From an uncultured Flavobacteriaceae bacterium (GTDB lineage Bacteria > Bacteroidota > Bacteroidia > Flavobacteriales > Flavobacteriaceae), in the NCBI GenBank assembly GCA_943789305.1, contig CALSTP010000001.1, positions 658,178 through 722,177 of the forward strand: a stretch of 64,000 nucleotides of DNA, in the 5' to 3' direction. Below, in pieces: positions 1-64,000 of this stretch. The position numbers were made by a program, and so were the translations under genes. The notes below the pieces were generated by a model. That model made no database searches and was not told the DNA's origin. It saw only the letters and a list, made by a program, of their open reading frames with translations. Within the stretch, counting starts at the first letter, position 1; each line of letters opens with the position of its first letter.

Positions 1-1
1 T

Positions 2-487
2 GATTTTGGAATCAGTTATTTAAAACTCAATACGGATTGTCAAGAACTTGCCTATGTCTTGAAACCTGGTGAACAAAATGCGCCAGCTTTTTTAGTTGAT
101 GCATTGGCAAAAGGCAATAGGGTTCAGGATATTTTTACAGACAATTTTAAAAAGGGAGTATCTGGAAACGAAGTTCTTAAAAAATCCCTTGAAGAGGGCT
201 TTAGAGAAGGTTTAAGACCACAAATTTACACCCATCCTCTAGGAACGTATGGTCACTCTGCTGGAACAACTTTGGGGATGTGGGATTCACAAGAAGGGGT
301 TCCAGGAAATGGTGATTACCCACTACATTTCAATACATCATATGCCATTGAATTAAACACAACTGTTTTTATTGAAGAATGGAACAAAGATATCAGAATT
401 ATGCTCGAGGAAGCTGGATTTTTTGGAGAAGAAGGTTTTCGATACATCAACAAAAGACAAGAGCAACTGATACTCATAGGGGAATAA
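2..487 (+). CDS. M24 family metallopeptidase, C-terminal part (5' end outside window)
   Basis: The frame is open to the left edge, so the gene starts upstream; the track start at 59 is only an internal TTG. About 161 residues remain. Visible pieces fit the pita-bread fold of the M24 (aminopeptidase P/Xaa-Pro dipeptidase) family: an opening DFGISYL segment resembling the metal-ligand Asp region, the His-bearing motif THPLGTYGHSAG, the AIELN segment carrying a Glu, and an end reading RQEQLILIGE. In Bacteroidota similar proteins are often secreted; the signal peptide, if any, is off the window. Substrate is unknown. A hairpin with a T-run follows the stop. Confidence 0.8.
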   Translation, partial: DFGISYLKLNTDCQELAYVLKPGEQNAPAFLVDALAKGNRVQDIFTDNFKKGVSGNEVLKKSLEEGFREGLRPQIYTHPLGTYGHSAGTTLGMWDSQEGVPGNGDYPLHFNTSYAIELNTTVFIEEWNKDIRIMLEEAGFFGEEGFRYINKRQEQLILIGE

Positions 488-577
488 AAAGAAATTAGAC
501 TTTATGTTAAATCCAGTCTCTTAGTTCAGAATTATTATCTATTTTTGCACCGCAGGGCCTCACACCCTGGTATTATT

Positions 578-624
578 AAAAGGGTAGTTGGGCTATGGTT
601 GGCTTTTTCTATCCTTTTTTTTAA
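578..624 (+). terminator. Rho-independent terminator after the M24 peptidase gene
   Basis: AAAAGGGTAG pairs with CTATCCTTTT across a 21-nt loop (10 bp with one G-U), and the T-run continues to about 622. A smaller hairpin (CAGGG/CCCTG, about 553-568) precedes it. The position between the stop at 487 and the ATG at 637 fits a terminator, although a leader element for the next gene is not excluded. Confidence 0.6.
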
Positions 625-636
625 TTCGATTAAATT

Positions 637-1062
637 ATGGTAAAAAATAAACTACACGAACGTATTGCTAGACTTTTTGAAGTTCAAAAACAAGGGAAGC
701 AATTGAATTTGGACCAAGAATTTTTGATAACTGCCGTACTTGAAAACCAAGATGATAAATTTGCCGAAATTAGTGAAAAGGCATATGCTTTGGGAGAAGG
801 ATTTACATTCAAAATGCTGAGCTATACCTGGGATTATATGCGAAATTCATTTGGTAAAGGATATGAAACTGCTTTTTCAATCCAAGTGGAAGATATGATT
901 ATTGATCGTTTTGAGGGAGATTATGAGTATGCTTACGCAGCTGAGGAAGAAATAGAAGATTTGATGGATATTCAGATCAAAAATAGATCTGGAGTTTTAT
1001 ACGATGCTTACAAGAAAGAATTGGTTAAAATTTTAACTTATTACTTCAATCAACCAAAATAG
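637..1062 (+). CDS. Hypothetical protein, acidic, 141 aa
   Basis: I do not recognise a family. The 141-residue product is soluble-looking, with no signal peptide or membrane segment. It is acidic in its C-terminal half, with a run of Glu/Asp around residues 95-112 (AAEEEIEDLMD), and is predicted by eye to be mostly helical. ATG 637 begins MVKNKLHERIARLF. The next gene starts 18 nt after its stop, so the two are probably co-transcribed. The function cannot be inferred. Confidence 0.6.
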   Translation: MVKNKLHERIARLFEVQKQGKQLNLDQEFLITAVLENQDDKFAEISEKAYALGEGFTFKMLSYTWDYMRNSFGKGYETAFSIQVEDMIIDRFEGDYEYAYAAEEEIEDLMDIQIKNRSGVLYDAYKKELVKILTYYFNQPK

Positions 1063-1080
1063 TATGAAGAAGGATTTTTT

Positions 1081-1452
1081 ATGGGTAATCAAAATTTAAT
1101 TAATGGGAAAGCGCTCAAGCGTATTTTAAAACAAGATGAGTTTACGATCAATGAAATTCCCATTGCTGTTTTTGAACGAGATGATTACGGTTCCGTTCTA
1201 AGAGGAATTGACATTAAAAATAAGGAACGAACCCATGCTTTTTTGGAGTTACCTGCATCTGAGGATGATGTTTTTCATTTTTTAAGAGCACATTATCGCA
1301 GTCAAAAAACGAAGGTTTTCAATAAAGCACAAAAAAAATCTCCTAAGCCTAAACAAAAACTCCAAGAGCGAAAAGCTAAAGAAGCCCTGCGATTGAAAGA
1401 AGAGAGACACAAAAATAAACACCACAGTAAAAAGCTCAGAAGAAAAAACTGA
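1081..1452 (+). CDS. Hypothetical protein with highly basic C-terminal tail, 123 aa
   Basis: Not recognised. Residues 1-75 look like a small folded domain (ERDDYGSVLRGIDI, ELPASEDDVFHFL). Residues 76-123 are dominated by Lys, Arg, Gln and His (KSPKPKQKLQERKAKE, ending KKLRRKN), which suggests nucleic-acid or ribosome binding; that is inference only. A purine-rich GAAGAAGGA lies just upstream of ATG 1081 as a possible ribosome-binding site. It follows the preceding small gene by 18 nt and is convergent with the Gre-like gene. Confidence 0.6.
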   Translation: MGNQNLINGKALKRILKQDEFTINEIPIAVFERDDYGSVLRGIDIKNKERTHAFLELPASEDDVFHFLRAHYRSQKTKVFNKAQKKSPKPKQKLQERKAKEALRLKEERHKNKHHSKKLRRKN

Positions 1453-1458
1453 GATCAA

Positions 1459-1905
1459 TTAAATAAGTTCTTCTATGCGAATCATTTGATTGTTGAACTG
1501 AATACTGTCTCCCACTTTTTTTCCTAAGAGTGAACTTCCAATTGGGCTTTGTGCAGAAATACAATAATACGTTTTGGAATTTAGGATACAACTCTCCACA
1601 GGTATGGAGATGTAATAATTGGCTTTGTTGGTTAAAACAACAGATCCTAGTCTAACCGATTGAGATTTTTCAACTTTTTGAATGCTGTTAAGAATTTGCT
1701 GATGTATTTCTATGCTTTTTATCTGTTCACCAAGTTTTTCTTGTTCGAGCTGCACCATAGCCCTTTCCGTTTCGTGCTTATCTCCCGCACTGCTTTTGTG
1801 ATTGTTAAACAAGGTTTGATTAAGGTCTCTTTTTCTACCTTCGACTACTTTTAATTTTTTTGTCAACTCGTTTTTACAATGATTGAAAAGATCCTGAGGA
1901 AGCAT
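1459..1905 (-). CDS. GreA/GreB-like transcription elongation factor family protein
   Basis: The 148-residue protein has a helical N-terminal half (residues 1-80, charged, possibly a coiled coil) and a C-terminal half resembling the GreA/GreB FKBP-like domain, with IGSSLLGKKVGDSIQF near residues 122-137. It is about the length of Gre factors, which bind the RNA polymerase secondary channel and stimulate transcript cleavage, but the N-terminal part does not obviously match true GreA. It may therefore be a Gre-related regulator rather than a canonical Gre factor. Flavobacterial homologues sometimes carry the unrelated label '3-oxoacyl-ACP synthase'. Confidence 0.65.
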   Translation of the reverse strand: MLPQDLFNHCKNELTKKLKVVEGRKRDLNQTLFNNHKSSAGDKHETERAMVQLEQEKLGEQIKSIEIHQQILNSIQKVEKSQSVRLGSVVLTNKANYYISIPVESCILNSKTYYCISAQSPIGSSLLGKKVGDSIQFNNQMIRIEELI

Positions 1906-1924
1906 GAAGAGTGTAAAACTTGAT

Positions 1925-2041
1925 TTAAGTCATTTTGCCTTGCCCATCTAAAATCCACATAACTTTTATTTCAGGAAAGACTTTGTTGATTTTGTATGCC
2001 AATTCAAGGGAAATGTTGATTCTACCATTGAGTATTGCATT
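1925..2041 (-). pseudogene. Remnant of an HTH (XRE-type) regulator, C-terminal end only
   Basis: The minus strand reads NAILNGRINISLELAYK followed by a segment containing VMWILDGQGKM, then TAA at 1925-1927. This matches the end of the HTH domain and the usual WLL-x-G-x-G-M tail of small Cro/CI-type regulators in Bacteroidota. An in-frame TAA lies immediately upstream of the readable part and no start is available, so only about 38 codons survive. It sits between the Gre-like gene and the histidine phosphatase gene and is below the ORF-track length limit. Confidence 0.65.
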
Positions 2042-2079
2042 TTATAATCTCAAGGAAGTGTTTATAAAAAGTGAGTTTA

Positions 2080-2793
2080 TCATACAAAAGTGATCATCTC
2101 TTTTTCTAGGTGAGCTAGTTCATTAAATCCGAACAGATTCATTTTATTTTTAGAATAAAAAAAGGAAGTAAACGCCGTATTTCGATGAGAAAAATTGAGT
2201 GCAACCACCCGTTTTTCATCTTTAATCTTTAGGGATTCCGCAGTGATTGATGCAATTGTTCCTCCCGATGTAAAGGCAGCAATATTTTCTCCTGATCCTG
2301 TATCATTCAAAATCGTATTTAATCCTTTTTTCACTTCTTGGCGGAATTTTTTCCACGGCAAAACTCCTACCACATCCATTTTACCCTCGACCCACTCATT
2401 TAAGAAGTATTGAAAAATAAGAAGACCGTTTGCCTTTTTCCGCTCAGGATTAGTATTAATTTGCTCCACCAATTCTTTTACGTATGGAACTGTTTTAATT
2501 AAAGTTGGTAACATTAACTCCATTGCTTTGTGACCGTTGTGTTCTAGTAACCCATTTTCCAAAATAGGTTCGGGCATAAACAAATTATTTTCATCATAAA
2601 CTTTTTTCACAATTTCAAAAGTATGTTGTTGACGTTTCAGGGGGCCTACATATATCCTGTCAAAATGTTGTTTTTTTGAAACTAAATATTTCCCCAATTC
2701 AAGAGATTGTAATTTTCCCTTAGCTGAAAGTTCGTCGTAATTGTCTCCACCGAAAGATGCTTGTGCGTGACGAAAAAAATAAATTTTACTCAT
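2080..2793 (-). CDS. Histidine phosphatase family protein (phosphoglycerate-mutase-like)
   Basis: The N-terminus IYFFRHAQAS carries the RHxx phosphohistidine motif of branch-1 histidine phosphatases. ENGLLEHNGHK near residue 80 supplies the mid-protein Glu region, and AAFTSGGTIA near residue 175 resembles the second catalytic His region, although the His is replaced by S/G here. At 237 aa it is longer than typical cobC/PGM proteins. It is the last gene of a minus-strand run with SDR (36 nt upstream) and acyl-CoA dehydrogenase, so its substrate is probably an organic phosphate in acyl-CoA metabolism rather than phosphoglycerate. That assignment rests on context. Confidence 0.75.
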   Translation of the reverse strand: MSKIYFFRHAQASFGGDNYDELSAKGKLQSLELGKYLVSKKQHFDRIYVGPLKRQQHTFEIVKKVYDENNLFMPEPILENGLLEHNGHKAMELMLPTLIKTVPYVKELVEQINTNPERKKANGLLIFQYFLNEWVEGKMDVVGVLPWKKFRQEVKKGLNTILNDTGSGENIAAFTSGGTIASITAESLKIKDEKRVVALNFSHRNTAFTSFFYSKNKMNLFGFNELAHLEKEMITFV

Positions 2794-2829
2794 TTTAACA
2801 ATTGGTTTGTGAAAAGTTGATGATATCTT

Positions 2830-3588
2830 TTAGGCAGTTAATCCACCATCAACAGGTAGCGCCAATCCCGTTACAAAACTTGCTTGATCCGAACACAGCC
2901 ACATCATAGCGCCTACTTGTTCTTCTACTTTAGCAAATCGTTTCATAGGAACATTAGCCTTTAATTTATCTGGAATTCCCTGAGCCATTTTATCTAATGC
3001 GTCTGGGTCGAACATTGGAGAAACTGTAAATACAGGGCAAATGGCATTGATTCGAATATTATTTCTTCCGTACTCCATTGCAGCCGTCCTGGTAGCGCCA
3101 ATTACAGCATGCTTACTGGCAGTATAGGCAATGCTGTTGGGTAAACCTTTGAGTCCAGCAATAGAAGCAGTATTGACAATTACGCCTCCACCTTGCTCAA
3201 GCATCATGGGGATCTGTGCTTTCATTCCGTAAAATACGCTTGAAGCATTGATGCTCATCACCTTATCCCAATCATCCTCGGGATAGTCTTTTGTTCGAGC
3301 AATCACCCCATTAATTCCTGCATTATTGATTGCAATGTCGAGTCGTCCAAACTCCTCATGGATTTGTTGCATCAGTTTTTTTACTTCCTCATATTTTGAA
3401 ACATCGGTTTTAATAAAAGTAGCTTGACCCTTTTTTGAAACGATCTGTTCAACGGTTTCTTTTCCTCCTTGGTCGTTTCTATCGGAAGCGACAATTATTG
3501 CTCCCTCCTTGGCAAATGCCAATGCTGCTGATCTACCAATACCAGAGGCTGCCCCTGTAATGAGCGTTATTTTATTTTTGAATCGCAT
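2830..3588 (-). CDS. SDR family NAD(P)-dependent oxidoreductase
   Basis: A classical short-chain dehydrogenase of 252 aa. It has the TGAASGIG cofactor motif at residues 11-18, NNAG at about 88-91, Ser at about 141 in NTASIAG, and the catalytic YTASK at about 155-159. The C-terminus LPVDGGLTA is typical. Such enzymes oxidise or reduce secondary alcohols or ketones; here the substrate is probably a hydroxyacyl or ketoacyl intermediate. The start lies 10 nt after the acyl-CoA dehydrogenase stop, which indicates co-transcription. Confidence 0.88.
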   Translation of the reverse strand: MRFKNKITLITGAASGIGRSAALAFAKEGAIIVASDRNDQGGKETVEQIVSKKGQATFIKTDVSKYEEVKKLMQQIHEEFGRLDIAINNAGINGVIARTKDYPEDDWDKVMSINASSVFYGMKAQIPMMLEQGGGVIVNTASIAGLKGLPNSIAYTASKHAVIGATRTAAMEYGRNNIRINAICPVFTVSPMFDPDALDKMAQGIPDKLKANVPMKRFAKVEEQVGAMMWLCSDQASFVTGLALPVDGGLTA

Positions 3589-3598
3589 GACTTCGAAT

Positions 3599-4816
3599 TT
3601 AGTTCGCCATTGCTTGTTTTACCAAGTTTCTACCCAACTGATACATATGTACTTCATCTGGACCATCGGCAATACGTATGATTCTGCCATATGCCCAAAA
3701 ACCTGAAAGAGGACTGTCTTGGCAAACTCCCATTCCACCATGGGCTTGAATGGCTCTATCTACTACATCACAAGTCATTTGTGGAACCACAATTTTGATC
3801 ATTGCGATTAAGTTTTGTGCCCCTTTAGCACCAAATTTATCAATTTTATCGGCGCAAGACAAGGTAAGTAAACGCGCCTGTTCTATTTCGCATGCCGACT
3901 TGGAAATGTCTTGACGGATACTACTAAAGTCTTTAATTTTTCGTCCAAAAGCTTCACGTTCAGCAACTCTTTTGCACATCAAATCTAAAGCAGCTTGTGC
4001 GGCACCAATCAAGCGCATACAGTGATGAACACGTCCAGGTCCTAAGCGACCTTGAGCAATTTCAAAACCTCTGCCTTCCCCCAAAAGAAGATTGGATGCA
4101 GGAACACGAACGTTGGTTAACTTAATTTCTGCATGACCTTCTGGAGAGTCCCAAGAACCGAAAACAGACAAAGGTCGAATAATTTCTACTCCAGGGTTGT
4201 CTTTGGGGACAATGATCATACTTTGTTGGGCATGTCTTTGGGCGTTTGGATCAGTTTTACCCATTACAATAAAAACTTTACAATTTGGATTCATTGCACC
4301 CGAGGACCACCACTTTCGTCCATTGATGACATAATCATCTCCATCTCTTGAAATCGAAGTTTCAATGTTCGTTGCATCGGAAGATGCAACATCAGGTTCA
4401 GTCATCAAAAATGCTGAACGAATATCTCCATTCATCAAGGGTTCTAGCCATTGTTTTTTTTGTTCTGGGCTTCCATATTTGGCGAAAACTTCCATATTAC
4501 CTGTATCAGGTGCAGAACAATTGAACACTTCATCTGCCCCACGTGACCTACCCATAATTTCTGCTAAGGGCGCATATTCTAAATTAGTTAAACCTCCACT
4601 GAGATCTCCATAGCTTTTTGGTAAAAACATATTCCACAAACCTTCTTTTTTGGCAGCATCTTTCCATGTTTCTAACTTCGGAAAATTTTGCCATCTATTT
4701 TCAGGCTGTGTAGCGAAAGCAGCACGCTCGTTGTCATGAGGATAAATATATTCCTCCATAAATTGCTTTAATTTTTCTTGGAGCATAACTGATTTTTCGG
4801 TGTATTCGAAATTCAT
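3599..4816 (-). CDS. Acyl-CoA dehydrogenase family protein, ACAD11-like
   Basis: The 405-residue protein has the full acyl-CoA dehydrogenase layout: a helical N-terminal domain, [15 protein letters not shown] at about 135-149 (FAD/substrate region), a middle beta domain, and a C-terminal helical domain with QAHGGMG near 366-372. The ending [14 protein letters not shown] and the overall sequence resemble the ACAD10/11 and LvaC subgroup. Members of that subgroup act in 4-hydroxyacyl-CoA catabolism after phosphorylation by an APH-type kinase. No such kinase is seen nearby, so the substrate is inferred only. It lies between the MFS gene and the SDR gene in one transcriptional run. Confidence 0.85.
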
Positions 4817-4903
4817 ATTTAAAGTTTAGAGTTTTGAGTTATTCTATTAATGTGGTCATTTTATTTTAAAGCCAAATAAACAAAAATGAAAACAAATGAG
4901 TTG

Positions 4904-6160
4904 TTAAAGGTGTTTCAAATCTTTTTCATAAGTATTTGCGGACTTCCAATAAAAAAATACGGCTAAAAATAAAGAAAGTAAATTCAAAGTCAAGGCATAA
5001 CGTAAACTTAAATTTCCAAGGCTAGGCTCTAAAAAATCACTTAGCATTCCAGCAGATAAAGGTCCGAGTGCCAAACCTATTCCATTCATAAACAAAAGGA
5101 TTAAGGCAGTGGCAAATGCTCTCATTTTGACATTCGCCAAAGTTTGACCTACTGCATAAACAGGACCCGTGAAAGCAGCATTGAAAACCGCATAGGGAAA
5201 AATAGCAGCAAGGGCTATTTTTGAACTGGCTGTAAATAAGATTATCAAGGCAGGAAAGAAAGAAGTAATACAACTAAGTATCGGTACATAAAGATACCAT
5301 TTCTTGTTTTTGGCTCCTTTTATATCTGCCAAACGGCCGCCAATAAGAGCTCCTATTAATCCTCCGATTCCTATTGAAAGACCCAGGTTTATACTTACGG
5401 TCATTAAATCAATTCCATGAACTCTTTGAATGAACGAAGGCATAAAGTTGTTAAGACTGTATGAAGAAAAAGTAGTGAATCCTGCACCTAAACATAAATA
5501 AAGGAATGATTTTTTGGAAAATAATTCCCCAATTACTTCCTTAAAAGTAGGGTCTTTTATATTTTCAACCCGCCCATCAATTTGTCCTCGAATGGGCTCT
5601 TTTACTATAAAATACAATAGAATAGCCAAAAGAATTCCGGGAATACCCAGTGCATAAAATGCCACTCGCCATCCATATTGAGATGCTATTGATCCAGCAA
5701 CAATAAATCCTAACAAAATTCCAATGGGTACTCCCATACTGTATATTGAAAAAGCCGTTCCTCGTTCTTTTTCTGGAAAATAATCTGAAATAATTGAATG
5801 TGATGGAGGCATTCCACCAGCCTCACCTGCACTTACTCCAATTCGGGTCAATAAAAGTTGAAAAAAATTCAGAGCACGACCAGATAGAACAGTCATCAGC
5901 GACCAAAACCCTAAACTAAACGCAAGAATATTTTTCCGATTGTATTTGTCAGCAAGCTTAGCTATGGGGATACCAAGAGTAGTGTAAAGTAGGGCAAACC
6001 CCAAACCAGTTAACAATCCCAGTTGGGTATCGCTTAATTGTAAATCTTCTTTAATTCCTTCTTGAAGAATAATAAGAATTTGTCGATCTGCAAAATTGAA
6101 AACGTACACAATTGTCAATACAATTAAGACAAACCACTTATAATTTTGTTTTTTATTCAT
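4904..6160 (-). CDS. MFS transporter, spinster-like
   Basis: The 418-residue protein has about 12 hydrophobic segments. The first is followed by FADRQILIILQEGIKEDLQLSD, the LGLLTGLGFALLY segment, and the loop motif PIAKLADKYNRKN characteristic of the major facilitator superfamily. The N-terminal signature matches spinster-type MFS proteins, which bacteria often encode beside lipid or aromatic catabolic genes. It probably imports or exports an organic acid or lipid handled by the neighbouring acyl-CoA enzymes. The cargo is not determinable from sequence. Confidence 0.85.
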   Translation of the reverse strand: MNKKQNYKWFVLIVLTIVYVFNFADRQILIILQEGIKEDLQLSDTQLGLLTGLGFALLYTTLGIPIAKLADKYNRKNILAFSLGFWSLMTVLSGRALNFFQLLLTRIGVSAGEAGGMPPSHSIISDYFPEKERGTAFSIYSMGVPIGILLGFIVAGSIASQYGWRVAFYALGIPGILLAILLYFIVKEPIRGQIDGRVENIKDPTFKEVIGELFSKKSFLYLCLGAGFTTFSSYSLNNFMPSFIQRVHGIDLMTVSINLGLSIGIGGLIGALIGGRLADIKGAKNKKWYLYVPILSCITSFFPALIILFTASSKIALAAIFPYAVFNAAFTGPVYAVGQTLANVKMRAFATALILLFMNGIGLALGPLSAGMLSDFLEPSLGNLSLRYALTLNLLSLFLAVFFYWKSANTYEKDLKHL

Positions 6161-6336
6161 TACTTTATAATTCTAAGAATAGTAAGATACGGTAGTTGAG
6201 CGACCCAAACAAAGTAGTATGTAATAATTCACTCCAATTAACAAGAGCTGTTCTTTTTTATGATTCAGTTTTTCGGATATATGAGGAGCTGAATGGAACT
6301 AGGCGTAGGTGTCATCAGTTCTATTCAGTAAGATTA

Positions 6337-7134
6337 CTATTCTCTGAAATTATCAAAATCAGGATCTCTTTTTTGCATAGCGGCCATGACAGCTTCAATT
6401 TGATTTTTAGATCGAATTATTTGAGATTGCTCTATGGACTCCATCATTAATCCATCTGCAGCACTCAAATAGGGTGCTTCGTTTATCATTTTCTTTGATT
6501 TGACGATGGCAGTTGGATTTTTGGAAGTAATTTCGCCAGCTAGTTTCATAGCATCTTCATAAGGATTCTCAGAAATGTGGGTAGCAAATCCATATTGGAC
6601 AGCATCTTGTCCAGAAAACATTCTGTGTGTGTACATAAGTTCACGAATAATATCCTCTCTTACATTATGTCTCCAAAGCTGAGAACCTGCCATATCGGGG
6701 ATTAACCCCCATTTTAATTCCATAATACTCAGTTTGGTATCCGATGTAATGAATTTGACGTCAGCCCCAGACATAATATTGAGTCCTCCACCAATAGCAA
6801 CTCCGTGTACAGCAGCAATTACAGGTACGGGTATCTCCCTCCAAATCCATGCTATTTGCTGGAAAATATTTCCAATGCCATGAGTTCGGCTTGCAAGGGG
6901 TTCATCAAAAATTTCTCCTTTGTTTTGGGGATTAAAGTTCTCAGTATCCATCCCAGCACAAAAACACTTACCTGCACCAGACAAAACCACACATCTTACA
7001 GTTTGGTCTTGTTTTATGTTTTCTCCAGCTTCTATAATAGCTTTAAACATATCCTGATCTAAGGCATTCATTTTCTCAGGTCGGTTCAATTTTATATCAG
7101 CAATATGGTTGGTAATGTTTATAGTAACTCTCAT
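6337..7134 (-). CDS. Crotonase/enoyl-CoA hydratase family protein
   Basis: The 265-residue crotonase fold shows the oxyanion-hole segments SGAGKCFCAGMDTENF (about 52-67) and HGVAIGGGLNI (about 105-115). The C-terminal helical part ends MQKRDPDFDNF. The usual catalytic Glu pair of true enoyl-CoA hydratases is not obvious, so isomerase or hydrolase activity is possible. It is the first gene of the minus-strand acyl-CoA run and is divergent from the acyl-CoA carboxylase gene across a 223-nt intergenic region. The 176 nt to the MFS gene downstream contain no clear gene. Confidence 0.83.
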   Translation of the reverse strand: MRVTINITNHIADIKLNRPEKMNALDQDMFKAIIEAGENIKQDQTVRCVVLSGAGKCFCAGMDTENFNPQNKGEIFDEPLASRTHGIGNIFQQIAWIWREIPVPVIAAVHGVAIGGGLNIMSGADVKFITSDTKLSIMELKWGLIPDMAGSQLWRHNVREDIIRELMYTHRMFSGQDAVQYGFATHISENPYEDAMKLAGEITSKNPTAIVKSKKMINEAPYLSAADGLMMESIEQSQIIRSKNQIEAVMAAMQKRDPDFDNFRE

Positions 7135-7345
7135 AGTTTGATTGAAATACTTGGCGTTTATAGAAAATTGATTTTATCCTAAAGATCGAATATTTTACAG
7201 AGTTATCGATATGATTCGGTCCAAATTTGATTTTAATTTTTTGGTAAATTTCTCCAAAAGGCTCGATAATTTTCATTAAAAATACATGTAAAAGTCTTGT
7301 TTTCAACACATCATATACACTGGTAATGATGTGATATGGTTTATG

Positions 7346-7353
7346 TAACTTTG
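7346..7353 (+). promoter_or_regulatory. Probable -7 element of the acyl-CoA carboxylase promoter
   Basis: TAACTTTG matches the Bacteroidota TAnnTTTG -7 consensus and ends 4 nt before ATG 7358, so the mRNA would be leaderless or nearly so. No convincing TTG was seen at the expected distance upstream. Confidence 0.45.
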
Positions 7354-7357
7354 TGTT

Positions 7358-8938
7358 ATGGCGAAAAAAAGCAACAACCCTACCCGTAAGGATCTTAAGG
7401 AACTTCAAGAACGTCAAAAATACCTTACAGATGCATTCAGAACAAAAGCGTTAGAGAAGAGACATCTACAGGGAAAAAGAACAGCCCGAGAAAATATTGA
7501 AGACCTCTGTGATTCAAATAGTTTCCAGGAAATAGGTTCTTTGATTGTAGCTGGACAAAAGGGCCGTAAATCTCACGAAGAACTTCGAAAAAACACTCCT
7601 GCCGATGGGTTGATTAGCGGAATTGGTAAAATCAATTCCAATCGATTTAGTCAGAATACAAACTGTTATGTTTTGAGCTATGACTACACCGTTTTGGCTG
7701 GAACACAAGGGGCATTCAATCATAAAAAAACAGATCGTTTAATGGCTTTAGCCGAAAAGGCAAATTGCCCCATTGTATTTTTTGTCGAAGGAGGAGGAGG
7801 TCGCCCGGGTGATGTAGACTTCAGTTTGGTCAGTACAGGGGGCTTAGACTTGTCTACTTGGTCTTCTTTTGCTCGTTTGAGTGGAAAAATTCCGCGAATT
7901 GCTGTTGTTGGGGGGTACTGTTTTGCAGGCAACGCTGCCATTGCGGGTTGTGCTGATGTTATTATTGCTACAAAAGATGCTTCTATGGGAATGGGAGGTC
8001 CAGCAATGATCGAAGGAGGCGGTTTGGGTAGCCATCACCCCAAAGATGTTGGACCATCAAAAAAATTAGCAAAGTGTGGGGTTGTCGATGTTGTTGTAAA
8101 TGACGAAAAGGAAGCTGTTACAATAACAAAAAAATATTTGAGTTATTTTCAAGGAACAGAAAAAAAGTGGAAGGTTGATCCCCAAGAACTCCTCCATTCG
8201 ATTCTTCCAACGGATAGGCGTTATGCTTATGACGTCAATAAAATCATTGATGTGCTTGCAGACAAAGATTCTGTACTTGAACTCCGTAGTGATTTTGCTA
8301 AAAATATGGTTACTTCGTTAATTCGAATAGAAGGGAGGCCTTTGGGTTTGATAGCTAACAGTACCCGCCATTTGGGAGGAGCGATTGATTCTGATGCAGC
8401 AGACAAAGCGGCTCGGTTTTTACAGTTGTGTAATGCTTTTCAAATCCCTGTAGTATCGCTTTGTGACACTCCAGGTTTTATGGTTGGACCCGAACACGAA
8501 GAATTGGGACTTATTCGTCATTCTTCTCGATTGTTTATTACAGCCGCAGCATTGGAAGTACCCATGATTACGATCGTTTTGCGAAAGGCTTATGGTTTAG
8601 GTGCTATGGCAATGGCAGGAGGGAGTTTTCATGAATCTTTTCTTACCCTTTCGTGGCAAAGTGGTGAGTTTGGAGCTATGGGGCTAGAAGGAGCAGTAAA
8701 ACTTGGTTTCAAAAAAGAACTGGAGCAAGCAAAAAACACAAAAGAGCGCGATGCATTGTACAATCAGTTAGTTGCTCATGAATATGAAAAAGGAAAAGCC
8801 ATCAATGCGGCCGAAACTCTCGAATTCGATGAGGTTATTGACCCAGTTGAGACCCGGGCAAGAATTGTAACCGCTCTTAAATGTTATCAAAGCAAAAATC
8901 AATTTTCCAGTAACTCACGATTTATTGATAGCTGGTAA
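7358..8938 (+). CDS. Acyl-CoA carboxylase subunit beta (carboxyltransferase)
   Basis: At 526 aa it has the two crotonase-like halves of biotin-dependent carboxyltransferases. Oxyanion-hole-type segments are visible at FVEGGGGRPGD (about 142-152) with AVVGGYCFAGNAA (about 182-194), and in the second half at SLCDTPGFMVGPE and LRKAYGLGAMAM. Family members carboxylate propionyl-, methylcrotonyl- or geranyl-CoA; the substrate cannot be fixed here. No biotin carboxylase/BCCP alpha subunit is adjacent, so the partner must be elsewhere. It is followed 18 nt later by an MDR reductase in the same direction. Confidence 0.87.
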   Translation: MAKKSNNPTRKDLKELQERQKYLTDAFRTKALEKRHLQGKRTARENIEDLCDSNSFQEIGSLIVAGQKGRKSHEELRKNTPADGLISGIGKINSNRFSQNTNCYVLSYDYTVLAGTQGAFNHKKTDRLMALAEKANCPIVFFVEGGGGRPGDVDFSLVSTGGLDLSTWSSFARLSGKIPRIAVVGGYCFAGNAAIAGCADVIIATKDASMGMGGPAMIEGGGLGSHHPKDVGPSKKLAKCGVVDVVVNDEKEAVTITKKYLSYFQGTEKKWKVDPQELLHSILPTDRRYAYDVNKIIDVLADKDSVLELRSDFAKNMVTSLIRIEGRPLGLIANSTRHLGGAIDSDAADKAARFLQLCNAFQIPVVSLCDTPGFMVGPEHEELGLIRHSSRLFITAAALEVPMITIVLRKAYGLGAMAMAGGSFHESFLTLSWQSGEFGAMGLEGAVKLGFKKELEQAKNTKERDALYNQLVAHEYEKGKAINAAETLEFDEVIDPVETRARIVTALKCYQSKNQFSSNSRFIDSW

Positions 8939-8956
8939 TCTTTTAAATTTAAATTT

Positions 8957-9934
8957 ATGAAAGCAATTGTATGTGAAAAATACGGACCTCCATCGGACCT
9001 CGTTTTAAAAGATCTTCCAGATCCTAAACCCAAAGAAAAAGAGGTCGTTATTCAAGTAAAAGCTTGTAGTTTGAATTTCCCAGATACTTTAATTATTCAA
9101 GGGAAATATCAATTCAAACCTGAGCTTCCATTTACTCCCGGAAGTGATATTGCCGGGAAAGTCAAATGGGTTGGAGAAGGAGTTAAGCATTTGAAGGTTG
9201 GTGATGAGGTTTTTGGTTTTGTTACCAAGGGCGGTTTTGCAGAAGAGGTCTTGGCCCCTGCTAGAAACATATTTCCCAAGCCTCCCAAAATGGATTATGC
9301 TACTGGAGCTTCTTTTTTGATGGCTTATGGAACTTCTTATTATGCACTAAAAAATAGAGCCAAACTAAAGGCGGGAGAGACTCTGGTTGTTCTGGGTGCA
9401 TCAGGTGGAGTTGGACTGGCTGCGGTTGAATTGGGAAAACAAATGGGAGCACGAGTTATTGCTTGTGCTTCGACTGATGAAAAAGTTGATTTTTGTAAAT
9501 CCCACGGTGCAGATGAAGGCATCAATTACACAAAAGAGGATTTAAAAATACGCATCAAAGAATTGACCTATGGGAAAGGAGCAGACGTTATTTATGATCC
9601 CATAGGCGATAAATTTTCGGAACCTGCACTTCGGGCCATTGCATGGGAAGGTCGCTTTTTGGTTGTTGGATTTGCCGCAGGAGAAATACCCAAAATTCCT
9701 CTGAACTTAGCGTTACTAAAAGGATGTCAAATTGTAGGTGTTTTTTGGGGGTCTTGGGCAATGCAATTTCCTAATGATAATATGCAAAACACCATGGAGC
9801 TTATCAAGATGCATGCAGAGGGTAAATTAAAACCACATATTCATGCAAAATATGAGTTGGAAGAGGCACACAAGGCAATGGAGGAGATGATGAATCGAAA
9901 GGTTCGCGGCAAGATTGTAATCGAATGTAGTTAA
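8957..9934 (+). CDS. NADPH:quinone oxidoreductase family protein (zinc-free MDR)
   Basis: The 325-residue medium-chain dehydrogenase/reductase has a GroES-like N-terminal domain with the PGSDIAGKV segment (about 61-69). Its Rossmann domain contains VVLGASGGVGLAAVE (about 144-158), typical of quinone oxidoreductase/enoyl reductase-like MDRs. The zinc-binding Cys/His pattern of alcohol dehydrogenases is absent. Given its neighbours, reduction of an unsaturated acyl-CoA or related carbonyl is plausible but unproven. It probably forms an operon with the carboxylase gene (18 nt gap). Confidence 0.87.
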   Translation: MKAIVCEKYGPPSDLVLKDLPDPKPKEKEVVIQVKACSLNFPDTLIIQGKYQFKPELPFTPGSDIAGKVKWVGEGVKHLKVGDEVFGFVTKGGFAEEVLAPARNIFPKPPKMDYATGASFLMAYGTSYYALKNRAKLKAGETLVVLGASGGVGLAAVELGKQMGARVIACASTDEKVDFCKSHGADEGINYTKEDLKIRIKELTYGKGADVIYDPIGDKFSEPALRAIAWEGRFLVVGFAAGEIPKIPLNLALLKGCQIVGVFWGSWAMQFPNDNMQNTMELIKMHAEGKLKPHIHAKYELEEAHKAMEEMMNRKVRGKIVIECS

Positions 9935-9987
9935 GCTCGATTTCAAAAAGTACTTCTGCCTATGCCTAAATTCTAATAATATTAGCA

Positions 9988-9995
9988 TAAATTTG
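9988..9995 (+). promoter_or_regulatory. Probable -7 element upstream of kdgK
   Basis: TAAATTTG fits the TAnnTTTG consensus, 34 nt before ATG 10030. The -33 region has no clear TTG. Confidence 0.4.
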
Positions 9996-10029
9996 GATAA
10001 CATCAACGAAGGATAACAAACAACTTAGA

Positions 10030-11070
10030 ATGAAGAAAGTAGTAACTTTTGGAGAAATAATGCTGCGTCTCGCACCTCCGGGTTTTTTAAGGTTTTCACA
10101 AACCAACAGCTTTGATGTAGTTTATGGAGGAGGTGAGTCAAATGTGGCTGTATCTCTTGCCAATTATGGAATTCCAGTTGAGTTTGTTACTCGCCTACCC
10201 AAAAACGATATTGGTCAATGTGCTCTTATGGAAATGCGAAAACACGGTGTTGGAACTAAACATATTGTAGAAGGTGGAGATCGTTTAGGAATTTATTTTT
10301 TGGAAACAGGTGCAGTAAGCAGAGGCAGTAAAGTGGTTTACGATCGAGCGAATTCTGCAATGGCAGAAATCCAACCCGGGATGGTGGATTGGAAAGAAGT
10401 TTTTAAAGACGCCCAGTGGTTCCATTGGACTGGAATAACTCCAGCCATTTCTCAAAGTGCTGCTGATGCTTGCCTAGAAGCAGTTCGAGTAGCCAGTTCT
10501 ATGGGTGTCATCATTTCAACAGATCTGAATTACAGATTGAAGTTGTGGAACTACGGTGGTGATCGAGAAAAAATAATGACTGAATTGGCTTCTTTTTGTG
10601 ACATTGTTTTGGGGAATGAAGAGGATGCGGAAATGCATTTTGGTATTAAACCGAAGGGGTTGGATATTACCACCCAAGGAGAGCAGGTAAAAGCAGAAGC
10701 TTTTTTATCGGTATGTCAGCAAATGAAAACAAAATTTCCAAGAGCAAAAAAAATCATTACTACTTTAAGAGGATCAATTTCTGCTTCACATAATACATGG
10801 GCAGGTGTGCTTTATGATGGAAGCACTTTGTATCAAAGCAATGAATATCAAATTACGCATATTGTTGATCGAGTAGGGGGTGGAGATTCTTTTATGGGTG
10901 CTCTTATTTATGGATTGATTCATTACCCAAAAGACAATCAAAAAGCATTGGATTATGCAGTAGCCGCATCATGTTTAAAACATACGATTAATGGGGATGC
11001 CAATTTGGTAACCATCGAAGAAATCGAAAAACTAATGAGAGGAGATGCCTCTGGGCGTGTCGCAAGATAA
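10030..11070 (+). CDS. kdgK: 2-dehydro-3-deoxygluconokinase (PfkB sugar kinase)
   Basis: The 346-residue PfkB/ribokinase family kinase has the N-terminal signature GGGESNVAVSLANYG (about 33-47), the DLNYRLKLW segment (about 160-168), and the C-terminal catalytic motif VGGGDSFMGALIYG (about 281-294) with the catalytic Asp. Followed 8 nt later by a KDPG aldolase gene, it fits KDG kinase: ATP-dependent phosphorylation of 2-keto-3-deoxygluconate to KDPG. The pair is the lower arm of uronate/alginate breakdown or of the Entner-Doudoroff route. Function is assigned from family plus neighbour. Confidence 0.87.
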   Translation: MKKVVTFGEIMLRLAPPGFLRFSQTNSFDVVYGGGESNVAVSLANYGIPVEFVTRLPKNDIGQCALMEMRKHGVGTKHIVEGGDRLGIYFLETGAVSRGSKVVYDRANSAMAEIQPGMVDWKEVFKDAQWFHWTGITPAISQSAADACLEAVRVASSMGVIISTDLNYRLKLWNYGGDREKIMTELASFCDIVLGNEEDAEMHFGIKPKGLDITTQGEQVKAEAFLSVCQQMKTKFPRAKKIITTLRGSISASHNTWAGVLYDGSTLYQSNEYQITHIVDRVGGGDSFMGALIYGLIHYPKDNQKALDYAVAASCLKHTINGDANLVTIEEIEKLMRGDASGRVAR

Positions 11071-11078
11071 CAGAAACT

Positions 11079-11744
11079 ATGGCACAATACACAAGACTTC
11101 AAGTTGTTCAACAAATGCAAGAATCTGGAATGGTTCCCTTGTTTTATCACCACGACATAAATGTTGCAAAAGCGGTATTGAAAGCCTGTTATGCAGGAGG
11201 AGCTCGTTTGATGGAATTTACCAGCCGAGGTGATTTTGCAATTGAAACCTTCAAGGAGCTGGTCAAGTATTCTATTGCTGAACTTCCAGGAATGATTTTG
11301 GGTGTTGGTTCTATAACTGATGCAGCAGCAGCCTCACAATACATGTTGTTTGGAGCCAACTTTGTAGTCACACCAGTTTTTAGAAAGGATATTGCAGTTG
11401 TTTGTAATCGTCGAAAAATTCTTTGGTCAGCCGGTTGTGGATCATTAACAGAAATTGCAACTGCTGAAGAAATGGGATGTGAAATAGTAAAATTATTTCC
11501 TGGGAGTGTTTATGGACCAGATTTTGTTAAGGCATTAAGGGGACCACAACCTTGGACTTCAATTATGCCAACAGGAGGGGTTTCAACTGAAGAATCCAAT
11601 TTAAGAGGATGGTTCGATGCAGGGGTAACCTGTGTAGGGATGGGTTCTCAATTGATAACCAAAGAGATTTTAGAAAACAGCTCTTTTCAAAAATTAAAAC
11701 AAAACGTCAAGGATACCTTGGCACTCATCAAAGAAATTCGATGA
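11079..11744 (+). CDS. 2-dehydro-3-deoxyphosphogluconate aldolase / 4-hydroxy-2-oxoglutarate aldolase
   Basis: The 221-residue class I aldolase of the KDPG/KHG family has ARLMEFTSRG (about 47-56, with the catalytic Glu), GSITDAAAASQYML (about 76-89) and VKLFPGSVYGPDFVKALRGP (about 130-149). The Lys of the last motif is the expected Schiff-base residue. It cleaves KDPG to pyruvate and glyceraldehyde 3-phosphate, directly downstream of the kinase product. Its stop overlaps the next gene's ATG (ATGA), giving a kdgK-kdgA-DUF2490 operon. Confidence 0.88.
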   Translation: MAQYTRLQVVQQMQESGMVPLFYHHDINVAKAVLKACYAGGARLMEFTSRGDFAIETFKELVKYSIAELPGMILGVGSITDAAAASQYMLFGANFVVTPVFRKDIAVVCNRRKILWSAGCGSLTEIATAEEMGCEIVKLFPGSVYGPDFVKALRGPQPWTSIMPTGGVSTEESNLRGWFDAGVTCVGMGSQLITKEILENSSFQKLKQNVKDTLALIKEIR

Positions 11745-12427
11745 GTTTCATGAAAAAGATGCGCAACTATCTTCCTTTTATTCTGATCATCTTTACCTTT
11801 TGGCAAAGTAATGCACAAGAACAACAAAACAATGCATGGAAGGCTTTGTTTACTGACTACAGCCTTACCAACAGCAGGACCTTACGCCTAGAAACCCATA
11901 TACGTACACGTCAGTTTTTTGGAGAAAACGATCAGTATTTACTTCGCCCTTCAGTACGTTTTGAATTGGGAAATAACACCGCCTTTACTACAGGTTATAC
12001 TTTGATATCCAGCAACACCCCAAAATATCGCACAATAGAAAATAATCTCTGGCAGCAGTTTAGTTTTTCGCTACCGATTAATCGAACTAATTATTTTGGG
12101 TGGATTCGTTTAGAACAACGTTGGCAATCAAAAAACAAGGACAGTAATTATGGTGCAAGAATCCGTTTTCGCAGCGGATTTCAATTCCCTTTGGGTAAAA
12201 ATAAAAAAGCTTTATCACCTAAATTGGTGGTCTTTAATGAAGTTTTTCTTCTGATTAAAGACAATTTCCCTTATGAGTTCAACCAAAATTGGACCTTCAT
12301 TGGGTTTCAACAAAAAATATCAAAAAAAATGCGTCTTTTAACGGGTTTTCAACGCAATACTATTGCTAAAGGTGAGTCGTTTTTACACAAAAACATTTGG
12401 TCTTCCCTTCTTTTTTACAAACTCTAA
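11741..12427 (+). CDS. DUF2490 domain-containing outer-membrane protein
   Basis: The track ORF begins at 11609 inside the aldolase gene; the real start is ATG 11741 (MSFMKKMRNYL), overlapping the aldolase TGA, or ATG 11750. The product is 228 aa with a signal peptide ending near SNAQ. The rest is alternating aromatic/polar beta strands ending in LLFYKL. It matches DUF2490, a Bacteroidota family predicted to form outer-membrane beta-barrels. Translational coupling to the KDPG aldolase gene suggests a link to sugar-acid use, but no activity is known. Confidence 0.75.
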   Translation: MSFMKKMRNYLPFILIIFTFWQSNAQEQQNNAWKALFTDYSLTNSRTLRLETHIRTRQFFGENDQYLLRPSVRFELGNNTAFTTGYTLISSNTPKYRTIENNLWQQFSFSLPINRTNYFGWIRLEQRWQSKNKDSNYGARIRFRSGFQFPLGKNKKALSPKLVVFNEVFLLIKDNFPYEFNQNWTFIGFQQKISKKMRLLTGFQRNTIAKGESFLHKNIWSSLLFYKL

Positions 12428-12557
12428 TTAAACTCAATTTCATTACAATTTTATTGCCACATCTGTGATTCAAAATTCATCTTGAGTAGATAAAATTCCA
12501 AGATTAATTTATCTTTCTTTTTCTATCAAAATGAATAGAAAATGTTTGATAATTTAT

Positions 12558-13808
12558 TTAGTCTACAGCTTTAAAAGCTGATTTGATATCTCCGATAAGA
12601 TCCTCGTGGTTTTCAACCCCGATCGAAAGCCGAATTAATCCACTTGAGATTCCAATTCGCTTTTTGATCTCATCAGCTACTCCAATGTGGGTCATCGAAG
12701 CTGGATGCTGAGCTAAACTTTCTGTACTTCCAAGACTAACAGCGAGTTTGATTAAGCGTAAATTATTGAGAAACTGAAAGGCTTCTTTTTCTCCTCCTTT
12801 GATTTCAAAGGCTATCATGGCTCCAGATGAACTGTATTGTTGTTGATGTATGGCGTGGCTTTTTGAACCGGGCTTTAGTGCTCCTAAATAATGTAGTTTA
12901 GCTACTGTGGGGTGATCTTGTAAAAAATCAGCAATATGTTTGGTGTTTTCTGCCTGTTGTTCCATCCGAACTTTTAGGGTTTCAAGGCTTCTAAGGAGAA
13001 GCCAGCAAGTGTGAGGACTTGCCATATTTCCCAAGAAAGTACGCAACACTTTTATTCGTTGCATAACCTCAGAATTTCCCAATACTGCTCCGGCGATTAA
13101 ATCACTATGTCCGCCAAGGTACTTAGTTGCCGAGTAAATAATTAAGTCAGCACCAAAAGAAAGGGGAGCAGACCATAAGGGACCCATATAGGTATTATCC
13201 ACTGCCAAATAAACGGGTCTTTTTGGGGTTTCGAAACGGGTAGCAATTGCCTTGCACATTTCGATATCAATTAATCCATTTGTGGGATTGGCGGGAGTTT
13301 CAATGTAAACAAGGGCTAATTTATCTGCCTTTCCTGAGGCTTGCACAAGGGAGGTAATTTCATCTTGGTTTTGGTCGGGCATAAAACCGATAGAATCCAC
13401 GCCTATTTTATCCAGAAAATGCGTGATGAAATGATCCGTTCCTCCATAGGTCGGTCTGCTGTATAAGAGCAAGTCTCCGGGTTTTAAAAATTCGAGTAAT
13501 ACGGTACTAATGGCAGACATTCCGCTTTCGAAAACTGCACAATCTTCGGTTTTGTCCCAAAGGCAAAGTCGGTTTTCTAAAATTTCCAGATTGGGGTTGT
13601 TGATTCTACTGTAGATAAGACCAAGTTCTTCATCTTGATCCTTATCGCGAAGACCATAGGCAAGCTCAAAAAATGCTTTTCCTTCTTCAGCTGTTTTAAA
13701 TACAAAGGTTGAGGTTTGAAAAATCGGAGGTTTTACTGCTCCCTCAGATAATTCAGGTTTGTAGCCATAGGTCATCATATGACTTTCTGGATGAGAAAAG
13801 TGTTTCAT
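12558..13808 (-). CDS. Transsulfuration-type PLP enzyme (cystathionine gamma-synthase/methionine gamma-lyase family)
   Basis: The product is a 416-residue Cys/Met metabolism PLP enzyme. The PLP-binding Lys lies in SATKYLGGHSDL (about 221-232), and the cofactor-region motifs ESGMSAIS and SRPTYGGTD are present. I start at ATG 13808 (MKHFSHPES); the track extension to 13823 needs a TTG start. The subfamily with LRDKDQDEELGLIYSRINNP is annotated 'cystathionine gamma-synthase family' in many Bacteroidota; synthase and lyase activity cannot be told apart here. The divergent Lrp/AsnC gene is the likely regulator. A second, less similar paralogue lies at 54428. Confidence 0.82.
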   Translation of the reverse strand: MKHFSHPESHMMTYGYKPELSEGAVKPPIFQTSTFVFKTAEEGKAFFELAYGLRDKDQDEELGLIYSRINNPNLEILENRLCLWDKTEDCAVFESGMSAISTVLLEFLKPGDLLLYSRPTYGGTDHFITHFLDKIGVDSIGFMPDQNQDEITSLVQASGKADKLALVYIETPANPTNGLIDIEMCKAIATRFETPKRPVYLAVDNTYMGPLWSAPLSFGADLIIYSATKYLGGHSDLIAGAVLGNSEVMQRIKVLRTFLGNMASPHTCWLLLRSLETLKVRMEQQAENTKHIADFLQDHPTVAKLHYLGALKPGSKSHAIHQQQYSSSGAMIAFEIKGGEKEAFQFLNNLRLIKLAVSLGSTESLAQHPASMTHIGVADEIKKRIGISSGLIRLSIGVENHEDLIGDIKSAFKAVD

Positions 13809-13900
13809 AATCAATATTTTCAAGATTCATGGTAAAATTACTTAACTTAGAAACCAATTGCATTAAATTGATTATGTTTAGTAAATATTCCTAAAATATC

Positions 13901-14428
13901 ATGAAAAAAAGTAAAATTAATCTTAAAAAGCCAAATAAAACCCACCAAAAGGGAAACTTTCCTCCCCTAAAATTAGATGCTACGGACAAATACCTTTTGG
14001 AATTGCTTCAAAATGATTCTACAACGAATGTTAATGATTTGGCTGAGGAAGTTAACCTCTCTAAAACACCTGTTTATGAACGGATAAAACGCTATTTAAA
14101 AGAGGGAATCATAAAAAAATATGTCGCCATCTTGGATACAAATAAAATGGAACCCTCTATGTTTGTTTTCTGTTCGGTTTCTTTGGATAACCAAAAACTT
14201 GTGGCCATTGAACAATTCAAAACTGCCATTGAAGATATTCCGGAGGTCATCGAGTGTTACCTTATGGGAGGCGTAAATGATTTTCTACTCAAGGTTGTAG
14301 TCAAAGATCTTAAAGCCTATCATGTTTTTTCTTCCGGTAAATTAGCAGCCTTACCGAATGTATCCCAAATAAAAAGCACCTTTATTTTAGAGGAAGTTAA
14401 GCGATCAACTGTTATTCCTCTGATTTGA
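13901..14428 (+). CDS. Lrp/AsnC family transcriptional regulator
   Basis: At 175 aa it is slightly longer than usual because of a basic N-terminal extension (residues 1-22). A winged-helix domain follows (LDATDKYLLELLQNDSTTNV...SKTPVYERIKRYLKEGII, about 25-72). A RAM/AsnC ligand-binding domain completes it, with the VIECYLMGGVNDFLLKVVV segment (about 112-130). These regulators sense amino acids and usually control a neighbour. It is divergent from the PLP enzyme gene with 92 nt between start codons, so regulation of that gene is likely. Confidence 0.87.
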   Translation: MKKSKINLKKPNKTHQKGNFPPLKLDATDKYLLELLQNDSTTNVNDLAEEVNLSKTPVYERIKRYLKEGIIKKYVAILDTNKMEPSMFVFCSVSLDNQKLVAIEQFKTAIEDIPEVIECYLMGGVNDFLLKVVVKDLKAYHVFSSGKLAALPNVSQIKSTFILEEVKRSTVIPLI

Positions 14429-14679
14429 ATACTTATCTAATTTAAGGCCAAAGCAAATGATTCTATCCATGTACTTTCAGAGATAATTATTATAAAAGCT
14501 TAGAAAATATTGTTTTATTTTATTTCTTTTTTGAAATCTCTATTTTAGATCTTTATGAATTTAATGTTCAATTGCCCCCTTTGAAAAAGAGCTTAAAAAC
14601 AACAGTTTAAAGCCACTTTTTAGTTGAGGTTGAAAGCTATATTGTATATTGTAAATTATTTATAGTATATTCATTAAGT

Positions 14680-15147
14680 ATGAAAAAAGAGGAAAAAAAC
14701 AATAAAATCGTATACGAAAATTTAGCACCTTGTTGTGCTTGTAAAGTTTCATTAGACTATCTGGGTGATAAATGGATTTTAATTATAATCCGAGATTTAT
14801 TTAGGAAACGATATACGTTTACTCATTTTTTTAATGAATCTAGCGAGGGTATAGCAACGAATATTCTTGCAAATCGCTTAAAAAAACTCTGTGAGATTGG
14901 AGTAATTGACTATAAATACCTCGATAATAATAAAAAAAACAAGAATTATTATTTAACCGATAGGGGAATTGAATTGTATGACATTATTTTTGCACTACAA
15001 TTATGGACAATAAAAAATGTAGATTTTACTTATTCTGAGAATACATCTGCATGGAAATCAAAAATTGAAAATCAAAAGCATTCAACGGTTAAGTCCAACT
15101 TCAAAGCAGAATATAAATTTTTTCGAAAAGAAATGTTTGGCTTTTGA
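14680..15147 (+). CDS. HxlR-type winged-helix transcriptional regulator
   Basis: The 155-residue protein begins with a Cys-containing segment (APCCACKVSLDYLGDKWILIIIRDL, about 17-41), the typical HxlR start where Cys can serve as a redox or electrophile sensor. The recognition helix region NILANRLKKLCEIGVIDY follows, then the wing (NYYLTDRGIELY). An extra C-terminal tail from residue 118 is rich in Lys and aromatics. No target gene is adjacent: it stands alone between the Lrp gene and the tmRNA, with about 250 nt of AT-rich DNA upstream in which I see no gene. Confidence 0.83.
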   Translation: MKKEEKNNKIVYENLAPCCACKVSLDYLGDKWILIIIRDLFRKRYTFTHFFNESSEGIATNILANRLKKLCEIGVIDYKYLDNNKKNKNYYLTDRGIELYDIIFALQLWTIKNVDFTYSENTSAWKSKIENQKHSTVKSNFKAEYKFFRKEMFGF

Positions 15148-15275
15148 CTTTGACCACTTTAAAGTTTTTTTAATTTCAATTTGTATTATTGAATAAAAAA
15201 TTTGCAAAAGTGGTTAATTAAGGCATAGTAAAATCGCTCGGATCAGTCACATCTTTTAAGGCTAAAAAAGACCGA

Positions 15276-15298
15276 ACAACCCAGCACACAACCCAGCA
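15276..15298. repeat. Tandem 11-bp direct repeat downstream of tmRNA
   Basis: ACAACCCAGCA occurs twice with one base between copies, just beyond the tmRNA terminator. No function is evident. Confidence 0.6.
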
Positions 15299-15300
15299 AA

Positions 15301-15338
15301 AAAACAAAACCCCGAAAACATTGAGCTCTCGGGGTTAA
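15301..15338 (-). terminator. Rho-independent terminator of ssrA
   Basis: On the minus strand AACCCCGA pairs with TCGGGGTT around an internal loop, followed by a T-rich run (TTTTGTTTTTTT). It begins a few bases beyond the tmRNA 3' end. Confidence 0.85.
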
Positions 15339-15342
15339 ATAG

Positions 15343-15736
15343 TGGAGTCGGAGGGAATCGAACCCTCGTCCATACAAGCAACAGAAGAGCTTTCTACATG
15401 TTTAGTTTTCAATTAATTTTCGAAAACACACTGACTGAAAACAGCCCATGCATTCCTTAGTTCTTTTATTGAAAAATTTGACCAGAACCTTCAAATTTCG
15501 ATGTTGACCTTTATGGTGCCTCTGATTTGAACGCCGTCAACAAGGGCTTTCAAGAGACATCCGGCTTCCTAACCTGGTTAGGACTTGGCAGTGACTTACT
15601 GTAATTCAGTCGCTTATGCAGCTAGAGCGTAGTTGTCTTCGCCTATTAAAGGTTGAATCTAAGTTTTACGAGCTTTGATTCCTTGCTCGACATGCTTACT
15701 GTTCGATTGATCTCGCTGTCAAAACCAGTCGACCCC
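15343..15736 (-). ncRNA. ssrA: tmRNA (transfer-messenger RNA), tag GEDNYALAA
   Basis: The minus strand starts GGGGUCGACUGGUUUUGACA and ends with a T-arm and acceptor strand (GGGUUCGAUUCCCUCCGACUCC plus discriminator A). The 7-bp acceptor stem forms with one G-U pair. CCA is not encoded. The resume codon GGC (15641-15643) opens the frame GEDNYALAA ending at TAA (15614-15616). This one-piece tmRNA of about 394 nt rescues stalled ribosomes and marks the peptides for proteolysis. The tag ends in the protease-recognised LAA and differs by one residue from the GENNYALAA form I recall from flavobacteria. A strong terminator follows. Confidence 0.97.
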
Positions 15737-15790
15737 ATTATTTCAAAGAAATTCCTAGTAAATACTAAAGTGCAAAAATAACGCTTTTAT

Positions 15791-16609
15791 TTAAAATTGA
15801 TTGATTGTTTTTCGAATCTCTGTTAAGCGACTCAACATTCCTTCCAATAAACCTAAAGAAAGCATATTAGCGCCATCGCTTTTTGCTTTTGAAGGGTTTG
15901 GATGGGTCTCGATAAACAAACCATCTACATGGTTTACAATACCTGCACGGGCAATTGTTTCAATCAATTCTGGTCTTCCTCCTGTAACTCCTGATGCTTG
16001 ATTGGGCTGTTGTAGTGAATGGGTAACATCCAAAACGGTAGGAGCAATAGAACGCATAGCAGGAGTTCCTCTAAAGTCTACAATAAGATCTGTATATCCA
16101 AACTGGGTACCTCTATCGGTTATCCAAGCCGAATCATTGCCGCTGTCTTTTACTTTTTGAACGGCAAATTGCATGCTTTCGGGACTCATAAACTGTCCTT
16201 TTTTGAGGTTAACAACTTTTCCTGTTTTTGCAGCAGCAACAACTAAGTCGGTTTGTCTTACTAGAAATGCAGGAATTTGTAAAACATCAACATGAGATGC
16301 AGCTTTTGAAGCATCTGCAACTTCATGAATATCAGTGACTGTTGGAATGTCGAATTTTTGACCAATTTTTTGAAGAATTTCAAGAGCAGCATCGTCGCCA
16401 ATCCCTGTGAAACTATCAATTCGACTTCTGTTTGCCTTTTTAAAGCTGCCTTTAAAAACAAATGGAATGTTCAATTTGTCTGTAATTGTGAGAACTTTTT
16501 CGGCAATTTCAAAGGCCATTGCCTCGCCTTCAATGGCACAAGGTCCTGCTAATAAGAAGAATTGATCACTGTTGGGGTGATTGATATTAGGGAGTTTTGA
16601 AAAGTCCAT
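15791..16609 (-). CDS. kdsA: 3-deoxy-8-phosphooctulonate synthase (KDO-8-P synthase)
   Basis: The 272-residue enzyme contains LLAGPCAIEG (about 19-28), FKGSFKKANRSR (about 52-63), and the DVLQIPAFLVRQTDL (about 113-127) and VNLKKGQF segments, all diagnostic of KdsA. The enzyme condenses phosphoenolpyruvate with arabinose 5-phosphate to give KDO-8-phosphate for lipopolysaccharide core. The Cys of the first motif (Cys24) sits in a position common to both metal types, so metal dependence is not resolved. It is divergent from typA, with 121 nt between start codons. Confidence 0.95.
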   Translation of the reverse strand: MDFSKLPNINHPNSDQFFLLAGPCAIEGEAMAFEIAEKVLTITDKLNIPFVFKGSFKKANRSRIDSFTGIGDDAALEILQKIGQKFDIPTVTDIHEVADASKAASHVDVLQIPAFLVRQTDLVVAAAKTGKVVNLKKGQFMSPESMQFAVQKVKDSGNDSAWITDRGTQFGYTDLIVDFRGTPAMRSIAPTVLDVTHSLQQPNQASGVTGGRPELIETIARAGIVNHVDGLFIETHPNPSKAKSDGANMLSLGLLEGMLSRLTEIRKTINQF

Positions 16610-16672
16610 AAAAAGTTTTTTTCAAAAGTATAATTTTTAGTCGACATCCCCTTGCATTCAAAACATTAAACT

Positions 16673-16689
16673 TTTAGCTAAAAGCTAAA
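16673..16689. promoter_or_regulatory. 7-bp inverted repeat in the kdsA-typA intergenic region
   Basis: TTTAGCT and AGCTAAA are separated by AAA and lie just upstream of the typA -7 element, about where the -33 box should be. It could be an operator; it could also be chance in AT-rich DNA. Confidence 0.35.
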
Positions 16690-16699
16690 TATATAAGGT

Positions 16700-16707
16700 T
16701 ATATTTG
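16700..16707 (+). promoter_or_regulatory. -7 promoter element of typA
   Basis: TATATTTG matches TAnnTTTG and lies 23 nt before ATG 16731. No TTG is seen at -33. Confidence 0.5.
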
Positions 16708-16730
16708 CGCGATTAAATAAATAAACATCT

Positions 16731-18530
16731 ATGTCCAAAATTAAAAACATTGCAATTATTGCTCATGTTGACCACGGTAAAACAACCTTGGTAGACAAGA
16801 TTATGCATCATTGTGAGCTTTTCAGAACGAATCAAAAAACAGGGGATTTAATTCTGGACAATAATGATTTAGAGCGAGAACGAGGAATAACGATTCTTTC
16901 TAAAAATATTTCGGTAACCTATAAAGACACTAAAATTAACATCATCGACACTCCAGGTCACGCCGATTTTGGAGGAGAAGTTGAACGTGTTCTAAATATG
17001 GCAGATGGAGTTTTACTTTTGGTAGATGCTTTTGAAGGTCCAATGCCGCAAACACGCTTTGTCCTGCAAAAGGCTATTGATTTAAAGTTAAAACCTATCG
17101 TTGTTGTTAACAAAGTAGATAAAGAAAACTGTACCCCTGAAGAAGTTCATGAATCTGTTTTTGATCTCATGTTTGAATTGGGAGCAGAAGAATGGCAGTT
17201 AGACTTCCCAACTGTCTATGGTTCTGCAAAGAACAACTGGATGAGTGAAGATTGGAATAAACAGACAGAAAATGTTGAACCTCTTTTGGACATGGTATTG
17301 GAACATGTTCCAAGCCCAAAGGTCGAAGAAGGAACACCTCAGATGTTGATTACTTCTTTGGATTTTTCTTCTTACACTGGAAGAATAGCAATTGGACGTT
17401 TACAAAGAGGGACTCTGAAATCCAATATGCAGGTTAGCCTTGTCAATAGAGAAGGTGGTGTTTCCAAAGCTAGAATTAAGGAATTGAATTTATTTGACGG
17501 TTTAGGAAGAAAAATAGTAGACGAAGTACAAGCCGGGGATATTTGTGCAATTGTAGGTTTAGAAGATTTTGAAATTGGAGATACCGTTGCCGATGCTCAA
17601 GAACCTGAGGCCCTTCCAACCATTGCTATTGACGAGCCAACAATGAGTATGCTTTTTACAATCAACGACTCACCTTTCTTTGGGAAGGATGGTAAATTTG
17701 TAACCTCAAGACACATTAAGGATCGTTTGGAAAAAGAATTGGAACGAAATTTAGCCATGCGTTTAGAGGAAACTAATTCTGCAGACAAATTCATTGTTTT
17801 TGGTCGAGGAGTACTACACTTATCTGTTTTAATTGAAACAATGAGAAGAGAGGGATATGAACTTCAAATTGGCCAACCACAAGTAATAATCAAGGAAATT
17901 GATGGAGTAAAGCACGAGCCAATAGAAGAACTGACTATTGACTTACCCGAACATGTTTCGGGAAAAGCAATTGAAATGGTAACTCTACGAAAAGGCGAGA
18001 TGTTGAGTATGCAACCCAAAGGAGAAAGAATGGTTTGTGAATTTTTGATGCCCTCTAGAGGTATTATTGGTTTGAGAAACCAATTGCTTACGGCTACTGC
18101 TGGAGAGGCAATAATGAACCACAGGTTTAAAGAATTCCAACCCTTCCGTGGTGAAATTCCGGGGCGAAATAGTGGTTCACTTATCTCTATGGAAAAAGGG
18201 AATGCAATTCCGTATTCACTTGATAAACTTCAGGAGCGTGGAAAATTCTTTGTAGCCCCTAATGAAGACATTTACACCGGTCAAGTAATTGGAGAAAACT
18301 CAAGAGCGGATGATATGGTAGTTAACGTAACTAAAACCAAAAAACTATCCAATGTACGTTCTGCTGGAAACGACGATAAAGTTCGTTTGGCTCCTCCAAT
18401 CAAATTTTCGTTAGAAGAAGCTTTAGAATACATTCAAGCAGATGAGTATGTAGAAGTAACTCCAAAGCACTTGCGTTTACGTAAAGTATATCTAGATGAA
18501 AATGAACGAAAACGCATGTCTGGGAAATAG
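16731..18530 (+). CDS. typA: Translational GTPase TypA/BipA
   Basis: The 599-residue translational GTPase shows G1 [10 protein letters not shown] (about 11-20), switch I RERGITI (about 48-54), G3 DTPGHADF (about 77-84) and G4 NKVDKE (about 131-136). EF-G-like domains II, III and V follow, then the BipA C-terminal domain. It binds the ribosome and assists assembly and stress or cold adaptation. The length is standard. It converges on ftsE with a 30-nt gap. Confidence 0.96.
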
Positions 18531-18560
18531 AATTTTCTTTACGATATTATCTTATAAAGC

Positions 18561-19259
18561 CTAATGATCCTCATTGGGTTTCTTTTTTTGTACTACCTCA
18601 TAAATTTTCCCATCATCACAACGAAAGATTTTCCCCGGAAATTTAACAATCATATTATAGTCGTGTGTAGCCATTATAATGGTCATGCCTTTTTGGTGTA
18701 GGCCTCTAAAGACTTCCATGATTTCGAGACTCGTTTGTGGGTCAAGATTTCCAGTAGGTTCATCTGCAATTATAAGCTCGGGAGAGTTGAGTAAAGCTCG
18801 GGCAATAGCAACTCTTTGTTGTTCACCACCTGACAATTCAAAAGCGTATTTGTAGGAAATCCCATCAACCCCTAATGATGAAAGCACTTCTTCTATTCGA
18901 TTTTTTATTTCGGTTTTATTTTTCCATCCAGTAGCCTTTAGTACAAAGCTCAGATTTTCAAAAATAGATCGATCATTTAGTAGTTTGAAATCTTGAAAAA
19001 CTACTCCTAGTTTTCGCCTCAAAAAAGGAATTTGTTTTTGTTTAATTTTACCAAGATCAAAATCTAAAACTTGAGCTGTTCCCCTTTTTAAAGGAAGATC
19101 AGCATAAAGAGTCTTGATTAAGCTGCTTTTTCCAGTTCCAGTTTTACCAATTAAAAAAATAAACTCACCAGGTTCAACCTCAAAGTTTACATCACTCAAG
19201 ATGGTTTGCTTGTTTTGATTGATGGTAACATTTTTAAATTGAACTAATGGCAGCTTCAT
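18561..19259 (-). CDS. ftsE: Cell-division ABC ATPase FtsE
   Basis: The 232-residue ABC ATPase has Walker A GKTGTGKSS (about 38-46), the signature ELSGGEQQR (about 139-147), Walker B LIIADEPTG (about 160-168) and the switch His in ATHDYNM. FtsE pairs with membrane protein FtsX to regulate periplasmic peptidoglycan hydrolases at division. FtsX is not adjacent, so the partner would be encoded elsewhere; because of this, another type I/VII ABC ATPase cannot be wholly excluded. The next gene upstream is divergent. Confidence 0.87.
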   Translation of the reverse strand: MKLPLVQFKNVTINQNKQTILSDVNFEVEPGEFIFLIGKTGTGKSSLIKTLYADLPLKRGTAQVLDFDLGKIKQKQIPFLRRKLGVVFQDFKLLNDRSIFENLSFVLKATGWKNKTEIKNRIEEVLSSLGVDGISYKYAFELSGGEQQRVAIARALLNSPELIIADEPTGNLDPQTSLEIMEVFRGLHQKGMTIIMATHDYNMIVKFPGKIFRCDDGKIYEVVQKKKPNEDH

Positions 19260-19408
19260 AGGAGTTTGTGATTGGTCAATTTTTATTGAGTTGTAAAATT
19301 ATTTATTTTAAGTCTTGTAAAAATAGGAACAAAAAGTTTTAATAGAAATTTTTTTCATAATTTATACGTTTAAAAAGGTTCTGGCGTTTAAAAATAGAGA
19401 ACTTAAGT

Positions 19409-19416
19409 TAACTTTG
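19409..19416 (+). promoter_or_regulatory. -7 element upstream of the TPR gene
   Basis: TAACTTTG fits TAnnTTTG and lies 6 nt before ATG 19423, which implies a very short leader. Confidence 0.4.
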
Positions 19417-19422
19417 TCCCTG

Positions 19423-22400
19423 ATGAGACTCACCCAAGAAAATAAAATCACATTTTTAGCATTAGTTTTTTTGGCAACCTCATTTTCATCTCTTTGGTCT
19501 CAACTAGGAGTAAATAAAGTTCCATCCACAGAATCTTCTTATTATTATGCCTCGGATAATTTTGCTCAAGCAAATTTATATTTAAATTTAGTAGATTTTT
19601 ACCCAAGTCTTAGATCGAATACTACAGAAGCTAGTTTTTATAAGATTTCAACAGATTTGAGATTGAATCGGCCGGGTTCCGAAAAAAAATTATCTGCTTT
19701 CATGATCGATAACCCAACAAATTATTTGACAGAAACAGCCTATTATGATTTAGCGTCTTATTACTTTTTGAATGGTAAATATACATATGCCCTTAAATGG
19801 TTCAGTAAAATTAAAGACACCGACGTTGCTTCTGCCAAAAGAAATGAATATTACTTTAATAAAGCTTACACTCTTTTTACAATCAAAAGATTTAAGGAAG
19901 CAGAGAAGTTGTTTCAAAAAATTGAAAGTGTACCGAAGTACCAATACGACGTAAGTTATTACCTGGGATATATTGGTTATCAGCTTGATGATTACGATGC
20001 AGCTGTTGAAAATTTCAATAAAATTACAATTCAAAAGGGTGACACAACAGTAGGTTATTTTCAAGCAGACATGAATTTTAATCTAGGTCGTTTTGAAAAA
20101 GCAATTGCCTTGGCAAGAAAAAGTTTGACTAACGCAAACGAAAAACAAACCTCTGAGCTTTCAAAGATTATCGGTGAAAGCTATTTTAACTTAAAAGATT
20201 ATCGATCTGCACTTCCTTATTTAGAAGCTTATAAAGGGAAAAAGGGAAAATGGTCTAATACTGATTTTTATCAATTGGGTTACACTCATTATCGACTAGG
20301 TGAGTATGATAATGCCATTATGCAATTCAATAAAATTATTTCTGGAAATGATGCCGTTACCCAAAATGCATATTATCATTTAGCAGATTGTTATCTCAAA
20401 ACCAATAAAAAAACGGAGGCACTTAATGCTTTTAAAAGCGCTTCTGCATTTAAGTTTGATCTTTTAATAACAGAAGATGCTTTTTTGAACTATGCACGGC
20501 TGAGTTACGAAATCGGAAATGCTTACGAAAATACCTCCTTATTATTATCCTCATTTTTAGAAAAATTCCCCAAAAATAATGCAGTATCCGAAATTGAGAA
20601 ACTATTGATTGATTCTTATGTAAACTCAAGAAATTATGACGGTGCTTTGATAATTTTAGAGAAAAATGCAGGAAGTCAGTATGATGGAGCATTACAGAAG
20701 TTGAATTATATGAAAGCAATAGCTTTATTTCAAAACGGAGCTTTTGAGGAGTCTATTGCTTTTTTTGAACGATCCTTAAAAAAGAAAATTGACCCAACCA
20801 TTGAAGCTAATTGTTTGTATTGGTCAGCATTAGCAAAGTATGAAATCAATAATTTTAAAGAGGTTATTTCGGGTTTAAAATTTTTTAATAGACATCCTTT
20901 TGCTCAAAAAGTCAATGGTTTTGAAACATTGAATTATCATATGGCATATGCATATTTCAAATTAAAAAATTACGAAGCTGCACGCAATACTTTTGAACAG
21001 TATTTAAAACAATCAAACCCTAATCCTTCCTACAAACGAGATGCATTTTTGCGAATGGGAGATAGTGATTTTGTACTGGGAAACTATTGGCCAGCTATGG
21101 AATCTTATGAAAAAGCCATTCAGCTAAACATACAAAAAGGTATGTATGCATTGTATCAAAAAGCATTGAGTTACGGCTTTGTTGATCGAAACCTCAAGAA
21201 AATTGAGGCTTTAAATCGATTAATTGCAGATTATCCAAAGACCTCTTTGTTGGATGACACTTATTTTGAATTGGCTTTAGCATACACAAGAGAAAAAAAC
21301 ATTAATCAGGCTCTTGTAACCTATGATTTTTTAATCAACAATTTCCCTGAAAGTCCATACCGTTCTCGTGCTTTTTTAAATAAGGGTTTGATTTTATATA
21401 ACTCAGAATCACTTGAAGAATCCATGGAGGTTTTAAAAAAATTGGTTCTGGAGTATCCAAATGAGGAAGTAGTGCAACAAGCATTAAAAACCGCTAAAGA
21501 AATTTCAATAGACCTAGCAACTGTGGATGTTTTTGCTTCTTGGGTAAAACAGTTGGAAGGAGTTACAGTTGAAGAAAACGAATTAGAACAAGCTTCTTTT
21601 AGATCTGCCGAACGATTGTTCAATGAAAACAAGAAAAAAGCAGCTTTAAAAGCATTCTCCTCTTATCTAAAAGAATATCCAAACGGATCCAACCAGCTAC
21701 AAGCTCAGTTTTTATGCGCTGAACTTTATTTTCAGGATGGTAAATGGGAATCGGCAGTAGAGCATTACAAGCAGGTATTAGAGCAACCCACAAACGAGTA
21801 TTCAGAGCAATCCTTAGTTCGAATAACTCAGGCTATGGTAAACAATGAATTGGCGCTATCCGCACTTCCTTATTGGAAAAACTTGGAAAAAATTGCTCAA
21901 TTCGACGAAAACAAACGCTATGCGTTATTCAATTTAATGCAACTTTATCATGAGCAAGAACAATTTTTGGAAGCAATTGCTTATGCCCAAAAAGTACTTT
22001 TATTAAATGCTCTAGCCCCAAAAATTAAGTGGGATGCTTATCGAGTTTTAGCTCAATCAGCAGTAGCTATCAAGGACATTAAAAAAGCCTCAGAAGCTTA
22101 TGCTGTTCTTGAAAATGCTCCAGACACTTCTTTAGCTGTTGAGGCGTTATACTTCAATGCAAAACAAAAACATCTGATCTATGACTATAAGGGATCGAAT
22201 CAATTGATCGAGAAAATAGCTAAAGATTTTGGTAATTTTCCTGAATGGAATGCCAAAAGCTTGTTGTTGATGTCTCAAAATTTTTATCAATTAGACGATG
22301 CTTTTCAAGCTTCTTTTATTTTGGAATCGATTCTCACCAACTTTAAGCAGTTTCCTGAAATTATAGAACAAGCTCAATCCGATTTGGATAACATAAAGAC

Positions 22401-22458
22401 AATAGAAGCTCAGAACAATTCATCTATTAAAGTGAAAGAAGAAAATGAAAAAAACTAA
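19423..22458 (+). CDS. Large tetratricopeptide-repeat protein, exported
   Basis: I start at ATG 19423 (MRLTQENKITF); the track start is a TTG 9 nt upstream. The 1011-residue product has a signal peptide ending near SLWSQ. TPR-like helical repeats then run almost throughout, recognisable by motifs such as YYLGYIGYQLDDYDAAVENF, YQLGYTHYRLGEYDNAI and AYAYFKLKNYEAARNTF. It is probably periplasmic or outer-membrane associated, acting as a scaffold. The next gene, an outer-membrane beta-barrel, starts 14 nt before its stop, so the two are translationally coupled and may form a complex. Specific function is unknown. Confidence 0.82.
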   Translation: MRLTQENKITFLALVFLATSFSSLWSQLGVNKVPSTESSYYYASDNFAQANLYLNLVDFYPSLRSNTTEASFYKISTDLRLNRPGSEKKLSAFMIDNPTNYLTETAYYDLASYYFLNGKYTYALKWFSKIKDTDVASAKRNEYYFNKAYTLFTIKRFKEAEKLFQKIESVPKYQYDVSYYLGYIGYQLDDYDAAVENFNKITIQKGDTTVGYFQADMNFNLGRFEKAIALARKSLTNANEKQTSELSKIIGESYFNLKDYRSALPYLEAYKGKKGKWSNTDFYQLGYTHYRLGEYDNAIMQFNKIISGNDAVTQNAYYHLADCYLKTNKKTEALNAFKSASAFKFDLLITEDAFLNYARLSYEIGNAYENTSLLLSSFLEKFPKNNAVSEIEKLLIDSYVNSRNYDGALIILEKNAGSQYDGALQKLNYMKAIALFQNGAFEESIAFFERSLKKKIDPTIEANCLYWSALAKYEINNFKEVISGLKFFNRHPFAQKVNGFETLNYHMAYAYFKLKNYEAARNTFEQYLKQSNPNPSYKRDAFLRMGDSDFVLGNYWPAMESYEKAIQLNIQKGMYALYQKALSYGFVDRNLKKIEALNRLIADYPKTSLLDDTYFELALAYTREKNINQALVTYDFLINNFPESPYRSRAFLNKGLILYNSESLEESMEVLKKLVLEYPNEEVVQQALKTAKEISIDLATVDVFASWVKQLEGVTVEENELEQASFRSAERLFNENKKKAALKAFSSYLKEYPNGSNQLQAQFLCAELYFQDGKWESAVEHYKQVLEQPTNEYSEQSLVRITQAMVNNELALSALPYWKNLEKIAQFDENKRYALFNLMQLYHEQEQFLEAIAYAQKVLLLNALAPKIKWDAYRVLAQSAVAIKDIKKASEAYAVLENAPDTSLAVEALYFNAKQKHLIYDYKGSNQLIEKIAKDFGNFPEWNAKSLLLMSQNFYQLDDAFQASFILESILTNFKQFPEIIEQAQSDLDNIKTIEAQNNSSIKVKEENEKN

Positions 22459-24199
22459 AAAATATCTCAGGATCTGTCTTTGGGTTGGGTTGCTTTCTAG
22501 TTTCACTATTATCTATGGTCAAGAGAAAGAAAATGATTTAAGTATTCAGGAAGTAACAGTTATCAAGTCATATACTCCTAGTTTGTCAGAGGTTTTTAAA
22601 ATAAGAGAACAGCCAAGAGTTATCGATTCAATTGGAAAAGAAAAAAGTACTGTTCGTTATTCAATTTTTTCTGTTCCTGTGGCCTCAACTTTTATCCCAT
22701 CAAAGGGTTCCGCAAGAGTATTACAAAAAAAGAAAACTACACCTAAGTACAATGCAACAGTAAGTTCTGCTTTTGGAAATTTCAATAATCTTTTGTTGGA
22801 TCATTCTGCTCAAATTGATTTAGATCGCCGTCAAAAGGTAAATTGGCTCATGCGTTTCAATGGTTTTTTTAAAGATTTACCTGACCAAGAACTAACTACG
22901 CAGCAAAATACCACCTTAATTCATTTGGGATATCAACACGATTCTAATACGATTGCGTCAAGTTCTCAATTGTCCTTTAGAAATCATTCATTCAACCTTT
23001 ATGGGACACAAGACCCTATTGAAGATGATCTTGTTTTACGTTTTTTAGACCCCAAGCAACAAATCAATTATTTGTCTTTTAAATCACAATGGCAATGGTT
23101 CAATATTATTTTAAAGAAAGCAGATATTACTGCCCATTTGACTACAGATAGTTTTAACACCAATGAACTGCAGTTAGAACTCAATACAAAATTTCAATTA
23201 CCAATAGGATCTTTTTTTGTAAATGCTATTCCGTCGGTACGATATATTAACAATCAATTTGCTTCAGATTATTTATTGAATACCCCTTCAGCTTTTGCAT
23301 CAGGCATTTCTCAAATGGAACTCTCTGTAAGCTCGGGTAAGAATCGTTTTAAATTTAAAATCGGAGCCACAGCTGTTTATGGATTTGGAGACGATTTTGA
23401 GAATCAAAATATCTTTGTTCTTCCTGTTCTCGATTTATCCTTCAAACCTAAGAATGGAAATTTCACTCCTTTTCTGAAGGTGTTTGGCGAATTAAATCAG
23501 AACAGTTTCAGAAGCTTCTCAGACGAAAATCCCTATACTGCGCCTGCAATAGTTTTGAAAAACACCAAAATACCTTACGCATTTCAATTGGGAACCCGCA
23601 CAAAACTTCTTGCAGGATGGGAATTTACAATGAATGCTTATTATCAAAAGTCGGAAAATACTCCGCTTTTCAGAAGTTTTGGTATAGATAATCCCAACAC
23701 TGACTTCACGGCTTTTCGTTATGGAAACACTTTTGAGGTGATTTATAAAGAAATAGAGACCTTTGGTTTTGATGCTTCGGTAATGGCAGCTTTCAAAAAT
23801 GGTGGTTCTTTATCTCTTCAGGCACATTGGAGAGATTATTCTCTTGCAGATAAAACAGAACCATTAAACCTGCCAGGACTTCAATTCAAATTTAAAACAA
23901 ACCTCAAAATGTGGGATAAATTTTTTCTGCAAACAAATATTATTTTCTGGGGAGCTCGGGAAAATTCATTTCAAGAAATTTTAAATAACCAGACACTATC
24001 TGCACCTAGAAAAATTGCAGAACTACCATCTTTTGTTGATGCGGAGCTTAAATTAACCTATCAATTGAGTAATCGATGGGATGTGTATTGTAAAGTAGAA
24101 AATGTTTTCAATGCAAAACAATTTCATTGGGCCAATTATCAAGTTTACGGTACAAGACTACTTACAGGAATACGCTATAATTTTGATTTAAATTTTTAA
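22445..24199 (+). CDS. Outer-membrane beta-barrel protein, TonB-receptor-like
   Basis: The 584-residue protein has a signal peptide ending near IIYGQ. An N-terminal stretch follows (SIQEVTVIKSYTPSLSEVF, about 34-52) that recalls the start of a TonB plug, but no complete plug domain is visible. The rest is alternating beta strands ending NFDLNF with a terminal Phe, the usual outer-membrane insertion signal. VYCKVENVFNAKQFHW resembles the last strands of TonB-dependent receptors. The gene overlaps the TPR gene by 14 nt, so a shared envelope process is likely. Substrate is unknown. Confidence 0.75.
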   Translation: MKKTKKYLRICLWVGLLSSFTIIYGQEKENDLSIQEVTVIKSYTPSLSEVFKIREQPRVIDSIGKEKSTVRYSIFSVPVASTFIPSKGSARVLQKKKTTPKYNATVSSAFGNFNNLLLDHSAQIDLDRRQKVNWLMRFNGFFKDLPDQELTTQQNTTLIHLGYQHDSNTIASSSQLSFRNHSFNLYGTQDPIEDDLVLRFLDPKQQINYLSFKSQWQWFNIILKKADITAHLTTDSFNTNELQLELNTKFQLPIGSFFVNAIPSVRYINNQFASDYLLNTPSAFASGISQMELSVSSGKNRFKFKIGATAVYGFGDDFENQNIFVLPVLDLSFKPKNGNFTPFLKVFGELNQNSFRSFSDENPYTAPAIVLKNTKIPYAFQLGTRTKLLAGWEFTMNAYYQKSENTPLFRSFGIDNPNTDFTAFRYGNTFEVIYKEIETFGFDASVMAAFKNGGSLSLQAHWRDYSLADKTEPLNLPGLQFKFKTNLKMWDKFFLQTNIIFWGARENSFQEILNNQTLSAPRKIAELPSFVDAELKLTYQLSNRWDVYCKVENVFNAKQFHWANYQVYGTRLLTGIRYNFDLNF

Positions 24200-24351
24200 G
24201 AGATTATCTAATTTCACATTTTTTTCAGACATTGTGTGTCTATTTCAGTTGATTTTTCGTGTAATACAAAGTCAATTAAATGGAACAACAAGTATGTTGT
24301 GTGAAAATCCCTTAATTGAATTTAAATTATATAAAGAAATTAAATCTCTTT

Positions 24352-24579
24352 ATGAATAACTCTGAAAGGAACCAAGCTCAAATTAATGTAGGATAACAAA
24401 TTCAATTTCTTCACAAGAAAAACAATTTAACTCAAGCAAATTTGGCCCATCTTTCTGATATGGAAGAAAGTGCACTTCAACGAATCGAAGCTGGGAGAAC
24501 AAATCCAACAATCAATACCTTATTCAAAATTTCTAAAGCTTTAAAAGTAGAGTTTAAAGATTTGTTTGAAAATTTCTAA
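24352..24579 (+). pseudogene. XRE-family HTH regulator interrupted by an in-frame TAA
   Basis: From ATG 24352 the frame reads MNNSERNQAQINVG, then TAA at 24394-24396. It continues without a shift as QIQFLHKKNNLTQANLAHLS... through RIEAGRTNPTINTLFKISKAL to a normal stop at 24577. The whole is 76 codons, the size of a small Cro/CI regulator, and the stop falls where family members usually have Lys, Arg or Glu. A single base change (AAA or GAA to TAA) explains it. No good start lies between the stop and the helix-turn-helix, so the product is presumably lost unless the TAA is a sequencing error. Too short for the track. Confidence 0.8.
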
Positions 24580-24589
24580 ATATACAACC

Positions 24590-24620
24590 TTGACAACCTC
24601 TTCGTTTTAGTTTACATTTG
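24590..24620 (+). promoter_or_regulatory. Bacteroidota-type promoter of the amidohydrolase gene
   Basis: TTG (24590-24592) and TACATTTG (24613-24620) are 20 nt apart, matching the sigma-A TTG / TAnnTTTG consensus. ATG 24641 follows after 20 nt. Confidence 0.65.
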
Positions 24621-24640
24621 TTCCTATAATTTTTTTACAA

Positions 24641-26272
24641 ATGAAAAAAGCTTTAACACTACTATTCAGTTTTATTTTATTTCTTTCATGTCAGTCCCCA
24701 GAAGCGGATTTAATTATTCATAACGCAAAAATTTATACAATAAATAAAAAATTTGACATTGCTACTGCTGTGGCGGTTAAAAACGGTGTTTTTATTGCAA
24801 TTGGCGGCGATGAATTATTGAATCAATATAGTTCTAAAAATACTGTTGACCTCAAGGGTTTTCCTGTGTATCCTGGTTTTATTGATGCTCATTGTCACTT
24901 TTATAATTTTGGTTTATTACAGCAGCAGCTGGATTTGAGCGGGACTGTTAGTTTTGATGAAGTTATTGAAAGAATCAGTATGTATTCCCAATCAAACCCA
25001 GGGGTTCCAATTTTGGGTCAGGGTTGGGATCAAAATGATTGGGAAGTTAAAACTTATCCTACAAAAGATAAATTGGATGAACTTTTCTCTGATCGAATAA
25101 TAGCCCTGAAACGTGTAGATGGACATGCACTTCTTGTAAATCAATTTACTTTGGATTTAGCAGGCATTAACCAAAGTACGAAAGTTGAAGGAGGTGTTGT
25201 TGTTCGAGAGAATGGAATTTTGACTGGAGTTTTGATTGATAATGCGATGGATCAAGTTTATGCTGCATTACCAAAGCCTTCTGTAGAACAACAAACTCAA
25301 GCATTATTAGCCGCTGAAAAAATTTGTTTTCAAAATGGGTTGACAACTGTAGATGATGCAGGGCTTAACAAGGAACAATTACAATTGATTGATAGTTTAC
25401 AAAAAAAAGGAGTTCTTGATATTCGAGTATATGGAATGATTAGTAATACACCTGACAACTTGGAGTATTACTTAGAGAAAGGTCCACAACAAACTCCATA
25501 TTTAAATGTTCGCTCCGTAAAAGTATATGCCGATGGTGCATTGGGGAGCAGGGGAGCTGCTTTGAAAAATGACTATTCTGATGATAGAGGGAACAGAGGT
25601 TCATTTGTAACTTCAGTTGAAGAAATAGAAAAACTGGCTTTTGTTTTAGCAAAAAAAGGATTTCAAATGAATACACATGCCATTGGGGATGCAGCAAATC
25701 ATGAGGTACTTGAAGCTTATAAAAAAGCATTAACTGTTGATCCAGATCCCCGATGGAGGATAGAACATGCTCAAGTAGTTTCTAGAAAGGATAGAGAAGC
25801 TTTTGGGAGTAAGATTATCCCGTCAATTCAGCCAACTCACGCAACAAGTGATATGTTTTGGGCTGACGAACGATTGGGAGAAAAACGAATTCAAACTGCA
25901 TATGCTTATAAAAGTTTATTGGATTGGTCAGGGAAAGTTGTTTTGGGGACTGATTTCCCAGTAGAACATGTAAGTCCTTTAAAGACCTTTTATGCTGCGG
26001 TTGCTAGGACTGCAGAGAATCAACTTCCAGAAGGTGGTTTTCAAATGGACGAGGCACTGACCAGAATGGAGGCATTAAAAGGAATGACTATTTGGGCGGC
26101 TTTTGCAAATTTTGAAGACAAAATAAAAGGAAGTATTGAAGTCGGGAAAATGGCTGACATGGTTATTTTACAAAAAGACATCATGGACATTAAAATTGAT
26201 GCAGTTCCAAGAATAAAAGTTGTTGCTACTATTTTAAATGGAGACATCGTTTATCAAAAAACCAATTATTAA
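24641..26272 (+). CDS. Amidohydrolase family lipoprotein (YtcJ-like)
   Basis: The 543-residue protein begins with a lipoprotein signal (FILFLSCQSPEAD, Cys at about 17). The amidohydrolase fold includes the metal-binding DAHCHFYNFG (about 83-92), a His in HAIGDAANHEV (about 346-356), and the Asp region VVLGTDFPVEH (about 430-440). It matches the YtcJ-like group, which hydrolyses amide or imide bonds of unknown natural substrates. The lipobox places it on the periplasmic face or cell surface. It is monocistronic by appearance, with a clear promoter upstream. Confidence 0.85.
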   Translation: MKKALTLLFSFILFLSCQSPEADLIIHNAKIYTINKKFDIATAVAVKNGVFIAIGGDELLNQYSSKNTVDLKGFPVYPGFIDAHCHFYNFGLLQQQLDLSGTVSFDEVIERISMYSQSNPGVPILGQGWDQNDWEVKTYPTKDKLDELFSDRIIALKRVDGHALLVNQFTLDLAGINQSTKVEGGVVVRENGILTGVLIDNAMDQVYAALPKPSVEQQTQALLAAEKICFQNGLTTVDDAGLNKEQLQLIDSLQKKGVLDIRVYGMISNTPDNLEYYLEKGPQQTPYLNVRSVKVYADGALGSRGAALKNDYSDDRGNRGSFVTSVEEIEKLAFVLAKKGFQMNTHAIGDAANHEVLEAYKKALTVDPDPRWRIEHAQVVSRKDREAFGSKIIPSIQPTHATSDMFWADERLGEKRIQTAYAYKSLLDWSGKVVLGTDFPVEHVSPLKTFYAAVARTAENQLPEGGFQMDEALTRMEALKGMTIWAAFANFEDKIKGSIEVGKMADMVILQKDIMDIKIDAVPRIKVVATILNGDIVYQKTNY

Positions 26273-26342
26273 GGAATTAAAATTCTTAGGAATTTGGTTC
26301 TAAAATTAAACTATAAATTTATTTTTTACATTTAATACAGGA

Positions 26343-26367
26343 TTTTGATTAAAAATATTAATCAAAA
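26343..26367. promoter_or_regulatory. 9-bp perfect inverted repeat upstream of asnB
   Basis: TTTTGATTA and TAATCAAAA are separated by 7 nt and end about 34 nt before the asnB -7 element. It may be a regulator site for asnB or a weak terminator of the preceding gene; no T-run follows on the plus strand. Confidence 0.4.
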
Positions 26368-26401
26368 ATAAATTTAAGGTTTAAATAAATTAATTTTAAG
26401 T

Positions 26402-26409
26402 TACATTTG
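26402..26409 (+). promoter_or_regulatory. -7 promoter element of asnB
   Basis: TACATTTG matches TAnnTTTG and lies 16 nt before ATG 26426. Confidence 0.5.
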
Positions 26410-26425
26410 CTTAAAATTAATAATT

Positions 26426-28090
26426 ATGTGTGGTATTGTTTGTGCCTTTGAATTGAAACAACCTTCTGAAGAACTCCGTACTCAGGTTTTAAATATGTCT
26501 AAAAACATACGTCATCGGGGACCCGATTGGAGTGGTATATTTTCTAATGATAAAACCGTAATGGCTCATGAACGTCTTGCTATTGTTGATCCTACCTCAG
26601 GGAATCAGCCATTGTTTAGTACCGATGGACGTTATGTTCTTGCTGCAAATGGAGAAATCTACAATCACAAAGATCTTCGTGAACAATTAGAAGGAAAATA
26701 TGAATTTCAAACCGCATCAGATTGCGAAATTATTTTGGCTCTTTACCAAGAAAAAGGACCAAACTTCATAGATGAAATGAATGGTATTTTTGGATTCGCA
26801 TTGTATGATACCCAAAAAGATGAATATTTTGTTTCTCGAGATCACATGGGAATTATTCCTTTGTATATGGGTTGGGATCAAAATGGGACTTTTTATGTTG
26901 CCTCAGAACTTAAGGCACTTGAGGGAGTTTGTACTAAAATTGAGTTGTTCCCTCCAGGTCATTATTTAACTAGTAGTTCAGACGCTCCAATACAATGGTA
27001 TTCTCGGGATTGGATGAATTATGATTCCGTTAAAGAAAATGAGACCAAAATACAAGATCTTCATGATTCATTGGCAGCAGCAGTTCGTCGTCAACTTATG
27101 AGTGATGTGCCCTATGGAGTTTTACTCTCAGGTGGTTTGGACTCATCGGTTACTTCAGCCTTGGCCAAATTGTATGCCTCTAAGAGAATTGAATCAGATG
27201 ATGATCAAGCAGCCTGGTGGCCACAATTGCATTCCTTTGCTGTAGGGCTTGAGGGTTCTCCGGATTTAGAGGCTGCTGCTAAAGTTGCCAAACACATCGA
27301 TACAGTTCATCATGAAGTGAAATTTACGATTCAAGAAGGGTTGGATGCAATTCGAGATGTTGTTTATCACTTAGAAACTTACGACATAACGACTATTCGT
27401 GCTTCAACACCAATGTATCTTATGGCTCGTGCTATCAAAGCTTTAGGAATAAAAATGGTTCTTTCTGGTGAAGGAGCAGATGAATTGTTTGGAGGATATT
27501 TATATTTTCATAAAGCACCTACCGCAAAAGATTTTCATGAGGAAACGGTACGTAAATTAGATAAATTGCATCAATACGATTGTTTGAGAGCAAACAAATC
27601 ATTGGCTTCATGGGGAATCGAAGGCAGAGTACCTTTTTTAGATAAAGAATTCATGGATGTTGCGATGCGCATCAATCCAAAAGACAAAATGATTACCTCC
27701 GACCGCATGGAAAAGTGGGTAATTCGAAAGGCATTTGAGCAATATTTACCAGAAAGTGTAGCTTGGAGACAAAAAGAACAGTTCTCAGACGGTGTAGGTT
27801 ATGATTGGATTGATACTTTGAAAGAAGTTGTTGAAAAGAATGTGTCGGATGAACAAATGCAAAATGCACATTTTAAATTTCCAGTACAAACCCCACAAAA
27901 CAAAGAAGAGTTTTATTATCGATCTATTTTTGAAGAACACTTTCCAAGTGAAACAGCTGCATTAAGCGTTCCATCTGTACCTTCAGTGGCATGTAGTACT
28001 CCAATTGCTTTAGAATGGGATGAGGCGTTTAAAAACATGAATGACCCAAGTGGGAGAGCAGTCGCTAAAGTTCATGATGATGCTTATTAA
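26426..28090 (+). CDS. asnB: Asparagine synthase B (glutamine-hydrolysing)
   Basis: At 554 aa it starts MCGIVCAF, so Cys2 becomes the N-terminal nucleophile of the class II glutaminase domain (about 1-190), with RHRGPDWSG and ANGEIYNH visible. The C-terminal synthetase domain has the PP-loop SGGLDSSVTSALA (about 235-247) and LSGEGADELFGGY (about 350-362). It converts aspartate, glutamine and ATP to asparagine. Length and motifs match bacterial AsnB. Confidence 0.95.
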   Translation: MCGIVCAFELKQPSEELRTQVLNMSKNIRHRGPDWSGIFSNDKTVMAHERLAIVDPTSGNQPLFSTDGRYVLAANGEIYNHKDLREQLEGKYEFQTASDCEIILALYQEKGPNFIDEMNGIFGFALYDTQKDEYFVSRDHMGIIPLYMGWDQNGTFYVASELKALEGVCTKIELFPPGHYLTSSSDAPIQWYSRDWMNYDSVKENETKIQDLHDSLAAAVRRQLMSDVPYGVLLSGGLDSSVTSALAKLYASKRIESDDDQAAWWPQLHSFAVGLEGSPDLEAAAKVAKHIDTVHHEVKFTIQEGLDAIRDVVYHLETYDITTIRASTPMYLMARAIKALGIKMVLSGEGADELFGGYLYFHKAPTAKDFHEETVRKLDKLHQYDCLRANKSLASWGIEGRVPFLDKEFMDVAMRINPKDKMITSDRMEKWVIRKAFEQYLPESVAWRQKEQFSDGVGYDWIDTLKEVVEKNVSDEQMQNAHFKFPVQTPQNKEEFYYRSIFEEHFPSETAALSVPSVPSVACSTPIALEWDEAFKNMNDPSGRAVAKVHDDAY

Positions 28091-28129
28091 AACCCCAGAA
28101 AAATCCTTTCTAAAAATGCTGTTTTTCCC

Positions 28130-28153
28130 CTTTAATTTTTTATTGAATTAAAG
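28130..28153. other. AT-rich hairpin after asnB
   Basis: CTTTAATT and AATTAAAG form an 8-bp stem around an 8-nt loop. It could help end asnB transcription, but there is no clean T-run and the stem is weak. Confidence 0.3.
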
Positions 28154-28231
28154 AATGGTTTTTAGGATAAAATGTTAATAACTTCAAGCCTTTAGCAAAA
28201 GTTTTGATTTTAAAAGCTAAGGCTGTTTTCG

Positions 28232-28239
28232 TATATTTG
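28232..28239 (+). promoter_or_regulatory. -7 promoter element of gyrB
   Basis: TATATTTG matches TAnnTTTG, 40 nt before ATG 28280. The nearest TTTG upstream is about 25 nt away, longer than ideal. Confidence 0.45.
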
Positions 28240-28276
28240 AAAGTATATAAATCTATATGATTTTAAACTAAACTAA

Positions 28277-30220
<1,944 letters not shown>

Positions 30221-30270
30221 TATCTCGTGAGTAAAGAAATTATACTAAAATTTAAACAAAAAAATAAATT

Positions 30271-31203
30271 ATGAAAGTAACCATAGTAGGAGCTGGGAAT
30301 GTAGGTGCATCATGTGCAGAATACATCGCTGTCAAAAGAATAGCTAGCGAGGTAGTGCTGTTGGATATCAAAGAAGGATTCGCAGAAGGCAAGGCTCTTG
30401 ACCTAACCCAAACAGCAACTACTCTAGGATTCAATACTCGAATCACAGGGGTAACCAATGACTATTCCAAAACTTTAAGTAGTGACGTAGTTGTTATTAC
30501 CTCTGGAATACCTAGAAAACCAGGAATGACTCGTGAAGAGTTGATAGGTATAAATGCTGGAATAGTAAAATCAGTTGCAGAAAGTATATTAGAACATTCA
30601 CCTGAAGCAATTATTGTTGTAGTTTCTAACCCAATGGACACTATGACCTATTTAGCCCTTAAAGAAACAGGGCTTCCCAAAAACCGAATCATTGGTATGG
30701 GTGGGGCACTCGATAGTTCAAGGTTCAAAACTTATTTATCAAAAGCTCTCGACAAACCTGCAAATGACATTCAGGGAATGGTTATTGGGGGTCATGGAGA
30801 TACCACAATGATTCCTCTTACACGTTTAGCAAGTTATAATGGTACTCCAGTTAGTCAACATTTATCTTTAGAAGAATTAGATGAAGTGGCAGCAGCAACG
30901 ATGGTTGGAGGTGCCACACTAACCAAGCTTTTAGGGACATCTGCATGGTATGCACCTGGAGCTTCTGTAGCATATCTAGTAGACAGCATAATAAATGATC
31001 AAAAAAGAATGATACCTTGTTCGGTTTATCTTGAAGGTGAATATGGTGAAAGTGATATTTGTATTGGTGTTCCCTGTATTGTGGGAAAAGATGGAGTTGA
31101 AGAAATCTTAGATGTTCACTTGGATGAAAAAGAACAAGAAAAATTCAAAAAAAGTGCCGCAGCTGTTCGTACAATGAACGAAGCTTTATCCAGTAATTTA
31201 TAA
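30271..31203 (+). CDS. mdh: Malate dehydrogenase
   Basis: The 310-residue LDH-like malate dehydrogenase has GAGNVGAS (about 7-14), the substrate-binding loop SGIPRKPGMTREEL (about 80-93, with the malate-specific Arg pattern), VSNPMDTMTYL (about 118-128) and the catalytic IGGHGDTTMIP (about 173-183). It interconverts malate and oxaloacetate in the TCA cycle. A strong terminator follows. It is separated from gyrB by 50 nt and could be transcribed with it. Confidence 0.95.
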   Translation: MKVTIVGAGNVGASCAEYIAVKRIASEVVLLDIKEGFAEGKALDLTQTATTLGFNTRITGVTNDYSKTLSSDVVVITSGIPRKPGMTREELIGINAGIVKSVAESILEHSPEAIIVVVSNPMDTMTYLALKETGLPKNRIIGMGGALDSSRFKTYLSKALDKPANDIQGMVIGGHGDTTMIPLTRLASYNGTPVSQHLSLEELDEVAAATMVGGATLTKLLGTSAWYAPGASVAYLVDSIINDQKRMIPCSVYLEGEYGESDICIGVPCIVGKDGVEEILDVHLDEKEQEKFKKSAAAVRTMNEALSSNL

Positions 31204-31223
31204 AAAACAAGATGAAAATCATC

Positions 31224-31250
31224 AAAAACCGCCGCTCAGGCGGTTTTTTT
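31224..31250 (+). terminator. Rho-independent terminator after mdh
   Basis: AAAAACCGCC pairs with GGCGGTTTTT around a 5-nt loop (GCTCA), followed by more T residues: a textbook intrinsic terminator. Confidence 0.93.
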
Positions 31251-31273
31251 GTGTACAAAACAACCTCATAAAG

Positions 31274-31304
31274 TTGTTAAATCTAGGCTTATATTTTATA
31301 TTTG
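31274..31304 (+). promoter_or_regulatory. Bacteroidota-type promoter of secDF
   Basis: TTG (31274-31276) and TATATTTG (31297-31304) are 20 nt apart, between the mdh terminator and ATG 31336. Confidence 0.65.
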
Positions 31305-31335
31305 CTCGCCTTTAACACGCTTAAAAATCAAACTA

Positions 31336-34272
31336 ATGCAGAATAACGGACTAATAAAAATTTTCGGAATCCTTTTTGGAATTGTAAGCATCTATCAACT
31401 TTCGTTTACTTTCATTTCAAGTAGCCAAGAAGATAAGGCTAAATCCTTCGCCATCACTAGGGTAGCTGAAGATCAACCAGACTATGTTACTCTTAGAGAA
31501 CAAATCGAAACAAACTATTTGGATTCAATAGGGAATTTACCTCTTTATGGATTTACCTCTTACAATGATGCCAAAGGGAAAGAATTGAATAAAGGTCTTG
31601 ACTTGAAAGGAGGAATTAATGTAATTCTTCAAATTTCGGTAAAAGATATTTTAAAAGGATTAACGGATTATTCTAAAAATTCAACCTTCAACAAGGCATT
31701 GGATGATGCTGATCTTCTTCAAAAGAGTACAGATGAACCTTATGTAGAATCTTTTTTTACAGCTTTTGAGGCAATCAAAGGAGATGTTTCATTGGCAAAC
31801 CCTGAAATTTTTGCTAACAGAACATTGAGCGATGTCATAAATTTTGAAATGACTGATGAACAAGTACGTCCGATTGTTCGCCGTAAAATTGATGAATCTA
31901 TTGTTTCAGCTTTCGAAGTATTGAGAAAGCGTATTGATAAATTTGGAGTAACTCAACCAAACATTCAACGTCTTGGTACCTCGGGAAGAATTTTAGTAGA
32001 ACTTCCAGGAGCTCGTGATGTCGAGCGTGTAAAAAACCTATTACAAAGTACTGCCCAATTAGAATTTTGGGAAACATACAAAAACGATCAATTAGTAAAT
32101 TTCTTATACCAAGCAAACAACCTTTTAATTGAAAAAGGTGTCCAAGAAAGCAAAGAACCCACTGAAGCTTCCGCAATTGATGACCTTTTAGCTGATGTAG
32201 AAGCAAAAGACTCTGCTTCTATTGCACAAGGAAATCCAATTTTGGACCTAGTCAAAGGATATGGCTATCAAGGAGGACCTGTTTTAGCTCAATTTGCTAA
32301 AAAGGATAAGAATATTGTTTCGAGTTACCTTGACCTTCCTGAAGTAAGAAGATTATTGCCACAACAATTCCGTTACATAAGATTTGCTTGGGGAAAAGAA
32401 CAAGAGGAGTCTGAGTTGGTTGATCTTTATATTCTAAAGTCCAATAGAGAAAACACCCCCCCAATGAGTGGAGGAGTTATTGTTGACGCATTGCAATCCT
32501 ATGATCAAGTTGGTCAACCTTCTGTATCTATGCAAATGGATTCGAAGGGTGCGCGAGTATGGGAAAATTTAACAGGGAAAGCCTTCAGAGAAGCCAGTAA
32601 TATTGCTATTGTATTGGACGACGTTGTGTATTCTGCCCCTGGGGTTAGCAAAGGAGCAATATCCGGTGGTCGTTCCGAGATATCAGGTAATTTTACACTT
32701 AATGAAGCGATTGATTTAGCCAATGTTCTTAGAGCAGGTAAATTGCCAGCTTCTGCAGATATCATTCAGTCAGAAATTGTTGGACCTTCTCTAGGAAAAG
32801 AAGCTATTCAGAGCGGGATATACTCTTTTGTAATTGCATTATTTATCGTATTACTTTGGATGCTCTTTTATTACGGTTCATCGGGTATTTTCGCCGATGT
32901 AGCTCTGGTATTGAACATCTTACTTATTTTTGGAATTTTAGCAGGATTGGGTGCTGTATTGACCCTTCCTGGAATTGCAGGAATTGTTCTAACCATTGGT
33001 ATTTCAGTTGATGCAAACGTACTTATTTTCGAACGCATACGTGAGGAACTTAAAAAAGGTAAAGGACAACTCAAAGCGGTTGCTGATGGTTTTGATAACG
33101 CACTTTCATCCATTTTAGATGCAAACATAACAACAGGTTTAACAGCATTGATTCTGTTTGTATTTGGAACGGGGCCAATTAAAGGATTCGCAACTACCTT
33201 ATTGATCGGTATCGCAACTTCGTTGTTTACCGCCATTTTTATTACTAGACTATTAATTGATGGTCGTTCGATCAAAGGAAAAATAGTTTCTTTTGCTACC
33301 TCTGCAACTCAAGGATTGTTTCAAAACATGAGCATAACCTTTTTAGAAAAAAGAAAAATAGCTTATGTAATTTCAGGAGTTTTATTAATTTTTAGTGTAA
33401 CATCACTTACTTTTAAAGGATTAAATCAAGGAGTTGATTTTGTTGGAGGAAGATCTTACACTGTTCGTTTCGATAAGATTGTAAATCCAACAGAAATAGA
33501 AAGTGTTCTTGTTGATGCTTTTGGAAGTGTTGAAGCAAAAACATTTGGAGACGATAATCAATTAAAAATAACAACCAAATATAAGGTTGATGAAGAGGGG
33601 ACTGTAATTGATAACGAAATTTACGAAAAACTTTATGCAGGTTTACAAGCTTACCTTCCTCAAGGAATCACTTATGATGAATTTGTAAATGGATCTGACG
33701 TAAAGACAGTAGGGATAATGTCCTCAATTAAAGTTGGACCAACAATTGCGGATGACATCAAGCAAAATTCTTTTCTAGCTGTTTTTGGTTCTTTAATTGT
33801 TGTATTCTTATACATCTTATTGCGTTTCCGTAAATGGCAATTTTCTTTGGGAGCTGTTGCCGCAGTATTCCACGATGTGCTTATTGTTCTGGGGATATTT
33901 TCATTGACTTACTCCATCATGCCCTTTAACATGGAAATCAATCAAGCATTTATTGCTGCGATTTTGACCGTAATTGGATATTCTTTGAACGATACTGTAG
34001 TAGTTTTTGACCGTATTCGAGAATTTACAAATGAGCATTCTAAATGGGAATTGAACACCACGGTTAATTCAGCTTTAAACAGTACATTAAGTAGAACCTT
34101 AAATACTTCATTAACAACTTTATTGGTTTTATTAGCAATCTTTACATTTGGTGGAGAATCAATCCGAGGCTTTATGTTTGCATTGATAATAGGGGTTGTT
34201 GTAGGTACTTATAGTTCTGTATTTATTGCTACACCCGTAATGTTTGATACTCAAAATAAAAACAAAGCCTAG
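31336..34272 (+). CDS. secDF: Protein translocase subunit SecDF (fused)
   Basis: The track ORF extends back to a GTG inside the mdh terminator; the real start is ATG 31336 (MQNNGLIKIFGIL), just downstream of a good promoter, giving 978 aa. The N-terminal SecD half contains KGLDLKGGINVILQ, the P1 domain, and the transmembrane bundle with GISVDANVLIFERIREE. The SecF half contains GVDFVGGRSYTVRF and SLNDTVVVFDRIREF. The fusion uses proton motive force to pull proteins through SecYEG from the periplasmic side. Fused secDF is usual in Bacteroidota. Confidence 0.95.
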   Translation: MQNNGLIKIFGILFGIVSIYQLSFTFISSSQEDKAKSFAITRVAEDQPDYVTLREQIETNYLDSIGNLPLYGFTSYNDAKGKELNKGLDLKGGINVILQISVKDILKGLTDYSKNSTFNKALDDADLLQKSTDEPYVESFFTAFEAIKGDVSLANPEIFANRTLSDVINFEMTDEQVRPIVRRKIDESIVSAFEVLRKRIDKFGVTQPNIQRLGTSGRILVELPGARDVERVKNLLQSTAQLEFWETYKNDQLVNFLYQANNLLIEKGVQESKEPTEASAIDDLLADVEAKDSASIAQGNPILDLVKGYGYQGGPVLAQFAKKDKNIVSSYLDLPEVRRLLPQQFRYIRFAWGKEQEESELVDLYILKSNRENTPPMSGGVIVDALQSYDQVGQPSVSMQMDSKGARVWENLTGKAFREASNIAIVLDDVVYSAPGVSKGAISGGRSEISGNFTLNEAIDLANVLRAGKLPASADIIQSEIVGPSLGKEAIQSGIYSFVIALFIVLLWMLFYYGSSGIFADVALVLNILLIFGILAGLGAVLTLPGIAGIVLTIGISVDANVLIFERIREELKKGKGQLKAVADGFDNALSSILDANITTGLTALILFVFGTGPIKGFATTLLIGIATSLFTAIFITRLLIDGRSIKGKIVSFATSATQGLFQNMSITFLEKRKIAYVISGVLLIFSVTSLTFKGLNQGVDFVGGRSYTVRFDKIVNPTEIESVLVDAFGSVEAKTFGDDNQLKITTKYKVDEEGTVIDNEIYEKLYAGLQAYLPQGITYDEFVNGSDVKTVGIMSSIKVGPTIADDIKQNSFLAVFGSLIVVFLYILLRFRKWQFSLGAVAAVFHDVLIVLGIFSLTYSIMPFNMEINQAFIAAILTVIGYSLNDTVVVFDRIREFTNEHSKWELNTTVNSALNSTLSRTLNTSLTTLLVLLAIFTFGGESIRGFMFALIIGVVVGTYSSVFIATPVMFDTQNKNKA

Positions 34273-34317
34273 GTAGGGGGGGATACAAATCACTTCTACT
34301 TTCTATAAAATATAAAT

Positions 34318-34341
34318 CACGGTGAGAGCCGTGTTTTTTTT
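34318..34341 (+). terminator. Rho-independent terminator after secDF
   Basis: CACGG pairs with CCGTG around a 6-nt loop (TGAGAG), followed by eight T residues. Confidence 0.8.
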
Positions 34342-34445
34342 GGTACTGTAGTTAATTTTATTGAAGTTTATTTCAGGATTAAAAGGCTTTGAGGATTAGA
34401 TTAATAAAAATTACAGCTTAAATATCTTGATGTTTAAAGGCTTAA

Positions 34446-34994
34446 TTATTTGATACCCAATCTTTTTTTGAGTGATCGAATGTGTTCAAGATGATGCATA
34501 CTGTGCCAAGCATAAAGTTTCATAACAATATACAAAGGATACTTTTTTGATCGTTCGGGATGATGGTATTCTTGCTCAAATTGACTTTCAGAAAGTGATT
34601 CGAAAAAAGCTACCCATCTTTGATGAATTCCTTTAAGCATTAAAATACTTGGGGAAACATCTGTGGATAAAGCATCCTCTAATTTTGCCCAATCAGATTC
34701 TGTATAATCTTTGATTTTTGGAGTTGACTCCAAAAATGCATGTTTTGATCTAAGATAAGCGTGTGAATGACTGTCAGCTAAATGGTGAACAACTTGAGCT
34801 ATTGTCCATCCTCCCTCTCGATAGGGTCTTTTTAGTTCACTTTCTTTTAACCCCTCTACTTCTTGTTCAATAAGAGTCGGAAAGTTTTTTAAAACGCTTA
34901 AAACTTCTTTTTTTTCTTTGGATGAAGGTTGATTGGTTGTCCATTCGAATTTTCCAATTGGGTATCGAAGCAAAAAAAGATCATTTGTACTCAT
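34446..34994 (-). CDS. YfiT/DinB-fold metal-dependent transferase (bacillithiol transferase family)
   Basis: At 182 aa it starts with the family-typical LLRYPIGKF. The DinB four-helix bundle follows, with metal-ligand histidines in VVHHLADSH (about 67-75) and HSMHHLEH (about 163-170). YfiT-family members are annotated as putative bacillithiol S-transferases. BshB1 encoded at 55573 makes bacillithiol use plausible in this organism. The start codon directly abuts the lgt stop, so it is the last gene of the folE-cysS-yidD-lgt run. Confidence 0.82.
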   Translation of the reverse strand: MSTNDLFLLRYPIGKFEWTTNQPSSKEKKEVLSVLKNFPTLIEQEVEGLKESELKRPYREGGWTIAQVVHHLADSHSHAYLRSKHAFLESTPKIKDYTESDWAKLEDALSTDVSPSILMLKGIHQRWVAFFESLSESQFEQEYHHPERSKKYPLYIVMKLYAWHSMHHLEHIRSLKKRLGIK

Positions 34995-35843
34995 TTAATT
35001 AGTTTTGGGTTTTTTGAACATAAAAAAGAGACCAAAAAGAATCATCGGAATACTCAGCCACTGTCCTGTGGAAAGAATGGGAAGATAGGTTTCAAAACCA
35101 CCTTGGCTTTCTTTGACGAACTCAACGATAAAGCGAATACCAAAAAGCGAAACAAAAAACAACCCAAATAAATAGCCTTCTTTTTGATTCTTTTTATTGT
35201 TGTAGAGATAACGCAGTAAAAAATAAAGCCCAATATAACCAATTGCTTCATAAAGTTGAGCAGGATGTCTTGGCGCAATTTCTCTTCTATTTATAAATAC
35301 AACCCCAAAATTGTTGCCTGTATAATTCCCAACAATTTCTGAATTAAAGAAATTTCCAATTCGTACAAATGCTGCGCCAATACTTACTGGGATTACCAAT
35401 CGATCTAAAATCCAAAAAAGGGGTTTATAAGTATATTTTTTTTGATACAAATACAAACCAGTGAAAATTCCAATAGAAGCTCCATGACTTGCCAAGCCTC
35501 TAAAACCTGTAAACTCATACCCTTCAATTAACCCGAACAATAAGCTTGTGTTTTCACGTTCTCGAATGGGAAGCAGAATTTCGATCAAATGATTTTGATA
35601 ATATCCCCAACTGTAAAAAAAGACTTCTCCGAGCCGTGCACCCAAAAGGGTTGCAATAACTACATAAAAAAGTAAAGGTTCAATATACTCAACAGATACT
35701 TTTTCTTTCTTGTAAAGATTACTCATTATGTAATAACCTAAAGAAAAAGCGATTACAAACATAAGACTGTAATAGTGGATTCCAAAGCTACCGATTTTAA
35801 AAAGTGTTTCGGAGGGTGCCCATTGTATTTTAGAAAAAAGCAT
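34995..35843 (-). CDS. lgt: Prolipoprotein diacylglyceryl transferase
   Basis: The 282-residue membrane protein has about seven hydrophobic segments and the Lgt signature around RIGNFFNSEIVGN (about 161-173), preceded by GLASHGASIGIF (about 114-125). An AQLYEAIGY segment follows. It moves the diacylglyceryl group from phosphatidylglycerol onto the lipobox Cys of prelipoproteins at the inner membrane. Many lipoproteins in this window would depend on it. It sits between yidD and the YfiT-like gene on the same strand. Confidence 0.95.
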   Translation of the reverse strand: MLFSKIQWAPSETLFKIGSFGIHYYSLMFVIAFSLGYYIMSNLYKKEKVSVEYIEPLLFYVVIATLLGARLGEVFFYSWGYYQNHLIEILLPIRERENTSLLFGLIEGYEFTGFRGLASHGASIGIFTGLYLYQKKYTYKPLFWILDRLVIPVSIGAAFVRIGNFFNSEIVGNYTGNNFGVVFINRREIAPRHPAQLYEAIGYIGLYFLLRYLYNNKKNQKEGYLFGLFFVSLFGIRFIVEFVKESQGGFETYLPILSTGQWLSIPMILFGLFFMFKKPKTN

Positions 35844-35897
35844 ATTTATAATTATTGGTTGATTAAAAGTACTTGATTTTAATTGATTTTCCCAAAC

Positions 35898-36119
35898 TTA
35901 AGGAACAGGATCATACCCTCCCTTAGACCAAGGGTGGCAGCTTAAAATCCTTTTGACTGTGAGGTAAAGTCCTTTGATGGGACCATGTTTTTCGAATGCT
36001 TCAAGTCCATATAGTGAACAACTGGGACTATACCGGCAACTTGCTGGTGTTAAAGGAGAAATTACAGAACGATAAAATTTTATAAGAATGATAAAAGGGA
36101 AAATTAAAATTTTTTTCAT
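35898..36119 (-). CDS. yidD: Membrane protein insertion efficiency factor YidD
   Basis: The track ORF starts inside cysS; the real start is the ATG at 36119 ([18 protein letters not shown]), giving 73 aa. It contains the YidD hallmark [20 protein letters not shown] and ends [10 protein letters not shown]. An amphipathic N-terminal helix and conserved Cys residues are visible. YidD supports insertion of membrane proteins with YidC. It begins 13 nt after the cysS stop and precedes lgt in the same run. Confidence 0.93.
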
Positions 36120-36132
36120 GGAGGAACTTAAA

Positions 36133-37602
36133 TTAAATACTAAAACTAGTTCCGTCTTTTTCATCCTTGAGTTGGATACCAAGTCCCGAAAGTTCATCTC
36201 TAATTCTGTCAGATGTTTCAAAATCTTTATTGTCACGAGCAATTTTCCGAAAATCAATAAGCATGTTTACAGTTCCTTCTAAAGCAGTATTTAAGTCTGA
36301 TTTTTTTGATTTTCCAAATGATATTCCCATGATATCTTCTATGAAATTTTTCATTTTCCCAACTAATTTCAATTGATCGGATTTAGAAATGGATGCGGAA
36401 CCATTATTTACTGAATTTATGAAACGAATAGCCTCAAAAAGTTGTGCGATCAACATGGGACTGTTAAAGTCATCGTTCATTGCTTTATAACTTAGCTCCT
36501 CCCATTTAGCTATATCGAATCCTTCGGTTTTAGTTGAAGAAGTTAATTGAGTCAACAATAAGTAACCTTCTTTAAGTTTATTGTAACCTTTTTCTGAAGC
36601 CAAGAGAGCATCTTCACTTAAATCCACAATACTTCTGTAATGTGCTTGTAAAAGAAAAAAGCGGATAACTTCTGGACTAAAGGGCTTTGTGAAAATTGAG
36701 TTTTCTCCTGAAAACATTTCCTCAGGTAAAATATTATTTCCTGTTGATTTAGCCATTTTTTGACCATTCAAAGTCAACATATTTGCATGAAGCCAGTAGT
36801 TGACAGGAGAATGCTCTGTAATACACTCAGCTTGAGCAATCTCACATTCGTGATGTGGGAACTTGAGATCCATTCCTCCGCCATGAATATCAAATTGATT
36901 GCCAAGATATTTTGTACTCATTGCAGTACATTCAAGATGCCATCCTGGGAAACCATCACTCCACGGAGAGGGCCATCTCATGATATGTCTTGGTTCTGAT
37001 TTTTTCCAAAGAGCAAAATCTTGAGGATTTTTTTTATCACTTTGACCGTCAAGTGAGCGGGTATTATGAATAAGGTCTTCAATTTTTCTACCGCTTAATT
37101 TTCCGTAGCTATGTGTTTCGTTATACTTAAGAACATCGAAATAAACAGAACCATTGATTTCATAAGCAAATCCTTTTTTTAGAATCGATTTTATAATTTC
37201 AATTTGTTCAATAATATGTCCTGTAGCAGTAGGTTCAATACTCGGAGGAAGGTTGTTAAATTGAGCTAGAGTTTTGTGAAAATCTACTGTGTACCGTTGA
37301 ACCACTTCCATTGGTTCAATGGCTTCAAGACGTGCTTTTTTTGCAATCCGATCTTCTCCTTCATCTGCGTCATTTTCTAAATGTCCAGCATCTGTTATGT
37401 TTCGTACATATCTAACTTTATATCCGATATGTTTTAGGTAGCGAAAGATCAGGTCAAAGGATATGAAGGTTCTGCAATTTCCTAAATGTACATTACTGTA
37501 AACTGTTGGTCCACAAACATACATGCCTACGTAATTTTTTGTAATTGGAGTAAAAACTTCCTTTTTACCACTTAAGGAATTGTAGACAGTAAGTTGCTGC
37601 AT
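36133..37602 (-). CDS. cysS: Cysteine--tRNA ligase
   Basis: The 489-residue class I aminoacyl-tRNA synthetase has [15 protein letters not shown] (about 30-44, including the HIGH-like HLGN), the zinc-binding region near [12 protein letters not shown] with [10 protein letters not shown], and the KMSKS-like MAKSTGN (about 283-289). The C-terminal helical domain ends with [16 protein letters not shown]. Its ATG overlaps the folE stop by one base (TAATG), so the two are translationally coupled. Confidence 0.96.
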
Positions 37603-38282
37603 TAGAATTCTGTATCGAGTTTAATGTAATCCAAAAATTCTCGTTTAGTCTCATTATTTTTAAAAGCTCCACCAAATTCAGAAGTAATAGTACTGCTGCT
37701 AATATCTTTAATTCCTCTTGAATTCACACACAAGTGTTTTGCATCAATTACACAAGCAACATCTTCAGTACCTAAAACACTTTTTAGTTCTTTAACAATT
37801 TGAAGAGTAAGACGTTCTTGTACTTGGGGACGCTTTGCGTAATATTGAACAATTCGGTTCATTTTTGATAAACCAACAACTGTACCCTTTGAGATGTACG
37901 CTAAGTGAGCTTTTCCGATAATAGGGAGTAAATGATGCTCGCAGGTTGAATATAAAGTAATATTTTTTTCAACCAAAATCTCACCGTATTTGTAACTATT
38001 ACTAAAAGTAGATGCTTTAGGTTTTTTCTTGGGGTGTAACCCTCCAAAAATTTCATCAACATACATTTTAGCAACTCTGTTTGGTGTACCTTTTAAACTA
38101 TCGTCTGTCAAATCCATACCTAAAATATGAAGGATGTCAGCAACTTTTTCTTCAATTAATTCTATTTTTTCTTGATTACTAAGCTCAAAGGCATCTGGTC
38201 GAACAGGATTATCGGAACTACTTCCCACATGGTCATCACCATATGAATCAACAGCCTCTTCTAAGGAATTTTTTATTTTCAT
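37602..38282 (-). CDS. folE: GTP cyclohydrolase I
   Basis: I start at the ATG at 38282 ([13 protein letters not shown]), giving 226 aa; the upstream track extension has no support. The signature motifs include [15 protein letters not shown] (about 118-132, zinc Cys and His), [22 protein letters not shown] (about 143-164) and CVNSRGIKD (about 192-200). It converts GTP to dihydroneopterin triphosphate, the first step to folate or pterins. folP at 49332 encodes a later step. It heads the folE-cysS-yidD-lgt run. Confidence 0.95.
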
Positions 38283-38363
38283 AGTGTTTTTTAAACTCCA
38301 GCAAAGATAAGCATTTATACTAAATATCATTAATCATACCAGATTTTAGATGCTTGCTTCAAA

Positions 38364-39863
38364 TTATAATTTGAGTATGTAAGTAAATCTAAAATTTAGT
38401 TGGTCCTTTTTTAAGTTTATGGTATCGGTAAGTCCACTTGAAAATAGTTGTTGCTGGTCGTTAAAATCGCTACTTGCAATGCTGAAGTCCAGAGAACTTC
38501 CTCCGAAGTTAATACCCCCGCCAATACTCATGATGGAGCCACTATTATCAAAATTCTTTAAGAATGCGTTTTGTTTTACATATCCTGCTCTTAAACTGTA
38601 ATTTCCGAAACGATATTCTCCACCAATTTTTAGAATGCCTTCGGTAGATAAATTGTTTTTTATTACATCGTTTTGATCTTGAAAGTAAGTATCGTTGGGT
38701 TCATTAAAATTTGCTGAATCATAATTTATTCGAGTATAATCAACACTAATCAATCCTTCTTTACCAAAAATATAAGCTAAACTTCCTGTGTATTTTGAAG
38801 GGGTTCTAAAACGATACTCTGGATATATGTTTATCACATTTGGTTCAACAGCGATATCTGAGCCATCATTGCTTGCAACAAATTGTTCGGTTTCTTCTAT
38901 AATAGAAAACCAAGTTGGACTTTCATAACTTAATCCTAAACGCAACTGATCTGTTAATTTAGTAATAGCTCCAATTTGAAACGAAAATCCTTTTCCAAGG
39001 GTCAAAAGCTTGTTGTTAAAACGAAAAGAATTTAATGCAGAAGTATTGGAGTAATTGCTTTCATAAAAGTCAGTTTGCTCAATATATTCAAGGTTATATG
39101 AATTTAAATTAAGGCCGAAGTAATATTTTTTTTGATATTCTCCACTAAAGTTAAAGGCATATTTATTGATTCCCCCACTTCTTGAGGTTACATATTCATG
39201 AAAATATCCATTAGATGCTGGATTAACGGTGCTGTAGTATTCTGTGTTCAATGGCTCATCAAGATTGGCCTCAATCATATAAGATTGGTAACCCAAAAAC
39301 CCTTGTTGTTCATCAAAGCCAAAATTTTCTCCTAAATATGAATACAACTCACTTATGCTTTCCCGTTGTGTTGTCTGAAAGTTTTCTAATGCTACTCCTT
39401 GCGCAAAATTTAGAAAATAGATATCAATTCCATTGGGATTATATCCTTCAGCTTCAAAAACGGAATTAAAGTTTGCCTTTTTTTGATAATCAAACGAAAA
39501 ACTAATTTTTGACCATGGACTTACTTCTGAGTTTTTTAAAACGAATACAAAACCAAATTGATCAAAATCAAAATTATTGCTAGAAGTTTCAAAACCAGTA
39601 TCGTAATAATTTGAATTAATTTTATTTCTACCCGAATTCATCGAAATACCAATTTGGGAGTGTTCAAAAACAGAACTGGATGCAGGGTTAACTTGAAGAG
39701 CACTTAAGTCTCCTCCAAGGGCCCCAAAAGCACCACCCATAGCTGTAAATCGAGCAGTACCATTAAGGTTTGGGGTACTATAACGAATAACATCCTCTAG
39801 ACTTTGAGCATTCATAGAAGCGGTAAAAAAAATCAATAATATGGCTTTATGGAATTGATTCAT
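38364..39863 (-). CDS. OmpP1/FadL-type outer-membrane transport protein
   Basis: At 499 aa it has a signal peptide ending near SMNAQ. The strongly conserved N-terminal segment GTARFTAMGGAFGALGGDLSAL (about 35-56) and NPASSSVF are typical of Bacteroidota OmpP1/FadL/TodX-like barrels. The rest is beta strands, with RFTYILKL at the end. FadL-type channels admit hydrophobic compounds. It lies 29 nt downstream of a surface lipoprotein gene and upstream of folE. Confidence 0.83.
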   Translation of the reverse strand: MNQFHKAILLIFFTASMNAQSLEDVIRYSTPNLNGTARFTAMGGAFGALGGDLSALQVNPASSSVFEHSQIGISMNSGRNKINSNYYDTGFETSSNNFDFDQFGFVFVLKNSEVSPWSKISFSFDYQKKANFNSVFEAEGYNPNGIDIYFLNFAQGVALENFQTTQRESISELYSYLGENFGFDEQQGFLGYQSYMIEANLDEPLNTEYYSTVNPASNGYFHEYVTSRSGGINKYAFNFSGEYQKKYYFGLNLNSYNLEYIEQTDFYESNYSNTSALNSFRFNNKLLTLGKGFSFQIGAITKLTDQLRLGLSYESPTWFSIIEETEQFVASNDGSDIAVEPNVINIYPEYRFRTPSKYTGSLAYIFGKEGLISVDYTRINYDSANFNEPNDTYFQDQNDVIKNNLSTEGILKIGGEYRFGNYSLRAGYVKQNAFLKNFDNSGSIMSIGGGINFGGSSLDFSIASSDFNDQQQLFSSGLTDTINLKKDQLNFRFTYILKL

Positions 39864-39892
39864 AGGATAAATTTTTAGATGGAATTAAATAT

Positions 39893-40993
39893 TTAGTTTC
39901 TTCTTGAACTTGAAGATCTTGAACCTGACGAGCGTGAACCTGACGAACGTGAGCTATAGCTAGATCTAGATGGAGAAGAGGCTCGATCAATAGTACTTCT
40001 TCTAGAACTATTGTAGTTGTTGTTTGAATTACTGTTACTACTTCTGTTGGAATTATAATTATTTGATTTCGAATATGCCTTTGGTTTGTAATAGTTTGGA
40101 TCAGAAGAATTTCTTCTGGCTCGAGGATTTTTAACTGCTTGTTTGATTGAATTACCATTAGTCGTGGTAATGTATCGACGACTGTAGTTTCTTAAATTCT
40201 CCGCACTATTTCTTCTTACATTTACCCCATTTCGAGTCAGAGATGGAACTCTGATTGATGACTGATTTGTGGATCTAAGGGTTCCACCTTTTCTTGAAGA
40301 ATCCGATGAGGTTCTTATGGGAGCAGAGGAACGTCTTGCACTATTTCCTCCTCTTCTCGAATTTGAATAGGATCTTCTTTTGGGTTGATATCGGTTAGCA
40401 TAGCGATTGTAACGATTGTTATAAAACCTGTCATGGGGGTAAAATCTTCCATAGTAATAAGGATTGTAAAACCCAAAACCATAAGAAGGATATAAGGGAT
40501 TAAAATATCCCCATCGATAGGGGTTATAAAAGTTATTAAATCTTCCATAAAACCCTCCACCATAAAAACCAAAACGAAAACCATTATTAAAAAAATAGGG
40601 GTCATATCCCAAGTATCCTAGGCTATAATCAATTGGAGATCCCACTAGGTAAATATTGGTTCTTTGAGGTGAACTTCCCCATTGTCCCTGACTTGAATTA
40701 GAAGCATTATTAGGTGAATTTGCACTGCTATAACTACCTGTATCCGTAAAATAGATATCCTCATTAGTGTCATCCCACATATATTCTTTTGACTTTTCAT
40801 CAAAGTATTGAGAATAGCCAGAAGATTTTGGAGTTTCATTTTTTTGTACTACAACTTTTTGTTGGTCACTACCATAAATTCCATCTTCTGCGTAATAGGA
40901 GGTGGGTTGAAAACTCCCACATGAAAATAAAATGATAGAAAAAAAGATGCCTGTATTTATTCTGAGAATCGAAGCTAACTGAAAATTTTTCAT
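39893..40993 (-). CDS. Low-complexity surface lipoprotein, Tyr/Phe/Asn then Arg/Ser rich
   Basis: At 366 aa it starts with a lipoprotein signal (GIFFSIILFSCGSFQ, Cys at about 25). Residues 125-195 are rich in Tyr, Phe, Gly and Asn (NPYRWGYFNPLYPSYGFGFY, YYGRFYPHDRFY). Residues 196-366 are rich in Arg, Ser and Asn and end in SG-SR repeats (SRSSGSRSSGSRSSSSRRN). No enzyme domain is seen. The pattern suggests a disordered, sticky cell-surface protein; that is inference. It is followed 29 nt later by the OmpP1-like gene, so the two may act together. Confidence 0.65.
   Translation of the reverse strand: MKNFQLASILRINTGIFFSIILFSCGSFQPTSYYAEDGIYGSDQQKVVVQKNETPKSSGYSQYFDEKSKEYMWDDTNEDIYFTDTGSYSSANSPNNASNSSQGQWGSSPQRTNIYLVGSPIDYSLGYLGYDPYFFNNGFRFGFYGGGFYGRFNNFYNPYRWGYFNPLYPSYGFGFYNPYYYGRFYPHDRFYNNRYNRYANRYQPKRRSYSNSRRGGNSARRSSAPIRTSSDSSRKGGTLRSTNQSSIRVPSLTRNGVNVRRNSAENLRNYSRRYITTTNGNSIKQAVKNPRARRNSSDPNYYKPKAYSKSNNYNSNRSSNSNSNNNYNSSRRSTIDRASSPSRSSYSSRSSGSRSSGSRSSSSRRN
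39920..39949. repeat. Two tandem 15-bp copies encoding the SRSSG repeat
   Basis: TGAACCTGACGAGCG is followed directly by TGAACCTGACGAACG, one mismatch. It lies inside the 3' end of the lipoprotein gene and could change in copy number by slippage without shifting frame (15 bp). Confidence 0.75.
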
Positions 40994-41032
40994 AACATTT
41001 TATTTTAGTAGTCATAACAAAAGTAAAATAAT

Positions 41033-41040
41033 TAGTTTTG
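41033..41040 (+). promoter_or_regulatory. Probable -7 element of proS
   Basis: TAGTTTTG matches TAnnTTTG, 49 nt upstream of ATG 41090. Confidence 0.35.
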
Positions 41041-41089
41041 CCATAACAAATGATTTAAAAATACTACATTCAAAATCTGTGCCAAAATA

Positions 41090-42568
41090 ATGTCAAAGAA
41101 ACTTACAAAGAGATCAGAAGATTACTCCAAATGGTATAACGAGTTAGTAACCAGGGCGGATCTTGCAGAGAATTCAGCTGTACGAGGGTGCATGGTAATT
41201 AAACCCTACGGTTATGCCATTTGGGAGAAAATGCAAGCAGAATTAGATTCGAAATTTAAGGAAACGGGACACCAAAATGCCTACTTTCCTCTTTTTGTTC
41301 CAAAAAATCTATTTGAAGCTGAGGAAAAAAATGCAGAGGGATTTGCAAAAGAATGTGCGGTAGTTACACATTATCGTTTGAAGAATAATCCAGAAGAGAA
41401 GGGAAAGTTAATGGTTGATCCAGAAGCAAAACTAGAAGAAGAACTTGTAGTTCGTCCAACTAGTGAAGCTATTATTTGGAGTACTTATAAAAATTGGATT
41501 CAATCCTACAGGGATTTACCTATACTGATTAACCAGTGGGCTAATGTGGTTCGTTGGGAAATGCGTACTCGCTTGTTTTTGAGAACTGCTGAATTTTTAT
41601 GGCAAGAGGGACATACTGCTCATGCAACCCGACAAGAAGCTTTAGACGAAACTATTTTGATTAATGATATCTATGCCAATTTTGTAGAAAATTTTATGGC
41701 AATACCAGTCATCAAAGGTGTTAAATCTGAAAGCGAACGATTTGCAGGAGCAGAGCAAACCCATTGTATAGAAGCTCTGATGCAAGATGGTAAAGCTTTG
41801 CAGGCAGGAACTTCACACTTTTTGGGGCAAAACTTTGCTAAGGCTTTCGATGTAAAGTTTGCAAACAAAGAAGGAAAACTAGAACATGTTTGGGCTAGCT
41901 CTTGGGGTGTTTCAACTCGTTTGATGGGTGCCCTTATAATGACTCACTCAGATGATAATGGTTTGGTTTTACCTCCAAATTTGGCACCAATACAAGTAAT
42001 TATTGTACCAATTTATAAAGGAGAAGAACAATTTTCGGCAATATCAGAGGTGGCTCAAGAAATTAAACAACAATTAGTTGATGCTGGTGTAAGTGTAAAA
42101 TTTGACGATCGAGATAATGTTAAGCCAGGATATAAATTCAATGATTATGAACTCAAGGGAGTTCCTTTAAGAATAGCAATTGGACCAAAAGATTTAGAAA
42201 AAGATCAAGTAGAGCTGGCTCGAAGAGATACACTTTCAAAGTCTTTTATTTCAAAAGATTCTGTTGCAGTGGTAATTCCAAGCTTGTTGAAAGAAATTCA
42301 AGAAACATTATATACAAAAGCCACAAATTATAGAGACGAACACATTAGTGAAGTAAATGATTTTGAATCTTTTAAAGAAATCCTGAATTCAAAGGGGGGA
42401 TTTATTTCTGCTCACTGGGATGGTACAGCAAAATCTGAGGAAGCTATAAAAAAGGCTACCAAAGCCACAATTCGATGCATTCCTAATAACACAAAACCCG
42501 AAGATGGCGTGTGTGTTTTTTCAGGGAACCCTTCTAAACAAAGGGTTTTATTTGCTAAAGCCTACTAA
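41090..42568 (+). CDS. proS: Proline--tRNA ligase (short, archaeal-type ProRS)
   Basis: The 492-residue class II synthetase has motif 2 region [26 protein letters not shown] (about 151-176), preceded by [12 protein letters not shown] (about 123-134). [11 protein letters not shown] segment follows, then an anticodon-binding domain with [27 protein letters not shown] and a C-terminal zinc-like extension. The large editing insertion of E. coli ProS is missing, which marks the eukaryote/archaeal-type form common in Bacteroidota. tRNA-Glu follows 120 nt downstream. Confidence 0.95.
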
Positions 42569-42642
42569 TCAGTGCTCTCAAACATTCTTCTTTTGTGGAT
42601 AAAAAAAAATAAATAAATCAATAAAAATTTAAACGAAAAGGG

Positions 42643-42673
42643 TTGCATGGTATATTATTTCGTTTTAGATTTG
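42643..42673 (+). promoter_or_regulatory. Bacteroidota-type promoter of tRNA-Glu
   Basis: TTG (42643-42645) and TAGATTTG (42666-42673) are 20 nt apart, with the tRNA beginning 15 nt downstream. Confidence 0.65.
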
Positions 42674-42688
42674 CAACCATAAAAAAAT

Positions 42689-42760
42689 GGCCCGTTCGTC
42701 TATCGGTTAGGACGTTAGGTTTTCATCCTAGAAAGAGGGGTTCGACTCCCCTACGGGCTA
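42689..42760 (+). tRNA. tRNA-Glu (anticodon TTC)
   Basis: The 72-nt cloverleaf starts GGCCCGTTCGTCTATCGG. The acceptor stem GGCCCGT/ACGGGCT closes with one G-U pair, the anticodon loop is GTTTTCATC with TTC, and the T arm is GGGG-TTCGACT-CCCC. Discriminator A; CCA is not encoded. rpsT follows 22 nt later and may be on the same transcript. Confidence 0.96.
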
Positions 42761-42782
42761 CACATAAAAAAACAATATTTAG

Positions 42783-43034
42783 ATGGCAAATCATAAATCT
42801 GCATTAAAGAGAATTAGATCAAACGACAAGAAGCGTTTGCGCAATCGTTTTCAACACAAAACAGCTCGAAATGCTGTCAAAAAACTCAAAGAGCTTACAA
42901 ATCGTAAAGAAGCTGATGTTTTGTTAAAAACAGTTATCTCTATGTTAGATAAACTATCTAAGAAAAATATTATTCATTCCAACAAAGCAGCTAATTTAAA
43001 GTCTAAGCTAACCAAACATGTTTCTGCATTGTAA
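42783..43034 (+). CDS. rpsT: 30S ribosomal protein S20
   Basis: The 83-residue basic, all-helical protein begins MANHKSALKRIRSNDKKRLRNR, the S20 signature, and ends SNKAANLKSKLTKHVSAL. It binds 16S rRNA in the body of the small subunit. It is preceded by tRNA-Glu and followed by a strong terminator shared with rho. Confidence 0.97.
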   Translation: MANHKSALKRIRSNDKKRLRNRFQHKTARNAVKKLKELTNRKEADVLLKTVISMLDKLSKKNIIHSNKAANLKSKLTKHVSAL

Positions 43035-43053
43035 TAGAATGTTATTATTTCAT

Positions 43054-43090
43054 AAAAAAAAGTGCTATTTTTTTAATAGCACTTTTTTTT
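43054..43090. terminator. Bidirectional terminator between rpsT and rho
   Basis: A long hairpin has AAAAAAAGTGCTATT pairing with AATAGCACTTTTTTT around a T-loop. A/T tracts on both sides let it serve rpsT (plus) and rho (minus). Confidence 0.9.
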
Positions 43091-43105
43091 TGAATTGACA
43101 TTAAA

Positions 43106-44713
43106 TTATGCATTCATTGAAATCAAAAATTCTTCATTGTTTTTTGTTCTTTTAAATCGATCGTTTATAAATTCCATCGCTTCAACGGGATTCATATCAG
43201 CAAGGTATTTTCGCATAATCCACATACGTTGAACTGTGTTTTCATCTAAAAGAATGTCATCTCTTCTTGTACTTGAAGAGATTAGATCAATAGCAGGGAA
43301 AATACGTCTGTTAGAAATTTTTCGATCCAACTGTAGCTCCATATTGCCAGTACCTTTAAATTCTTCAAAAATAACTTCATCCATTTTTGATCCAGTTTCT
43401 GTAAGAGCAGTTGCTATTATTGAGAGTGATCCCCCTTTTTCAATATTTCGTGCAGCTCCAAAGAATCGTTTTGGTTTATGAAGAGCATTGGCATCTACAC
43501 CCCCACTGAGAATTTTTCCTGATGCTGGTTGTACGGTGTTGTATGCACGAGCTAAACGTGTAATAGAATCTAAAAGAATCACTACATCATGTCCGCACTC
43601 AACTAATCGTTTTGCCTTTTCTAGAACAATATTAGCTACTTTCACGTGTCTATCGGCAGGTTCATCAAAAGTTGAAGCTACAACTTCTCCTTTAACGTTT
43701 CTCTGCATATCGGTCACCTCTTCTGGTCGTTCATCAATCAGTAGAATTATTTGATAAACTTCAGGATGGTTAGCAGCGATTGCATTTGCAATGTCCTTAA
43801 GTAACATTGTTTTTCCAGTTTTTGGTTGGGAAACAATCATTCCTCGTTGCCCTTTTCCGATAGGAGAGAAAAGGTCGATGATTCGAGTTGAAATGGTGCT
43901 TTGTTTTTCTGCAAGAATAAATTTTTCTTGAGGGAAAAGCGGCGTTAGATGTTCAAATGAAACACGATCACGAACTACTTTGGGATCAAGACCATTAATT
44001 TTATTGATTTTAATTAATGGAAAATATTTTTCTCCCTCTTTTGGAGGGCGAACAGTTCCCAGTAAAGTATCTCCCGTTTTTAGACCAAATAAACGGATCT
44101 GGGATTGAGATACATAAACATCATCGGGAGAAGATAGGTAATGATAGTCCGATGATCTTAAAAATCCATATCCTTCAGACATGATATCCAATACACCTTC
44201 AGAATCAATTATCCCATCAAATTCATAATCGGGTTCACGGTATCTGTTACGCTTGTCTTTATTGTGATTAGGTTCTCCGTTTTTGTTTTTGTAGTTAGGG
44301 TTGTTATTTTTTCTTTGTTTTTGATTTGGATTGGAGTTTTGCTTTGGGTTTTGTTTTTGATTGGGATTTTTATTCTGATGCTTATCATTTCGAACATCAA
44401 TTTTACTTTTTTCTTTGGTAGGGTCTTGTTTTTTATTTTCTTCGGCTTGGTTTGTTTGCTCCGAATTGTTTTTGTCAACTCCAGTAACTGGTTTTTTTAT
44501 CTTAGGTTTTGCTTCAGTTGCATTTTTTTCTGGAGCATTAATTGGAGTAGGGGTAGTATTTTTTATGGATTCAGGATTCGAAGATATGTGATCAATGATT
44601 TGATAAATCAAATCCATTTTTTTGAGACCAGTGATTCTTTTTACACCTATAGACTTGGCAATACCCTGTAAGTCGGGTAACTTTTTACTTTTTAATTCTG
44701 AAATTTCGTACAT
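43106..44713 (-). CDS. rho: Transcription termination factor Rho with long disordered insertion
   Basis: I start at the ATG at 44713 ([15 protein letters not shown]), giving 535 aa; the track start six codons upstream is possible. Residues 1-45 are the Rho N-terminal (SAP-like) domain. Residues about 50-165 are low-complexity, rich in Asn, Lys, Gln and Pro. An OB-fold RNA-binding domain follows ([24 protein letters not shown]), then the RecA-like ATPase with the P-loop-like [25 protein letters not shown] and the Q-loop/R-loop region. It is a hexameric helicase ending transcription. The insertion is a known Bacteroidota trait. It is divergent from DUF4293. Confidence 0.95.
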
Positions 44714-44879
44714 TTTTTTTGAAAAATTCACTTATCGAAGTGGATTACCTGATAAGTATGATGTTTTAAGTATGTATATTATGAAGAGCAATCCAATTGA
44801 GTTTGCACGATTGCTTCAACAATATTACAAAAAAAATATAACCCCCGACAAAAAATTTTTAATTTTGAAAAAAAATATA

Positions 44880-45275
44880 ATGCTGCAAAGAATTCAATCT
44901 TTATTTCTTTTAGGTTACGTCATCACCATATTGGGATGCTTTTTATTTTTCCCAATTGGTTTTAAGATTGAATCTGAGCAAATTCTATGGAGTATAAGTA
45001 ACCTCCCTTACATATTTATTATACTAGCGGGAGTTAATATTTTTCTTTTTTCGAGGCGAAAAATTCAAATCTCAATGAATATTATTTTGTTGTTTTTTTC
45101 TGTTGGCTACGAAATTTTGGTTTTCAATGAAATTTATGACCGAATTGATAATCAGTTACAATTTATTGTTTTACGTTTTTTATTGGCTCTAACAAGTTGG
45201 TTGATGTTAATATTTGCAAATAAGTACATTCGAAAAGATGAGGCTTTAATAAGATCTATGGATCGGTTACGCTAA
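44880..45275 (+). CDS. DUF4293 membrane protein
   Basis: The track ORF begins inside rho; the likely start is ATG 44880 (MLQRIQSLFLLGYVIT), giving 131 aa, matching the start typical of DUF4293. Four hydrophobic segments are visible (about 8-28, 48-65, 72-90 and 97-117), and the C-terminus is charged (YIRKDEALIRSMDRLR). Its function is unknown. In flavobacteria it commonly sits divergent from rho, as here. Its stop overlaps the stop of the convergent phosphodiesterase gene by 4 nt. Confidence 0.8.
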   Translation: MLQRIQSLFLLGYVITILGCFLFFPIGFKIESEQILWSISNLPYIFIILAGVNIFLFSRRKIQISMNIILLFFSVGYEILVFNEIYDRIDNQLQFIVLRFLLALTSWLMLIFANKYIRKDEALIRSMDRLR

Positions 45276-45781
45276 TTTTTCATAACACCCCGCTGCCCGA
45301 GTTCTATTGCTTCTAAGTTTTGTACTTCATCTCCATTGATTTCAAAACTTAGCATTGTTCTTATTTTGTGGAACCCTTGTACTCCTGCAGCTCCTGGATT
45401 CATATGTAAAAGTTTATACTTTTTATCTTGCATAACTTTTAGAATATGTGAATGTCCGCAAATGAATAGCTTTGGGGTTGATTTACTGAACAGTTCTTTT
45501 ATTCTGGGAGTGTAGCGTCCAGGATACCCGCCAATATGTGTCATAAGCACAGAAACTTGTTCACAATAAAATTGTTGAAATTCTGGAAAGCTTGCTCGAG
45601 TATCTTTTCCATCAATATTTCCATAAACAGCTCTCAGGGGTTTTAGCTCTTCAATTTGATCAGTAACATCAAGGTTCCCAATATCTCCAGCATGCCATAC
45701 CTCGTCTGCTTTCTGAACGTAACTTAATATTCGTTTATCTATGTAACCGTGGGTATCCGATAAGAGTAAAATTTTTTTCAA
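45272..45781 (-). CDS. Metallophosphoesterase family protein (YfcE/MJ0936-like)
   Basis: The 169-residue calcineurin-like phosphoesterase has all the metal motifs in order: LLSDTHGYID (about 5-14), WHAGDIGN (about 29-36), VYGNIDGKD (about 53-61, GN[H/I]D-like), MTHIGGYPG (about 80-88) and ICGHSHILKV (about 106-115). The family hydrolyses phosphodiesters or phosphomonoesters with two metal ions. Substrate is unknown. Confidence 0.87.
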   Translation of the reverse strand: MKKILLLSDTHGYIDKRILSYVQKADEVWHAGDIGNLDVTDQIEELKPLRAVYGNIDGKDTRASFPEFQQFYCEQVSVLMTHIGGYPGRYTPRIKELFSKSTPKLFICGHSHILKVMQDKKYKLLHMNPGAAGVQGFHKIRTMLSFEINGDEVQNLEAIELGQRGVMKN

Positions 45782-45981
45782 AATATAGTAGTTGGTTTGA
45801 TGAGTTGAATTTTTGACAGCTATTTTGATTAGGAAAACCTCTTGACTTGTTTTGCAATTTACTCCAAATAATTACTACTGTTAAATTCTTTTTATAATAA
45901 ACCTAGGAAACTTGTTCTTATGTAAATAATGTCTGATTGTGTCTTACCTTGAATAAACTTTCCCATCTCTTGTTTTTCTGA

Positions 45982-45989
45982 TACCTTTG
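45982..45989 (+). promoter_or_regulatory. -7 element upstream of truA
   Basis: TACCTTTG matches TAnnTTTG, 15 nt before the GTG start at 46005. The 223 nt between the phosphodiesterase gene and truA hold no gene that I can see. Confidence 0.45.
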
Positions 45990-46004
45990 CAACAAAGAAT
46001 ATAA

Positions 46005-46760
46005 GTGCGCTATTTTATTAATTTATCTTATTTAGGAACCTCATTTCATGGATGGCAATGCCAGCCCAATGCAATAAGTGTTCAGGAAGTTTTGGAAAAA
46101 GCGCTAACCACGGTTCTTCGGTCTCCTATAAAAATTACAGGAGCAGGGAGAACAGATACTGGTGTTCATGCTCGGTTAATGGTAGCCCATTTTGACGCAG
46201 AAATTCCTGTTAAAACTTTTGATAACCTTGTTTATCTTTTGAATCAATACCTCAAATCTGATGTTGTGATTCTGTCAATAGTTCCTGTAATAGATGAAGC
46301 ACACGCACGATTTGACGCTACGTTGAGAACTTATGAATACCATATTGTTTCAAAAAAAGACCCTTTTACCAGAGGTCTTGCTTATTTTTTTAGAGAGCCG
46401 CTTGATATACCGTTGATGAATGAAGCTGCTGAGTTGCTAATGACCTTTAAAGATTTTCAAGCTTTTTCTAAAACCAATACAGATGTAAAAACCTATTTAT
46501 GTGATATAAGTAGTGCAAGTTGGAAGCCAGAAGGAGTCGGTTATGTTTTTACGATAACAGCAAATCGTTTTTTGCGTAATATGGTTCGAGCCATAGTAGG
46601 AACCCTTCTTGACGTAGGAATGCACAAAATTACTTCCGAAGAATTAAAAATGATTGTAGAAAGTAAAGAAAGAAGTAAAGCAGGATTTTCTGTTCCAGCT
46701 CATGGTTTGTATCTTACAGACATTCAGTATCCTAAAAACATATATGTAAATAATGGCTAA
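46005..46760 (+). CDS. truA: tRNA pseudouridine(38-40) synthase TruA
   Basis: The 251-residue protein uses a GTG start at 46005, giving MRYFINLSYLGTSFHGWQCQPN, the expected TruA N-terminus. The catalytic Asp lies in GAGRTDTGVHA (about 46-56), and RFDATLRTYEYHI (about 103-115) and FLRNMVRAIVGTLLDVG (about 188-204) are present. It modifies uridines 38-40 of tRNA anticodon arms. No ATG is available at the right place. Its end overlaps the next gene's start by 8 nt. Confidence 0.94.
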   Translation: MRYFINLSYLGTSFHGWQCQPNAISVQEVLEKALTTVLRSPIKITGAGRTDTGVHARLMVAHFDAEIPVKTFDNLVYLLNQYLKSDVVILSIVPVIDEAHARFDATLRTYEYHIVSKKDPFTRGLAYFFREPLDIPLMNEAAELLMTFKDFQAFSKTNTDVKTYLCDISSASWKPEGVGYVFTITANRFLRNMVRAIVGTLLDVGMHKITSEELKMIVESKERSKAGFSVPAHGLYLTDIQYPKNIYVNNG

Positions 46761-48516
46761 AGTAGGTGGTAAAATTTTTGATTTGAATCTTTTAAGTCGA
46801 CTTATGGCTTATTCTAAGCCTTATCGCTTTACCTATTATTTTGTTTTAATTTCGGCAATATTTTTATCGATTTTTTCTACCCTTACCCCATATTTATTAA
46901 AAATTGTTGTTGACGATTACATTACTCCTAAGGATTATGATGGGCTCTTGTTTTTTTCTTTCTTAATGTTGTTGGCATTGATATTAGAAGTCATTTTTCA
47001 GTTTGTATTCATTTATTATGCAAATTGGCTAGGACAAATGATTGTTAAAGACTTAAGAGTAGAATTATTTCAAAAACTAATCCGCTTCAAAATGGCTTAT
47101 TTTGACACATCAGCAGTAGGTAGACTGGTTACCCGTTCTGTCAGTGATATTGAAACAATAGCGAGTATTTTTAGCCAAGGGTTGTTTATGATTGTAGCTG
47201 ACTTGTTGAAAATGTCTGTGGTAGTTGTTATTATGCTTTCGGTAAATTGGAAATTATCACTCATAGTCTTCTCAGTTCTCCCTGCTATTTTATATGCTAC
47301 TCGTGTATTTCAAAAGTCCATGAAAAAGGCTTTCGAAGAAGTTCGTAAACAGGTTGCAGAACTGAATACATTTGTTCAAGAACGAATTAGCGGGATGAAG
47401 ATTGTTCAGCTTTTTAATCGTGAAGCCATAGAGCAAAAAACCTTTATGCAGATTAACGAAAAGCATAAAAATGCTTGGTTACATACCGTATGGTTCAATT
47501 CCATTTTTTTTCCAGTAGCAGAAATTTCTACATCTGTTACTATTGGTTTATTGGTATGGTACGGTGGATTGAATGTAGTTGCTGGAGACGGAGTTTCTTT
47601 GGGGATTATTTTTCTATTCATTCAGCTTTCTCAGATGTTATTTCGACCTCTTAGGCAGATTGCTGACAAGTTCAATACACTGCAAATGGGAATGGTGGCT
47701 GCAAGTCGAGTATTTGTAATTTTAAAAACAGAAAGCCAGATTGAGGATAAGGGAACCTTCTCACCAGACAAAATGTTGGGCCAAATTGATCTTGAAGACC
47801 TTCATTTCTTTTATATAGAAGATGAAGAAGTGCTCAAGGGAATAAGTTTGAAAGTAAATCCTGGAGAAACAATTGCAATAGTTGGGGCAACAGGGGCAGG
47901 AAAGTCAACAATAATAAATTTACTCTCCAGATTTTATGAATTTAGTGCTGGAGACATCAAAATAGACGGTGTATCCATTCGAGATTATCATTTAAAAGAT
48001 TTGAGAAAACACGTAGCCGTTGTATTTCAGGATGTTTTTCTTTTTGCAGATACTATTTTTAATAATATAACTCTTTATGATCCTCAAATATCTCTGAAGC
48101 AAGTTGAGGATGCTGCGAAAAAAATTGGGGTACACGAATTCATTAACTCCTTGCCTGGAGGGTATCAATACAATGTAAAAGAGCGTGGAGTTATGTTGTC
48201 CTCAGGTCAACGTCAATTAATCGCATTTCTCAGAGCATTTCTTTCAAATCCAACTATATTGATTTTGGATGAAGCAACTTCATCGGTTGATTCTTACTCT
48301 GAGGAATTAATTCAGAACGCAACAGAAACTATTACAAAAGATAAAACTTCAATTATCATAGCACATCGTTTGGCTACTATTCAAAAAGCAGATCGAATTG
48401 TAGTGATGGATCAGGGAGAAATTGTAGAAATTGGAACTCACAAGGAACTTTTGGATAAAAAAGATGGATATTATCAAAAACTACACCGAGTCCAATTTTA
48501 TGACTTACAATCTTAG
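46753..48516 (+). CDS. ABC transporter ATP-binding/permease (MsbA-like exporter)
   Basis: The 587-residue half-transporter has six transmembrane helices in residues 1-320. An ABC ATPase follows with Walker A VGATGAGKSTI (about 376-386), Q-loop VVFQDVFLF, the signature LSSGQRQLIAF (about 482-492, LSSGQ instead of LSGGQ), Walker B ILILDEATSSVD (about 502-513) and the H-loop AHR. It acts as a homo- or heterodimer exporting lipids or drugs. The gene overlaps truA by 8 nt and its stop overlaps that of cdaA by 4 nt. Confidence 0.88.
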   Translation: MAKVGGKIFDLNLLSRLMAYSKPYRFTYYFVLISAIFLSIFSTLTPYLLKIVVDDYITPKDYDGLLFFSFLMLLALILEVIFQFVFIYYANWLGQMIVKDLRVELFQKLIRFKMAYFDTSAVGRLVTRSVSDIETIASIFSQGLFMIVADLLKMSVVVVIMLSVNWKLSLIVFSVLPAILYATRVFQKSMKKAFEEVRKQVAELNTFVQERISGMKIVQLFNREAIEQKTFMQINEKHKNAWLHTVWFNSIFFPVAEISTSVTIGLLVWYGGLNVVAGDGVSLGIIFLFIQLSQMLFRPLRQIADKFNTLQMGMVAASRVFVILKTESQIEDKGTFSPDKMLGQIDLEDLHFFYIEDEEVLKGISLKVNPGETIAIVGATGAGKSTIINLLSRFYEFSAGDIKIDGVSIRDYHLKDLRKHVAVVFQDVFLFADTIFNNITLYDPQISLKQVEDAAKKIGVHEFINSLPGGYQYNVKERGVMLSSGQRQLIAFLRAFLSNPTILILDEATSSVDSYSEELIQNATETITKDKTSIIIAHRLATIQKADRIVVMDQGEIVEIGTHKELLDKKDGYYQKLHRVQFYDLQS

Positions 48517-49301
48517 TAAGCTAAATCTTCAATTAAGATTCTTTTTAATTTATCTGCTGAAGAAAAATTAATAAACTCTCCATTTTTAATGTAGGTGATT
48601 TGTCCTCTTTGTTCAGAGATTACTATGACTACAGCATCAGTTTTTTCCGAGATTCCTGCACCAGCTTTATGTCTCAATCCATATCGTTTTGAAATTGTCG
48701 TGGATTCTGAAACGGGGAGTACTACACGAGTTGCAGTGATGGTATTGTCTTTGATTATAATTGCACCATCATGTAGGGGGCTGTTTTTAAAGAAAATGGT
48801 TTCTAAAATTTGAGAGGAAAGACTGATATTCGTTTTATCTCCTGTATTTGTTAAAAAATCGAGAGAATTGGAGCGTTCTATTACAATGATTGCCCCTGTT
48901 TTTTCACTAGCCATTTTTTCACATGCACTTGTGAGAAGAGAAACATCTAATCGTACAACACTGTTTTCTTGACCTAAGAAATTAAAATATCGAATCAAAC
49001 TTCTTCTACTCGTGTAATTTGTTGAACCAAGAAGCAAAAGAAATTTTCGAATTTCTTGTTGAAATACTACGATAAGCGCAAAGAAACCAACACTTATAAA
49101 TTTCCCAAGTATATTACTCAAAACATCCATATTCAATGCATCAGTGAGTACCCAAATTAGATAAACGATAACAATACCTAAAAATATATTTATGGCTACA
49201 GTTCCTTTGACAAGCTTGTATAAATAGTAAAGTAATACTGCTACCAATATGATATCGGTTACATCAATAAAGCTGATTTTTAAGAAGTCTAAGTCTAGCA
49301 C
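48513..49301 (-). CDS. cdaA: Diadenylate cyclase CdaA
   Basis: The 262-residue protein has three N-terminal transmembrane helices (about 12-30, 36-55 and 60-80), then a DAC (DisA_N) domain with the catalytic LHDGAIIIKDN (about 174-184) and RYGLRHKAGAG (about 203-213, the RHR motif). It makes c-di-AMP from two ATP, a second messenger controlling potassium and osmotic balance. It lies 30 nt downstream of folP, a usual flavobacterial arrangement; a CdaR partner is not visible here. Confidence 0.93.
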   Translation of the reverse strand: MLDLDFLKISFIDVTDIILVAVLLYYLYKLVKGTVAINIFLGIVIVYLIWVLTDALNMDVLSNILGKFISVGFFALIVVFQQEIRKFLLLLGSTNYTSRRSLIRYFNFLGQENSVVRLDVSLLTSACEKMASEKTGAIIVIERSNSLDFLTNTGDKTNISLSSQILETIFFKNSPLHDGAIIIKDNTITATRVVLPVSESTTISKRYGLRHKAGAGISEKTDAVVIVISEQRGQITYIKNGEFINFSSADKLKRILIEDLAY

Positions 49302-49331
49302 TGGGTTGAGGTTTTTGTAAAATTAGAAAAA

Positions 49332-50171
49332 CTATTGAAGTGCTTCTAATAAATAAACACATTCTTTTGCTTCTTTGACATCATGTACCCTAAGTATCCG
49401 TGTTTTTTTTGAAAGAGCAATCGTATGGAGTATACTTGTCCCGTTGAGAGCTGAAGAAGCATCTATACCAAGTTTTTTATAAATCATAGATTTTCTAGAG
49501 ATACCAACAAGGATTGGGGTATTCAGACATTCAAAAGTTTCTAGCTTTTTCAGGATTTTATAATTATTAGGAATGGTTTTACCAAAACCAAATCCTGGGT
49601 CAATTATTACATCATTGATGCCAGCTGAATGCGCTTCTTTTATTTTTTCAGAAAAAAAATAAATTAATTCATCAATAATATTCTCATAGGTGGGGTTTTG
49701 TTGCATTGAAGTTGGAGTACCTTGCATGTGCATTGCAATATAAGGGACTTGATATTTTCCAACTGTTCTTAGCATTTTGGAATCGAGATTTCCAGCTGAA
49801 ATATCATTTACTAGAGCTGCTCCAAGATCCAAAGCCCTTGCCGCAACATTGGACCTAAAGGTGTCAACGGAGCAGAGAGTCTCTGGAAACTCTTTTAAAA
49901 CTCTTTCAAGAGCTGGGAGCAAGCGTTTGAGTTCTTCCTCTTCCGAAATTTTCTTTGCACCGGGTCTTGAACTGTAAGCTCCAATATCTATAAAGTCTGC
50001 ACCCTCAGAAATCATTTTCTCACATTGTCTTAGTGCACCATCATTATCATTAAACTTTCCGCCATCAAAAAAAGAGTCGGGAGTAAGGTTCAGAATTCCC
50101 ATTATTTTGGGCCTTGACAAATCAACAAGCGTACCCTTGCAATTAATGCTCATCGCATGTTTAGTATTCAT
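49332..50171 (-). CDS. folP: Dihydropteroate synthase
   Basis: I start at the ATG at 50171 (MNTKHAMSINCKG), giving 279 aa; the longer track start has no support. The motifs are MGILNLTPDSFFDGGKF (about 24-40), DIGAYSSRPGA (about 58-68), DPGFGFGKT (about 184-192) and VGISRKSMI (about 214-222). It joins pABA to the pterin pyrophosphate in folate synthesis. It is co-oriented with cdaA and divergent from DUF1599. Confidence 0.94.
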   Translation of the reverse strand: MNTKHAMSINCKGTLVDLSRPKIMGILNLTPDSFFDGGKFNDNDGALRQCEKMISEGADFIDIGAYSSRPGAKKISEEEELKRLLPALERVLKEFPETLCSVDTFRSNVAARALDLGAALVNDISAGNLDSKMLRTVGKYQVPYIAMHMQGTPTSMQQNPTYENIIDELIYFFSEKIKEAHSAGINDVIIDPGFGFGKTIPNNYKILKKLETFECLNTPILVGISRKSMIYKKLGIDASSALNGTSILHTIALSKKTRILRVHDVKEAKECVYLLEALQ

Positions 50172-50241
50172 GAATAACTTTTTTAAGAATATTTGAAAGA
50201 CTAAATAAATTAAACGAAATTTACACATATTTGCGATACTT

Positions 50242-50778
50242 ATGAAATCTACTCAAGCACATTATCAACAAATCACAGAAAACTGTAAAGAATTATTTAT
50301 CAATAAGATGAGTGATTATGGTGCTGCATGGAGAATTCTTAGATTACCGTCACTTACGGATCAAATCTTTATTAAAGCTCAACGAATCAGAAGCATACAA
50401 GATAAAGAAAAGCAAAAAATCGAGGAGGGACAGGTAAGTGAATTTATTGGGATTATCAATTATTCCTTGATGGCTTTGATTCAATTGGAACTTGGAATAG
50501 CTGATCAACCTGATTTGAACCCAAAAGAGGTACTTGCACTATATGAAAAACATTTAGCCGAAACCTATCAACTCATGTTGGATAAAAATCATGATTATGG
50601 AGAAGCTTGGAGAGAAATGCGAGTTAGTTCTTTAACCGATTTGATTTTACAAAAACTCTTGAGAGTAAAACAAATTGAAGACAATCGAGGAAAAACTCTA
50701 GTGAGTGAAGGAATTGATGCAAATTATCAGGATATCATCAATTATGCTGTTTTTGCTTTGATTCATCTGGATTCTTAA
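50242..50778 (+). CDS. DUF1599 protein with internal duplication
   Basis: The 178-residue soluble helical protein consists of two similar halves. DYGAAWRILRLPSLTDQIFIKAQRI (about 24-48) recurs as DYGEAWREMRVSSLTDLILQKLLRV (about 117-141), and each is followed by an INY(S/A) segment (IIGIINYSLMALI, DIINYAVFALI). This is DUF1599, a Bacteroidota family of unknown biochemical role that may be related to MazG-like nucleotide-binding folds; that relation is inference. The dppB-like gene starts 3 nt after its stop. Confidence 0.82.
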   Translation: MKSTQAHYQQITENCKELFINKMSDYGAAWRILRLPSLTDQIFIKAQRIRSIQDKEKQKIEEGQVSEFIGIINYSLMALIQLELGIADQPDLNPKEVLALYEKHLAETYQLMLDKNHDYGEAWREMRVSSLTDLILQKLLRVKQIEDNRGKTLVSEGIDANYQDIINYAVFALIHLDS

Positions 50779-50781
50779 AAT

Positions 50782-51858
50782 ATGGTAAGGTTTGTTATTG
50801 AAAAATTTATTAGTGGAATCTTAACCCTTTTTGGTGTAGCAACTGTTGTTTTTTTCTTATTCAATGTACTTCCGGGAGATCCAGCTCAGATGGTTTTAGA
50901 TCAAAACGCTACCGAACAACAGCTTTTAAAGGTTAAAAAAAAATATGGGTTTGATTTGCCTATTGGAACTCAATATTTACTTTATTTGAATGACCTTTCA
51001 CCTCTTTCTTTTCATTCGAAAGAACCCGATGCTTTTAGTTTTTATAAAAAAGATCAATATGGAGGCTATCGAATTTTATCCTTTTCAAAAGTTGACGTTA
51101 TTTTCAAAGTTCCCTTCTTGAGAACATCTTATCAACGTCAAGGAAAAAATGTAGGCACAATTATAACTGAAACACTTCCAAACACAATGGTTTTAGCAAT
51201 TGCATCCATTGGGATTGCAATAATTTTTGGCCTTTTCTTTGGTATTGTTTCGGGAGTATACAAGGGTACATGGATTGATACTTCAATTCAAATAATCAGC
51301 ACCCTTGGAATGAGTATCCCCTCTTTTTTTAGCGCAATTCTTTTTTCATGGATTTTTGGGTATTTGTTATTTGAGTTCACCAATTTGAATATGACAGGTA
51401 GTCTCTTTGAATTGGATGATTATGGAGATCAGGTAGATTTACAATTCAAGAATTTGATTCTCCCTGCCTTTGTATTGGGAATTCGTCCCATAGCAGTAAT
51501 TGTTCAATTGGTTCGAAGCGGTCTAATTGAAGTGTTGTCACAAGATTATATTCGTACAGCAAAAGCAAAAGGATTGTCTCAACAAGCAATAATTTACAGG
51601 CATGCACTCAAAAATTCATTGAATCCGGTCATTACAGCTGTATCGGGTTTTTTTGCATCCATGCTCGCTGGGGCTGTCTTTGTCGAATATATTTTTGGGT
51701 GGCGTGGAATAGGAAAAGAAATTGTTATCGCTTTAAACACATTAGATATTCCTGTAGTGATGGGATCTGTTCTTATCATATCAACTTTATTCATATTAAT
51801 CAATATCTTTGTAGACTTGCTTTACGTGGTTATTGATCCACAGGCAAAACCATTTTAA
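50782..51858 (+). CDS. ABC transporter permease, DppB/OppB type
   Basis: The 358-residue inner-membrane permease begins with FNVLPGDPAQMVLDQNATEQQL (about 26-47), typical of dipeptide/oligopeptide permeases. The conserved permease loop EVLSQDYIRTAKAKGLSQQAIIYRHALKNSL is at about 250-280. Residues 70-115 form an extra loop compared with E. coli DppB. No DppC, ATPase or binding protein is adjacent, so partners must be elsewhere. It lies between DUF1599 and tpiA in one operon-like run. Confidence 0.85.
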   Translation: MVRFVIEKFISGILTLFGVATVVFFLFNVLPGDPAQMVLDQNATEQQLLKVKKKYGFDLPIGTQYLLYLNDLSPLSFHSKEPDAFSFYKKDQYGGYRILSFSKVDVIFKVPFLRTSYQRQGKNVGTIITETLPNTMVLAIASIGIAIIFGLFFGIVSGVYKGTWIDTSIQIISTLGMSIPSFFSAILFSWIFGYLLFEFTNLNMTGSLFELDDYGDQVDLQFKNLILPAFVLGIRPIAVIVQLVRSGLIEVLSQDYIRTAKAKGLSQQAIIYRHALKNSLNPVITAVSGFFASMLAGAVFVEYIFGWRGIGKEIVIALNTLDIPVVMGSVLIISTLFILINIFVDLLYVVIDPQAKPF

Positions 51859-51877
51859 ATTAATCTAAAAAAAGAAT

Positions 51878-52627
51878 ATGCGTACTAAAATTGTAGCTGG
51901 AAACTGGAAAATGAATAATGATCAAAATGAAACAATTGCTTTGATAAATGCACTAAAATCTCAAGACAGTTTTGGCAACACACGTGTCATAATTGCCCCT
52001 TCATTTGTTCATTTAGCTCAAGCTGTATCTTTAACAAATGATTGCGAAATTGAAGTTTCAGCACAAAACATGCACGAAGCTAAATCAGGTGCTTATACGG
52101 GAGAAATATCCTCTACAATGTTATCAAGTATTGATATTCGAACGGTAATTTTGGGACATTCAGAAAGAAGAGCTTATTTCGGTGAAAATGATGACACACT
52201 ATCAGAAAAAGTTGTCAATGCCTTAGATCATGATTTGGAAATTATCTTTTGTTTTGGAGAAGAACTCGAAGACCGTAAATCTGGTAATCATTTTGAAGTT
52301 GTAAAAGCGCAAATAAGTAATGTTTTGTTTCAATTAAAAGTAGCAGATTGGTCCAAAATAATTTTGGCTTACGAACCTGTTTGGGCCATTGGAACTGGTG
52401 AGACTGCCTCGCCGGATCAAGCTCAAGAAATGCATGCATTTATAAGAAATTTAATCCAAGGTCAGTATGACGCTGAATTGGCAAATGAAACTTCTATTCT
52501 TTACGGTGGGAGTGTAAAACCTGGAAATGCTCAAGAGATTTTTTCAAAACTAGATGTAGATGGGGGTCTTATTGGGGGAGCAGCGCTAAATGCAGCTGAC
52601 TTTACTACAATAATCAAATCCATATAA
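51878..52627 (+). CDS. tpiA: Triose-phosphate isomerase
   Basis: The 249-residue TIM barrel has AGNWKMN (about 7-13, catalytic Lys), LGHSERR (about 92-98, catalytic His), AYEPVWAIGTG (about 163-173, catalytic Glu) and ILYGGSVKPGN (about 206-216). It interconverts dihydroxyacetone phosphate and glyceraldehyde 3-phosphate. prmA starts at the very next base after its stop. Confidence 0.97.
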   Translation: MRTKIVAGNWKMNNDQNETIALINALKSQDSFGNTRVIIAPSFVHLAQAVSLTNDCEIEVSAQNMHEAKSGAYTGEISSTMLSSIDIRTVILGHSERRAYFGENDDTLSEKVVNALDHDLEIIFCFGEELEDRKSGNHFEVVKAQISNVLFQLKVADWSKIILAYEPVWAIGTGETASPDQAQEMHAFIRNLIQGQYDAELANETSILYGGSVKPGNAQEIFSKLDVDGGLIGGAALNAADFTTIIKSI

Positions 52628-53464
52628 ATGTCAAAACCATACATTCAAATTTTATTTAAGCTTAAACCTCTTCAACCTGCCTGTGAGATTCTTGTGGCAA
52701 AACTGGCTGAGGTCGGGTTTGAGAGTTTTGTAGAGTTGGATGATGGACTAGAAGCATATATTCCAGAAGGGGATTGGAAGAAGAATTTATTGGATAATAT
52801 ATCTTTCATCCTAAAATCTGAATACGACATCCAATATACCCAAGAAACAATTGCTCCTAAAAATTGGAATGAGGTTTGGGAGTCAGATTTCAAACCCATT
52901 GTGGTAGATGAGCGCTGTGCTGTACGGGCAACATTTCATGAACCAATAGCTACTGAATATGAATTAATTATTACTCCAAAAATGAGCTTTGGTACAGGAC
53001 ATCACCAAACCACCCATATGATGTTAAAGTATCTTTTGGATACGGATATACAGGGTAAATCGGTTTTGGACATGGGATGTGGAACAGGAGTCTTGGCCGT
53101 ATTAGCTGAAAAGAAAGGAGGAGGCCCTATCGATGCTATTGATATTGAACCATGGTGTTATGAAAACACTAAAGAAAATGCCTTATTGAATAACTGTAAG
53201 TCAATTCATGCTCATCAAGGAGATTCAAGTTTGCTGGTTGATAAAAAGTATGATGTGATTATTGCAAATATTAACAAAAATGTATTAATTGACGACATTT
53301 CAGTATATTCACTTTGTTTAAATCCCGAGGGAACGCTTCTTTTGAGTGGTTTTTATACCTCTGACCTCAAAGACATTCAGAATTCTTGTATCGGCGGTCA
53401 GTTGGAGTATGTTTCACATCTTGAAAAACAAAATTGGGTTGCAGCAAAATTTAGCAAAAGATAA
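52628..53464 (+). CDS. prmA: Ribosomal protein L11 methyltransferase
   Basis: The 278-residue protein has a small N-terminal substrate-recognition domain and a Rossmann-type methyltransferase domain with SFGTGHHQTTHMML (about 119-132), DMGCGTGVLAVLAEKKG (about 144-160) and ANINKNVL (about 213-220, the NPPY-equivalent). It trimethylates L11 using S-adenosylmethionine. It sits between tpiA and clpS, a recurrent flavobacterial order. Confidence 0.93.
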   Translation: MSKPYIQILFKLKPLQPACEILVAKLAEVGFESFVELDDGLEAYIPEGDWKKNLLDNISFILKSEYDIQYTQETIAPKNWNEVWESDFKPIVVDERCAVRATFHEPIATEYELIITPKMSFGTGHHQTTHMMLKYLLDTDIQGKSVLDMGCGTGVLAVLAEKKGGGPIDAIDIEPWCYENTKENALLNNCKSIHAHQGDSSLLVDKKYDVIIANINKNVLIDDISVYSLCLNPEGTLLLSGFYTSDLKDIQNSCIGGQLEYVSHLEKQNWVAAKFSKR

Positions 53465-53465
53465 A

Positions 53466-53741
53466 ATGGATTTAAATCCTGAAGAACAAGATATAGGGGA
53501 GGTTGATGTACTTACATCAAAAGAATATCAAATTATTCTGTACAATGATGATGTAAATACTTTTGATCATGTCATCAATTGTTTGATTCGATATTGTGAT
53601 CATACCCTTGAACAGGCTGAGCAATGCGCCTATATTGTTCATTACAAAGGGAAGTGTGTAGTAAAAACAGGTTCCTTTCAGGATTTAGAACCTCGATGTA
53701 CCTCCCTGCTTAAAGCTGGTTTGTCTGCTGAATTAGTTTAA
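53466..53741 (+). CDS. clpS: ATP-dependent Clp protease adaptor ClpS
   Basis: The track ORF starts inside prmA; the likely start is ATG 53466 (MDLNPEEQDIGEV), giving 91 aa. It contains the ClpS core IILYNDDVNTFDHVINCLIR (about 24-43) and the ending DLEPRCTSLLKAGLSAELV. ClpS delivers N-degron substrates to ClpA/ClpP. The start follows the prmA stop by one base, consistent with coupling. Confidence 0.92.
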   Translation: MDLNPEEQDIGEVDVLTSKEYQIILYNDDVNTFDHVINCLIRYCDHTLEQAEQCAYIVHYKGKCVVKTGSFQDLEPRCTSLLKAGLSAELV

Positions 53742-53935
53742 AAAGTTTTGTAAAAACTCAACTTTTTGAGTCAATTAATAAAGGTTTAACTGAGTATCAA
53801 AGTCTTTTTAAACTGATGGATTTTATGTATTTTACACAAAAATTAAGTTTAAATTAAATTATAAAATTAAGACTGTTTATTGTCTTAGTCATATTCTATC
53901 TAACGCACCGGATAAGTGCATAAAACAAAATAAAA

Positions 53936-54421
53936 ATGAGTGAAAGTATTCATCAATTTATCACCAATGACCTTTCTGGAAAAGATTTTGATTTAGGATC
54001 TTTAAAAGGTAAAAAAGCAATGATTGTTAATACAGCTTCAAAATGCGGGTTGACCCCTCAATACAAGCAGCTACAGGCAATGTATCAAACTTATGAATCT
54101 GAAGGGTTTATTATCATTGGTTTTCCTGCGAATAATTTTATGGCACAAGAGCCTGGGTCGGACACTGAAATTGCAGATTTTTGTGAAGCTAATTACGGAG
54201 TAACTTTTCCGATGATGTCAAAAATCGATGTCGTAGGAGAGGAGATGCACCCTATTTATAAGTTCTTAACTCAAAAAGAAAAGAATGGAGTAATGGATTC
54301 AAAAGTAACATGGAATTTTCAAAAATATTTATTGAATGAAGAAGGGATTTTAGAAAAAGTAATCGATCCCCGAACATCTCCAGATGATCCCGAAGTAATC
54401 GATTGGATCACAAGTAAATAA
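53936..54421 (+). CDS. Glutathione peroxidase family protein (Cys type)
   Basis: The 161-residue thioredoxin-fold peroxidase has the peroxidatic Cys in NTASKCGLTPQYKQL (about 32-46), the Gln in FPANNFMAQEPGS (about 63-75) and Trp in VTWNFQKYLL (about 124-133). Cys rather than Sec is used, and the length fits the thioredoxin-dependent monomeric subgroup. It starts a three-gene group with a PLP enzyme (6 nt downstream) and bshB1, linking peroxide defence to thiol metabolism. Confidence 0.9.
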   Translation: MSESIHQFITNDLSGKDFDLGSLKGKKAMIVNTASKCGLTPQYKQLQAMYQTYESEGFIIIGFPANNFMAQEPGSDTEIADFCEANYGVTFPMMSKIDVVGEEMHPIYKFLTQKEKNGVMDSKVTWNFQKYLLNEEGILEKVIDPRTSPDDPEVIDWITSK

Positions 54422-54427
54422 TATAGA

Positions 54428-55576
54428 ATGAAAAAGAGTAAAGTCCAAACGATTTGCGTTCATGAAGGACAGTTGGTAGATGAGCAACATAAGGGTGCAA
54501 TTTCTCCCCTTTATATGGCTACAGCCTATGCCTATGATGGGGTCGAAATAAACCGCTATCCACGTTATTTCAACACGCCCAATCAAGTAGGATTAGCAAA
54601 AAAAATAGCAGCCTTAGAAGGAGCAGAGCAGGGATTGATTTTTGGGTCGGGAATGGCAGCAGTTTCTACAGCTTTATTATCTCATCTCAGGGCTGGAGAT
54701 CATGTAATTCTTCAAGAAGACTTGTACGGAGGCACAACGAATTTGGTGGTCGAAGAATTTAATAAGTTTGGGATTGAATATTCGTTTACCAAAGGACTGA
54801 AAAAAGATGATTTTGAGGTTTTGATTAAAAAGAACACTCGGGTAATTTATTTGGAAACACCCAGTAATCCTTTGATGAAAATTGTTGACCTAGAAGCAAT
54901 TGCATTCTTGGCACGTTCAAAAGGACTGATTACCATGATAGACAACACCTTTGCATCTCCAATCAATCAGAATCCGATAACATTTGGTATTGATGTTGTA
55001 ATTCACAGTGCTACCAAATATTTAGGAGGGCATAGCGATATATTGGCTGGTGTGGTGGTAGGCTCAGAAAAGCAAATGAATCTTGTTTTTCAAATGGCAA
55101 AAAACTTGGGAGGAAGTTTAAGTGATTATACGGTTTGGCTTTTAGAAAGGAGTATCAAAACCTTATCCCTACGAGTGCATGCTCAAAATCAAAATGCCTT
55201 AGAATTGTCAAGGTTTTTACAAGGAAAATCTTCTGTAGATGCAGTTTATTATCCAGGGCTTGAAAGTCATCCTGACCACAATTTAGCCAAAACCCAAATG
55301 AAGGGTTTTAGCGGAATGTTCTCTTTTGAATTGAATACATCTTATGGCTTGGATGTTTTTCAGCAAAATTTAAAACTCATTAAACCTGCTATGAGTCTTG
55401 CAGGTGTTGAGAGTACCTTAACAATTCCTTGCAAAACATCTCACAGTCTTTTATCGCCAGAAGATCGATTAGCACAGGGTATTCAGGATAATTTAATACG
55501 TTTTTCCTCAGGGATAGAGCATGTGGAAGACTTAAAAGAAGACATCAATAGTGCTTTAAAAAAATCAAAGAAATGA
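54428..55576 (+). CDS. Transsulfuration-type PLP enzyme (cystathionine synthase/lyase family)
   Basis: The 382-residue enzyme has the PLP Lys in HSATKYLGGHSDILAG (about 191-206), with IFGSGMAAVSTALL and YGGTTNLV upstream and SLGGVEST-like SLAGVESTLT near the C-terminus. Family members include cystathionine gamma-synthase, beta- and gamma-lyases and O-acylhomoserine sulfhydrylase; the exact activity is not resolved. Its stop overlaps the bshB1 start (ATGA), suggesting a role in cysteine supply for bacillithiol. A paralogue lies at 12558. Confidence 0.85.
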   Translation: MKKSKVQTICVHEGQLVDEQHKGAISPLYMATAYAYDGVEINRYPRYFNTPNQVGLAKKIAALEGAEQGLIFGSGMAAVSTALLSHLRAGDHVILQEDLYGGTTNLVVEEFNKFGIEYSFTKGLKKDDFEVLIKKNTRVIYLETPSNPLMKIVDLEAIAFLARSKGLITMIDNTFASPINQNPITFGIDVVIHSATKYLGGHSDILAGVVVGSEKQMNLVFQMAKNLGGSLSDYTVWLLERSIKTLSLRVHAQNQNALELSRFLQGKSSVDAVYYPGLESHPDHNLAKTQMKGFSGMFSFELNTSYGLDVFQQNLKLIKPAMSLAGVESTLTIPCKTSHSLLSPEDRLAQGIQDNLIRFSSGIEHVEDLKEDINSALKKSKK

Positions 55577-56274
55577 AGGTAGATATTTTAGCTTTTGGCG
55601 CACATCCTGATGATGTTGAACTGGGTTGTTCAGGTAGTATTTTATCGTCAATTGATGAGGGTAAAAGTGTAGGTATTGTAGACTTGACACGAGGAGAGTT
55701 GGGAACCCGAGGTGATTTAAAAACTCGAGATAGAGAAGCTAAAAATGCTGCTGCAATTTTGGGGGTTTCTTTCCGTAAAAACTTAGGCTTTAGAGACAGT
55801 TTTTTTGTCAATGATGAAACTCATCAACTTGAGATAATTAAACTCATACGAACGCATAAGCCCAATGTGGTTTTATGCAATGCAGTTGATGACCGCCATA
55901 TTGATCATCCCAAGGGAAGCAAGCTCGTTAGTGATGCATGTTTTTTATCGGGATTAATCAAAATTGATACCCAACAAGAGGTTTGGAGACCCAAGCAAGT
56001 TTATCACTACATTCAGTGGAAAGATATTGAGCCGGATTTTGTGGTTGATATATCCCAATTTATAGACCAAAAAATGGAAGCAATAAAGGCATACAAAAGC
56101 CAATTTTTTGATGCAAGTAATAAAGCTCCTCAAACTCCCATCAGTAGTCAAAACTTTCTAGATAGTGTTCGTTATCGTGCTCAGAATTTGGGAAGATTAG
56201 CTGGAGTAGATGCAGCAGAGGGTTTTACCACCGAAAGAGTAGCTGGAATACAGTCCTTTAACAATTTGTTTTAA
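55573..56274 (+). CDS. bshB1: Bacillithiol biosynthesis deacetylase BshB1
   Basis: The 233-residue LmbE-like zinc deacetylase has AFGAHPDDVELGCSGSI (about 6-22, the zinc-binding H-PDD) and VDDRHIDHPKGSKLV (about 98-112). Bacteroidota proteins of this length and sequence are BshB1, which deacetylates GlcNAc-malate to GlcN-malate in bacillithiol synthesis. It is translationally coupled to the PLP enzyme gene. BshA and BshC are outside the window. Confidence 0.92.
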   Translation: MKVDILAFGAHPDDVELGCSGSILSSIDEGKSVGIVDLTRGELGTRGDLKTRDREAKNAAAILGVSFRKNLGFRDSFFVNDETHQLEIIKLIRTHKPNVVLCNAVDDRHIDHPKGSKLVSDACFLSGLIKIDTQQEVWRPKQVYHYIQWKDIEPDFVVDISQFIDQKMEAIKAYKSQFFDASNKAPQTPISSQNFLDSVRYRAQNLGRLAGVDAAEGFTTERVAGIQSFNNLF

Positions 56275-56289
56275 ATTTTTTTTTTTGGC

Positions 56290-56320
56290 TTTGGAGAGGT
56301 CGAAAAAAGTATTAAATTTG
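56290..56320 (+). promoter_or_regulatory. Bacteroidota-type promoter of tRNA-His
   Basis: TTTG (56290-56293) and TAAATTTG (56313-56320) are 19 nt apart, the best match to the sigma-A consensus in the window. The tRNA starts 11 nt downstream. Confidence 0.75.
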
Positions 56321-56331
56321 CCGCACAAACG

Positions 56332-56405
56332 GTGGTTGTAGCTCAGTTGGTTAGAGCGCCTGATTGTGGTTCAGGAGGTCGGCGGTTCGAGACCGCTCTT
56401 CCACC
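56332..56405 (+). tRNA. tRNA-His (anticodon GTG)
   Basis: The 74-nt tRNA has the extra G (G-1) at 56331, D arm GCTC...GAGC, anticodon loop TTGTGGT with GTG, and T arm GGCGG-TTCGAGA-CCGCT. The acceptor arm GTGGTTG against CTTCCAC leaves two apparent U-U mismatches in the middle; this may be a lineage trait. CCA is not encoded. Confidence 0.93.
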
Positions 56406-56410
56406 CTTAT

Positions 56411-56442
56411 AAAGAGATAGTTAATGCTGTCTCTTTTTTTTT
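56411..56442 (+). terminator. Rho-independent terminator after tRNA-His
   Basis: AAAGAGATAG pairs with CTGTCTCTTT (10 bp, one G-U) around TTAATG, followed by more T residues. Confidence 0.88.
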
Positions 56443-56943
56443 AGGGTAACAAATGGGGTAACGAATCATTCTATTTTCTTGACAGTTCACTTCTAAATTT
56501 ATAGTACTCAATTGGCTTTACTCTTTGTCTTTTAATTTAAAAGAAGTAACTGAAACTAATGAAGAGGATATGCCAATGATTTAGTAGACATAGCTTGTAA
56601 AAAACGAACACTTTAAGCCTGTATTCAACAATCTAGAATAAAAAATAAACTGTTTTATTTATTTGTTAAAGTTAATTAGTGCTGTTTTACATCTAAAAAA
56701 GCAGCTTATAAATGTTTAAACTTATTAATAGTTTGATTTATGATTTAGTTATTTAGTTTAGAGTTTTAATTTAAAATATTTAGGAGTAATTTTAAGTATC
56801 TAATTAACCTCCTCCCACCAAAGGTACAACACAACACCCACTAAAGTCAAGCTGTTTTTATTTTAGTTATTGAACATAATTAGTTAATAACACATCTCCA
56901 TTAATACTTAAAAAGACCTGAATCACTGAAGATGATATACCTG
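56443..56943. other. Gene-free decayed segment downstream of tRNA-His
   Basis: No ORF of useful length is present on either strand and the DNA is very AT-rich. It begins with the near-tandem GGGTAACAAATG/GGGTAACGAATC (56444-56467). On the minus strand a short open stretch reads KRQRVKPIEYYKFRSELSRK before a stop, with an upstream stop close by; it is too short to call. The segment looks like degraded accessory DNA beside a tRNA, a common insertion site, but no integrase is recognisable. Confidence 0.5.
56444..56467. repeat. Near-tandem 12-bp repeat adjoining the tRNA-His terminator
   Basis: GGGTAACAAATG and GGGTAACGAATC are adjacent with two differences. Given the tRNA next door, they may be integrase arm or attachment-site leftovers; this is inference. 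Confidence 0.4.
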
Positions 56944-57039
56944 TTATTGAACTGTAATAGTTCCATACATCCCATTGTGAGCTGAACATTGGTAGTAATA
57001 TGTTCCAGCCGTTGCCGGTGTCCAAGTTACGATTCCGTT
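56944..57039 (-). pseudogene. C-terminal remnant of a cupredoxin-domain protein
   Basis: The minus strand reads NGIVTWTPATAGTYYYQCSAHNGMYGTI... to TAA (56944-56946). The Cys-x2-His-x2-Met spacing in QCSAHNGM is the type 1 copper ligand set of plastocyanin-like domains. Only about 31 codons remain. Upstream, at about 57040, the reading continues into the antisense of the lipoprotein signal sequence, where it no longer resembles a cupredoxin. This is a truncated tail, not a working gene. Confidence 0.65.
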
Positions 57040-57040
57040 T

Positions 57041-57337
57041 ACGAAACGTTTTATATTATTATTTTCAATTTTGATTATTACTACTTCCTGCTCCGGAGAC
57101 GATGATGGAGGGACAGGTGACTGCTTAGTTTGTGATAAAGCATATTTAAAAACTTATGATAATGGTGAACTTGTATCAACTCAAGAATTAACTTGGGAAG
57201 AAAATTTGGTGATTTTAGGCTTAGACGGTTTCTGTGTGGGTACTGATCTTTATAGGGAAACAACAATCAACAAAGCAATGCTCGAGGTTTATAAAGTTCA
57301 ATATGAAAATGAAAGTTCTAATTGTTATTTTAATTAA
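57041..57337 (+). pseudogene. Small lipoprotein with lost or ACG start codon
   Basis: From 57041 the frame reads (T)KRFILLFSILIITTSCSGDD, a complete lipoprotein signal peptide with Cys at about 17 followed by acidic residues, as in Bacteroidota surface lipoproteins. The codon where ATG belongs is ACG. The track start at 57071 is a TTG inside the signal peptide and would destroy it. The 98-codon product contains further Cys residues (GDCLVCDKAY, DGFCVGT, SSNCYFN). Either ACG is used inefficiently or the gene is dead after a rearrangement at about 57040. Its family is unknown. Confidence 0.55.
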
Positions 57338-57431
57338 TAGATCAGAACCCCAGCATCCAAAAAAATATTTTAACTAAACCTATTTTAATATCATTCATTT
57401 TTTGATTGTAATTTAAATTCATTCTTAAAGA

Positions 57432-57439
57432 TAACTTTG
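57432..57439 (+). promoter_or_regulatory. -7 element upstream of the Cys-rich mini-protein
   Basis: TAACTTTG matches TAnnTTTG, 24 nt before ATG 57464. It is followed by ATTTAGATTAA, similar to one half of the palindromes at 57788 and 57859. Confidence 0.4.
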
Positions 57440-57463
57440 GTAATTTAGATTAAAATTAATGCT

Positions 57464-57691
57464 ATGATTCAATCCACAAATGCATGTATTAATTGTGAAA
57501 ACTTAACAGCAGAAATAAATTGTTCTGTTCATAACCTAACTACAGAACTAGATAATGTATGCGACGATCACAATTTCAAAAGAACAATAACAAGAAATTC
57601 AAGTTGTAATAACTGTAATCATTACAAAGCTGTGGGTTGTCCTAATCCTACTTCAGCTTCCGACGGAATGCTTTGCTTTTCGTGGTCATAG
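57464..57691 (+). CDS. Cys-rich mini-protein, possible metal binder, 75 aa
   Basis: No family is recognised. The 75-residue protein has 9 Cys in paired spacing: CINC (8-11), CSVH (20-23), CDDH (33-36), CNNC (48-51) plus NHYKAVGC (near 59) and a Cys near the end. CxxC and CxxH pairs suggest a zinc ribbon or another metal-binding fold. There is no signal peptide. A promoter-like -7 and a strong terminator enclose it as a single unit just upstream of the iron locus. A role in metal sensing or storage is only a guess. Confidence 0.6.
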   Translation: MIQSTNACINCENLTAEINCSVHNLTTELDNVCDDHNFKRTITRNSSCNNCNHYKAVGCPNPTSASDGMLCFSWS

Positions 57692-57710
57692 CCCAAAAAT
57701 ACTTTTTAAA

Positions 57711-57742
57711 AAAAAGGGTCAATAAAAATTGACCCTTTTTTT
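57711..57742 (+). terminator. Rho-independent terminator after the Cys-rich mini-protein
   Basis: AAAAAGGGTCAAT pairs perfectly with ATTGACCCTTTTT (13 bp) around AAAA, followed by T residues. Confidence 0.92.
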
Positions 57743-57764
57743 ATATCCAATGGTCAATAATTCT

Positions 57765-57772
57765 TATATTTG
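57765..57772 (+). promoter_or_regulatory. Second, upstream -7-like element of the DUF4856 locus
   Basis: TATATTTG matches TAnnTTTG but lacks a TTG at -33. It lies upstream of the first palindrome and may be a minor promoter. Confidence 0.3.
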
Positions 57773-57787
57773 CGGTAATTTTAATCG

Positions 57788-57810
57788 TTATTTTAAATTA
57801 ATCTAAATAA
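57788..57810. promoter_or_regulatory. Palindromic operator-like box 1 upstream of the DUF4856 iron locus
   Basis: The 23-bp imperfect palindrome runs TTATTT...AAATAA. Its reverse complement is identical to box 2 at 22 of 23 positions. The 16-bp arm AATTAATCTAAATAAG (57796-57811) recurs exactly inverted at 57858-57873. It ends directly before the -33 region of the promoter. The A/T palindrome with AGATTAATT-like core is compatible with a Fur-type repressor site; that assignment is inference. Confidence 0.65.
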
Positions 57811-57813
57811 GTT

Positions 57814-57845
57814 TTGGGTTTTACTTATTTATTAGTTTATATTTG
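57814..57845 (+). promoter_or_regulatory. Promoter of the DUF4856-imelysin-HTTM-TonB receptor locus
   Basis: TTG (57814-57816) and TATATTTG (57838-57845) are 21 nt apart, lying exactly between the two palindromic boxes. Transcription would start near 57852, inside the span between the boxes. Confidence 0.65.
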
Positions 57846-57858
57846 TTCAAAATAATTC

Positions 57859-57881
57859 TTATTTAGATTAATTAAAAATAA
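57859..57881. promoter_or_regulatory. Palindromic operator-like box 2, overlapping the 5' leader
   Basis: The 23-bp imperfect palindrome starts TTATTTAGATTAATT and ends 6 nt before ATG 57888. It is the inverted near-copy of box 1. A repressor bound here would cover the start site and leader. Confidence 0.65.
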
Positions 57882-57887
57882 TATAAA

Positions 57888-59135
57888 ATGACAAAAATGT
57901 ATTTATTTATATTACCGCTGCTACTTTTTAACTGTACTAAAACAGAAATTGAAGAAGTCATTAAAGAAGTCGAAGTAGAACGAATCGTAACAAATACCGT
58001 AATTGAGACGGTAACGGTAACCAGCACTGTAGTAATTGCACCAGAGGAGTATTCCTTTACACGAAATGGTGTATCTACAGTTTACTACACTGGGCAAGCT
58101 GCACGTTTGAAGATGGCTACCGAACTGAAATCAGCTATGAATAATCTTTCTTCAACCCAAATTGGGATAGATAAAATGTTTAATCAAGGAAAAGGGTTTA
58201 GCGACTCTTCTTTAGATGCCTCAGGAAAAAAAGTTGGAAATAAAACTGCCGCCTCTCCTATTGCATCTGCTACAGTAAAACCCCTGTTTGACGAATGGAT
58301 AACTGAATTTACATCTGTAGTCATTCCTGCTATAAATAATGACATAACAGCATCTTCAGGTATAGATGGATCATATACAGAGGCAGATGGATCACGAACA
58401 GTAAAAGTGAATGCTAAAGGATTTGAATTAAATCAAATTTTTTCGAAAGGATTAATAGGAGCTTTACAAGTAGATCAAATTGTCAATGGATACCTCTCTT
58501 TTTCAAAACTTGATGGTGCAAGACAAGATCATGAAGATGATGTTTACGCCTATACCTATCCTGGCCAAGCTGAACCCTCTATTACCAAAATGGAACATTA
58601 TTGGGATGAAGGATTTGGTTATTTGCAAGGCCTAGATAATCAATTTGCATCGGGTCTCGGTGATCCCTCTACAGGAAAAGATACGGCTAATTTAAATTAT
58701 TATCTAAATAAAGTCAACAAACAAACCAATGAAGCAGGAATAACTGATCGCATATACAAGGCATTCACAATTGGAAGAGCAGCAATTACTGCTAAGGACT
58801 ATGATGAGCGAGATCGTCAAGCAACAATTATTGCCTCAGAACTTTCTAAAGTTATTGGCTACAAAGCTCAATCTTACTTGAGAGACGCTGCTGAAGATAT
58901 CGAAAATGGAGATTGGGCGGATGCATTACATGCTTTGTCTGAAGCTTATGGATTCATATTGGGGTTACAATTTACTAAAGCTACAGATGGAGCTCCTTAC
59001 CTAACTAATCAAGGGGTTAACGAACTACTCAATGAACTATCTGCTGGGACAGGTGGATTTTGGGAAAGAACTCCTGATGAATTAACAGCTATGGCTGACC
59101 AATTAGAACAAATTACGGGTTTAAGCTCAGAATAA
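57888..59135 (+). CDS. DUF4856 lipoprotein, first gene of putative iron locus
   Basis: The 415-residue protein has a lipoprotein signal (YLFILPLLLFNCTKTE, Cys at about 16). A Glu/Val-rich stretch follows (about 20-48), possibly a coiled spacer. The helical domain beginning EEYSFTRNGVSTVYYTGQ is the DUF4856 signature, and a YAYTYPGQAEPSITKMEHYWDEGFGY segment recalls imelysin-like helical proteins. It sits in the order DUF4856, imelysin, HTTM, TonB receptor, an arrangement I associate with Bacteroidota iron uptake. Regulated by the flanking palindromes, by inference. Confidence 0.78.
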   Translation: MTKMYLFILPLLLFNCTKTEIEEVIKEVEVERIVTNTVIETVTVTSTVVIAPEEYSFTRNGVSTVYYTGQAARLKMATELKSAMNNLSSTQIGIDKMFNQGKGFSDSSLDASGKKVGNKTAASPIASATVKPLFDEWITEFTSVVIPAINNDITASSGIDGSYTEADGSRTVKVNAKGFELNQIFSKGLIGALQVDQIVNGYLSFSKLDGARQDHEDDVYAYTYPGQAEPSITKMEHYWDEGFGYLQGLDNQFASGLGDPSTGKDTANLNYYLNKVNKQTNEAGITDRIYKAFTIGRAAITAKDYDERDRQATIIASELSKVIGYKAQSYLRDAAEDIENGDWADALHALSEAYGFILGLQFTKATDGAPYLTNQGVNELLNELSAGTGGFWERTPDELTAMADQLEQITGLSSE

Positions 59136-59149
59136 ACAAAGAAAACACC

Positions 59150-59179
59150 TAACCTAGCAAGTTCATCCTTGCTAGGTTA
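59150..59179. other. Strong intergenic hairpin between DUF4856 and imelysin genes
   Basis: TAACCTAGCAAG pairs perfectly with CTTGCTAGGTTA (12 bp) around a 6-nt loop (TTCATC). No T-run follows, so it is more likely an mRNA processing or stabilising element that sets differing levels of the two lipoproteins than a full terminator. Confidence 0.7.
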
Positions 59180-59203
59180 ATATTAGTAAACGTAAAGAAA
59201 AAA

Positions 59204-60361
59204 ATGAAGAAATCAATCTATTTCAAACTTGTAATACTATTATTGATTTTTCAGGGCTGTTCGGGTGATTCAGATACAATCGAAATCATTGAAAAAACTG
59301 ATCAATCAAATGTGAGCGACAACAACAGCAAGTCCACAGCTGAATTTGATCGTTCAAGCATGCTCAGTTTTTGGGCAGATAGCATCATACTCCCTTCAAT
59401 AATTGGTTTTGAAAATGAATTGAATATCTTCAATGAAAATGTAGCAAATTTTACCGCTAACCCAAATGCAAATAACCTATCGCTGTTGCGTGAGCAATGG
59501 CTGACGACTTACAAAAAATGGCAATACGTTGAAATGTTTGATATGGGCGTTGCTGAAGAAATTTTTTTTAAAAATCGGATGAATATTTTCCCGGCCAATG
59601 TAGAACGCATAGAACGTAATATCAAAAATCAAAAATTTAATTTTGACGAATCAGCAAATTTTGCAGCTCAGGGATTCACAGCTCTCGATTATTTGTTGTT
59701 TGGTGTTGAACAGGAAGATGATACAATCCTTACAAAATATTCCGATTCGAGTTTAAATTACGATGACTATTTGATTCAGGTTACATCAAAAATGCTAGAG
59801 CTAACTGTTTTAGTAAAAGCACAATGGGAAGGTGATTATAGAGATAGTTTTGTGCAATCAACCGACAACAATGCAACCTCAAGTATCAACATGATGCTCA
59901 ATGACTTTGTCTATTACTTCGAAAAAGGATATCGTGCGAACAAGTTTGGAATTCCTGCAGGTGTTTTTTCTGGAGGTCCACTCCCAAATAGAGTTGAAGC
60001 CTATCATGGTGAAATGTACTCAAAAATCCTCTCACTTGAAGCCACTACTGCGATCGAAAACTTCTTCAATGGAATTGCTTACAATGACCCTGAAACTTTA
60101 GGACCAAGCATAAAAGATTATCTTGATTTTGTAGAGTCAGGTTTGGCTGAAAGACTCAGCGAACGCATTAACGAAAAACTGCAAGGCGGACGAACAAAAA
60201 TTAACGAGTTAAACACGAATTTCATAAAACAGATTGAAGATAACAATACCTCAATGCTCCATACCTACGATGCAATTCAGAGTACGGTTATTCTATTCAA
60301 GGTAGACATGCTTCAAAAACTCAATGTAAGTGTCGATTATGCTGATGCAGATGGCGATTAA
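59204..60361 (+). CDS. Imelysin-like (M75 family) lipoprotein
   Basis: The 385-residue lipoprotein (ILLLIFQGCSGDSD, Cys at about 19) has an imelysin/ICMP-like helical domain with LREQWLTTYKKWQYVEMFDMG (about 98-118). GFTALDYLLFGVEQ (about 160-173) stands where imelysins carry GxHxxE; here the His and Glu are Thr and Asp-Tyr. FGIPAGVFSGGPLPNRVEAYHG (about 248-269) is also conserved in the family. Members are iron-regulated and bind iron or haem-related ligands at the outer surface. The changed motif suggests altered metal contact. HTTM follows 22 nt later. Confidence 0.85.
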   Translation: MKKSIYFKLVILLLIFQGCSGDSDTIEIIEKTDQSNVSDNNSKSTAEFDRSSMLSFWADSIILPSIIGFENELNIFNENVANFTANPNANNLSLLREQWLTTYKKWQYVEMFDMGVAEEIFFKNRMNIFPANVERIERNIKNQKFNFDESANFAAQGFTALDYLLFGVEQEDDTILTKYSDSSLNYDDYLIQVTSKMLELTVLVKAQWEGDYRDSFVQSTDNNATSSINMMLNDFVYYFEKGYRANKFGIPAGVFSGGPLPNRVEAYHGEMYSKILSLEATTAIENFFNGIAYNDPETLGPSIKDYLDFVESGLAERLSERINEKLQGGRTKINELNTNFIKQIEDNNTSMLHTYDAIQSTVILFKVDMLQKLNVSVDYADADGD

Positions 60362-60383
60362 ATCATAAAATTTAAAAGTAAAA

Positions 60384-61760
60384 GTGTTTAAAAGTTATCT
60401 AAACGAATCCAAAATACACCCGGCCCCTTTGGCTGTCTTTAGAATTCTTTTTGGATCCTTGATGCTAACTACCCTCATTCGTTTTTGGGCAAATGGATGG
60501 ATTCATACACTTTATATTGAGCCAGAATTTCACTTTAAATACTATGGATTTTCTTGGGTAACTGATTTCGGAAATTACACCTATTTACTTTATGTGATTT
60601 GCATCATATCTTCAATAGGAATTATTTTGGGATATCGCTACAGACTATCCATTTTCTTGCTTTTTCTTCTTTTTACTTATACGGAACTCATTGATAAAAC
60701 AACCTATCTCAATCATTACTACTTCACAAGCTGTATTGCACTCTTACTCTGTTTTCTTCCCGCCGCACATTATTTCTCATTAGATGCATTGAAAAAGAAA
60801 AAAACAATTGAAGCTATTCCATCTTGGATGGTTGATGGCATTAAACTCTTTTTGTGTATTGTTTATTTTTACGCGGGAATTGCAAAAATTAATTCGGATT
60901 GGTTAATCGAAGCACAACCACTTTCAATATGGTTAACCTCAAAATACGATATCCCCTTAATTGGTGAGTTACTAAAGTACAAATTGATACACTACACAGC
61001 AAGCTGGTCAGGAATGCTGTATGATGTGTTTATCTCTTTTTTTCTCCTATACCCTAAAACTCGTAAAATTGCTTTTCTTTTTGTGCTTCTGTTCCACATA
61101 ATGACAAAGGTCTTTTTTCCTTCAATAGGAATGTTTCCATTCATCATGATCTTCGGAGCCACAATATTTTTTGATGTGAAATGGCATAAAAACATACTTC
61201 TTCATCTCCATTATTTAGGTATAAAATTGACTCAAAAGTTTGATTTTTTAAAGTCTAAATTAACTTCAAAAAAATCCATCACTTTATTTAAGCCAAAAAA
61301 ACATGTCCTTCCAATATTTCTCACTTTCTTTTTTATTCAACTGCTTTTACCGTTTCGTTATTTCGCTTATCCAGGAGAATTATTTTGGAATGAACAAGGC
61401 TATCGTTTTTCATGGCGTGTTATGCTTATGGAAAAGAAGGGGTACACCACTTTTAAAATAAAAGATAGCGTTAGTCAAAAAACTTTTTATGTAGATAATA
61501 CTGATTTTCTTACACCGTTCCAAGAGCGGCAAATGAGTTTTCAACCAGATTTTATTCTAGAGTATGCACACTATTTAGCTGATCATTTTGAAAACCAAGG
61601 TCATCAAAACATACAAGTTTTTACCGATAGTTTTGTAGCATTGAATGGGCGTCCAAGCCAGAGATTCATTGATCCTAGTACAGATCTTTCAAAAGAAATA
61701 GAATCATTTAAACACAAAAAATGGGTACTTCCCTTAGAAGATGAAATATACGGTTTGTAG
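60384..61760 (+). CDS. HTTM / vitamin K-dependent gamma-carboxylase-like membrane protein
   Basis: The 458-residue protein starts at GTG 60384 (MFKSYLNESKIHPAPLAVFRILFG), with several transmembrane helices across residues 15-300 and a C-terminal soluble part. DKTTYLNHYYF (about 104-114) resembles the NH-containing segment around the active-site His of human GGCX, and FYAGIAKINSDWL (about 162-174) resembles the AGxKKLDADW segment carrying its catalytic Lys (here about Lys168). HTTM proteins occur widely in bacteria without known activity. Placement between imelysin and a TonB receptor suggests an envelope modification or uptake step. Confidence 0.82.
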   Translation: MFKSYLNESKIHPAPLAVFRILFGSLMLTTLIRFWANGWIHTLYIEPEFHFKYYGFSWVTDFGNYTYLLYVICIISSIGIILGYRYRLSIFLLFLLFTYTELIDKTTYLNHYYFTSCIALLLCFLPAAHYFSLDALKKKKTIEAIPSWMVDGIKLFLCIVYFYAGIAKINSDWLIEAQPLSIWLTSKYDIPLIGELLKYKLIHYTASWSGMLYDVFISFFLLYPKTRKIAFLFVLLFHIMTKVFFPSIGMFPFIMIFGATIFFDVKWHKNILLHLHYLGIKLTQKFDFLKSKLTSKKSITLFKPKKHVLPIFLTFFFIQLLLPFRYFAYPGELFWNEQGYRFSWRVMLMEKKGYTTFKIKDSVSQKTFYVDNTDFLTPFQERQMSFQPDFILEYAHYLADHFENQGHQNIQVFTDSFVALNGRPSQRFIDPSTDLSKEIESFKHKKWVLPLEDEIYGL

Positions 61761-64000
61761 TTACTTGCTTTTTTTGTTTTGGACATCCAGTTTTTCCCAA
61801 TATCAAATTAAATCAAATATTCAACTTGAAGGAGATAATGAGTTTAATTCTTCCGTAAAAATTTACAACAAAGCAAGAGGTTTTGTAAATGAAGTGAATG
61901 AAGGAGAAACTTTTTTTTTACAAAGTAACATTCCAATAGATACATACATTTTTATCGCTCAAGGGTACGATATTCTCGAAAAGAAAGTAGATTTTACCCT
62001 AGAGAACACCTTAACTTTAGTTTTATCTAGACAATTAGAAAAATTAAACGAAGTTATTTTAAGTGCAAAAAAGAAAGAAATATTTGCCTTAAAAAGAATG
62101 CAGGACTATGAAAAAACAACCATCTATGCAGGTAAAAAAACCGAGGTAATTCTTGTCGAACAATCCATGGCTAATTTAGCAGCAAATAATGCACGACAAA
62201 TATTCAATCAGGTGCCAGGTCTTAATATTTACCAAAGTGACGATGCGGGATTACAATTGCACATAGGAGGAAGAGGATTAGATCCTAACCGAACCTCGAA
62301 CTTCAATACCCGTCAAAACGGATATGACATTAGTGCAGATGTTTTGGGTTATCCAGAAAGTTATTACACTCCCCCTGCAGAGGCCATTGATGAAATTCAG
62401 ATAATTCGAGGTGCCGCATCATTACAATACGGAACTCAATTTGGAGGACTTGTCAATTTTAAATTAAAAGATGCTACCACCTACCGACCCATTGCTGGAG
62501 TTGTACGAAATACTTTGGGGTCCAATGGGTTGTACACAAACTATACCCAACTAAGTGGACGTCTTGGGAAATGGAAATACATAAGTTTTTTAAACATCAA
62601 AAAAGGAGATGGTTTTCGCCCAAACTCTGGTTTTGATTCAACGAATCTATTTACTAAAATCACCCATGATTTTAATGATAACACCAAAGTTAGTGCCGAA
62701 GTCACTTATTTAGATTACCTAGCACAACAAGCAGGTGGACTAACCGACAATATTTTCAAAGAAAACCCATACCAAAGTAATCGAGAACGCAATTGGTTTG
62801 GTCTCAATTGGTTTCTTTACAACATCAAATTTGAGCATACATTTTCAAAAAAATCGAATATGAGTATTAATGTATTTGGTTTAGATGCAGAACGAAAAGC
62901 CATCGGATTTCGATCGAACCGAGTAGATCAAATTGATTCCAACGAAGAACGGGACCTTATTAAAGGAGATTTTAACAACTATGGAATAGAAATTAGGTGG
63001 TTACAAAACTATTCTCTTGGAAGTAAAAAAGCAGTTTTTCTTGTCGGCGGAAAGTATTATAAGGCCAAAAACACTTCTGCTCAAGGACCTGGTTCTGCAT
63101 CAAGTGATGCCGATTTTAGTTTCTACAAAAATCGTTATCCAAATTACAACCAACAATCTGACTATACTTATCCAAATAAAAATCTTGCTTTGTTTGTTGA
63201 AAATATCTTTTATTTAAGTGAAAAATTATCCTTAACTCCTGGAGTGCGCTATGAAAATATTTTAACCTCTAGCGATGGGAGCTTTAAAAAAATAAATACA
63301 GATGCAGCTGGGAATGTAATCCTCAATGAAACAATAAGTGACAACGAGTCACGCAAGCGCTCATTTGCATTGTTGGGTCTTGGTACGAGCTACAAAGCGA
63401 ACAAATCACTTGAACTTTATGCAAATTTTTCCCAGAATTATCGCTCGGTAACTTTTACAGATATCAGTATCATCAATCCGGCCTTTACAATTAACCCCAA
63501 TATAACTGATGAAAAAGGGAATACTTTTGATTTAGGTATCCGTGGAAAAATAAAAAAGTTACTGTCTTTTGACCTCAATCTTTTTAATATTTCTTATCAA
63601 AACCGAATTGGGTTTGTTCAAAAAGTAGATCGCTACAATTCTGTTAAAAGTGAACGAGGAAATGTAGGAAATGCTCGACTCTATGGAATTGAATCCCTTA
63701 TGGATATTAATTTTGCTAGTTGGTTGAAAATGGATAACACCAAATATGCCCTCAGCAGCTTTCTCAATTATTCTTACATTAATTCAGAATACATTTCTAC
63801 AGAAAAAGTTGGTGTTAAGGGAAACAAGGTAGAGTTCGTTCCAACTGATAATCTCAAAGCAGGCCTGATGTTTGGATATAAAAACTTGGCTTTGAACTTT
63901 CAATACAGTCATGTATCTCAGCAGTTTACCGATGCCTCCAATGCAGTAGAGGGATCGATCAGTGGTGTTATTGGACAAATTCCTACCTATAACTTACTTG
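61741..64000 (+). CDS. TonB-dependent receptor, FecA-like, 3' end outside window
   Basis: ATG 61741 overlaps the HTTM gene by 20 nt and the frame stays open to the right edge (about 753 codons seen), which is why the track omits it. A signal peptide (MKYTVCSYLLFLFWTSSFSQ) is followed by a carboxypeptidase-like fold (about 21-100) and a plug domain with QIFNQVPGLNIYQSDDAG, IGGRGLDPNRTSNF and IIRGAASLQYGTQFGGLVNF. The barrel follows, with typical strands such as KLSLTPGVRYENI. It resembles receptors for ferric citrate or siderophores. It imports the ligand across the outer membrane using TonB energy. Confidence 0.9.
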   Translation, partial: MKYTVCSYLLFLFWTSSFSQYQIKSNIQLEGDNEFNSSVKIYNKARGFVNEVNEGETFFLQSNIPIDTYIFIAQGYDILEKKVDFTLENTLTLVLSRQLEKLNEVILSAKKKEIFALKRMQDYEKTTIYAGKKTEVILVEQSMANLAANNARQIFNQVPGLNIYQSDDAGLQLHIGGRGLDPNRTSNFNTRQNGYDISADVLGYPESYYTPPAEAIDEIQIIRGAASLQYGTQFGGLVNFKLKDATTYRPIAGVVRNTLGSNGLYTNYTQLSGRLGKWKYISFLNIKKGDGFRPNSGFDSTNLFTKITHDFNDNTKVSAEVTYLDYLAQQAGGLTDNIFKENPYQSNRERNWFGLNWFLYNIKFEHTFSKKSNMSINVFGLDAERKAIGFRSNRVDQIDSNEERDLIKGDFNNYGIEIRWLQNYSLGSKKAVFLVGGKYYKAKNTSAQGPGSASSDADFSFYKNRYPNYNQQSDYTYPNKNLALFVENIFYLSEKLSLTPGVRYENILTSSDGSFKKINTDAAGNVILNETISDNESRKRSFALLGLGTSYKANKSLELYANFSQNYRSVTFTDISIINPAFTINPNITDEKGNTFDLGIRGKIKKLLSFDLNLFNISYQNRIGFVQKVDRYNSVKSERGNVGNARLYGIESLMDINFASWLKMDNTKYALSSFLNYSYINSEYISTEKVGVKGNKVEFVPTDNLKAGLMFGYKNLALNFQYSHVSQQFTDASNAVEGSISGVIGQIPTYNLL

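Follow-up and report, generated by a model that had tools for sequence, protein, structure and literature searches.

The operon that begins with a DUF4856 gene in the window (the whole stretch of 64,000 nucleotides analysed here) has a promoter flanked by two nearly identical 23-bp boxes (Table 1), which are very probably Fur operators: Fur bound at both sites would sandwich the promoter and repress the operon when iron is plentiful. The sites themselves, their conservation, the genes beside them, their match in sequence to a Fur box already published for a flavobacterial species, and the geometry of the promoter were all observed directly; from these we infer binding by the organism's single Fur, a response to iron and occlusion of RNA polymerase.

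Table 1 Boxes, promoter elements and operon genes, in window positions (position 1 is the first nucleotide of the window)
Feature	Position	Strand	Evidence and remarks
Box 1, upstream Fur-box-like site	57788–57810	+	TTATTTTAAATTAATCTAAATAA; abuts the -33 element; 27.6 bits; kept in orthologues
-33 element TTG, Bacteroidota-type promoter	57814–57816	+	sequence
-7 element TATATTTG	57838–57845	+	begins 50 bp past the box 1 start (most relatives: 48)
Box 2, downstream Fur-box-like site	57859–57881	-	TTATTTAGATTAATTAAAAATAA; 27.9 bits; kept in orthologues
DUF4856 lipoprotein-like gene, first in operon	57888–59135	+	Pfam PF16148, E=2.9e-86
Imelysin (Peptidase_M75) gene	59204–60361	+	Pfam PF09375, E=4.8e-24
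HTTM / vitamin K-dependent carboxylase-like membrane protein	60384–61760	+	PF05090, PF22777
TonB-dependent receptor, continuing about 164 bases beyond the window end	61741–64000	+	PF00593, PF07715

Direct reading of the two boxes bore out the main description in an earlier note on this DNA: box 1 and the reverse complement of box 2 agree at 22 of 23 bases, and an exact 16-bp inverted repeat joins positions 57796–57811 and 57858–57873. An inverted-repeat search returned 24-nt arms (57788–57811 and 57858–57881) that are 96% complementary. The boxes had also been called palindromes in opposite orientation. Each is indeed dyadic about position 12, imperfectly so, with 8 of 11 pairs; the opposite orientation holds for the window pair and is mixed in relatives, and since the boxes are near-palindromic it carries no demonstrated meaning. 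The ends of box 2 and box 1 lie 6 and 77 bp, respectively, upstream of the DUF4856 ATG, which puts both no more than about 100 bp from the start codon, like the published type. Under a family motif model learned from other genomes, the two boxes are the sole strong sites in the 64-kb window, the next best scoring 11.5 bits.

That such an arrangement is an AT-rich inverted repeat that arose by chance and has no regulatory role is almost certainly wrong. AT-rich DNA surrounds the boxes, and near-matches that differ at three bases abound in the window genome, but an inverted 23-mer pair (at most one mismatch, at most 120 bp) never arose when the whole window was dinucleotide-shuffled 100 times, none of 8256 shuffled versions of the local 198 bp gave a comparable pair, and the family-wide conservation described below already refutes it. 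Two further resemblances were seen in the window: a weak third box-like match (57833–57855, 8.0 bits) over the -7 element between the boxes, and an exact second copy of the 16-bp core, TTTAAATTAATCTAAA, between a permease gene and tpiA (51854–51869). The latter is without the outer arms, scores 7.6 bits and is probably a chance occurrence.

The window belongs to a 2.08-Mb assembly of a marine flavobacterium; at this locus, Candidatus Arcticimaribacter is its nearest named relative, with 90% identity. The best NCBIfam match of the TonB receptor in the operon is FecA, below the cutoff; past the window end, the receptor gene is followed by DUF2271 and then by a PepSY_TM-flavodoxin gene. The DUF4856 protein gave a weak match, again below the cutoff, to NF038033 (an FEA1-related lipoprotein model, E=4e-4), a similarity that hints at a direct role for DUF4856 in iron handling; DegV-type matches from a PDB search were marginal and were not used. 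Upstream of the operon, a perfect hairpin of 15 bp flanked by A and T (57709–57742, AAAAAAAGGGTCAAT / ATTGACCCTTTTTTT) is likely a bidirectional terminator that bounds it, and an ORF for a cysteine-rich 75-aa protein with several CxxC-like spacings lies just upstream on the same strand (57464–57691).

The promoter that the earlier note had placed between the boxes, TTG-N21-TATATTTG, is present as described. A sigma-70 promoter scan gave no signal above shuffles, as expected of a Bacteroidota promoter, and an Rfam search of the leader found no RNA element. Transcription is predicted to start at about 57850–57853, and box 2 probably covers the first transcribed bases and the leader of the DUF4856 gene. 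The upstream box stands in a strikingly constant register, the -7 element of the collected sites beginning 47–49 bp past its start: where collected boxes have a -7 element TANNTTTG 47–50 bp past the box start, it is at exactly 48 bp in 54 of 73 cases, with a near-zero background at the neighbouring positions. The pattern of box, TTG and TANNTTTG at fixed spacing occurs in 73 of 201 Flavobacteriaceae genomes and its reversed control in 0, and nearly all matches are of equal length, though the pattern permits several. The downstream box, by comparison, floats, at 12–25 bp past the start of the -7 element, and some other promoters carry a box between their -33 and -7 elements or shortly past the start. 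A box in either the spacer or the leader would be well placed to repress by occluding RNA polymerase. A second TATATTTG, with no -33 partner, lies upstream of box 1 (57765–57772) and is kept in the close relatives L037 and L051; it is a possible tandem promoter.

The first check proposed for the motif, its presence at orthologous loci, was passed. Relatives of the DUF4856 gene were taken from 34 named loci and were found in 67 of 201 family genomes, and at least one box was found in 54 of 55 DUF4856 upstream regions, with two boxes in 47 of the 55. In these orthologues the conserved unit is TTATTTAGAYTNANTNTAAATAA, a dyad of 23 bp whose strong outer arms read TTATTTA and TAAATAA. The combinations of box orientation are mixed in relatives. 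Some promoters have a single box, and box-to-box spacings, among them 48, 61–64, 67 and 72 bp, show clusters near 44, 61–66 and 72 bp.

Across genomes, the strict pattern TTATTTAGANTNANTNWAAATAA occurs in 166 of 201 Flavobacteriaceae genomes and the reversed pattern in none of the 201. In a phylum sample it was found in nearly all Flavobacteriaceae and in 8 of 8 genomes of another Flavobacteriales family, and was patchy elsewhere. Searches with the 16-bp core at up to three mismatches were abandoned as too loose, with matches equal to those of the reversed control. Allowing three mismatches in the 23-bp form brought no improvement, and informative results came from the exact or near-exact 23 bp alone. 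We fetched 80 further stretches, with the already-known DUF4856 sites omitted, and inspected 110 sites, of which 108 are intergenic. The families flanking the 110 sites, in raw counts, are led by TonB-dependent receptors (32), followed by Porin_O_P-like proteins (17), DUF6607 (13), DUF6686 (13), Tex (8), IMP dehydrogenase (6), NqrA (5), T9SS plug (5), DUF4856 (4, the known sites being left out), imelysin (2) and AraC (2). In the window genome, the best boxes beyond the pair lie by guaB, behind a short stub, between nqrA and a T9SS-plug-like gene, between hemA and AraC-hemH and at feoAB, with a weaker one before a cytochrome c gene. The second proposed check, a search at other iron genes, thus found the motif by TonB receptor, imelysin, feoAB and heme-synthesis genes. 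Against a Fur reading, some sites are flanked by tex, guaB or T9SS plug genes, which have no obvious link to iron.

Several of these loci have features of their own. A perfect box in L090 (1501–1625; G000:C1:731624 onward) stands 3 bp ahead of a 32-aa signal-peptide-like stub, MKKLIITFTFLISILSSAQQTSLQNNILGLGN, beside guaB; since a box on the guaB side elsewhere often serves a TonB receptor, the stub may be the relic of a lost one. In four genomes (L254, L200, L239 and L274) a lysine- and cysteine-rich protein of 50–57 aa (for example MGKKQKKSNNHKKGKLKTLAPKGCKTNCCKKYKKSESKRCKRCPCYDLAKKVA) is encoded 28–64 bp downstream of a box, and a Pfam search with these four proteins found no match. DUF6607 and TonB receptor genes diverge around a box in L205, L209, L212, L235, L240, L245, L250, L255, L268 and L275, frequently with another box some 44 bp away and with opposed promoters that overlap.

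The window genome encodes one Fur-family protein (PF01475, Pfam E=2.6e-26), its gene (G000:C1:1354055) lying beside purA, and 198 of 201 family genomes have Fur. The three box-bearing genomes without Fur are also without purA, and the fur region is therefore probably missing from those assemblies. The earlier note had marked its assignment of the boxes to Fur as inference; the iron-related neighbours, the conservation at orthologues and the match to a published Fur box now support that assignment well at the level of sequence. In Riemerella anatipestifer, Guo et al. (2017) described the Fur box ATTTAGAATTATTCTAAAT, computed from regulated promoters, and promoters with such boxes were bound by Fur in EMSA, the gel shifts being made on whole promoter fragments (PMC5609570). 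Binding to a promoter with ATTTAGAATTATCCTAAAT is Mn-dependent, with a Kd of 4.3 nM (PMC10986502). A search of the open-access literature found no footprint of this box, and a later paper names an E. coli-type box for R. anatipestifer (PMC7976709), which counts against the Fur reading. Under a model trained only on the sites collected here, the published consensus ATTTAGAATTATTCTAAAT scores 25.2 bits, and 7 of 11 published R. anatipestifer sites exceed 14 bits, a score reached by 0 of 200,000 random 19-mers. The cores of the window boxes score 21.3 and 21.6 bits and match the published consensus.

Operators of the DtxR, IdeR and MntR regulators are palindromes with TTTAG...CTAAA-like half-sites, and the core TTTAGATTAATCTAAA of the window boxes, which we take to resemble DtxR-family operators, raises the question of whether a metalloregulator of the DtxR/MntR family reads them. 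A single DtxR-family gene is encoded in the window genome, back to back with a divergent TonB receptor gene, and in a genome of the same genus such a DtxR–TonB receptor pair lies just past the DUF4856 operon. The distribution of the boxes is nevertheless independent of a DtxR-family gene, and we rejected this reading as highly improbable: the boxes at DUF4856 are kept in four genomes without PF01325 (G020, G056, G096 and G187), strict boxes occur in 11 of 20 listed genomes without PF01325, the DtxR gene of the window genome itself has a different inverted repeat and no adjacent box, and the matching published box is a Fur box. Since boxes are kept in genomes without DtxR, Fur is the best candidate. 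In L004, a DtxR-family gene and a TonB receptor gene diverge from a region that holds an exact 9-7-9 inverted repeat, TGCAAAACT-AATAAAA-AGTTTTGCA (1446–1470), which differs from the Fur box and is a candidate DtxR operator.

Another iron regulator, such as the MerR-like MliR or the hemH-linked AraC protein, might instead read the boxes and activate from the fixed upstream one, which we regard as very unlikely. The constant register of that box to the promoter would fit an activator, and a box separates hemA from AraC-hemH; moreover, loss of MliR in Bizionia argentinensis, a member of the Flavobacteriaceae, lowers expression of a TonB receptor gene, an imelysin-like gene and a FeoB-associated gene, types that overlap the targets here (PMC9478572). 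The part of that source available reports no MliR binding site, and the AraC gene adjoins only a few sites. Boxes over the promoter spacer or leader fit repression, and the Riemerella match points to Fur.

The earlier note had suggested that paired sites of this kind suit cooperative repression or looping. In a loop, two Fur-bound boxes would touch across the promoter, and both the spacing and the opposite orientation would matter. Two boxes at 47 of 55 DUF4856 promoters and the clustering of spacings near 44, 61–66 and 72 bp speak for such a repression loop, but we judge it quite improbable: DNA of 50–70 bp is too stiff to loop readily unless a bending protein helps, single-box promoters exist, spacings of 48, 61, 64, 67 and 72 bp do not fall on one helical phase, and orientation combinations are mixed. 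Given the last two observations, looping and a role for opposite orientation are unsupported. Spacing classes are seen, not one helical phase, and the promoter register accounts for box 1 alone, whose distance to the promoter is the one that stays fixed while spacing and orientation vary. Because a fixed 48-bp upstream register is also expected of an activator site, activation from box 1 is possible. Box 1, which in many genes and genomes is fixed 48 bp before the -7 element and centred near -48, would then both activate and repress, and the movable box 2 would repress; the activating contact with RNA polymerase would be made by the same regulator or by a partner such as MliR. We hold this to be unlikely; if true, it would describe a dual-site iron switch on the type of promoter read by the unusual Bacteroidota sigma factor.

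Repression by Fur at both boxes is the reading we prefer. When iron is plentiful, metal-loaded Fur dimers would occupy both boxes, box 1 lying immediately before the -33 element and box 2 shortly past the transcription start. With the promoter sandwiched between them, the dimers would keep RNA polymerase off the DUF4856–imelysin–HTTM–TonB operon. When iron is scarce, Fur would depart and the operon would be transcribed.

Iron regulation in the Flavobacteriaceae is hard to study genetically, and deletion of fur has been attempted without success in both F. psychrophilum (PMC9331221, PMC9618737) and F. columnare. A sharp, conserved operator can be scanned for in any genome, so the Fur regulon becomes predictable without a mutant. 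The fixed register to a -33/-7 promoter offers a clean test of how a repressor acts on Bacteroidota promoters, and the gene neighbourhoods suggest iron-linked roles for the uncharacterised families DUF4856, DUF6607 and DUF6686.

The boxes can be set beside four known systems. The classical E. coli Fur box GATAATGATAATCATTATC is likewise an AT-rich 19-bp inverted repeat for a Fur-family repressor that overlaps iron-uptake promoters, but its sequence is unrelated under our model (-32 bits, p about 0.25 against random); the window boxes do not match GATAATGATAATCATTATC, and identity with the E. coli type was rejected. DtxR/IdeR/MntR operators have similar half-sites, yet boxes of the window type occur without a DtxR-family gene. 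The MliR system of Bizionia argentinensis comes from the same bacterial family and overlaps in target types (TonB receptor, imelysin and Feo-associated); MliR is a MerR-like activator without a metal site and is not known to be linked to the box motif (PMC9478572). The closest counterpart is the Fur box of R. anatipestifer (Weeksellaceae, Flavobacteriales), a member of another family than the window organism, which has the same 19-bp core ATTTAGAATTATTCTAAAT as the window boxes and shares with them a location at most 100 bp from the start codon, TonB receptor targets and -33/-7 promoters. With this box published in 2017, operators of Bacteroidota iron regulators are better defined than the earlier note had held. 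The window type differs in its 23-bp unit (TTATTTA-N9-TAAATAA), in the pair around the promoter and in the constant 48 bp that separate the upstream box from the -7 element; box pairing and fixed register are undescribed in the open-access literature searched, and a description may exist elsewhere. The operator type is one already published for a single flavobacterial species, to which the present analysis adds the 23-bp form, its spread across the family, a target set and a fixed promoter architecture.
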